A stretch of 24,322 bases of DNA from a virus, in IMG/VR virus record IMGVR_UViG_3300025769_000818, positions 1 through 24,322 of that record. The stretch is one strand, 5' to 3'. Below the pieces are notes generated by a model, which saw only the letters and a list, made by a program, of their open reading frames with translations, was not told the DNA's origin and did not search any database. The position numbers and the translations under genes are program-made. Below, in pieces: positions 1 through 24,322 of this stretch (position 1 is the first letter of the stretch; each line of letters opens with the position of its first letter).

Positions 1-73
1 TACTTAGTGTTGTTTGAGTAAGTGTTAGTTTAGAGTCATTGCGGACTATTAGATAGTGTGAGATGAGTAAGTG

Positions 74-226
74 TCACTCAGGACGAAGTTTGACTGTAAT
101 AATCTCAAAGTTTGGATGCAATTCTTTGCATCTTGCATATGCTTCGGCAGCAGTTTCTCTCATATAAGAGAGCACATCGTGCATCTCTTTTTTGTTGTCG
201 TAACCGTAGCAATTCCAGATAGGCAT
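74..226 (-). CDS. hypothetical small protein, 50 aa
   Basis: A short open frame beginning MPIWNCYGYDNKKEM and ending IITVKLRPE before TGA. I do not recognise it. It is supported only by its fit in the minus-strand packing and by a phage-like amphipathic middle (EMHDVLSYMRETAAEAYARC), which is probably helical. No Shine-Dalgarno site precedes the ATG; the leader is AT-rich. Bases 1-73 to its left hold no gene I can support, only short repeats of a GAGTAAGTGTTA-type leader motif. Confidence 0.55.
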   Translation of the reverse strand: MPIWNCYGYDNKKEMHDVLSYMRETAAEAYARCKELHPNFEIITVKLRPE

Positions 227-291
227 GTAATTTAGTGGATGAATGAGTGATTGTTAATTAGTTGAGAATATAAGTGCTCAGATCATTACGA

Positions 292-456
292 TTATTTTGC
301 GAGGAAGGTTTTCATAGCTCCACACTTTTTGCATCGTAAAGTGTACTTAACAGCAGTTCCATTACACCAACCAAGATTAAAATTTGTTAGTGCCTGGTTA
401 ATAACTTTCCATTGATGGAAGCATCCAGAGAAAAGGAATTTAATTAGCCTAATCAT
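292..456 (-). CDS. small protein with CxxC, 54 aa
   Basis: Encodes MIRLIKFLFSGCFHQWKV..., ending LRCKKCGAMKTFLAK. The C-terminal CKKC pair, together with C12 and H14 of the early Cys-Phe-His, could bind one metal ion as a tiny zinc-ribbon-like fold; this is inference. Its ATG overlaps the TGA of the gene upstream (ATGA, 454-458), which suggests translational coupling and supports this start. The basic N terminus is hydrophobic. Function unknown. Confidence 0.6.
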   Translation of the reverse strand: MIRLIKFLFSGCFHQWKVINQALTNFNLGWCNGTAVKYTLRCKKCGAMKTFLAK

Positions 457-725
457 CAGTTGTCCTGTGTGTTTGTTGGGCGCATTGCTTTATTTAAGTC
501 ATCAAGAAAAGCTTCCGTGAGAAAATAAGTCTTGTAATAATCTTCTAATAAGTAATCATCAGTATTAGTTTTTAACCACTCAACCACCTGCTCCAACTGC
601 CAATCAGCAGCGGCTCGCATCTCGATGTAGTCGTGTTCCGATTCGAGAGGGAAGGTCACAAGTCCTTCGCAGATCTTGTCAGTCAGTGGGTGTTGGTTGG
701 ACATGTTTGTTTGAGTTGTATTCAT
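456..725 (-). CDS. hypothetical protein, 89 aa, behind ICR copy 1
   Basis: An acidic helical protein (WQLEQVVEWLKTNTDDYLLEDYY in its middle) of unknown function. Its start is unusual: the ATG is fused directly to the TATAGT box of ICR copy 1, with no spacer. If TATAGT is a promoter -10, the transcript would begin inside the coding region and the internal ATG at residue 8 (MSNQHPL) would be the start. Otherwise translation runs from an upstream transcript. The stop is coupled to the next gene by ATGA. Confidence 0.7.
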   Translation of the reverse strand: MNTTQTNMSNQHPLTDKICEGLVTFPLESEHDYIEMRAAADWQLEQVVEWLKTNTDDYLLEDYYKTYFLTEAFLDDLNKAMRPTNTQDN

Positions 726-761
726 ACTATAGGGGTCAATTGGAGGTGAGTAACTTTAATA
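726..761 (-). repeat. ICR copy 1 (intergenic cassette repeat)
   Basis: First of 16 copies. On the minus strand the consensus is TTAAA, then GTTACTCACCTCCAATTGAC, then C, C or A, CTATAGT, GTAACCAC. The 20-base core is identical in all 16 copies. This copy has the C variant (ggggtc on the plus strand) and lacks the GTAACCAC tail because ATG follows TATAGT directly. The consensus holds TAA, TGA and TAA stops in the three frames and a TATAGT box that could be a -10. The GTTAC at one end can pair with GTAAC at the other where that tail is present. Confidence 0.95.
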
Positions 762-1020
762 GGTTGTATTAAGTGTTAATTAGTTTTTATACTAAATAAT
801 ACTGTTATGTGTTCCGCGAGTTCACTTATCGGCGCTTAAGTTATTACCACTGAACTCTCCTGCGGGGTAAAGAGTCAGATACAACTAAGCACAACCGGTA
901 AGTAACGCATAGGAGAGACACATCAGCAGACAATAGTATACAAAAGGTTTTTGGAGAGATATGCCTTAACTCTATTTTTTAGTGCGTATATATAACACAT
1001 AAAAATAGAGTTTGTGCGAA
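762..1020 (-). other. gene-free stretch with two strong RNA hairpins (candidate noncoding RNA)
   Basis: No credible reading frame lies here, which is unusual for so compact a genome. Two foldable elements are visible. At 814-865 there are nested stems: CCGC/GCGG, GAGTTCA/TGAACTC and CTTA/TAAG; on the plus strand the 5' arm (CCGC, GAGTTCA, CTTA) is continuous and the partner arm is interrupted by two bulges. At 968-1012 there is a 12-base-pair AACTCTATTTTT hairpin. The segment sits upstream of ICR copy 1, where other copies are joined to a gene stop. It may be a noncoding RNA or a long structured leader for the 456-725 gene; I recognise no known riboswitch or tRNA. Confidence 0.4.
968..1012 (-). 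terminator. long hairpin after the 39-aa gene, possible terminator
   Basis: Perfect 12-bp stem AACTCTATTTTT/AAAAATAGAGTT, extended by TGTG/CGCA towards a loop rich in TATA. It begins 9 bases after the stop of the 1021-1140 gene on the minus strand. No U-tract follows the stem, so it is not a standard intrinsic terminator; it could also stabilise a 3' end. Confidence 0.4.
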
Positions 1021-1140
1021 TCAAAGCACAGATTTACGTTGACGCTTAATCTGTGAGGGGAGCACGGTGACTGTTACTTTAGTGTGACCATTTGCTTTGA
1101 GAGTGTCAATGGTCTGTAGCAGTTGCTGTGTAGAACTCAT
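1021..1140 (-). CDS. hypothetical small protein, 39 aa
   Basis: Encodes MSSTQQLLQTIDTLKANGHT, then KVTVTVLPSQIKRQRKSVL. It has a short amphipathic helix followed by a likely strand and a basic tail (KRQRK). No Shine-Dalgarno site; the leader contains the TAAGTAACACTTACTC-type motif shared with a few non-ICR genes here. Function unknown. Support is the clean ATG-to-TGA frame filling the gap before the hairpin. Confidence 0.5.
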   Translation of the reverse strand: MSSTQQLLQTIDTLKANGHTKVTVTVLPSQIKRQRKSVL

Positions 1141-1184
1141 AGTTGGAGTAAGTGTTACTTAAGAGGTGTTTGAGTAGTGTTTAC

Positions 1185-1385
1185 TTAACCGTGAAAATCT
1201 AACTCCTCCCAATCCCATTGAACGCCGTCTGGTGAACACTCAGGCTGATTCATAGATTTACAATAATTAACTGCTGCTTCTTGAGTTGAGAAGATTTTAG
1301 CAGCACGATTGCCTCTCAAAATAATTGTTTCACGAATGCTATCAGGGTTAGTGAGGAAAGGAAAGGTGATAAAGGCTGAAGTCAT
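1185..1385 (-). CDS. hypothetical protein, 66 aa
   Basis: Starts MTSAFITFPFLTNPDS and ends WDWEELDFHG. The pattern of strands, then a helix (STQEAAVNYCKSM), suggests a small alpha/beta domain. I do not recognise a family. It is the gene served by ICR copy 2; the leader between the TATAGT box and ATG is AC-rich (ACCACACAATCGACTT) and has no Shine-Dalgarno site. Confidence 0.65.
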   Translation of the reverse strand: MTSAFITFPFLTNPDSIRETIILRGNRAAKIFSTQEAAVNYCKSMNQPECSPDGVQWDWEELDFHG

Positions 1386-1396
1386 AAGTCGATTGT

Positions 1397-1440
1397 GTGG
1401 TTACACTATAGGGGTCAATTGGAGGTGAGTAACTTTAATA
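1397..1440 (-). repeat. ICR copy 2
   Basis: Full-length copy with GTGTAACCAC tail, C variant. Upstream of the 1185-1385 gene. Its far side faces the inserted plus-strand homing endonuclease rather than a gene stop. Confidence 0.95.
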
Positions 1441-1481
1441 GACTGTACTTTGAGGGTTTCAGAGTATTTTGGGGGAGGGGG

Positions 1482-1510
1482 TTGACATTATGAGAAAGGC
1501 CTGATATGAT
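1482..1510 (+). promoter_or_regulatory. sigma70-type promoter of homing endonuclease 1
   Basis: TTGACA (1482-1487), a 17-base spacer, then TATGAT (1505-1510) on the plus strand, within one base of the bacterial consensus. It is the only convincing plus-strand promoter with a gene behind it. The -10 includes the first in-frame ATG of the downstream frame, so that ATG cannot be the start. A G-rich run (1471-1481) lies just upstream. Confidence 0.8.
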
Positions 1511-1649
1511 ACGATCTTACGTAACAACAACTGAAGGGCTTTATAGGCATTTCTACAAAACACTTAGCTTATATTTATTATACCATTTCTCAAAGGTTTC
1601 AATCAATATTCTATCACTAAATAACACCATTATATCAAAACAAAGTATA

Positions 1650-2438
1650 ATGGAGACTGGGCTAATCTATACCATCATTTGTAAGGCCAATAAGAAGCGA
1701 TATATCGGACAAACTGTAAAGAATGTAGCGACACGTTGGAAAGAACATTTGAAAGAAAGTGTGAGGAATGAGAGTAACCGACCATTGTATAATGCGCTCA
1801 AAAAGTATGGTCAATCGATGTTCAATATTCGTATCTTAGAAGAGGATATTCCCGTTAGTAAGTTATCAGAACGTGAGGTCTATTGGATACAACAATTCGA
1901 CACATATAACAGTGGTTATAATGCAACAACTGGTGGTGAGAGGAGTTATACATTTAGAGAGGATGTGAAAGAAAAGATATCATCTTCTATGAGAGGATTA
2001 CAACGTAGTGATGAGACAATCAAGAGGCATAAGTTAGCTCAAAAGAAAAGAGAAAATCACTTTAGCGTAAGGGGAGATGGTAAACACCTTAGAGTAAAGA
2101 TTAGGGCGACATTGTTATCAACTGGTGAAGTCTTTGACTATAACTCATTGACTGAATTCTGTAAAGAGACTAACATCGCAAATGGTAATGTATCAAGGGC
2201 GATAAAACGTGGGCTCACATGTGGTGGATACAAAGTGGAGCGGATTAGCGACAATTTGAATAGAATTGGTTGTGTTGGTTATGATTGTCAAACTGGACGG
2301 ATGTTGCATGAGTTTAGGTCAATGAGACAAGCTGGGTTAGTGTTAGGAGGTCAAGGAAAAGGCATATCTAAATCTATCAACAATCCAGGATTACGCTCTT
2401 ATAAAGGTTGTTACTGGTATAGCTGTTGTTCTCTCTAA
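1650..2438 (+). CDS. GIY-YIG homing endonuclease 1, 262 aa
   Basis: A free-standing homing endonuclease and the only plus-strand gene. Residues 4-20 carry GLIY and RYIG, the paired GIY-YIG motifs; R29 and E76 (in EREVYWI) match the expected catalytic Arg and metal-binding Glu, and YNATTGG follows. A NUMOD3-like stretch (about 111-130) and two NUMOD1-like DNA-binding units (about 155-190 and 205-245) form the C-terminal targeting part. I chose ATG 1650 because the ATG at 1506 lies inside the promoter -10 and the 48 residues before 1650 show no nuclease homology. It converges on the 2435-2596 gene with a 4-base overlap, inserted between that gene and ICR copy 2. Confidence 0.88.
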   Translation: METGLIYTIICKANKKRYIGQTVKNVATRWKEHLKESVRNESNRPLYNALKKYGQSMFNIRILEEDIPVSKLSEREVYWIQQFDTYNSGYNATTGGERSYTFREDVKEKISSSMRGLQRSDETIKRHKLAQKKRENHFSVRGDGKHLRVKIRATLLSTGEVFDYNSLTEFCKETNIANGNVSRAIKRGLTCGGYKVERISDNLNRIGCVGYDCQTGRMLHEFRSMRQAGLVLGGQGKGISKSINNPGLRSYKGCYWYSCCSL

Positions 2439-2596
2439 TTGAAAGGATTACACTTGGTGCGTTGTATTGGTTCACCTAATTCGGCTTTGGATGGTGGACA
2501 ATCATGAGGACGATATGCATAAATGATTGAACTTAACTGAGCTTGTAGTTTATCATCCATCCGTGTATTGCGTAGGTGATAGATGTCATAATTCAT
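2435..2596 (-). CDS. hypothetical small protein, 53 aa
   Basis: Encodes MNYDIYHLRNTRMDDKLQAQ and then LSSIIYAYRPHDCPPSK, ending RTKCNPFN before TAG. Its ATG overlaps the TGA of the upstream gene (ATGA), good evidence for translation. Its stop overlaps the stop of the converging endonuclease, so the insertion left the reading frame intact or replaced its last codons. Function unknown. Confidence 0.6.
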   Translation of the reverse strand: MNYDIYHLRNTRMDDKLQAQLSSIIYAYRPHDCPPSKAELGEPIQRTKCNPFN

Positions 2597-2916
2597 GAGA
2601 AGATATAACCATTAGTGAACTCTTTGGTGACATTGTTATCTTTTACATACCAGGTGCAATTCTTTTGAAAGACACCATCAGTTGTGGGTTCGCAGAACTC
2701 ATTGATAATTGCATTCAATCTTGACTTAGTAGTTTTTGACTGATAACCACCATCAAAGATTTCAACATAATCATCACCTACAGTAGCGATCTTGTTACCA
2801 TGAAGACGTACAATAGAAACATTATCTTCTTCATTGAATGATACTGATGTGTTTGCATTTGACCAGTTCTCAGAGTTGTGAACTGCGGAACACATTTGGG
2901 TTTCAATCTTTCTCAT
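2593..2916 (-). CDS. conserved cyanophage-type hypothetical protein, 107 aa
   Basis: A beta-rich protein with VSIVRLHGNKIATVGDDYV followed by GGYQSKTTKSRLNAI. The pattern of a hydrophobic RLHGN strand pair and a TTKSRLNAI helix resembles small proteins I recall from many T4-like cyanophages, all of unknown function (recollection, not a search). It follows ICR copy 3 with a leader of about 30 bases without a Shine-Dalgarno site and is coupled to the next gene by ATGA. Confidence 0.75.
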   Translation of the reverse strand: MRKIETQMCSAVHNSENWSNANTSVSFNEEDNVSIVRLHGNKIATVGDDYVEIFDGGYQSKTTKSRLNAIINEFCEPTTDGVFQKNCTWYVKDNNVTKEFTNGYIFS

Positions 2917-2946
2917 GATGGGTGATTGTGTGGGATGCCGTATGGC

Positions 2947-2988
2947 GGTTACACTATAGGGGTCAATTGGAGGTGAGTAACTTTAATA
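2947..2988 (-). repeat. ICR copy 3
   Basis: Full-length, C variant, upstream of the 2593-2916 gene. The stop of the preceding gene (3004) lies 15 bases before it. Confidence 0.95.
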
Positions 2989-3003
2989 CCAGGGCCCTAT
3001 GTG

Positions 3004-3171
3004 TTAAAAAGGGTTTGTCCATGCATGATGTTTAGCAGAACTAATTCTACCATCTTTAAGTAATCCATCACATACACGACAAAATACTTCAAACTTTTCC
3101 AATCTTGTCATGTTAGGATCAATGTCTCTTGCAACTTCACCAACGATTTTTAAAACTTGTCCTTTGAGCAT
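3004..3171 (-). CDS. hypothetical small protein, 55 aa
   Basis: Encodes MLKGQVLKIVGEVARDIDPN, then MTRLEKFEVFCRVCDGLLKD and GRISSAKHHAWTNPF. A CRVC pair and two adjacent histidines could bind metal, but spacing is not that of a family I know. It ends 15 bases before ICR copy 3, the usual pattern for a gene upstream of the cassette. The leader is CAATC just before ATG. Confidence 0.6.
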   Translation of the reverse strand: MLKGQVLKIVGEVARDIDPNMTRLEKFEVFCRVCDGLLKDGRISSAKHHAWTNPF

Positions 3172-3183
3172 GATTGTTACTTA

Positions 3184-3202
3184 GTGAGTGAGTGAGTGAG
3201 TG
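3184..3202. repeat. GTGA tetranucleotide microsatellite
   Basis: About four and a half tandem GTGA units (TCAC on the mRNA strand) in the leader just upstream of the 3004-3171 gene, between it and the 3207-3404 gene. Slippage here would change leader length only. Confidence 0.8.
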
Positions 3203-3206
3203 TTAC

Positions 3207-3404
3207 TTATGAATTCATATCAGTCCAAGTTTCTTCGCCATAGCAATCGATAATCTCTTCTTTTAAATCTTCCATATCATAATCTTTGATATTCTGCTCA
3301 ATACTTTCAACAGCAAGTGTAATCAAAGATTTCATATCCATTCCCTCTACAATCATCTGTGCATAATCACTCTTGAGTTGATCGATTTGATTGATAGTCA
3401 TCAT
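3207..3404 (-). CDS. conserved hypothetical protein, 65 aa
   Basis: An acidic all-helical protein: MMTINQIDQLKSDYAQMIVE, a central helix, then DLKEEIIDCYGEETW. The combination of a Leu-Lys helix and a KEEI..YGEE tail is familiar from cyanophage hypotheticals, with no known function. A double ATG begins the gene. No ICR precedes it; the region upstream (3405-3477) contains a CTGGG/CCCAG hairpin (3437-3470). Confidence 0.7.
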   Translation of the reverse strand: MMTINQIDQLKSDYAQMIVEGMDMKSLITLAVESIEQNIKDYDMEDLKEEIIDCYGEETWTDMNS

Positions 3405-3477
3405 TTTAAAAAAGTGTTAGTTAGTGAGGTGATTGTCTGGGACTTACCGATGCAACGCTAACGTGCCCAGGTGTTAA

Positions 3478-3723
3478 TTAAGCGACCAATTCTTTCATCA
3501 TTTCATTTACTTCTAATCCGTTTATCTTAACATCATCCCACTTACATCCGTCTGGTGTTTCTTTACTTCCGGCATCGTGAATCATACTTACCAGATGTCC
3601 ATAAGTTCCACCATCCCTTGCAACATCACAGGCAAGTTCATACAAACCAGGATCATTTGCAATCCAGAGAGTAACATTCCAGGTCTCCCAAGTGCTCCAT
3701 CCATTGTAAGTTTCAGTAGCCAT
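3478..3723 (-). CDS. DUF7249-like phage protein, 81 aa
   Basis: The N terminus TYNGWSTWETWNVTLWIAND is the signature of a small phage protein family that I recall being annotated DUF7249; the rest (YELACDVARDG) fits. Function unknown. It has a 97-base leader between its ATG and ICR copy 4, much longer than other ICR-linked genes, and this leader can fold into two nested stems (see 3758-3818). No Shine-Dalgarno site is visible; the 20 bases before ATG are T-rich. Confidence 0.8.
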   Translation of the reverse strand: MATETYNGWSTWETWNVTLWIANDPGLYELACDVARDGGTYGHLVSMIHDAGSKETPDGCKWDDVKINGLEVNEMMKELVA

Positions 3724-3757
3724 GATTAAAAGAAGAAAAAAGATTTAGTGGTGATGA

Positions 3758-3818
3758 GTTCAGTGAAACAAACTCTCTGAAGCAATCTTAAAGAGAATAG
3801 AGAGTGAGAAGACTGAAC
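3758..3818 (-). other. structured leader RNA of the DUF7249-like gene
   Basis: Two perfect 7-bp stems are nested: GTTCAGT/ACTGAAC outside and ACTCTCT/AGAGAGT inside, separated by a nearly symmetric internal loop of 6 and 7 bases, with a 20-base apical region. It lies between the degenerate ICR copy 4 and the gene start, so it would be in the 5' untranslated leader. It could control translation or mRNA stability; no known riboswitch is recognised. Confidence 0.45.
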
Positions 3819-3820
3819 CC

Positions 3821-3860
3821 TTACACCTATGTGGTCAATTGGAGGTGAGTAACTTTAATA
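3821..3860 (-). repeat. ICR copy 4 (degenerate TATAG box)
   Basis: The 20-base core is intact, but the usual TATAGTGTAAC reads CATAGGTGTAAG, so the putative -10 is altered. The stop TAA of the 3855-4121 gene lies within the cassette. Confidence 0.92.
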
Positions 3861-4121
3861 CCATTGATTGGTTTGTATCAAATAACTACGAATCTCATTA
3901 TATGCAAACCTCTGTATCTTAACATCAGTTGCATTATCTAATACCTCATACATTCTCTGAATATATTCACTCTTCGTTGTCACTGGTGAGATAGTCTCTC
4001 TTGTAGTATATCCTAACTCACTATTACCATTGGTGCGTACTTTTGGTTTACCCCAATTACCAGTAATTTGACCCTCTGTTCTGAACTTTGTTTTGATTTT
4101 AGATAGATTTGAATCAAGCAT
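3855..4121 (-). CDS. hypothetical protein, 88 aa
   Basis: Starts MLDSNLSKIKTKFRTEGQIT and includes NWGKPKVRTNG; the C-terminal half is helical (EYIQRMYEVLDNATDV) and ends NQWY. A longer frame reaches to 4223, but its extra 34 residues lie antisense-like over the neighbouring gene and are low-quality; ATG 4121 overlaps the upstream stop by 8 bases, as is common here. Its TAA is contributed by ICR copy 4. No family recognised. Confidence 0.7.
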   Translation of the reverse strand: MLDSNLSKIKTKFRTEGQITGNWGKPKVRTNGNSELGYTTRETISPVTTKSEYIQRMYEVLDNATDVKIQRFAYNEIRSYLIQTNQWY

Positions 4122-4332
4122 TAATGTATAAAGCAATTTCAGTTGGATCAGTACTGTCAAGATAAGTTTCAGTGAATCGAATTGCGTCACTATGTGATTT
4201 GAACTCGATTGAAACATTATCAAATTCAGTTGAATTAAATGTGACAGATAGTGGTTCTACATTTGAAATTTCACATACTTCTGCTACTGCAGAGAGAGAA
4301 TGGTCAGATAAAAAATCGTATTTGATGATCAT
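4114..4332 (-). CDS. hypothetical protein, 72 aa
   Basis: An acidic alpha/beta protein: MIIKYDFLSDHSLSAVAEVC, then a strand pair (LSVTFNSTEFDNVSIEF) and a helix (SHSDAIRFTETYL). It looks like a compact ferredoxin-like fold, but this is a guess. It follows ICR copy 5 with the leader CAATCAATTTT before ATGATCA, a start context also found at 10037 and 14254. Confidence 0.7.
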   Translation of the reverse strand: MIIKYDFLSDHSLSAVAEVCEISNVEPLSVTFNSTEFDNVSIEFKSHSDAIRFTETYLDSTDPTEIALYINA

Positions 4333-4345
4333 AAAATTGATTGAT

Positions 4346-4389
4346 GTGGTTACACTATAGGGGTCAATTGGAGGTGAGTAACTTTAATA
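4346..4389 (-). repeat. ICR copy 5
   Basis: Full-length, C variant, upstream of the 4114-4332 gene. The upstream phosphatase gene ends 25 bases before it. Confidence 0.95.
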
Positions 4390-4414
4390 CCGGATAATTG
4401 TGCACATAACTTAA

Positions 4415-4900
4415 TTAAAAATCTCCATTACCTTGACCAACATCGAACACAAATATACCTCGGTCAACCCACATATCAACAACGCGCTTTCTATCATCAA
4501 ATACACAGAATATCTCCTTACCTTCAGATATAATCCTATCTGCTATCTCTCCCTTTACGATACCATCACAACGGTGATCACCGGCCTTCCTCATATACAA
4601 GTTACCAGAGAATCCCTTGTAAGAGTTTGGACAAACTTTAGGATCAAAGCCGTTATCTAATAACCAAGCTTCGGTAACTTCTCGATATTCTTCACCCCTA
4701 CCAGACACAAATAAGACTTCAACATCATCCCTAGAAACGATACTTTCAAACATAAACTTAACAGCTTCATTTGGAGTATCGAGACTAATGCCCTTATTCC
4801 AAGCGTCCCAATTCTTAGGTTTAGATGCAACAAATTTCCTGCGATGAGTCACATTGCAAATAGTTCCGTCAAGGTCGAAGATAATAACTTTCTTAGTCAT
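4415..4900 (-). CDS. polynucleotide 3'-phosphatase (C-terminal half of T4 PseT as a separate gene), 161 aa
   Basis: An HAD-family phosphatase that removes 3'-phosphate or 2',3'-cyclic phosphate from broken RNA ends so that they can be ligated. D9 and D11 in FDLDGT form motif I, S66 in VSGR motif II, and D135-D136 in FDDRKRVVDMW motif IV. MRKAGDHR-D-VKGEI and the terminal GDF closely follow the phosphatase domain of T4 polynucleotide kinase/phosphatase. In T4 the kinase and phosphatase are one protein; here the kinase is a separate gene ending 3 bases upstream. With RNA ligase 1 nearby it forms a tRNA repair set. Confidence in the enzyme class is high. Confidence 0.92.
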   Translation of the reverse strand: MTKKVIIFDLDGTICNVTHRRKFVASKPKNWDAWNKGISLDTPNEAVKFMFESIVSRDDVEVLFVSGRGEEYREVTEAWLLDNGFDPKVCPNSYKGFSGNLYMRKAGDHRCDGIVKGEIADRIISEGKEIFCVFDDRKRVVDMWVDRGIFVFDVGQGNGDF

Positions 4901-4903
4901 GAT

Positions 4904-5380
4904 TCAGTTTCCGGTGATAATAGAGTCGAAGTTTTCGTAATCTTTAACAGTTGGACTTTCGTAGTTCTTGTGCATATCCTTAAGGATATGCTCAGGAATA
5001 CTCTTACCTAGACGGTTGTTATTCCTCACTAAAGCGGTCTCTAAGTCACTGTCGAAGTGAATTAAAGTTTTAAAATAAGTCTTAGGAAAGCGTGATACTT
5101 TCTTACCTCTCACCTTAGAGGTTAAATTAGTCTGATCCCAGATAATATCTTTACCAGCCTTTATTGCTGCATTGACTGTATCGTTGAGATCTTTATTAGC
5201 TGCCTTGATGTTATCGGAAAACACTTCATCGTAAGTCTTACCCTCACGAACTGCAATGGCTTCGATATAGTTATCAGTTGAAATAACAACAGCGTTAGGA
5301 TATAATGCAAGTAAAGTAGAGTTGATAAATGTACTCTTACCGGCAGTAGGACAGCCAGAGAGTAAAAATAAGTTAGTCAT
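4904..5380 (-). CDS. polynucleotide 5'-kinase (N-terminal half of T4 PseT as a separate gene), 158 aa
   Basis: A P-loop kinase that phosphorylates 5'-OH ends of cleaved RNA or DNA. The Walker A motif GCPTAGKST is at residues 9-17. D36 in STDNY matches the catalytic Asp of T4 Pnk, WDQTNL (81-86) matches its SDTNL region, and RNNNRLGKSIPEHILKDM (119-136) matches the lid arginines and the RGTKAVP-type helix. It lacks the phosphatase domain, which is the next gene. It starts about 25 bases after an intrinsic terminator (5407-5434) and has no obvious promoter, so expression probably depends on read-through or antitermination. Confidence 0.92.
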   Translation of the reverse strand: MTNLFLLSGCPTAGKSTFINSTLLALYPNAVVISTDNYIEAIAVREGKTYDEVFSDNIKAANKDLNDTVNAAIKAGKDIIWDQTNLTSKVRGKKVSRFPKTYFKTLIHFDSDLETALVRNNNRLGKSIPEHILKDMHKNYESPTVKDYENFDSIITGN

Positions 5381-5406
5381 GGCTGTAAGAATCAGTTGAG
5401 TTTAAT

Positions 5407-5434
5407 GAAAAAGCGGGGGAGGCTAACGCCTCCT
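5407..5434 (-). terminator. intrinsic terminator between the 44-aa gene and the kinase
   Basis: On the minus strand: GGAGGC-GTTA-GCCTCC stem-loop followed by CCCGC and five T. A textbook Rho-independent terminator placed 10 bases after the 44-aa gene and about 25 bases before the kinase ATG. Confidence 0.85.
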
Positions 5435-5443
5435 CTCCCTGGA

Positions 5444-5578
5444 TTACTCTTCTTCCAGATCTTTAATCTCTCTTCCTGTGCTGGTAACCAGATCGCTGAT
5501 GGAAATAAGTGTATCGATATTCCATTCCGTTCCGCTGAGAAGATCAGCTATAAGGTTCAGGGCTTCAGAGTCAGTCAT
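5444..5578 (-). CDS. small acidic protein between RNA ligase and kinase, 44 aa
   Basis: Encodes MTDSEALNLIADLLSGTEWN, then IDTLISISDLVTSTGREIKD and LEEE. Strongly acidic and helical. It has its own ICR (copy 6) and an intrinsic terminator right after it, so it can be expressed as a single-gene unit. It may also serve as an upstream frame whose translation influences the terminator. No family recognised. Confidence 0.65.
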   Translation of the reverse strand: MTDSEALNLIADLLSGTEWNIDTLISISDLVTSTGREIKDLEEE

Positions 5579-5587
5579 GGCTACAAC

Positions 5588-5630
5588 GTGGTTACACTAT
5601 AGTGGTCAATTGGAGGTGAGTAACTTTAAT
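5588..5630 (-). repeat. ICR copy 6
   Basis: Full-length, A variant (gtggtc on the plus strand), upstream of the 44-aa gene. CACTATAGTG in this variant is a perfect 10-base palindrome. Confidence 0.95.
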
Positions 5631-5658
5631 TGCATAGAGTCTGTGTAGACCCTATGCA
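5631..5658 (-). other. hairpin at the 3' end of the RNA ligase gene
   Basis: TGCATAG-x-GTCT pairs with AGAC-x-CTATGCA around a 4-base loop, with one mismatch. It begins 6 bases after the ligase stop and abuts ICR copy 6. There is no U-tract, so it is more likely an mRNA 3'-end or processing structure than an intrinsic terminator. Confidence 0.55.
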
Positions 5659-5664
5659 CTCAGA

Positions 5665-6807
5665 TCACCAACTGAGGTCGTTAAATATCCAACGAACATT
5701 ATTTACTTTATTCTTGGTGTTAATGTTTTTCTTTAGATATTCCGTCACAATATCACGACAAGAGTTGGAATTACCACTCTTCATCATCTTATACAGAAAC
5801 GGAGCATATTTTGGATCAACATTCTTCACATACTTAACGGCAAAATCTCTAGATTCAGGATACTTAGCATAGCCCTCTTCAAAGAGGTTGGAGACAGTAT
5901 CGCAGAAGTTAAAAATGGCCAGGTTAAAGTCATTAGCAAACTCAACAATTCTATCGCGATCAGATGGAGAACTATCAAGTAATGGAAGCAAGTCGTCCAA
6001 AGAGTCGTTAAGAATTACAGAAAGTACATTCTTTTCTAAACGAATAGATTCCTTGCATTTGTGACGAAGAACATAATCAGCGGTCTTGACTTTAAGCATA
6101 CGACCATCATCGAAACGGATAATAATGCCCTCGACATCATCACCCCAGTCGCGAATAGTCATAACAAATTTAGATATATCGTCAGAAGACTTGTTTTCTA
6201 CAGTATTAACGACAGGAATGTTGTAAATACCGGCTACACGGCGAATAGCATCATAACCAATATAGTGACCGGTGGAATTTACACGTATTGCGGTTAAGAT
6301 AAGGTCGTCTTTATCATAATCAACTACGATACGATTCTTTCGAGAAACCCACTCAAAGATAGGAGTAAAGGTATTAAGTAAAGTTTCAATAAAATTGGAA
6401 TAGTTTGGTTTATCAGCGATAAAGACTTCCGCATTCATGGCAACATCAGTAACACCTGCTTTAGTTCCTAATCTAAACCCAGTATCACAAGGAATAGGCC
6501 TAATCATAGAACCATCTAATTTCTCTAACACAACATGTGGCTCAGATAAATCGAGAGAATCTAAAGAAGTGTAAGACTTCTCGCCGACATTAAAGAACTT
6601 ATGGTAAGGCCTAGAGATTAAATTGCCGGACTTATCAAATATCAATCCTCTACATTCTGCACGAACTGGACAATCGAAAGAATCATCATAAGCAACCATA
6701 TAGTTGATTGCAGAATACCAACCTTTATCAGTGACCTTAAATTCAGGACGGTCAGCAATAAAAGGCAATATATCATTTATGTGGTTTATTTCTGGAAAGA
6801 TAGCCAT
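5665..6807 (-). CDS. rnlA: RNA ligase 1 (T4 Rnl1 family), 380 aa
   Basis: ATP-dependent RNA ligase that seals tRNAs cut in the anticodon loop by host nucleases. The nucleotidyltransferase motifs are in order: KLDGS at 96-100 with the AMP-accepting lysine K96, ECRGLIF at 51-57 upstream as in Rnl1, FEW at 151-153 (motif III), EGIIIRF at 226-232 (motif IV) and LKVKTADY at 238-245 (motif V). Length is close to T4 Rnl1 (374). An in-frame TTG at 6816 is possible, but ATG 6807 is preferred. It follows ICR copy 7, and the kinase and phosphatase are downstream in the same direction. Confidence 0.93.
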   Translation of the reverse strand: MAIFPEINHINDILPFIADRPEFKVTDKGWYSAINYMVAYDDSFDCPVRAECRGLIFDKSGNLISRPYHKFFNVGEKSYTSLDSLDLSEPHVVLEKLDGSMIRPIPCDTGFRLGTKAGVTDVAMNAEVFIADKPNYSNFIETLLNTFTPIFEWVSRKNRIVVDYDKDDLILTAIRVNSTGHYIGYDAIRRVAGIYNIPVVNTVENKSSDDISKFVMTIRDWGDDVEGIIIRFDDGRMLKVKTADYVLRHKCKESIRLEKNVLSVILNDSLDDLLPLLDSSPSDRDRIVEFANDFNLAIFNFCDTVSNLFEEGYAKYPESRDFAVKYVKNVDPKYAPFLYKMMKSGNSNSCRDIVTEYLKKNINTKNKVNNVRWIFNDLSW

Positions 6808-6820
6808 GTCAGTCAATTGG

Positions 6821-6861
6821 GTGGTTACACTATAGGGGTCAATTGGAGGTGAGTAACTTTA
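6821..6861 (-). repeat. ICR copy 7
   Basis: Full-length, C variant, 13 bases before the RNA ligase ATG. The gene upstream (6866) ends 4 bases before it. Confidence 0.95.
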
Positions 6862-6865
6862 TCTC

Positions 6866-7057
6866 TTAAGAAATCAACTGATTCATTAACTCCTTTGTCA
6901 GTTTATTTCGTGGTCCTGAATGTAACTCACCAAACTCTTCATTCAAATACTCATCAACACAAGTTTGATAAAAACTTCTCATCTCTTGACCATGTTTGTT
7001 CAAAATGTAATCAACAAGGTCAGGGTAGATTGTGTTAGATAGTTGCTTATAGTCCAT
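6866..7057 (-). CDS. hypothetical protein, 63 aa
   Basis: A helical protein beginning MDYKQLSNTIYPDLVDYILN and ending LTKELMNQLIS. No recognised family. It is preceded not by an ICR but by the duplicated block A (7093-7198), which lies directly after a terminator. The block is therefore likely to hold its promoter, with TAGAAT as a possible -10. Confidence 0.7.
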   Translation of the reverse strand: MDYKQLSNTIYPDLVDYILNKHGQEMRSFYQTCVDEYLNEEFGELHSGPRNKLTKELMNQLIS

Positions 7058-7092
7058 TACATATAAAGATGATAGTTTTTTACATAAACTGA

Positions 7093-7198
7093 TTTTTCTA
7101 TAATTCTACTTCCTATCAGGTGTGATAGTAGGTTATCCCGACCCGATATGGAAAAAACAGTTTATAATATCCCGAGATCCCTTGGTATGACTGGGCCG
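7093..7198 (-). promoter_or_regulatory. duplicated intergenic block A (probable promoter region)
   Basis: A 106-base block that aligns end to end with 12970-13074 with a single length difference. The 24 bases at 7175-7198 (agatcccttggtatg then actgggccg, plus strand) are identical in both. Minus-strand features shared by both are CCCAG at the start, TTTTTCCATATCG in the middle, CACACC, and TAGAATTAT near the downstream gene. Both copies precede a short ICR-less gene. Substitutions do not favour third codon positions, so a plus-strand mini frame (MEKTVYN) is not supported as coding. Confidence 0.6.
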
Positions 7199-7207
7199 GA
7201 GACGCAC

Positions 7208-7230
7208 AAAAAAGCCCCGGCAAGAGGGGC
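7208..7230 (-). terminator. intrinsic terminator after the 70-aa gene
   Basis: Minus strand GCCCC-TCTTGCC-GGGGC followed by six T, beginning 11 bases after the stop of the 7242-7454 gene. It isolates that gene from block A and the 6866-7057 gene. Confidence 0.85.
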
Positions 7231-7241
7231 AGAGGAGAGAA

Positions 7242-7454
7242 TTAAAAAAACCAGGACAAAAACCCTCCTTTGTTATCATTATCGCTGTTGTGTTCTCTTA
7301 CAATTGTTGGCCAAGTTGCAGTGGAGTTTGGTATCATACCCTCAACAAGTCTCATTGCTTCATCATTATACATCGCCTCGACATTCATGTGGCGAGTTCC
7401 AGCTTCTGTCGGTACAGTGTAAGGAACTCGAAAGGTGTAGGTGATTTGTGCCAT
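7242..7454 (-). CDS. hypothetical protein, 70 aa
   Basis: Starts MAQITYTFRVPYTVPTEAGT with two probable strands, then a helix (NDEAMRLVEGMIP), and ends GGFLSWFF. The pattern suggests a small alpha/beta domain found in phage hypotheticals; no function known. Leader T-poor and A-rich, without Shine-Dalgarno. It is closed by a strong terminator. Confidence 0.7.
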   Translation of the reverse strand: MAQITYTFRVPYTVPTEAGTRHMNVEAMYNDEAMRLVEGMIPNSTATWPTIVREHNSDNDNKGGFLSWFF

Positions 7455-7490
7455 GATTAAAAAAGAAAAGTGTGTGTGGTAAGGTGTAAA

Positions 7491-7736
7491 TTATCCGCCG
7501 TAAACTTCTTCTGCCATTGGTGTGTCTTGTGTTACTTCTTGACGGAGTAGTGCATAACAACGGTCAGCTTCGTCTAACACATCCTCATCCAACTCATCCC
7601 ACTCAACATACTCATAAGCGCCACGATTTGTTTCGTAGTTACCATCAGCAAAGAGTGGATGATACATTAGAATGATTTGATGATTACCATCAAGAGTGTA
7701 AGTACACCCGTTTTTTGTTGATTTGATAAAAGTCAT
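7491..7736 (-). CDS. hypothetical acidic protein, 81 aa
   Basis: Starts MTFIKSTKNGCTYTLDGNHQ and has a very acidic C-terminal half (EYVEWDELDEDVLDEADRCY). I place the start at ATG 7736, 10 bases after ICR copy 8, because the frame continues upstream only by chance through the cassette into a fragment of a pentapeptide gene (to 7823). ICR copy 8 has lost the stop codon that would close this frame, so a 110-residue fusion is formally possible. Function unknown. Confidence 0.75.
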   Translation of the reverse strand: MTFIKSTKNGCTYTLDGNHQIILMYHPLFADGNYETNRGAYEYVEWDELDEDVLDEADRCYALLRQEVTQDTPMAEEVYGG

Positions 7737-7746
7737 GTCTGATTGC

Positions 7747-7787
7747 GTGGTTACACTATAGTGGTCAATTGGAGGTGAGTAACTATA
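7747..7787 (-). repeat. ICR copy 8 (frame opened by a substitution)
   Basis: A variant with intact core. The usual TTAAAG at the upstream end reads TTATAG, which removes the TAA in that frame and makes the cassette translatable without a stop in the frame of the 7491-7736 gene. Confidence 0.95.
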
Positions 7788-7823
7788 ACACCCACCTCCC
7801 TTTTCGTATCCGTTGATGTTCAT
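7788..7823 (-). pseudogene. remnant of a pentapeptide-gene start
   Basis: The first codons MNINGYE are the same as those of the pentapeptide genes at 8368 and 9181, and the ATG overlaps the TGA of the 7820-8368 gene exactly as in the intact array. After seven codons the sequence changes to KGGGCYS and runs into ICR copy 8. This looks like a sixth member of the array, deleted down to its leader by recombination with an ICR. Confidence 0.65.
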
Positions 7824-8368
7824 GAGTTTATAAGTCCTTTGAGTGTTGCTTTTAGTTTCTTATTCTCTTCCTCAAGTTCTTTGACTCTAATCCTAAGATC
7901 TTTGTCATCATCTTTCTTCTCAAGAATGGTATTTGTTAGATTAGCATCCTCAAGTTTAACCTCCCAAAGGTTGGCACCACTTAGATCAGCATTCCAAAGA
8001 TCAGCACCCTTAAGATTAGCACCCCATAGATTAGCACCCCTAAGAATAGCACCCCATAGATTAGCACTCTTAAGATTAGCACGCCTTAGATTAGCATCCT
8101 CAAGATCAGCACCCTCAAGATTAGCACGCCTTAGATTAGCACCCTCAAGATTAGCACCCTTAAGAATAGCACCCTCAAGAATAGCACCCTCAAGAATAGC
8201 ACCCTTAAGATTAGCACCCTTAAGGTTAGAACAAAAAAGGTCAGCACCCTCAAGGTCAGCACCCTTAAGATTAGCACCCTCAAGGTTAGCATTCTCAAGA
8301 TTAGCACCTCTTAGATCAACACCTTCAAGGTTAGCACCAGGTTTGATTTCGTATCCGTTGATGTTCAT
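7820..8368 (-). CDS. pentapeptide-repeat protein with coiled-coil tail, 182 aa
   Basis: After the leader [13 protein letters not shown], residues about 13-145 are uninterrupted A(N/D)LxG pentapeptides, predicted to form a right-handed quadrilateral beta-helix. Residues about 147-182 ([20 protein letters not shown]) form a coiled coil, perhaps for dimerisation. Such helices can mimic DNA (Qnr/MfpA gyrase-protecting proteins) or act as scaffolds; nothing here decides between these. The gene has its own possible promoter (8394-8421) and an AAGAG before ATG. It is the last intact member of a five-gene array. Confidence 0.88.
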
Positions 8369-8393
8369 TGAGGTGTCTCTTGTGTATGAAAGT

Positions 8394-8421
8394 ATTATAA
8401 GGCATTTGGATGCCCTATAAA
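8394..8421 (-). promoter_or_regulatory. possible sigma70 promoter before the last pentapeptide gene
   Basis: TTTATA (-35, 8416-8421), 16-base spacer, TATAAT (-10, 8394-8399) on the minus strand. The spacer contains a GGCAT/ATGCC hairpin that could alternatively end the upstream transcript. The -35 is weak. Confidence 0.4.
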
Positions 8422-8432
8422 GGGTTCAGTGG

Positions 8433-9020
8433 TCAGTTGTTCAAGTGTCCAGAAGATTCTTTGAGTGTTGCTTTAATGTTCTTAAGTTCCTCCTCAAGTT
8501 CTTTGATCCTGAGGTCTTTATCATCATTGATTTTCTCCTTATCAAGAATGGTGTTGGTTACATTAGTATCCCTTAGGTCAGCACCCCATAGATCAGCATT
8601 CCTAAGATCAGCATTCCTAAGAATAGCATTCATAAGATCAGCATTCCTAAGATCAGCATTACAAAGATCAGCACTCCAAAGATCAGCATCCTCAAGATTA
8701 GCACCCTTAAGATTAGCATTCCTAAGATTAGCATCCTCAAGATTAGCACCCTTAAGATTAGCATTCTCAAGCTTAGCACTCTCAAGATCAGCATCCTCAA
8801 GATCAGCACAACTTAAATCAGCATCCCTAAGATTAGAACCCTTAAGATTGGCACCAAATAGAGAAGCACCCTTAAGATTAGCACCCCTTAGATTAGCACC
8901 ATAAAGATCAGCACCCCATAGTTTAGCATTCCTAAGGTTAGCATCCTCAAGATTAGCACCGCTTAGATCAGCACCCTTAAGATTGGCACCTGGTTTGATT
9001 TTGTATCCGTTGACTATCAT
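8433..9020 (-). CDS. pentapeptide-repeat protein with coiled-coil tail, 195 aa
   Basis: Leader [14 protein letters not shown], pentapeptides to about residue 155, then a charged coil ([18 protein letters not shown]) that is clearly related to the tail of the 7820-8368 product. Substituted positions (LWG, LRN, LCN) show that this copy has diverged more than the others. ATG 9020 overlaps the TGA of the upstream short pentapeptide gene. The two tailed proteins may pair through their coils; this is inference. Confidence 0.88.
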
Positions 9021-9134
9021 AGTTTAAGTCCTTCTAAAATAGTTCCCTTAAGATTAGCATCCTTAAGGTTAGCAACCCTTAGATTAGCACCCCTTAGATT
9101 AGCGCCCTTAAGAATAGCACCCTTAAGATCAGCA
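9003..9134 (-). repeat. 132-bp direct duplication, copy a
   Basis: Identical base for base to 9763-9894. It spans the end of one pentapeptide gene, the ATGA junction and the first bases of the next. The lack of any difference implies a recent duplication or ongoing gene conversion. Confidence 0.9.
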
Positions 9135-9181
9135 TCCTTAAGGTTAGCACCCGGTTTAAGTTCGTATCCGTTGATGTTCAT
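9017..9181 (-). CDS. short pentapeptide-repeat protein, 54 aa
   Basis: Leader [14 protein letters not shown] followed by about seven pentapeptides and the tail [10 protein letters not shown]. Its last 38 residues equal those of the 9777-10037 product. Too short for more than two helix coils, it may be a recombination product or a capping subunit. Both ends overlap the neighbouring genes by ATGA. Confidence 0.75.
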
Positions 9182-9780
9182 GAGTTTATAAGTCCTTCTA
9201 AAATAGTTCCCTTAAGATTAGCACCCTTAAGATTAGCACCCTTAAGATTAGCACCCTCAAGATTGGCACACTTAAGATAAGCACACTTAAGATTAACACC
9301 CCTTAGTTTAGCACCCTTAAGGTTAGCACACTTAAGATCAGCACCCTTAAGGTTAGCACCCCATAGAGAAGCACCCTCAAGATTAGCACGCCTTAGGTCA
9401 GAACCACTTAGGTTAGCAGAACTTAGATAAGCACCCTCAAGATTAGCATTCTCAAGATCAGCACCCTCAAGATTAGCAACCTCAAGATAAGCACCTTCAA
9501 GATAAGCACCTTCAAGATCAGCACCCTTAAGGTTAGCACCCCATAGATCAGCACCCCTTAGATTAGCACTCTTAAGATTAGCATCCCTAAGATCAGCACC
9601 CCTTAGATTAGCACCCCTTAGATTAGCATCCTCAAGATTACCACCCTTAAGATTGGCACCAAATAGAGAAGCACCCTTAAGATAAGCACCCTTAAGATCA
9701 GCATTCTCAAGATTAGCATTCCTAAGATCAGCATCCTTAAGATCAACACCCGGTTTAAGTTCGTATCCGTTGACTATCAT
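9178..9780 (-). CDS. pentapeptide-repeat protein without coil, 200 aa
   Basis: Leader [14 protein letters not shown], then about 35 consecutive pentapeptides with few irregularities, ending [10 protein letters not shown]. It is the longest of the array and lacks the coiled-coil tail. Phe and Trp appear at the variable positions (LFG, LWG), and Lys/Glu alternate. A long regular beta-helix of roughly nine coils is expected. Coupled at both ends by ATGA overlaps. Confidence 0.88.
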
Positions 9781-9894
9781 AGTTTAAGTCCTTCTAAAAT
9801 AGTTCCCTTAAGATTAGCATCCTTAAGGTTAGCAACCCTTAGATTAGCACCCCTTAGATTAGCGCCCTTAAGAATAGCACCCTTAAGATCAGCA
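9763..9894 (-). repeat. 132-bp direct duplication, copy b
   Basis: Identical to 9003-9134. See the other copy. Confidence 0.9.
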
Positions 9895-10037
9895 CCCCTA
9901 AGAATAGCACCCCATAGATTAGCATTCTCAAGATTAGCACCTCTTAGATCAGCATCCTCAAGATTAGCACCCTTAAGACTAGCATTCTTAAGATTAGCAC
10001 CTGGTTTGATTTCGTATCCGTTGTATGTGGTGATCAT
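9777..10037 (-). CDS. pentapeptide-repeat protein, 86 aa, first of the array
   Basis: Leader [16 protein letters not shown], then about 14 pentapeptides and the tail GTILEGLKL. The first codons differ from the other members (MITT instead of MNI or MIV): they match the extended cassette start ATGATCAC that is also used by the helicase at 14254, suggesting the cassette was joined within the coding region. It follows ICR copy 9 and leads the five-gene coupled array. Confidence 0.85.
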
Positions 10038-10051
10038 AAAATTGTGGTGTC

Positions 10052-10087
10052 TATACTATAGTGGTCAATTGGAGGTGAGTAACTTTA
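10052..10087 (-). repeat. ICR copy 9
   Basis: A variant. The tail after TATAGT is TATAGACACCACAATTTT instead of GTAACCAC; a related tail occurs in copies 15 and 16. Confidence 0.93.
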
Positions 10088-10285
10088 TTACCCGACAGAA
10101 ACCAGTTCTTCAAACCTATCAAGAGTTGCATATCTTACAACTCCATTCTCATCTGTAAGTTGAACCATTGGCCACATAGGTGAATCGGCGAGAAACTTAC
10201 CACCGGTAATGGTATGAACCATTCCAGTTTTTTCATCTTCTACTTTACAACCGATTGCTTCTTGGACCCAGTTGAGAAATGTCAT
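10088..10285 (-). CDS. hypothetical protein, 65 aa
   Basis: Starts [20 protein letters not shown]; the rest is probably beta ([36 protein letters not shown]), resembling a small SH3-like barrel, though this is only a guess. It is a complete ICR-flanked unit: copy 10 upstream and copy 9 at its stop (tandem TAA TAA). Confidence 0.7.
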
Positions 10286-10295
10286 AATGCTTGTC

Positions 10296-10339
10296 GTGGT
10301 TACACTATAGTGGTCAATTGGAGGTGAGTAACTTTAATA
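10296..10339 (-). repeat. ICR copy 10
   Basis: Full-length, A variant, upstream of the 10088-10285 gene. The TAA of the start-less frame 10334-10438 lies inside it. Confidence 0.95.
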
Positions 10340-10438
10340 TCCGACAAAGGGCCTTACATTGTAATACTGTAACCACCACAGAAATTGTATTACAAATGCC
10401 CATAGATTAGCGGGTTGAGGCTGATACTTGAACTGCGG
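10334..10438 (-). pseudogene. start-less Trp-rich hydrophobic frame, probably frameshifted
   Basis: 34 codons open after a TGA, reading PQFKYQPQPANLWAFVIQFL then WWLQYYNVRPFVGY, ending at the TAA that ICR cassettes normally supply to a real gene. It has no start codon. Removing the A after ATG in ATGACCG (10439-10444 area) would join MKTM to PQFKYQ and give a plausible 38-residue membrane protein. It is therefore either a gene broken by one base, a sequencing error, or a product of ribosomal frameshifting from the 35-aa frame. Confidence 0.5.
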
Positions 10439-10514
10439 TCATTGTCTTCATTGTTGTTGAATCAATCCACACAATTCTGCGGGTCTTGATGTCTGATGCG
10501 ATGTTGTAGATCAT
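10407..10514 (-). CDS. small protein, 35 aa (may be the N-terminal part of a frameshifted gene)
   Basis: Encodes MIYNIASDIKTRRIVWIDST, then TMKTMTAVQVSASTR. Its ATG overlaps the TGA of the upstream gene (ATGA). The first 25 residues look real; the last 10 overlap the Trp-rich frame and may be out-of-frame sequence. Confidence 0.45.
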   Translation of the reverse strand: MIYNIASDIKTRRIVWIDSTTMKTMTAVQVSASTR

Positions 10515-10693
10515 TTGTCTGATTTACCGTTAGTGAAAGATCCTAGAATTGGCTCTGGGCCACAAAGATTACGTTTAACCTCTGCATATCCAAACTCTTC
10601 AGATAGATCACAACAGATACGCCATGCTTGATCCAAATCATTTGTGGTTACATCTTCATATCGAGCAGATGGAACAATGATTCTAAACTCCAT
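10511..10693 (-). CDS. hypothetical protein, 60 aa
   Basis: Starts MEFRIIVPSARYEDVTTNDL and has a helix (DQAWRICCDLSEEFGYAEV), suggesting a small alpha/beta fold with strand-helix-strand order. No family recognised. ICR copy 11 lies 13 bases upstream with a CAATCAATTCAA leader and no Shine-Dalgarno site. Confidence 0.65.
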   Translation of the reverse strand: MEFRIIVPSARYEDVTTNDLDQAWRICCDLSEEFGYAEVKRNLCGPEPILGSFTNGKSDK

Positions 10694-10706
10694 TTGAATT
10701 GATTGC

Positions 10707-10747
10707 GTGGTTACACTATAGGGGTCAATTGGAGGTGAGTAACTTTA
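10707..10747 (-). repeat. ICR copy 11
   Basis: Full-length, C variant. The TAA of the 10745-10948 gene is inside the cassette. Confidence 0.95.
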
Positions 10748-10948
10748 TTTCAGTTCAATACGGTCAATTAAACACATACCGAGTTCATAGAACAAATCCT
10801 CATCAACATCACCAAGTTTGGCACGTAATGCATCAGAAACTAAGTCATGCATAATTTCCATATAACGCTCATCTCCATAGATGTGGTTAATAACATCAGA
10901 TTTGAGTGCGTCAACAAGTTTAGAGACACAAGTTGCAGAGAGTGACAT
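10745..10948 (-). CDS. hypothetical helical protein, 67 aa
   Basis: Starts MSLSATCVSKLVDALKSDVI; all-helical and acidic at the C terminus (DVDEDLFYELGMCLIDRIEL). A longer frame reaching 11068 only adds 40 residues that lie over another small gene, so ATG 10948 was chosen, 5 bases after the stop of that gene. Function unknown. Confidence 0.7.
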   Translation of the reverse strand: MSLSATCVSKLVDALKSDVINHIYGDERYMEIMHDLVSDALRAKLGDVDEDLFYELGMCLIDRIELK

Positions 10949-10953
10949 GATAG

Positions 10954-11031
10954 TTAGGAAAAGTGTTTGATAATGGTTACAAAGAATGCCCCGACGGCAA
11001 TATAATAAAAGAAACGAATAATGGTAAACAT
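10954..11031 (-). CDS. single-helix membrane peptide, 25 aa
   Basis: Encodes MFTIIRFFYYIAVGAFFVTI plus IKHFS: one membrane helix with basic flanks. ATG 11031 overlaps the upstream TGA as TGATG, and the TAA is 5 bases before the next ATG, so it sits exactly between two real genes. I do not recognise it; size and layout are like the tiny membrane proteins at 11748-11959. Confidence 0.6.
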   Translation of the reverse strand: MFTIIRFFYYIAVGAFFVTIIKHFS

Positions 11032-11372
11032 CAGCGACGATAAAGGAATGAACCGTATTGATCAACAACTTCAGGTGTATCTAGAAGTGATTCAATATAA
11101 AATCTAATGCCTTTGGCTGGTGCCTTGTGGCTGGCTGGTTTATAACATGCACCAGTTTCTTTATCTACAAACATAAAACAACTGCGACCCTCTCTTACAA
11201 CACCATCATAGCATTTTGATTGCCACACTTTGATATATTTGCGACCAACTTCCATTGTTAGATACTCATGAAAGTTACGGCCATTCTCAATAGCAAATAC
11301 CTTCCACTCATTGTTAAGAACTTCAATCAAACATTCTGTTTGATATTCTGCTTTGGTTTGTGTGATTGTCAT
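11031..11372 (-). CDS. conserved cyanophage-type protein, 113 aa
   Basis: After a helical N terminus, residues about 40-90 read MEVGRKYIKVWQSKC..., FVDKETGACYKPASHKAPAK then GIRF. The combination GRKYIKV, FVDK.TG.VYKPAS and APAKG is a signature I recall from a very common family of small T4-like cyanophage proteins (probably DUF7717; recollection). Function unknown. Its leader behind ICR copy 12 is CAATCAACTT. Confidence 0.8.
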   Translation of the reverse strand: MTITQTKAEYQTECLIEVLNNEWKVFAIENGRNFHEYLTMEVGRKYIKVWQSKCYDGVVREGRSCFMFVDKETGACYKPASHKAPAKGIRFYIESLLDTPEVVDQYGSFLYRR

Positions 11373-11383
11373 AAGTTGATTGC

Positions 11384-11426
11384 GTGGTTACACTACAGGG
11401 GTCAATTGGAGGTGAGTAACTTTAAT
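11384..11426 (-). repeat. ICR copy 12
   Basis: C variant; the box reads TGTAGT instead of TATAGT. The TAA of the 11422-11739 gene is inside the cassette. Confidence 0.94.
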
Positions 11427-11739
11427 CGTTTGGATTTGAGTAGTATTCGTTATCAGTTTTGACATCAGTGAAACATTCTTCTTCATCATCAAAGATGAGA
11501 TACAAAGTTTCATCATTGTCTTCAACATTCCATTCTGAATGAAGAGACAATAGGTTACGTCCATAATATGTTTTCTTATGTTCTTTCTTTGCCTTTTTAT
11601 ATGCTTTGGCCATAGTCTTCATTTGGTCTTCATACTGGCCAAGAATATCTTCTGCGAGATATTCTGACCTAGCATGATTGTACTCAAATGTTGAACCTTC
11701 AGTCTCAAATGTTTCTGTTTGTTTAGGATCAAATTTCAT
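11422..11739 (-). CDS. hypothetical acidic protein, 105 aa
   Basis: Residues about 40-60 form a Lys-rich helix (KTMAKAYKKAKKEHKKTYYG), flanked by very acidic stretches (WNVEDNDETLYLIFDDEEEC). The charge segregation suggests it binds nucleic acid or a basic protein, but no family is recognised. It follows the 42-aa membrane protein by 8 bases and has no ICR of its own. Confidence 0.7.
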   Translation of the reverse strand: MKFDPKQTETFETEGSTFEYNHARSEYLAEDILGQYEDQMKTMAKAYKKAKKEHKKTYYGRNLLSLHSEWNVEDNDETLYLIFDDEEECFTDVKTDNEYYSNPND

Positions 11740-11747
11740 AGTAATGA

Positions 11748-11876
11748 TTACTTACGCAGAGGTGAATTGTTGTATCGAGTAAAGACGGTTACAAGAATGA
11801 TGGCAGTTGAGATAACACCAACCAAACCTAAAATGGTAACGCTGTTACCATATTCAAAAGAGAGAGTTTCAATCAT
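11748..11876 (-). CDS. single-helix membrane protein, 42 aa
   Basis: Encodes MIETLSFEYGNSVTILGLVG, then VISTAIILVTVFTRYNNSPL and RK. One membrane helix (about 13-33), acidic N side and basic C side, so N-out/C-in is expected. Architecture is like the low-molecular-weight subunits of photosystem II or cytochrome b6f, but the sequence does not clearly match one. Its ATG overlaps the TGA of the 28-aa gene (ATGA). Confidence 0.65.
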   Translation of the reverse strand: MIETLSFEYGNSVTILGLVGVISTAIILVTVFTRYNNSPLRK

Positions 11877-11959
11877 CGGTAAATTGCTTTGAAGAAGAGA
11901 ATAATACCACCGACAAACATGATGCCAGTGAGTAACAATGATGTGTTAGTAATGTCCAT
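11873..11959 (-). CDS. single-helix membrane peptide, 28 aa
   Basis: Encodes MDITNTSLLLTGIMFVGGII and LFFKAIYR: a single membrane helix. ATG overlaps the upstream TGA (TGATG) and its own TGA overlaps the next ATG, so the frame is locked between two others. Function unknown. Confidence 0.62.
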   Translation of the reverse strand: MDITNTSLLLTGIMFVGGIILFFKAIYR

Positions 11960-12168
11960 CAAGCTGCGGCTTCTGTTTTAGCCTTACCTACATTACTAGG
12001 TCCAGTCCAAACCATACCATTTTCTTGCCAATATGCAATGAATGCACGACGAAGTTCAAGAAGTTCATCATATCGTGTCTGTTGACTAGAGGTAAACTTA
12101 AAGTTCTGAACTTTATAAGTTTTTTGAAGTGATTGAAGTTCTTTAAGTACAGTAGATGAATTGTTCAT
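11959..12168 (-). CDS. hypothetical protein, 69 aa
   Basis: Starts MNNSSTVLKELQSLQKTYKV, then a strand and a long helix (QQTRYDELLELRRAFIAYWQ), ending in GPSNVGKAKTEAAA. GPSNVGK resembles a P-loop by chance only. I chose ATG 12168 rather than the in-frame TTG at 12177. ICR copy 13 lies 14 bases upstream. Confidence 0.7.
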   Translation of the reverse strand: MNNSSTVLKELQSLQKTYKVQNFKFTSSQQTRYDELLELRRAFIAYWQENGMVWTGPSNVGKAKTEAAA

Positions 12169-12182
12169 GATTGTCAAGTGTA

Positions 12183-12223
12183 GGGGTTACAATATAGTGG
12201 TCAATTGGAGGTGAGTAACTTTT
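12183..12223 (-). repeat. ICR copy 13
   Basis: A variant; the box is shifted (TATATTGTAACC). The upstream TTAAAG is changed to GAAAAG, so the upstream gene instead uses the TGA within the core and ends with LLTSN encoded by the cassette. Confidence 0.94.
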
Positions 12224-12413
12224 CCTCCTGTGTAAGATTACGATAGTTTTCCACAATTGTTAATAGTCTGTCTTTGGCAGTTTCTATTGTCGCACGAGAG
12301 TAACCAGTATAGAAAGAATAACCTTTGGTTGGATCATCCATTGCATCTTTATACTCTTCTAATGCCCAATCAAGACCTTCAATAACAGATAGAAGTTGAT
12401 TGTCAATGTTCAT
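12201..12413 (-). CDS. hypothetical protein, 70 aa, ending inside the ICR
   Basis: Starts MNIDNQLLSVIEGLDWALEE; helical and acidic, with a short polar turn (DPTKGYSFYTGYSRAT). Its last residues LLTSN and the TGA stop come from ICR copy 13, exactly as in the endonuclease at 15388, showing that the cassette can supply coding sequence. Coupled to the 43-aa gene upstream through ATGA. No family recognised. Confidence 0.7.
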   Translation of the reverse strand: MNIDNQLLSVIEGLDWALEEYKDAMDDPTKGYSFYTGYSRATIETAKDRLLTIVENYRNLTQEEKLLTSN

Positions 12414-12541
12414 GGTGATTTGGTACTTAGTTTGAGTTTGAGTGACCTTAGAGACTGCTTACGCCCCCTTAGAATACCCTTACAGGTACCCTTGGTCTTC
12501 TTATCTTTTTTGGAGTGATGCTTCCAATTAGGTGTGTTCAT
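12410..12541 (-). CDS. very basic small protein, 43 aa
   Basis: Encodes MNTPNWKHHSKKDKKTKGTC, then KGILRGRKQSLRSLKLKLST and KSP. About 17 of 43 residues are Lys or Arg and there is almost no acid. It could bind RNA or DNA, or a host polymerase or ribosome. It is coupled at both ends (TGATG with the upstream gene, ATGA with the downstream one), which argues that the frame is real. Confidence 0.6.
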   Translation of the reverse strand: MNTPNWKHHSKKDKKTKGTCKGILRGRKQSLRSLKLKLSTKSP

Positions 12542-12723
12542 CACATGCCACTCATGTATTCATGAAGTTCAGCATAATACTGTTCTTCAGTGTCAAATTG
12601 ACGACCATGAATAACACATGGGAATGTTTTCTTTTGAAACATTGTAGACGCAACTTGTACGTCTTGTTTGTCGTAACCCATTTCGAGCAGGTTTTGGATG
12701 TAAGGATTTGAATTGTATGTCAT
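12541..12723 (-). CDS. hypothetical protein, 60 aa, fused directly to ICR copy 14
   Basis: Starts MTYNSNPYIQNLLEMGYDKQ; the helix pair IQNLLEMGYDKQDVQVAS resembles a UBA-like three-helix start, though this is only suggestive. As at 725, the ATG directly follows TATAGT with no leader, so it would be leaderless if TATAGT is a -10. Function unknown. Confidence 0.65.
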   Translation of the reverse strand: MTYNSNPYIQNLLEMGYDKQDVQVASTMFQKKTFPCVIHGRQFDTEEQYYAELHEYMSGM

Positions 12724-12756
12724 ACTATAGTGGTCAATTGGAGGTGAGTAACTTTA
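12724..12756 (-). repeat. ICR copy 14
   Basis: A variant without tail: ATG follows TATAGT directly. The TAA of the 12754-12960 gene is inside the cassette. Confidence 0.95.
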
Positions 12757-12960
12757 TTTCCTTCGTTTTCTTAACTTATCTATCAAATTGAGTGCTGATT
12801 GACGGTTGCGACATACTTTGACCGGTTGTCCATTATGTATCACCATCAGTTTAGTTGTTGAACCCGCCACAGGTATTGCTACCAGGTTCTCATCAATAAC
12901 GATTGGCAATACTCCTGGTTTTGTATCAAGAATGTTTGAATTTGTGTGGTGGAAAGACAT
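12754..12960 (-). CDS. hypothetical basic protein, 68 aa
   Basis: A beta-rich front (VLPIVIDENLVAIPVAGSTT then KLMVIHNGQPVKV) and a basic C-terminal helix (SALNLIDKLRKRRK). Possibly a nucleic-acid-binding protein; no family recognised. It is preceded by block B (12970-13074) instead of an ICR and has AAGAG 5 bases before ATG, one of the few Shine-Dalgarno-like sites in the region. Confidence 0.68.
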   Translation of the reverse strand: MSFHHTNSNILDTKPGVLPIVIDENLVAIPVAGSTTKLMVIHNGQPVKVCRNRQSALNLIDKLRKRRK

Positions 12961-12969
12961 AAAAACTCT

Positions 12970-13074
12970 TTTTTCAATAATTCTATGTGACTGAAGGTGT
13001 GTTAGGTCATAAAGGGGTTCGATATGGAAAAATCAATTTATGATACTCCCAGATCCCTTGGTATGACTGGGCCG
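12970..13074 (-). promoter_or_regulatory. duplicated intergenic block B (probable promoter region)
   Basis: Second copy of the block at 7093-7198. It starts 1 base after the helicase stop and ends 9 bases before the ATG of the 12754-12960 gene. On the minus strand CCCAG and CTGGG near its start can form a small hairpin; TAGAATTAT is a possible -10, 23 bases from the ATG. No terminator precedes this copy. Confidence 0.6.
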
Positions 13075-13075
13075 A

Positions 13076-14254
13076 TTACCGGCGAGAAATGCTGTCGCAC
13101 ATTTCTCCTTTCTCGAATACAATGTCAACACAACGTTGCAATGCTCTCTCGGTGGATACTCCGATATTATTATATACTGGCACACATAGCATACCGCATG
13201 TCTTCGATTTACTGCCCACACGAATTACTCGGCCCACAGTCTGTAACATCTCTACTGTGTCCATATTACGAAGGAATACAACACCTTCAAGCTCTGAGCA
13301 ATTAATACCTTCTGAAAGTATGGACCTGTGCAAAACAACAAACTTCTTATCTACATCTTTGCCCCATGCATTGAGTGTATCAAAGAACTCCTCACGCTTG
13401 ACCTTCTTACCATCAACAACTGCACCGGTCTTACTGGTAATATAGAGGTAAGAATAACCACGTTCCTTGAGTTGTTCTGCAAAGTCTGTCATAAAGATAT
13501 TTTGCAGTTGTCGTGTGGTCTTGACACATACTAGAATCTTTTTGATGTCTAGTTCATCAATAGACGCAAGGACATTGTTGCTCTCAAGATAAGGTGTGAG
13601 TGACTTTTTGTCAACCTTATCCATCTCAATCACCTTGACTTTAGGTGGCAAGATGTAACCTCCATCAACCAGAGTTGGTGCAGACACACGTGCAATTACC
13701 TGACCATAAGTGTCAACATCATTCATTCCATGTTTTTTTGGTGTGACTGAAGTCTTACGGGTAGCAGTAAAGAAATAAGTGCGATCAGCCTTCTTACTGA
13801 AATACTCAGTGGGCCCAAAGAAGTTATTCTGACAGGAGTTATGTGCCTCATCAAAGTAAATGGTATCTACCGCAATACCAGACTCCTGAACACGGTGGAG
13901 AGAGTGATATGTGGTAAAGATAATAACATGTTCACGGACTGTTTGACACATATCAACAAACAGTTTGATATGTTCAGACTTTGTAGTGCTGAAGTGTTTT
14001 GTGTCACCAGAATGCACATGCAAAACATTAGCATTGGTGATGTGTTCCATATACTCACTGCACAACTGATTGGCCAAGAGTAGTCTAGGAGCCACAACTA
14101 CAATAGTGCGAGGAACATTTACCTCGAACCGTTTCATTGCATCAGTGATTGCAATCAGTGTCTTCCCGCCTCCTGTCGGGACCAGTATCTGGCCTTTGCT
14201 GTTGACATACATTGCGTCACGGGCTTCGTTTTGATGTGGGCGAAGAGTGATCAT
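13076..14254 (-). CDS. SF2 DEAH-box helicase, 392 aa
   Basis: An ATP-dependent helicase or translocase of superfamily 2. Motif I is PTGGGKT (26-32), motif II DEAH (135-138), motif III FFTAT (161-165), motif V SILSEGIN (311-318) and motif VI QTVGRVIR (338-345); an N-terminal LRPHQNEA matches the Q-motif region. Two RecA-like domains account for the whole protein. The order is like T4 UvsW and the RAD25-type helicases, but the length is shorter than UvsW and I do not assign a gene name. A role in recombination, replication fork processing or RNA unwinding is likely. It is served by ICR copy 15, and its start ATGATCAC is shared with the 10037 gene. Confidence 0.92.
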   Translation of the reverse strand: MITLRPHQNEARDAMYVNSKGQILVPTGGGKTLIAITDAMKRFEVNVPRTIVVVAPRLLLANQLCSEYMEHITNANVLHVHSGDTKHFSTTKSEHIKLFVDMCQTVREHVIIFTTYHSLHRVQESGIAVDTIYFDEAHNSCQNNFFGPTEYFSKKADRTYFFTATRKTSVTPKKHGMNDVDTYGQVIARVSAPTLVDGGYILPPKVKVIEMDKVDKKSLTPYLESNNVLASIDELDIKKILVCVKTTRQLQNIFMTDFAEQLKERGYSYLYITSKTGAVVDGKKVKREEFFDTLNAWGKDVDKKFVVLHRSILSEGINCSELEGVVFLRNMDTVEMLQTVGRVIRVGSKSKTCGMLCVPVYNNIGVSTERALQRCVDIVFEKGEMCDSISRR

Positions 14255-14260
14255 AAAATT

Positions 14261-14303
14261 GTGGTGTTATACTATAGGGGTCAATTGGAGGTGAGTAACT
14301 TTA
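14261..14303 (-). repeat. ICR copy 15
   Basis: C variant with the tail TATAACACCACAATTTT before ATGATCAC. The 53-aa gene upstream ends immediately before it (TAA TAA). Confidence 0.94.
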
Positions 14304-14465
14304 TTACCGTTGACGAACCGAGTTAATTACAACTCTCTCTGTTGGATACTGTGATTCTACAATATCCCGTATCAAAGATCTGTCCGCACTATCAGTTTGT
14401 ATCTCAAAGTTATGCCTACGACCATTACGATCGGTCCATGCACCTTTTACATTAAATTGTGTCAT
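14304..14465 (-). CDS. hypothetical small protein, 53 aa
   Basis: Encodes MTQFNVKGAWTDRNGRRHNF, then EIQTDSADRSLIRDIVESQY and PTERVVINSVRQR. Strand-strand-helix-strand order suggests a compact domain, and it is similar in style to small conserved cyanophage proteins. It is 5 bases downstream of the ligase-like gene and ends at the ICR boundary. Confidence 0.65.
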   Translation of the reverse strand: MTQFNVKGAWTDRNGRRHNFEIQTDSADRSLIRDIVESQYPTERVVINSVRQR

Positions 14466-14470
14466 AATAA

Positions 14471-15358
14471 TCAGTTACCAAAACCATGGTTGAAGTTAGC
14501 ATACGCAAACTCTGCACGTTTGACCAACTTCACTGAGCCATAGGTTACAGAATGGAAGACATAACCTTCACCATCAGTTTCTTTGCCATTAGGAAGATAT
14601 GACTTTGGTGCGTCATTGATAATCAAACTATCCATCAAATCATATTTGATATCTAACACCAACTGATACAGATTGGCAAGGAAAGGACAACCTAGAATGT
14701 CAGTCAGTGATGCATCATCAACAAACTGACCTGACTTGATGAGAGCATTGATGCCCATCTTGGCTTGATATGCCTCTTTGTCAGTCAGAAATTTGATGTT
14801 GTCAGTGTTGATGTTTGGTGCATCATAACCACCGTAAATACGGTCAACAGCAGGTTGTACCCACTTGATTACATCACTATTCTCAAATGTTTCTGTGACT
14901 GGTTTACAAACTGCATTACACATAATATTATCTTGAGTCAGAAAGACTTGTGTATGTGGTGCAATCACTAGTCTCTGTTCAATAACCTCAGGAAATACAT
15001 ACGTGAGGGTATTTTGTGTCAGTGTGTCAGTGTGACCGAAACCAAGCCAATCACCCCAGTAAATGTTTTCTGTACGTGGAAGATACTTGAGACAATTAGA
15101 TAGAATATCTACAACTTCAATTTGATGACCAAAATGGGTCAGAATGTCTTCAGTAGTATAACATAGACGAATCTTTTTCTTATTAAATGCACTTTTTGTA
15201 CACACAAAAAACTTACCATTAGCAGGATTGGTTCCCCATACTAACGACATACCATCCATTTTCATGGAGATATCACCCACATCATAAAGTAAATCAAATA
15301 CTGTCAAATCACCAGTCAAAATAGTATCTTCGGGATGAGAGAGGTGTGTTAATGTCAT
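14471..15358 (-). CDS. nucleotidyltransferase/ligase-like protein, 295 aa
   Basis: A probable member of the DNA/RNA ligase and capping superfamily. SMKMDG at 31-36 fits motif I (K33 as the nucleotide-accepting Lys), GEGYVF (263-268) fits motif IV, and GSVKLVKR (274-281) fits motif V with K277. The opening THLSHPED-T-L-G, the stretch NGKFFVCTKSAFNKKK after motif I, and IYWGDWLG resemble a phage family that I recall from marine T4-like phages (possibly DUF6267), whose function is not established. It may be a second nucleic-acid ligase or a nucleotidyl-transferring enzyme. No OB-fold is obvious. Served by ICR copy 16. Confidence 0.72.
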   Translation of the reverse strand: MTLTHLSHPEDTILTGDLTVFDLLYDVGDISMKMDGMSLVWGTNPANGKFFVCTKSAFNKKKIRLCYTTEDILTHFGHQIEVVDILSNCLKYLPRTENIYWGDWLGFGHTDTLTQNTLTYVFPEVIEQRLVIAPHTQVFLTQDNIMCNAVCKPVTETFENSDVIKWVQPAVDRIYGGYDAPNINTDNIKFLTDKEAYQAKMGINALIKSGQFVDDASLTDILGCPFLANLYQLVLDIKYDLMDSLIINDAPKSYLPNGKETDGEGYVFHSVTYGSVKLVKRAEFAYANFNHGFGN

Positions 15359-15373
15359 AATAAAATGGTGGTC

Positions 15374-15408
15374 TTATACTATAGGAGTCAATTGGAGGTG
15401 AGTAACTC
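15374..15408 (-). repeat. ICR copy 16
   Basis: Right-most copy; plus strand reads ggagtc in place of ggggtc. Core intact. The endonuclease upstream reads into it and stops at the core TGA. Confidence 0.94.
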
Positions 15409-16059
15409 TGTAGTCACCTCATGTATGCTCTTGATGTTAGTGGATGCGTTCTTCTTAATATACTTCCTTTTATTGTATCTTGTCTGGTGAAGTATAGCTT
15501 TACATATACCATAACTTATATTATTTTCCCTGGCCCATTTAGATAGTTGGTAACACTCAACCTCACTACCATCAATGAACACAATTCGGTAGTGTTTTGC
15601 ATTAGGATTGTTATTCAAACCCTGTTGTCTAAACTGTTCTTTATTTTCATGAACATTCAGGCGTCCATTTACCCATCCATCAGGTATTGCATCTTCAAAT
15701 ACCATCTTATGGTCAAGTCCGTTATTTACCCATATTTTACCACGAATTGTACTTGGTTTTCCATATCTTGGATTATTTTTACCTTTCATAGAAGGTCTTG
15801 GCCCTGAGTTACCTTCACCACCAGGACTTCTGTTTATTAACATACCTGTACCCAAATCTTTACGGCCAAGTACATCTATCAGGTACATTTCGTGCCTATA
15901 TGCATCAATCTCAGACAGTCCCTGTTTAAGATAGACCCGTCTATCTTTTGGTGGTACAGGTACATTTACATGTTGATTGTTTATTCTATTTTTTCTCCCT
16001 TTGCCTATGTAGTAAGGTGTTCCATCTTCGCGAAGATAGGCGTAGGTATAGTAATTCAT
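15388..16059 (-). CDS. GIY-YIG homing endonuclease 2, 223 aa
   Basis: The N-terminal YYTYAYLREDGTPYYIGKGR fits the GIY-YIG motif pair, with GKGR and R22 for catalysis and E57 in HEMYLI as the metal-binding Glu. A NUMOD3-like element GKNNPRYGKPS lies at 93-103, followed by a helix-rich DNA-binding tail. It belongs to a different subgroup from endonuclease 1. Its end (ELLTSN and TGA) is encoded by ICR copy 16, so the gene was inserted next to, or recombined into, a cassette. A near-perfect promoter and flanking inverted repeat lie just upstream. Confidence 0.87.
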   Translation of the reverse strand: MNYYTYAYLREDGTPYYIGKGRKNRINNQHVNVPVPPKDRRVYLKQGLSEIDAYRHEMYLIDVLGRKDLGTGMLINRSPGGEGNSGPRPSMKGKNNPRYGKPSTIRGKIWVNNGLDHKMVFEDAIPDGWVNGRLNVHENKEQFRQQGLNNNPNAKHYRIVFIDGSEVECYQLSKWARENNISYGICKAILHQTRYNKRKYIKKNASTNIKSIHEVTTELLTSN

Positions 16060-16069
16060 TCTTCAATTT

Positions 16070-16128
16070 GCAGGGGTATTATTATTTATTATATCGTAGA
16101 TTGGGTCTTATGTCAAATACACCCCTGC
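16070..16128 (-). repeat. inverted repeat flanking the endonuclease 2 promoter
   Basis: GCAGGGGTATT at 16070-16080 is repeated in inverted form, with two extra bases, at 16116-16128. The promoter -10 and spacer lie between the arms. It could be an operator, or a hairpin spanning the transcription start. Confidence 0.6.
16088..16116 (-). promoter_or_regulatory. perfect-consensus sigma70 promoter of homing endonuclease 2
   Basis: Minus strand TTGACA (16111-16116), 17-base spacer, TATAAT (16088-16093): exact match to the consensus. A T4-late-like AATAAATA box overlaps its downstream side. Transcription would start about 25 bases before the endonuclease ATG. Confidence 0.85.
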
Positions 16129-16145
16129 ACATGACTGCCCAATAG

Positions 16146-16943
16146 TTATGATAGGGCTTTGGCAGCAGCATGAGCCTTGGCGGTCAGTTGCATTGCCTCT
16201 TTTTTGTTTGGTTTTCTACCATGTTTCTTCTCAAACTCAGACCTCATTTGAGCCTTGGCATCTTTTCTACTCTGACCTATTTCTTTATTTCTAGTTGCGT
16301 CTCTTTCTTTCCTAGTCATACCACCACCATCAGCATGAGCATACTTTTTACGTGGTTTTGCAGGTTCAGTCTTCTTTGGTTCTGCCTTCTTGGTCTTTAA
16401 CAACTGGTCTGCTTTCTTTTCAGCATCTTTAGAAGATGTGGTCGTTGTTTTTACTTCACCACCAGACTTTCTGGCAGCGGCTCTTGCCTTGGCTGCAGCT
16501 CTTCTATCTGCCTTAATCTTCTCTGCATATGATTGTTTGACTTCTGCAGAACCACGTTCCTGTTGTGGTTGTTGTGTTCTTTGTGAGGTTGTTCTACTTC
16601 TATTAGGTTTCTCACCTTGTGGTTTATAATCTACTGGTGCAGTCTTACCACCACCAACTGCCTTGACTCTTGGTTTAGTTCCAGGTGCTCTACGATCAGC
16701 AGTGCTTCGTTTTGCACGAGGACCACGAACTGTACCCATTTCAGGGTCATAAACCTCAACCATTCCCCTTTTATATCTTTCTCGGGCACTTACGGTTTTG
16801 TCTCTAGTTTCTGGTGAATCAAGAGTTCTTGAACCACTCTCTCCAGCAGAATTGGCTTGAGTTTCTTTGAATTTATCTTGACGATCTTTAAGAGCTTGTG
16901 CTCTTTCAGAGGCAAGTTCTAAAAAAAGTTGTAGGTTCTTCAT
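16146..16943 (-). CDS. very basic, disordered protein, possibly head-packaged, 265 aa
   Basis: Residues about 30-265 are low-complexity and rich in Lys, Arg, Ala, Gln and Thr, with few hydrophobics, so the chain is probably disordered and nucleic-acid-binding. The N-terminal MKNLQLFLELASERAQ is a short amphipathic helix, in style similar to capsid-targeting peptides of T4 internal proteins, though a clear L/I-x-E protease site is not visible. The C terminus (KYAHADGGGMTRKERDATRN then a helix EFEKKHGRKPNKKEAM) is more ordered. An internal, DNA-associated head protein is a reasonable inference; a scaffold or neck protein is possible. A hairpin and a late-like box lie upstream. Confidence 0.7.
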   Translation of the reverse strand: MKNLQLFLELASERAQALKDRQDKFKETQANSAGESGSRTLDSPETRDKTVSARERYKRGMVEVYDPEMGTVRGPRAKRSTADRRAPGTKPRVKAVGGGKTAPVDYKPQGEKPNRSRTTSQRTQQPQQERGSAEVKQSYAEKIKADRRAAAKARAAARKSGGEVKTTTTSSKDAEKKADQLLKTKKAEPKKTEPAKPRKKYAHADGGGMTRKERDATRNKEIGQSRKDAKAQMRSEFEKKHGRKPNKKEAMQLTAKAHAAAKALS

Positions 16944-16983
16944 TCTTTTTTCTGTAGTTGTGTTCCTAACTCCAACAGATTGA

Positions 16984-17018
16984 CGGAGGTGATAATATAA
17001 TTATATTTATCACCCCCG
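16984..17018 (-). promoter_or_regulatory. long hairpin containing a T4-late-like promoter box
   Basis: Minus strand GGGGGTGATAA and TTATCACCTCC pair around a TATAATTATA apex to form an approximately 15-bp stem. It contains GATAAATA (17004-17011), one base from the T4 late promoter TATAAATA. It sits 6 bases after the 57-aa gene and 40 bases before the basic-protein ATG. Confidence 0.6.
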
Positions 17019-17024
17019 ATATTA

Positions 17025-17198
17025 TCAGGAGAAGAAGTGGTCAGGTGCACTCAACTCCTCAACATATGCAGTAACGCTTTCATTACCTTGAATATCCAAT
17101 AGTTTGTCCCACTGGATATTGTGAGCGTCAAAATCTTCAAATACATCGAGTTCGATCGTAACTCTATACTTGGACTTCTGAGCGTAGGCTAGAGACAT
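17025..17198 (-). CDS. conserved cyanophage-type small protein, 57 aa
   Basis: Encodes MSLAYAQKSKYRVTIELDVF, then EDFDAHNIQWDKLLDIQGNE and an acidic tail. The pattern (AQKSKYRVTIELD... then an acidic loop and helix) is familiar from T4-like cyanophage genomes (recollection). Function unknown. A convincing promoter lies 28 bases upstream (17226-17254). Confidence 0.72.
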   Translation of the reverse strand: MSLAYAQKSKYRVTIELDVFEDFDAHNIQWDKLLDIQGNESVTAYVEELSAPDHFFS

Positions 17199-17225
17199 GA
17201 GGAGAACCTGATTGACTACCCTGTA

Positions 17226-17254
17226 AGTATAGGGTATTTAGGTCAAGGAGTCAA
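17226..17254 (-). promoter_or_regulatory. sigma70-type promoter before the 57-aa gene
   Basis: Minus strand TTGACT (17249-17254), 17-base spacer, TATACT (17226-17231). The -10 lies in an ACCCT-ATACTTAC-AGGGT inverted repeat that might bind a regulator. A GACAG/CTGTC hairpin just upstream follows the metalloprotease stop. Confidence 0.7.
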
Positions 17255-17286
17255 GGTGTTATGGACAGTGTTCAAACTGTCACACA

Positions 17287-18018
17287 TCAATCTTTAATGT
17301 AACCATTCTTGACGAGCCATTCTTTTGTCATTGGAGTAGGAGAATAATCGGTCCACATAGTCCCACGAGCACAAGATTCAAGTGCATCTTGAGTCATACC
17401 TTCGGTTTTACCTGCCCAAGTTGCCTCTTTCTCCCATGGTTGTGCCGACACTGGATATGTTCGTTCTACCATTTCTTGCCATAACATAGGAACATCTTCC
17501 TCTGGTTTGATAATAGCAATCATACTATTATCAATGGTTCCTGCCATACAATCCTGGGCTGCATGCCACCCTTCATGTCTCATAACTGACATCAATACAT
17601 CAGGACGATGCATGAATGCTCTGTTCAGAAAGAAATTATTACCTACGGTATGATATACACCACGATGTCCAACAGGGAAATAACTTTCATCGGCAAGATA
17701 TACCTGAACATCAATAAGAGTCAATGCATTCAACATACGACTAAATTCTTCTTGAACTGGAGTCCAATCAGAGTTAGGATATTGTTCTTTAATATAACCA
17801 ATACCCCAGATTGGTTCCACACCTTCAGTACATTCTTCAAGTAACATACAACCCATTGAATCATATGAAAATGGTTCTACTTCAGGTTCATGATGTGCAA
17901 ATGTATTAATAGTATCTACACCTTCATGAGTATGTTGATGTGGATAAAATTGTGGATGTGCCATTGCAGGTGGCACAACTATCATTGTTAATGCAAGTAA
18001 CAGTGTCCTAATCTTCAT
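17287..18018 (-). CDS. secreted HExxH metalloprotease-like protein, 243 aa
   Basis: Residues 1-20 form a signal peptide (KIR, hydrophobic core, AMA before His21), so the product should reach the periplasm. The mature N terminus is His-rich (seven His in about 25 residues), suggesting metal binding. HEGWH at 148-152 fits the HExxH zinc site, and E198 in PWEKEATWAG could be the third ligand of a gluzincin-like enzyme. The Cys at 57, 63, 157 and 216 could form disulfides. I do not know the substrate: candidates are host periplasmic or cell-wall proteins, or release at lysis. It overlaps the upstream gene by 11 bases. Confidence 0.75.
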   Translation of the reverse strand: MKIRTLLLALTMIVVPPAMAHPQFYPHQHTHEGVDTINTFAHHEPEVEPFSYDSMGCMLLEECTEGVEPIWGIGYIKEQYPNSDWTPVQEEFSRMLNALTLIDVQVYLADESYFPVGHRGVYHTVGNNFFLNRAFMHRPDVLMSVMRHEGWHAAQDCMAGTIDNSMIAIIKPEEDVPMLWQEMVERTYPVSAQPWEKEATWAGKTEGMTQDALESCARGTMWTDYSPTPMTKEWLVKNGYIKD

Positions 18019-18265
18019 CGTAAATTGAATTTCTCTTTTTTATATATTGTAATTCATTCCACTGATGTTGGTAACATAACAACAATGTGTGATATTTACA
18101 ATGTTTATGAGTACGGGTTATAGTACAATATGGTTTAGGTTTTGTCCCAAGTTCAATTGTAATATAATCATCTTGTTCGTCTCTATAATATACCCATCCT
18201 TCATGAATAGCTGAAGCTTTCTCCCATCTCACATAATCATTCACCTGTGGCACATAATCAGACAT
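18008..18265 (-). CDS. conserved cyanophage-type protein, 85 aa
   Basis: Starts MSDYVPQVNDYVRWEKASAI. Residues about 10-35 (DYVRWE.....EGWVYYRDEQDDYITIEL) form a small beta-barrel-like unit, followed by CTITRTHKHCKYHTLLLCY and QHQWNELQYIK. The same order of motifs (EGWVYF, YITIE, LLLCY..QW) is one I recall in a common cyanophage family of unknown function. ATG 18265 was chosen over a TTG at 18274. Confidence 0.78.
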   Translation of the reverse strand: MSDYVPQVNDYVRWEKASAIHEGWVYYRDEQDDYITIELGTKPKPYCTITRTHKHCKYHTLLLCYQHQWNELQYIKKRNSIYDED

Positions 18266-18270
18266 AGTAA

Positions 18271-18456
18271 TCAATCAATAGAAGAGGGAATACCGATAGA
18301 AGATAAAGTTTCTTGTTGTTTATAATATAGTTTCACATAACAACGTAATGTTTCTTTTAGTTCTCTAATATCATTACAAGCCTCAATGTCTCTTGAAAAT
18401 GTTTCATATGCAAAAGACCTTGAAGGTGTAGATAATGTTATGGTGTCTGGATTCAT
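18271..18456 (-). CDS. conserved hypothetical protein, 61 aa
   Basis: Starts MNPDTITLSTPSRSFAYETF; the rest is helical: SRDIEACNDIRELKETLRCY then VKLYYKQQETLSSIGIP. The segment SRDI..C.DI.EL and LYYKQQE is familiar from T4-like cyanophage small proteins (recollection). The length and helical content recall phycobilisome-degradation-type peptides, but the sequence is not NblA. Coupled to the upstream gene by ATGA. Confidence 0.75.
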   Translation of the reverse strand: MNPDTITLSTPSRSFAYETFSRDIEACNDIRELKETLRCYVKLYYKQQETLSSIGIPSSID

Positions 18457-18740
18457 GAGAATGCTGCCATGAGTGGATTGAGATTTAACTTCATAGCTGT
18501 GTATGGAGTTGTGTCTGATATATTTACTACTTTACCTGGTTTCTTGTGATTGACTGGAGCCATAAACACTCCTTTCTTTCTACAAAAGAACCCCCAAACT
18601 GAACTAGGGTGTTTATCATCACCATAGATAAACTCTCGACTGATGTTACGAATCCAAATACGTTTTACTGTCTTTGAGTAATCATCAGTCCAGTATTCAT
18701 AGCCCTGTGGTGGCTGATGTGGAAATTCCATCTTTTTCAT
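18453..18740 (-). CDS. hypothetical protein, 95 aa
   Basis: A basic, aromatic-rich protein with EYWTDDYSKTVKRIWIRNIS, GFFCRKKGVFMAPVNHKKPG and a C terminus MKLNLNPLMAAFS. The WGFF..KKGVFMAPVN..KPGKVV pattern is the same order of strands as in the 11031-11372 product (FVDK.TG..YKPAS..APAKG) and they may share a fold. The start is uncertain: ATG 18740 (MKKMEFPHQ) or ATG 18731 (MEFPHQ); it overlaps the upstream gene by 44 bases. Confidence 0.68.
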   Translation of the reverse strand: MKKMEFPHQPPQGYEYWTDDYSKTVKRIWIRNISREFIYGDDKHPSSVWGFFCRKKGVFMAPVNHKKPGKVVNISDTTPYTAMKLNLNPLMAAFS

Positions 18741-18888
18741 AACTATAGAGTAGGTCAAGCATCTTTTGACGCCATTCCATCAATTCATCATAACACCCTT
18801 GATTGTATGCACAACCACGGAGACTACTGTCAGGTTTGATTACACTTTCAATCATAAGATTGAGTGCGTCTTTTTGTTTATCAGTCAT
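18697..18888 (-). CDS. hypothetical helical protein, 63 aa
   Basis: Starts MTDKQKDALNLMIESVIKPD and continues with QGCYDELMEWRQKMLDLLYS then YEKDGISTSATTGL. Two amphipathic helices linked by a polar loop. ATG 18888 overlaps the CP12-like gene stop by 8 bases; a longer frame to 18936 adds 16 residues over that gene. The tail after LLYSYE lies over the next gene start, so the stop may have drifted. Confidence 0.68.
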   Translation of the reverse strand: MTDKQKDALNLMIESVIKPDSSLRGCAYNQGCYDELMEWRQKMLDLLYSYEKDGISTSATTGL

Positions 18889-19111
18889 CGAAAACTTTAC
18901 ACATTGGGGAACCAGGGTGAGTGTCGCAGAATTCATCTAACACTTTATCTTTGTGTCGTTCTGATGGGTCTGATAGTTTACCTTCTGTGAGGGGATCCCA
19001 CTCATCAGGTGAATGTGCTTCATTCGTATGTAAGTCTACCTTATAGGCATTGTACTTATCATTTGGGTCATAGAGGGGATCATTAACATCCCTTTGACGT
19101 GGTTGTGACAT
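18881..19111 (-). CDS. CP12-like protein, 76 aa
   Basis: CP12 proteins of cyanobacteria, plants and cyanophages clamp GAPDH and PRK and shut down the Calvin cycle. The C-terminal segment here, EFCDTHPGSPMCKVFDD, matches the CP12 end in key positions: two Cys (C62, C71) eight residues apart, Pro four residues after the first Cys, then basic-aliphatic-aromatic-Asp-Asp. The first 55 residues (RQRDVNDPLYDPNDKYNAYK) are polar and disordered, unlike host CP12, and there is no N-terminal Cys pair. It could bind GAPDH alone, or be another phage protein that has captured the tail. Gene spacing to the upstream gene is 2 bases. Confidence 0.65.
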   Translation of the reverse strand: MSQPRQRDVNDPLYDPNDKYNAYKVDLHTNEAHSPDEWDPLTEGKLSDPSERHKDKVLDEFCDTHPGSPMCKVFDD

Positions 19112-19113
19112 GA

Positions 19114-19347
19114 TTAAGTTAAGAAAGAGGTTACAACTTTAGATGGTAGTTCATCTAACAAAGAATATTTATCTGCCTTGTTGATATTCTGTCTCAATTC
19201 ACTGAAATAATGAGAATAATACTTACCATCTTCTTCAACAATTAAATCAAAACATTCTTCATCATTTTCTGCAACAACATTCCATACTCCGCCGTATTCT
19301 GATGAGGGGAATGGCACATAATGGTCAACAATGTAAATAAATTTCAT
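19114..19347 (-). CDS. conserved cyanophage-type protein, 77 aa
   Basis: Starts MKFIYIVDHYVPFPSSEYGG and continues VWNVVAENDEECFDLIVEED. The motif YIVD..VPFPSSEYGG..NV.A.ND.E is a recurring signature in T4-like cyanophages (recollection), function unknown. A GATAAATA late-like box (19166-19173) lies within it, placed about 55 bases upstream of the CP12-like gene. Its own promoter is at 19370-19398. Confidence 0.8.
   Translation of the reverse strand: MKFIYIVDHYVPFPSSEYGGVWNVVAENDEECFDLIVEEDGKYYSHYFSELRQNINKADKYSLLDELPSKVVTSFLT
19166..19173 (-). promoter_or_regulatory. T4-late-like box inside the 19114-19347 gene
   Basis: GATAAATA on the minus strand, one base from TATAAATA. It is inside a coding region, so chance is possible, but the distance to the CP12-like ATG (about 55 bases) is suitable. 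Confidence 0.3.
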
Positions 19348-19369
19348 CAGTCTTGAGAATTACCTTAAT

Positions 19370-19398
19370 AGTATAGGTGAGTTAAAAAAGTTTGTCAA
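19370..19398 (-). promoter_or_regulatory. sigma70-type promoter before the 77-aa gene
   Basis: TTGACA (19393-19398), 17-base spacer, TATACT (19370-19375) on the minus strand. The -35 is inside the last codons of the 49-aa gene. Transcription would start about 15 bases before ATG 19347. Confidence 0.55.
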
Positions 19399-19531
19399 GT
19401 TGTCGTTGTAACTCATAATAAACTGAAATAAGTTTGAGATTCATATAAGTTTCGTAGTCATTACCTTTGAGTAAATCAAGTGTGGTTTCAATTTGTTGCA
19501 TAGCAAGAGTGAGTGTTTCTTTTTTATTCAT
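19382..19531 (-). CDS. hypothetical helical protein, 49 aa
   Basis: Encodes MNKKETLTLAMQQIETTLDL, then LKGNDYETYMNLKLISVYYE and LQRQLDKLF. Two amphipathic helices separated by a GND turn, as in a small helical hairpin. The region between it and the upstream gene has a TATAAT at the start of its leader. The C-terminal codons double as the -35 of the next promoter. Function unknown. Confidence 0.6.
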   Translation of the reverse strand: MNKKETLTLAMQQIETTLDLLKGNDYETYMNLKLISVYYELQRQLDKLF

Positions 19532-19642
19532 TAGATTTTCTCATTATACTATGAAAGAATAAGTGAATAAAGAACTGTAATGATTGTAACTATAGTCAAT
19601 ATAAAAAGACATAAAAAATTACATCTTCTGTTTCTTTTGAAA
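19532..19642 (-). other. 111-base intergenic stretch with tiny hydrophobic frames
   Basis: Three frames are open for 16-33 codons: MISKETEDVIFYVFLY (overlapping the upstream TGA), MSFYIDYSYNHYSSLFTYSF, and a start-less hydrophobic CNFLCLFILTIVTIITVLYS. None is convincing. The last resembles a membrane helix whose ATG was lost. GTATAATG just before the 49-aa gene could be a -10. Confidence 0.4.
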
Positions 19643-19870
19643 TCATTTGACTATAAACCAATTTTTATCATTAGTTTTATTTACCCAGAAGTGGTACTTA
19701 CCAGTAATAGATGAAAGAAACATTTGGTCTTCTGTCTCTTGTTCTACTCTACATGAATGAAGTTCATGCATCAAGTTAACGAATCGGTTCTTACTCCGTT
19801 GGTTCTTGGGTTCTACAGTAACGAATTTAGTCTTCATAGGTGTTTGACTGACTTTGTAAGTATAGACCAT
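19643..19870 (-). CDS. conserved cyanophage-type protein, 75 aa
   Basis: Starts MVYTYKVSQTPMKTKFVTVE; then NRFVNLMHELHSCRVEQETE, DQMFLSSITGKYHFWVNKTN and DKNWFIVK. The pattern NRF.NLM..LH.C.VEQE and MFL.S..G.Y.FWV is familiar from many T4-like cyanophage genomes (recollection); function unknown. Probably a helix followed by a beta hairpin pair. Confidence 0.8.
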   Translation of the reverse strand: MVYTYKVSQTPMKTKFVTVEPKNQRSKNRFVNLMHELHSCRVEQETEDQMFLSSITGKYHFWVNKTNDKNWFIVK

Positions 19871-19955
19871 GTGAGGGGTCTCCGGGGGGTTTTGTAGACA
19901 CTTGACAAACTGGTCTAGACCCCGTAGACTAGGTTTGTCGTTCTTGAGAGATAAG
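19871..19955. other. intergenic stretch with palindromes
   Basis: Contains a perfect palindrome GGTCTAGACC (19911-19920) and GGGGTCT/AGACCCC arms that could pair across it. A plus-strand TTGACA-17-TAGACT (19902-19930) is also visible, but no plus-strand gene follows. It may be a 3'-end structure after the mini CxxC gene. Confidence 0.35.
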
Positions 19956-20054
19956 TTATAAGTTCTTATTTGATATTAAATCTCTTATCATATATTTCCC
20001 ACTAATCTTATAACAGTGAGGACAATTTTCTTTTGTATATACTTTAAAATTCAT
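19956..20054 (-). CDS. mini CxxC protein, glutaredoxin-like N-terminal fragment, 32 aa
   Basis: Encodes MNFKVYTKENCPHCYKISGK and YMIRDLISNKNL. The beginning, a strand followed by TKENCPHCYK, is the opening of a glutaredoxin with its CPHC active site, but a whole glutaredoxin needs about 80 residues. It is either a truncated remnant or a tiny metal- or thiol-binding protein. Starts 9 bases after the carbamoyltransferase stop, so it may be translated. Confidence 0.5.
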   Translation of the reverse strand: MNFKVYTKENCPHCYKISGKYMIRDLISNKNL

Positions 20055-20063
20055 AAATCAATC

Positions 20064-21740
20064 TCAGATTAAAAAATAATTTCCAATTACAAGACAATCT
20101 AGATCAATACTTTCAAAGGTTTTGATCGCATCCTTTGGATTCTCTACAATTGGTTGACCATTATCATTGAAAGAAGTATTTAAAAGAACCGGACAATCAG
20201 TTTCTTTATTATATTTTTGAAGAAGTGTTGCAACTTCTGGATGCAACTTTTCATTTACAGTTTGAATTCTACATGAGAAATCTTTATGTGTGATCGCACC
20301 AAGTTTCTTTCTTTGATGTGGTTTTACTACCAGAGAGTATAGCATATATTCATTTGGATATACATCTATAAAGTATTCTTCTTGATATTCTTCAAGCATA
20401 ATACCTGCAAATGGACGCCACTCTTCTCTATGTTTAATGCGAGTATTGATTGTCTTTTTATTTTCTTTTATTGATGGGTTCATCAGAATTGAACGAGAAC
20501 CAAGTGCTCTAGGTCCAAACTCTGAACGATTTTGAAACCACCCAACAATTTTATTATCAGCAAGAAGTTTAGCAACCTTCTCACACAGTTCTTCAAAGTT
20601 ATCAAACTTCTTATAGTTTTTCCCTTTAAGTGCTTCCTCAATCTCTTCTTCACTATAAGTGCGTCCAAGAAGTGAAATATTGTGTGGGAGAGTTACTTTT
20701 TCTTTTGCCTTAAAAACACCATAACATGCAGCACCAAATGATAATCCAGTATCATCAGGAAATGGTGGGATGTGCATATTCTTTACAATTTCATTCTTAC
20801 GAATGACAGAGTTTGTGAGAATATTCAGAAACACGCCACCAGCAAGGCAAAGATTTTCATCAATATATCCTTGTTCTTTGAGTGTCTTCATATAAACAAG
20901 CATTCCCTGTTCAAAATTATGTTGAAGAGTTCTTGCTTTGTTTTCTGGACTCATGTTTCCATAAACATAATCCTGTCCAGGAAAAGAGTTGAATGTAACT
21001 GAAGGAATACCTTCAAAAGTTTGTCGATAATCTTTTTCAAACTCTTTTACATTACCATATGCCGAAAGACCCATGACCTTGCCACAGAATGTCTCACGAT
21101 ACTTTGGATCAGTAATATCAATTTGTTTCTGAACCATCTCAACATAAATTTGATATGCCCAAGCCCAATAATAGTTTCCGAAGTTATTCATTTCAGGAAT
21201 ACCGGGATGATACCTAAAAATACCTTTTTCTTTATTAAAGTATCCTATAGAATGATTTTCTGTAGAAAAAGCATTGCCAGTAGAATTGAATAAAATAGAT
21301 CCAGCATTATCCATCGTAATAAATGTTCCTTCATTGTAATCTGAAGAGAACACTGATGAATATGCATGACACATATGATGAGATACTATCTCAACTTTTG
21401 CTTTTGGGAAATATCTTTTAAGTTTAGATTGAAGAGTTTGATTAATATAATTCTTATAGAAGTTTATATTTGCCATCGATGGAACGACAACTACATCAAT
21501 ATCTTCTTTAGAAAGATTCCCTGTCGATAAACAATAGTCTATCGATTTTCGTGGGAAGTTTCCATCATATTTAATACCAGTAAGTCTTTCTTCACTGATA
21601 CTAGTTACATGATTTCCATTAGAAAATAAAGACACACTTGCACCATGTGTCCAACTTTCATTCATTTGTTCCCTCAAACTAGGATTATCAGAAATTAAAA
21701 CATTCCATCCAATCGCACCATAAAGTCCAATAACATTCAT
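20064..21740 (-). CDS. NodU/CmcH-family carbamoyltransferase, 558 aa
   Basis: Transfers a carbamoyl group from carbamoyl phosphate, through a carbamoyl-adenylate, to a hydroxyl, usually of a sugar. The N-terminal ASKHA/Kae1-like domain has EERLTGIKYDGNFP (50-63), the metal-binding HHMCH (121-125), MDNAGS and LAGGVFLN (299-306). The C-terminal YrdC-like domain begins near 400 with FGPRALGSRSIL (408-419) and includes EEWRPFAG (439-446) and NTSFN. Length is normal for the family. Its ATG overlaps the stop of the glycosyltransferase (4 bases), so the two are coupled. With the sulfotransferase nearby it probably modifies a surface glycan. Confidence 0.92.
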   Translation of the reverse strand: MNVIGLYGAIGWNVLISDNPSLREQMNESWTHGASVSLFSNGNHVTSISEERLTGIKYDGNFPRKSIDYCLSTGNLSKEDIDVVVVPSMANINFYKNYINQTLQSKLKRYFPKAKVEIVSHHMCHAYSSVFSSDYNEGTFITMDNAGSILFNSTGNAFSTENHSIGYFNKEKGIFRYHPGIPEMNNFGNYYWAWAYQIYVEMVQKQIDITDPKYRETFCGKVMGLSAYGNVKEFEKDYRQTFEGIPSVTFNSFPGQDYVYGNMSPENKARTLQHNFEQGMLVYMKTLKEQGYIDENLCLAGGVFLNILTNSVIRKNEIVKNMHIPPFPDDTGLSFGAACYGVFKAKEKVTLPHNISLLGRTYSEEEIEEALKGKNYKKFDNFEELCEKVAKLLADNKIVGWFQNRSEFGPRALGSRSILMNPSIKENKKTINTRIKHREEWRPFAGIMLEEYQEEYFIDVYPNEYMLYSLVVKPHQRKKLGAITHKDFSCRIQTVNEKLHPEVATLLQKYNKETDCPVLLNTSFNDNGQPIVENPKDAIKTFESIDLDCLVIGNYFLI

Positions 21741-22636
21741 TTATCAACTGCTTCTATAATTTTATCAAAGTTAAAGATTTCTTCATCCTCATCCACATAA
21801 GGATACTCTGCTTCTACTCCAGTAAAATCAAAGTCAAACAAATAACTATTTGGAAGTTTAAAGTTGGCAGGTTTCTCTGCTTGAATATTGGTATGTATAT
21901 CCCATCCAAAGACCTTTGGACTAGTTCCATTCCATAATACCACAGAAGGCAATTTCAATGCTGTTGCTGCGTGTTGTAGGCAACTATCAATAAGTATTCT
22001 CTTCTCACTATTCAGTAAGATACTTACAAGTTCCATATTACTCATTGGATCTTGAACCACTTCCACACCATCTAATGCTTCAGAAGAAGGTTTTTTGACT
22101 TGAAAAATATGATACTTATCGGAATAATGATCTACAAGTTTTTGTGCAAGTGCCACAGGCATATCTCTTGCCCATAGATATGGTCTCTGTTCATTATACA
22201 TTCCACCATTAGTTTGAAGAACCATAATAGGTTTTTCGTTTGCACGACTTTCCCAAAATTCTTTTGCAATCTTTTTCTGTAAAGGATTAAATTTAATATC
22301 TGGCATTTCACCTCGATATTCTAATCCATACATCTTAGACCAAGTTTGAATCAGAGGCAGTTTTTTATGAATATGATCAGTAGTGAAATAAGGTTCATTA
22401 TGGAAAATTATTGAATCCTCATTTTCAATATAACTTTGATAAAAATAACTTGTATTGCCAAGTTGATATACTCTATCTACAAATGGAAGATTTTGAAATA
22501 TTTCAGACCAGACAGAAACAACAATAAGTTGTCTACCTGGATGATTGTTTTTAATACATTTAGCTACTGCTGTTGCGGCAATATGTTTACCAAACCCACC
22601 TTGAACATGAAATATAGAATACTTAATTTTTGTCAT
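21737..22636 (-). CDS. glycosyltransferase family 9-like protein, 299 aa
   Basis: Resembles heptosyltransferase-type GT-B enzymes. The N-terminal Rossmann domain opens with KYSIFHVQGGFGKHIAATAV (GGFGKHI at 13-19, as in GDxxL/GxGK starts of the family). The C-terminal half holds VQDPMSNMELVSILLNSEKR and the acceptor/donor site LIDSCLQHAATALKLPSVVL (D217, H222) with WNGTSPKVFGW. The donor sugar cannot be told from sequence. It is 4 bases downstream of the 115-aa gene and coupled to the carbamoyltransferase. Confidence 0.85.
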   Translation of the reverse strand: MTKIKYSIFHVQGGFGKHIAATAVAKCIKNNHPGRQLIVVSVWSEIFQNLPFVDRVYQLGNTSYFYQSYIENEDSIIFHNEPYFTTDHIHKKLPLIQTWSKMYGLEYRGEMPDIKFNPLQKKIAKEFWESRANEKPIMVLQTNGGMYNEQRPYLWARDMPVALAQKLVDHYSDKYHIFQVKKPSSEALDGVEVVQDPMSNMELVSILLNSEKRILIDSCLQHAATALKLPSVVLWNGTSPKVFGWDIHTNIQAEKPANFKLPNSYLFDFDFTGVEAEYPYVDEDEEIFNFDKIIEAVDK

Positions 22637-22640
22637 AAAA

Positions 22641-22988
22641 TTACCAAGGAGTTTCTTTGTTTACTGTAACAGGTGCTGGGGGATTAAGAACAGAATTGAT
22701 CCAAGAAGTGTGTTGTGCAGTGACTCTTTCTTCTGCAAGTTCATCTGCAATCCAACCCAATACAATCTCTTCAGTCAAGTCTTCAAATGCAACAAATCCT
22801 TCAGAACCTTCAGAATCTGGAGTAACATCTTCACAATTAACTTGATAATTTTCAAAACCTTCAATTGTAGTTCTTTCTACATCAGAATCATCAGAGGATA
22901 CCCATTTAACTTGAATATCACATACTACATTGTTTCCATCATTTATGACTTCAAGATTTTCAATTGTTCTTGTGTGTGTAATTGCCAT
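22641..22988 (-). CDS. conserved protein of cyanophage structural regions, 115 aa
   Basis: A protein with an N-terminal beta part (VVCDIQVKWVSSD), then GFVAFEDLTEEIVLGWIADE and a C-terminal tail PAPVTVNKETPW. The phrase F..FEDLTEE.V.GW and the PW ending are familiar from small proteins encoded beside tail genes in marine T4-like phages (I recall the name DUF7936). Function unknown, possibly a tail-fibre accessory. A late-like AATAAATA (23011-23018) lies 23 bases before its ATG. Confidence 0.82.
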   Translation of the reverse strand: MAITHTRTIENLEVINDGNNVVCDIQVKWVSSDDSDVERTTIEGFENYQVNCEDVTPDSEGSEGFVAFEDLTEEIVLGWIADELAEERVTAQHTSWINSVLNPPAPVTVNKETPW

Positions 22989-23010
22989 TTTGTTTTAGTT
23001 AAATCTCTAT

Positions 23011-23018
23011 TATTTATT
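23011..23018 (-). promoter_or_regulatory. T4-late-like promoter box before the 115-aa gene
   Basis: AATAAATA on the minus strand, one base from TATAAATA, followed by an AT-rich leader of 22 bases up to ATG 22988. It overlaps the stop of the sulfotransferase gene. Confidence 0.5.
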
Positions 23019-23913
23019 TAAAGATAATATTATTATCCTTTGTAGGTGGTGCCTTTACCTTAGGGGTTATCGTAACAATATCAGGTGTTCCCCAAAACTC
23101 AAGTCGTCTTTTGTTTTGTTCATAAAGATCAAGAATTTCTTCTGGAAGAATTGATGCTGGTGGAGAAGAAGTTTTCTTGACCTCAGAACGAACCTGATGC
23201 ATATCACTTAGTCCATAAGTTATCAAATCATCTTCCCTATGAATATTTGAGATTGATCCAAAGTCATGATCATAAAACTCTTCCCCAAGAAAATCATAGA
23301 TGTCTTCCATTATTTTTTCAGGATTATCTACAAGATCATTATAGTCCACAAAATGCATTTTGTCACTTACATTTTGTTGGAATCCCATCATAATCGCATT
23401 CAGTGACTCATAAACAATACCACCATCATTTAGAAGATACATACATCTATTCAAATCATTAATAGGTATATCAGTTTTGATTAATTGTTCATCTACAAAA
23501 TTAATTCTTGGTTGGCCTTCCTGAAAAGGATTTCGATGAATCATTGTCAGAATAGAAGTTAGAATCTCATCTATTCTACGAACTGGAACAAGAATCTTTG
23601 CCTGTTGTCCAATGTACCCTTCAATATAAGGAACTCTTGCAGTCCATGCACGATTTTTATCAAAGACAACTGGTTTTTGAACATCACTATAAAAATGATG
23701 TGGAATGCTACCAATGATCTCTCTGACTTGATCTGGTTTTGGATATCCATGGTACAACTCATTACCCATAAAGTTTTGCTCTACGGCAAACATTGCACCA
23801 AGAACTGGACTTGATGGTCCAGAATAAAATCTTGGATTTTGATTTAAGATTGAAGAAAGCAAAGTGCTTCCCGAACGGGGAAGCCCTGCCATAAAATAAA
23901 AAGTTTTATTCAT
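23014..23913 (-). CDS. sulfotransferase, 299 aa
   Basis: Transfers sulfate from PAPS to a hydroxyl or amino group. The 5'-phosphosulfate-binding loop is GLPRSGSTLLSSILNQNP (10-27), at the very N terminus as in cytosolic-type and bacterial enzymes. The 3'-phosphate-binding segment is probably VRRIDEILTSIL with nearby acid and Ser, and LVDNPEKIMEDIYDFLGEEF near residue 200 is the usual C-terminal landmark. Cyanophage sulfotransferases have been noted near tail genes. Upstream bases include GATAAATG and two TATAAT boxes; which one is used is unclear. Confidence 0.9.
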   Translation of the reverse strand: MNKTFYFMAGLPRSGSTLLSSILNQNPRFYSGPSSPVLGAMFAVEQNFMGNELYHGYPKPDQVREIIGSIPHHFYSDVQKPVVFDKNRAWTARVPYIEGYIGQQAKILVPVRRIDEILTSILTMIHRNPFQEGQPRINFVDEQLIKTDIPINDLNRCMYLLNDGGIVYESLNAIMMGFQQNVSDKMHFVDYNDLVDNPEKIMEDIYDFLGEEFYDHDFGSISNIHREDDLITYGLSDMHQVRSEVKKTSSPPASILPEEILDLYEQNKRRLEFWGTPDIVTITPKVKAPPTKDNNIIFK

Positions 23914-23953
23914 TCATTTATCATTCGATACTATTATATATTATACCATAAAA

Positions 23954-24322
23954 TCAATTATTCAGTAAAGAATTAACTTTTTCTTCCAGTGAAGATAATC
24001 TTTCTTTGAGTTCTTGGTTTTCGACATCAAGTTCTTTGATTGCATTAACAAGAACAGGAAGTAAGTGCTCATGAGTAACACCCCACTTATCTATGTTAGA
24101 TTTTGATGCAATGATTGTTTCATCACCTTCAAGTTCTGCAACCTCTTGAGCACTGAATCCATATCTGACTCTTTTATCAGTAACCTCATTCGTTTCTCTA
24201 TTCTTAAATGAATATTTGATAGGATTAATATTCTGTAAGAATCCTCTTCCATGAGGTACATCACCATAAACACACTTATCTCTAATATCAGAAATAACTG
24301 TCCATGCTACTTGTATTGCGGC
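23954..24322 (-). CDS. tail fibre or structural protein, C-terminal S74 chaperone domain (partial, 122 aa)
   Basis: The C-terminal 122 residues of a protein continuing beyond the right edge of the window. VISDIRDK, FLQNINPIKYSFK, RYGFSAQEV and THEHLLPVLVNAIKELD form the peptidase S74 intramolecular-chaperone domain found at the end of phage tail fibres and spikes, which trimerises the protein and then cleaves itself off. A C-terminal coil (ELKERLSSLEEKVNSLLNN) ends it. The S-D at the cleavage site (VISDIR) is present. It is probably a receptor-binding or baseplate-associated trimer. Confidence 0.9.
   Translation of the reverse strand, partial: AAIQVAWTVISDIRDKCVYGDVPHGRGFLQNINPIKYSFKNRETNEVTDKRVRYGFSAQEVAELEGDETIIASKSNIDKWGVTHEHLLPVLVNAIKELDVENQELKERLSSLEEKVNSLLNN

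Follow-up and report, generated by a model that had tools for sequence, protein, structure and literature searches.

Sequence comparison across related viruses points to a stand-alone gene for a late, structured noncoding RNA at positions 802-980 on the plus strand of the viral DNA analyzed here (the window, 24,322 nucleotides in full), and we put the probability of this reading at roughly three in four. The RNA appears to represent a family of T4-like cyanophages that is kept in shape more than in letters. The window is itself part of a T4-like cyanophage, an assignment made from its sequence because PHROGs names an RNA ligase, a polynucleotide kinase, a DNA helicase, and a Nol-like carbamoyltransferase among the ten window proteins scanned, and because window 500-1500 has Synechococcus phages as its DNA relatives in the phage records. 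A 74.6-kb IMG/VR contig (L006, also designated G001) carries an element identical to that of the window. The minus strand holds most window ORFs and the plus strand the RNA element, which runs antiparallel to most flanking genes in the window, in cyanophage isolate S-SRM01, and in L012, L013, L019, and L020. The preliminary description had singled out 762-1020 as gene-free, and no ORF of at least 50 amino acids (aa) overlaps that segment; a 39-aa minus-strand ORF ends near 1021. An antisense type of gene overlap is likewise absent, with no ORF of at least 50 aa overlapping 802-980, and ARAGORN finds no tRNA gene in the window. A coding gene was rejected because no reading frame is conserved in the element: its longest ORFs vary in start and length from one group of homologues to another.

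A blastn match to an unannotated gap in S-SRM01 (E 5e-4) was the starting point for pattern scans of viral contigs, which yielded L006-L018, L019-L021, L126, L150, L152, L153, and L154. In the S-SRM01 record the predicted RNA would span about 190 nt on the minus strand, around 86.4-86.6 kb. Besides S-SRM01 and the window, 21 IMG/VR contigs contain the element; the 16 distinct sequences fall into about six groups, assigned by eye. Model R1 of the element matches all 18 initial sources, from which it was partly built, and also L126, L150, L152, L153, and L154, none of which was used in building it. It finds one element in each of four larger contigs and, under stricter filters, in one (S-SRM01) of 15 cyanophage isolate records scanned whole. 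L126 was found with a pattern that leaves out the apical hairpin P4, and its P4 changes in a compensatory way; the pattern that found L150, L152, and L153 leaves out the outer stem of that hairpin. L154, the same as L152 by eye, was left out of the counts, as were L151 and L155 and, among the 21 new pattern loci of the scan that yielded L126, the others, all of which lack a model match. Pattern matches L024-L026 were set aside as unlike the element by eye, and a further pattern scan returned only the known L019-L021. Queries from the other groups found S-SRM01 by blastn at E 2e-10, 2e-53, 0.2, or 0.02, or found nothing, and the remaining records were all at E of at least 0.9. Cyanophages at E 0.2-9 match, among the matches listed (20 of 79 records), only the first 44 query bases, upstream of the RNA. 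A host origin was rejected, the element being found in none of 300 genomes of one cyanobacterial family (stricter filters, with no positive control within that search) and none of five further host-type genomes, 305 in total; the genome contig collection contained no exact pattern match.

In the predicted fold, the 5' end of the RNA would pair with the strand just before ACAA, which would close the molecule into a rod capped by a hairpin. The 5' strands of P0 (802-806), P1 (807-812), and P1b (813-815) pair with 912-929, and those of P2a (820-822), P2b (824-832), and P3x and P3 (834-837 and 839-842) pair with 883-906. On the 3' side the strands are those of P3 (883-886 and 887-890), P2b (895-903), P2a (904-906), P1b (912-914), P1 (918-923), and P0 (925-929). 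The last of these opens a conserved tail, AGCAGACAAT (925-934), with AGCAGACAA in 15 of 16 distinct sequences and AGTAGACAA in L005. P1 changes in compensatory fashion (AUGUGU/ACACAU, AUGUAU/AUACAU, AUGAAU/AUUCAU, AUUUGU/ACAAAU). By hand reading, the partners in P2a, P2b, P3x, and P3 also differ together between groups, as in P2b (ACUUAUCGG/CCGGUAAGU, CAAUUCU/AGAAUUG, GUUUCU/AGAAAC, UAACUG/CAGUUA, AUCUAC/GUAGAU) and P3 (AGUU/AACU, GAGU/ACUC, GAGUUU/AAACUC). The apical hairpin P4 (850-878, CTGA-A-CTCT-CC-TGCG-GG-GTAA-AGAG-TCAG in the window) has a stem that covaries (CUCU/AGAG, CCUU/AAGG, CCAU/AUGG; CUGA/UCAG, UUGA/UCAA) and bulges that stay constant: among 16 distinct sequences, the bulged A and the GUMA bulge are present in all (GUCA in 13, GUAA in 3) and a UNCG loop in 14 (UACG in 13, UGCG in the window), with UAUAU in L019 and L020. 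The apical CUCCUACGGG resembles a helix of 16S rRNA, a likeness that was dropped because of the UAUAU loop in those two sequences. Minimum-energy folds of the window, L019, L005, and L013 all contain the same rod.

Formal covariation counts were limited to P0, P1, P1b, and P4; the helices of P2, P3, and the 3' domain are hand-read. Both sides change in 6 of the 22 pairs counted, on a model-fitted alignment and on a MAFFT alignment alike, with 96.6% and 95.5% of cells paired, respectively. None of 500 shuffles on each alignment, made without regard to relatedness, reached the covariation score, and sliding the partners by one to three columns left only 30-45% of cells paired. Further pair types are no more numerous than in shuffles (276 and 348 of 500 reach the count). 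Sequence comparison shows the pairing of the outer and apical helices, along with a conserved core, a promoter-like box in constant position, and a terminator-like 3' end. RNAalifold recovers the same outer and apical helices together with a few doubtful pairs, since P2 and P3 of different groups do not line up in the alignment used. The window unit 799-980 taken alone has a modest folding gain (z -1.61, with 16 of 200 shuffles as good).

These results bear on the preliminary description, which had read 762-1020 as a structured segment and possibly a phage noncoding RNA. The kind of element was rightly recognized; the unit is corrected to about 802-980 on the plus strand. Conservation among homologues, on which that reading had been made to depend in part, is found in both respects: the 21 IMG/VR contigs and S-SRM01 keep the sequence and, through compensatory changes, the pairing, and so support a phage noncoding RNA. 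On each strand the segment also has a better fold than any of 200 dinucleotide shuffles (z -2.81 plus, -5.23 minus). Structure had been noticed in two inverted repeats that do exist, the conserved pairing being that of a different fold. One is a 7-bp stem with two extensions (GAGTTCA 818-824/TGAACTC 851-857, CCGC 814-817/GCGG 862-865, CTTA 825-828/TAAG 837-840), and the other a hairpin at 968-1012, with AACTCTATTTTT from 968 and its complement from 1001 forming 12 exact base pairs. Both had been called longer than expected by chance, which holds for the hairpin (a perfect inverted repeat of at least 12 bp arises in 1 of 300 shuffles) and fails for the stem (one of at least 7 bp arises in 62% of 300). 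Across 11 homologous sequences the stem and its extensions lack covariation support, since 441 of 500 shuffles reach its 75.6% of cells paired and 423 of 500 its covariation score, even though it beats its own slid versions; it was rejected as the functional fold. The hairpin begins inside the predicted 3' end of the RNA, lies mostly beyond it, and is not general among homologues: by eye it occurs in only part of the window's group (the window, L008, L009, L010, and L016) and is absent from L007, L015, and the other groups.

Putative signals for a promoter and a terminator of its own are present in the sequence. In nine of nine distinct sequences outside the window's group, a box, TATAAATA, ends up 5-6 nt ahead of the P0 three-base core. 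Within that group, which has no exact NATAAATA and in which P0 is two pairs longer, the same place is taken by ACTAAATA in six of seven sequences (at 791-798 on the plus strand in the window) and by ACTATATA in L009. ACTAAATA is a variant of the late promoter NATAAATA; a further copy lies 37 nt upstream of a minus-strand ORF in the window's phage. If T4 late promoter spacing holds, the 5' end presumably falls within about 802-804, and with the predicted 3' end at a T run the RNA is about 180 nt long. NATAAATA is described as the late promoter of cyanophage S-PM2, found in others too, in the available text of PMC2984593. Of 50 gene starts listed for S-SRM01 1-50 kb, 21 have it 21-50 nt upstream, and it is missing within the 80 nt searched from the other 29; the list omits 20 of 70 annotated features, mostly ones overlapping a preceding gene. 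Counts on the gene strand of G001 versus the other strand are 21 to 2 for ATAAATA and 10 to 5 for CTAAATA, and within 70 nt of its 52 minus-strand ORFs of at least 110 aa, NATAAATA is found at 11 and CTAAATA at 4. Among the genes scanned in the window's phage, NATAAATA precedes those for portal, scaffold, sheath, tail tube, and one unknown, while those after CTAAATA are a member of a tail-fibre-assembly-like family, a translation repressor, and two unknowns; neither box occurs before the major head gene in the stretch searched. NATAAATA stands before structural genes both in this phage and in S-SRM01.

At the other end, a hand-read 3' domain (944-980, plus strand) consists of S1 (944-947/964-967) crossing S2 (953-956/970-973), followed by the T run (975-980). 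S1 and S2 each differ together between groups. S2 appears as GGAG or AGAG/CUCU, CCAC/GUGG, CCAG/CUGG, CCAA/UUGG, or CAGAG/CUCUG, with a U-rich stretch after it in each group, and S1, which would cross it, as AAGG/CCUU, UGGGUU/AAUCCA, AGGGU/ACCCU, AAGGGU/ACCCUU, or AGG/CCU. This domain is terminator-like, possibly with a pseudoknot.

We propose that the RNA would be transcribed late from a promoter of the NATAAATA type, on the strand opposite most genes, and that the transcript would end at the stem and U run to be released as a free RNA. Late in infection it may serve as the RNA component of a complex whose protein comes from the host or the phage. An apical stem that varies around constant bulges fits a protein-binding site, which makes action in trans the likeliest mode; that the RNA does act in trans by binding a protein is offered as a tentative suggestion.

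It is possible, if rather unlikely, that the stand-alone RNA instead pairs with messages through single-stranded parts (AGACAA), as bacterial small RNAs do. AGCAGACAA ranks with the best-conserved stretches and the fold leaves part of it unpaired, as such a mode would lead one to expect, but conservation spans the whole hairpin rather than merely a seed. Neither the window's phage contig nor S-SRM01 1-100 kb is enriched in complements of AGACAAT, and antisense action on phage messages through this motif was rejected for that reason; on both strands of G001 the complement of AGCAGACAAT occurs only once, as expected from the element itself.

Seizure of the host gene-expression machinery late in infection by the RNA acting as a decoy or mimic, for example in place of an anti-sigma protein, is a speculation that we regard as unlikely; the constant apical bulges would then be the protein-binding site. 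Such phages are not known to encode an anti-sigma protein, nor are cyanomyoviruses known to encode AsiA. We are equally doubtful of a decoy like 6S RNA that would occupy host RNA polymerase and thereby favor late transcription. The RNA resembles 6S RNA (RF00013) in its length of about 180 nt (host 6S is 182-184 nt in three cyanobacterial genomes) and in a rod closed by its own two ends, and cyanomyoviruses are described as lacking alt, modA, and modB in the accessible part of PMC2984593. However, window 600-1200 has no RF00013 match even at E 10 and model R1 does not match the host 6S loci, so that membership in the 6S family was rejected in either direction tested. In the predicted fold the internal loops are modest and appear smaller than those of 6S RNA, the widest in the rod being 7 by 4 nt in the window and about 8 by 8-9 in L005, L012, and L013, and the window's predicted fold shows no comparably large central bubble.

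That the functional RNA is instead encoded by the minus strand, forming a structured untranslated part of the mRNA between the 39-aa gene and an 89-aa gene, is improbable. The minus strand of 762-1020 does have the stronger fold score given above, but across the rods of 16 sequences (z -2.1 to -4.9 plus, -0.9 to -4.0 minus) the plus strand is stronger in 12 and the minus strand in 4. The 12 hand-read helices comprise 771 Watson-Crick cells out of 812, 33 G-U, 5 C-A, and 3 other. Only the ratio of G-U to C-A is informative here because the helices were chosen for pairing, and since that choice was made on the plus strand it is biased in favor of G-U; the five C-A cells would become G-U on the minus strand. 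Furthermore, every group has the TATAAATA-type promoter-like box and the stem with its U run on the plus strand, and flanking genes differ between groups.

A gene for a GIY-YIG endonuclease (PF01541, E 1e-11, and PHROGs) lies at 1650-2438 on the plus strand, in an ORF that opens at 1506 with its likely start at 1650, about 33 nt after a ACTAAATA box. GIY-YIG genes are found 0.36-0.97 kb downstream of the RNA and on its strand at five distinct loci: the window, L012 (3052-3798), L013/L018 (11249-12364 in L013), L008/L014, and L153. Where they align, those of the other four loci share 30-40% identity with that of the window. Upstream of the gene, a ACTAAATA- or TATAAATA-type box is present in the window, L008, and L153, and none is present within 120 nt of it in L012 and L013. 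Three records, covering 74.6 kb, 99.6 kb, and 60.0 of 62.5 kb, contain four GIY-YIG genes found, three of them at this place downstream of the RNA, a placement with a naive chance of about 6e-7, noticed post hoc. None was found in S-SRM01 1-100 kb or in the examined flanks of L005, L007, L010, L015, L019, L020, L126, L150, and L152; flanks of L009 and L016 are too short to judge. That the locus chiefly serves homing endonucleases as a target or cargo, its DNA conserved as a cleavage site, is the least probable reading, favored by this adjacency and opposed by the nine loci and S-SRM01 that keep the RNA with no GIY-YIG gene found, and by compensatory changes, which argue for selection on RNA. 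A group I intron with a homing endonuclease was also considered and set aside, as there is no match to an Rfam intron family.

Another neighbor is a 57-aa protein family with no Pfam match, encoded convergently to the RNA in L005, L007, L012, L013, L015, L019, and L020 (L019 4899-5072, L020 2008-2181, L005 about 3619-3750) and present in the window at 17043-17183. Elsewhere in the window, a near-identical box, AGTTACTCACCTCCAATTGACC(C/A)CTATAGTGT, occurs upstream of minus-strand genes at 16 minus-strand places between 749 and 15401, with no plus-strand copies; at 15 of these places the next ATG follows after 24-60 nt. It is probably an early or middle promoter. Two plus-strand ORFs (98 and 93 aa), lying among minus-strand genes, start within 7144-7198 and 13020-13074, stretches that are 89% identical. 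At about 7866-9780 a 15-base period extends over long runs, which presumably encode pentapeptide-repeat-like proteins, as in L006 7171-7641. The polynucleotide kinase and RNA ligase genes (4415-4900 and 5665-6816), 3.4-5.8 kb from the RNA gene, are possibly an RNA-repair pair.

The family was found neither in Rfam nor in the open literature searched. The window and nine homologous loci have no Rfam match at gathering scores, window 600-1200 has no credible one at E up to 10, and no description of the family was recognized in the portions of that literature available. The available text of the S-SRM01 genome paper uses "noncoding" once, about psbA, and has no mention of ncRNA, promoter, intergenic, or small RNA. 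Other cyanophage RNAs named in the accessible literature are antisense, cis-regulatory, or known to Rfam. CfrI of cyanophage S-PM2, about 225 nt long and antisense to psbA and an endonuclease gene, is similar in being noncoding, encoded by a T4-like cyanophage, and located close to the gene for a homing endonuclease (available text of PMC2984593); in contrast, the RNA here overlaps no such ORF, and S-PM2 has no match to the element model. RNAC and RNAD of T4 are likewise small RNAs of a T4-type phage, with no known role, but come from the T4 tRNA region and are set apart by genomic place, the window having no tRNA gene (PMC3014915, in part). PhotoRC-II, wcaG, manA, glnA, and abiF RNAs are also structured and reported in cyanophages, in the consulted parts of PMC9602691, PMC9964418, and PMC2864571, but were called from Rfam, none of whose families the present RNA matches. 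Unlike the cis-regulatory RNAs among these, it has its own late box and a terminator-like end and is antiparallel to flanking genes.

The accessible part of a 2010 review states that functional characterization was lacking for any small trans-acting regulatory RNA of T4 (PMC3014915). The family described here is self-contained, covaries, and has one cultured member, S-SRM01, which grows on Synechococcus KCZYC6. Because that phage is in culture, direct questions can be put to a late structured RNA of a large lytic phage, and the role that such an RNA may have late in lytic infection would become directly addressable.
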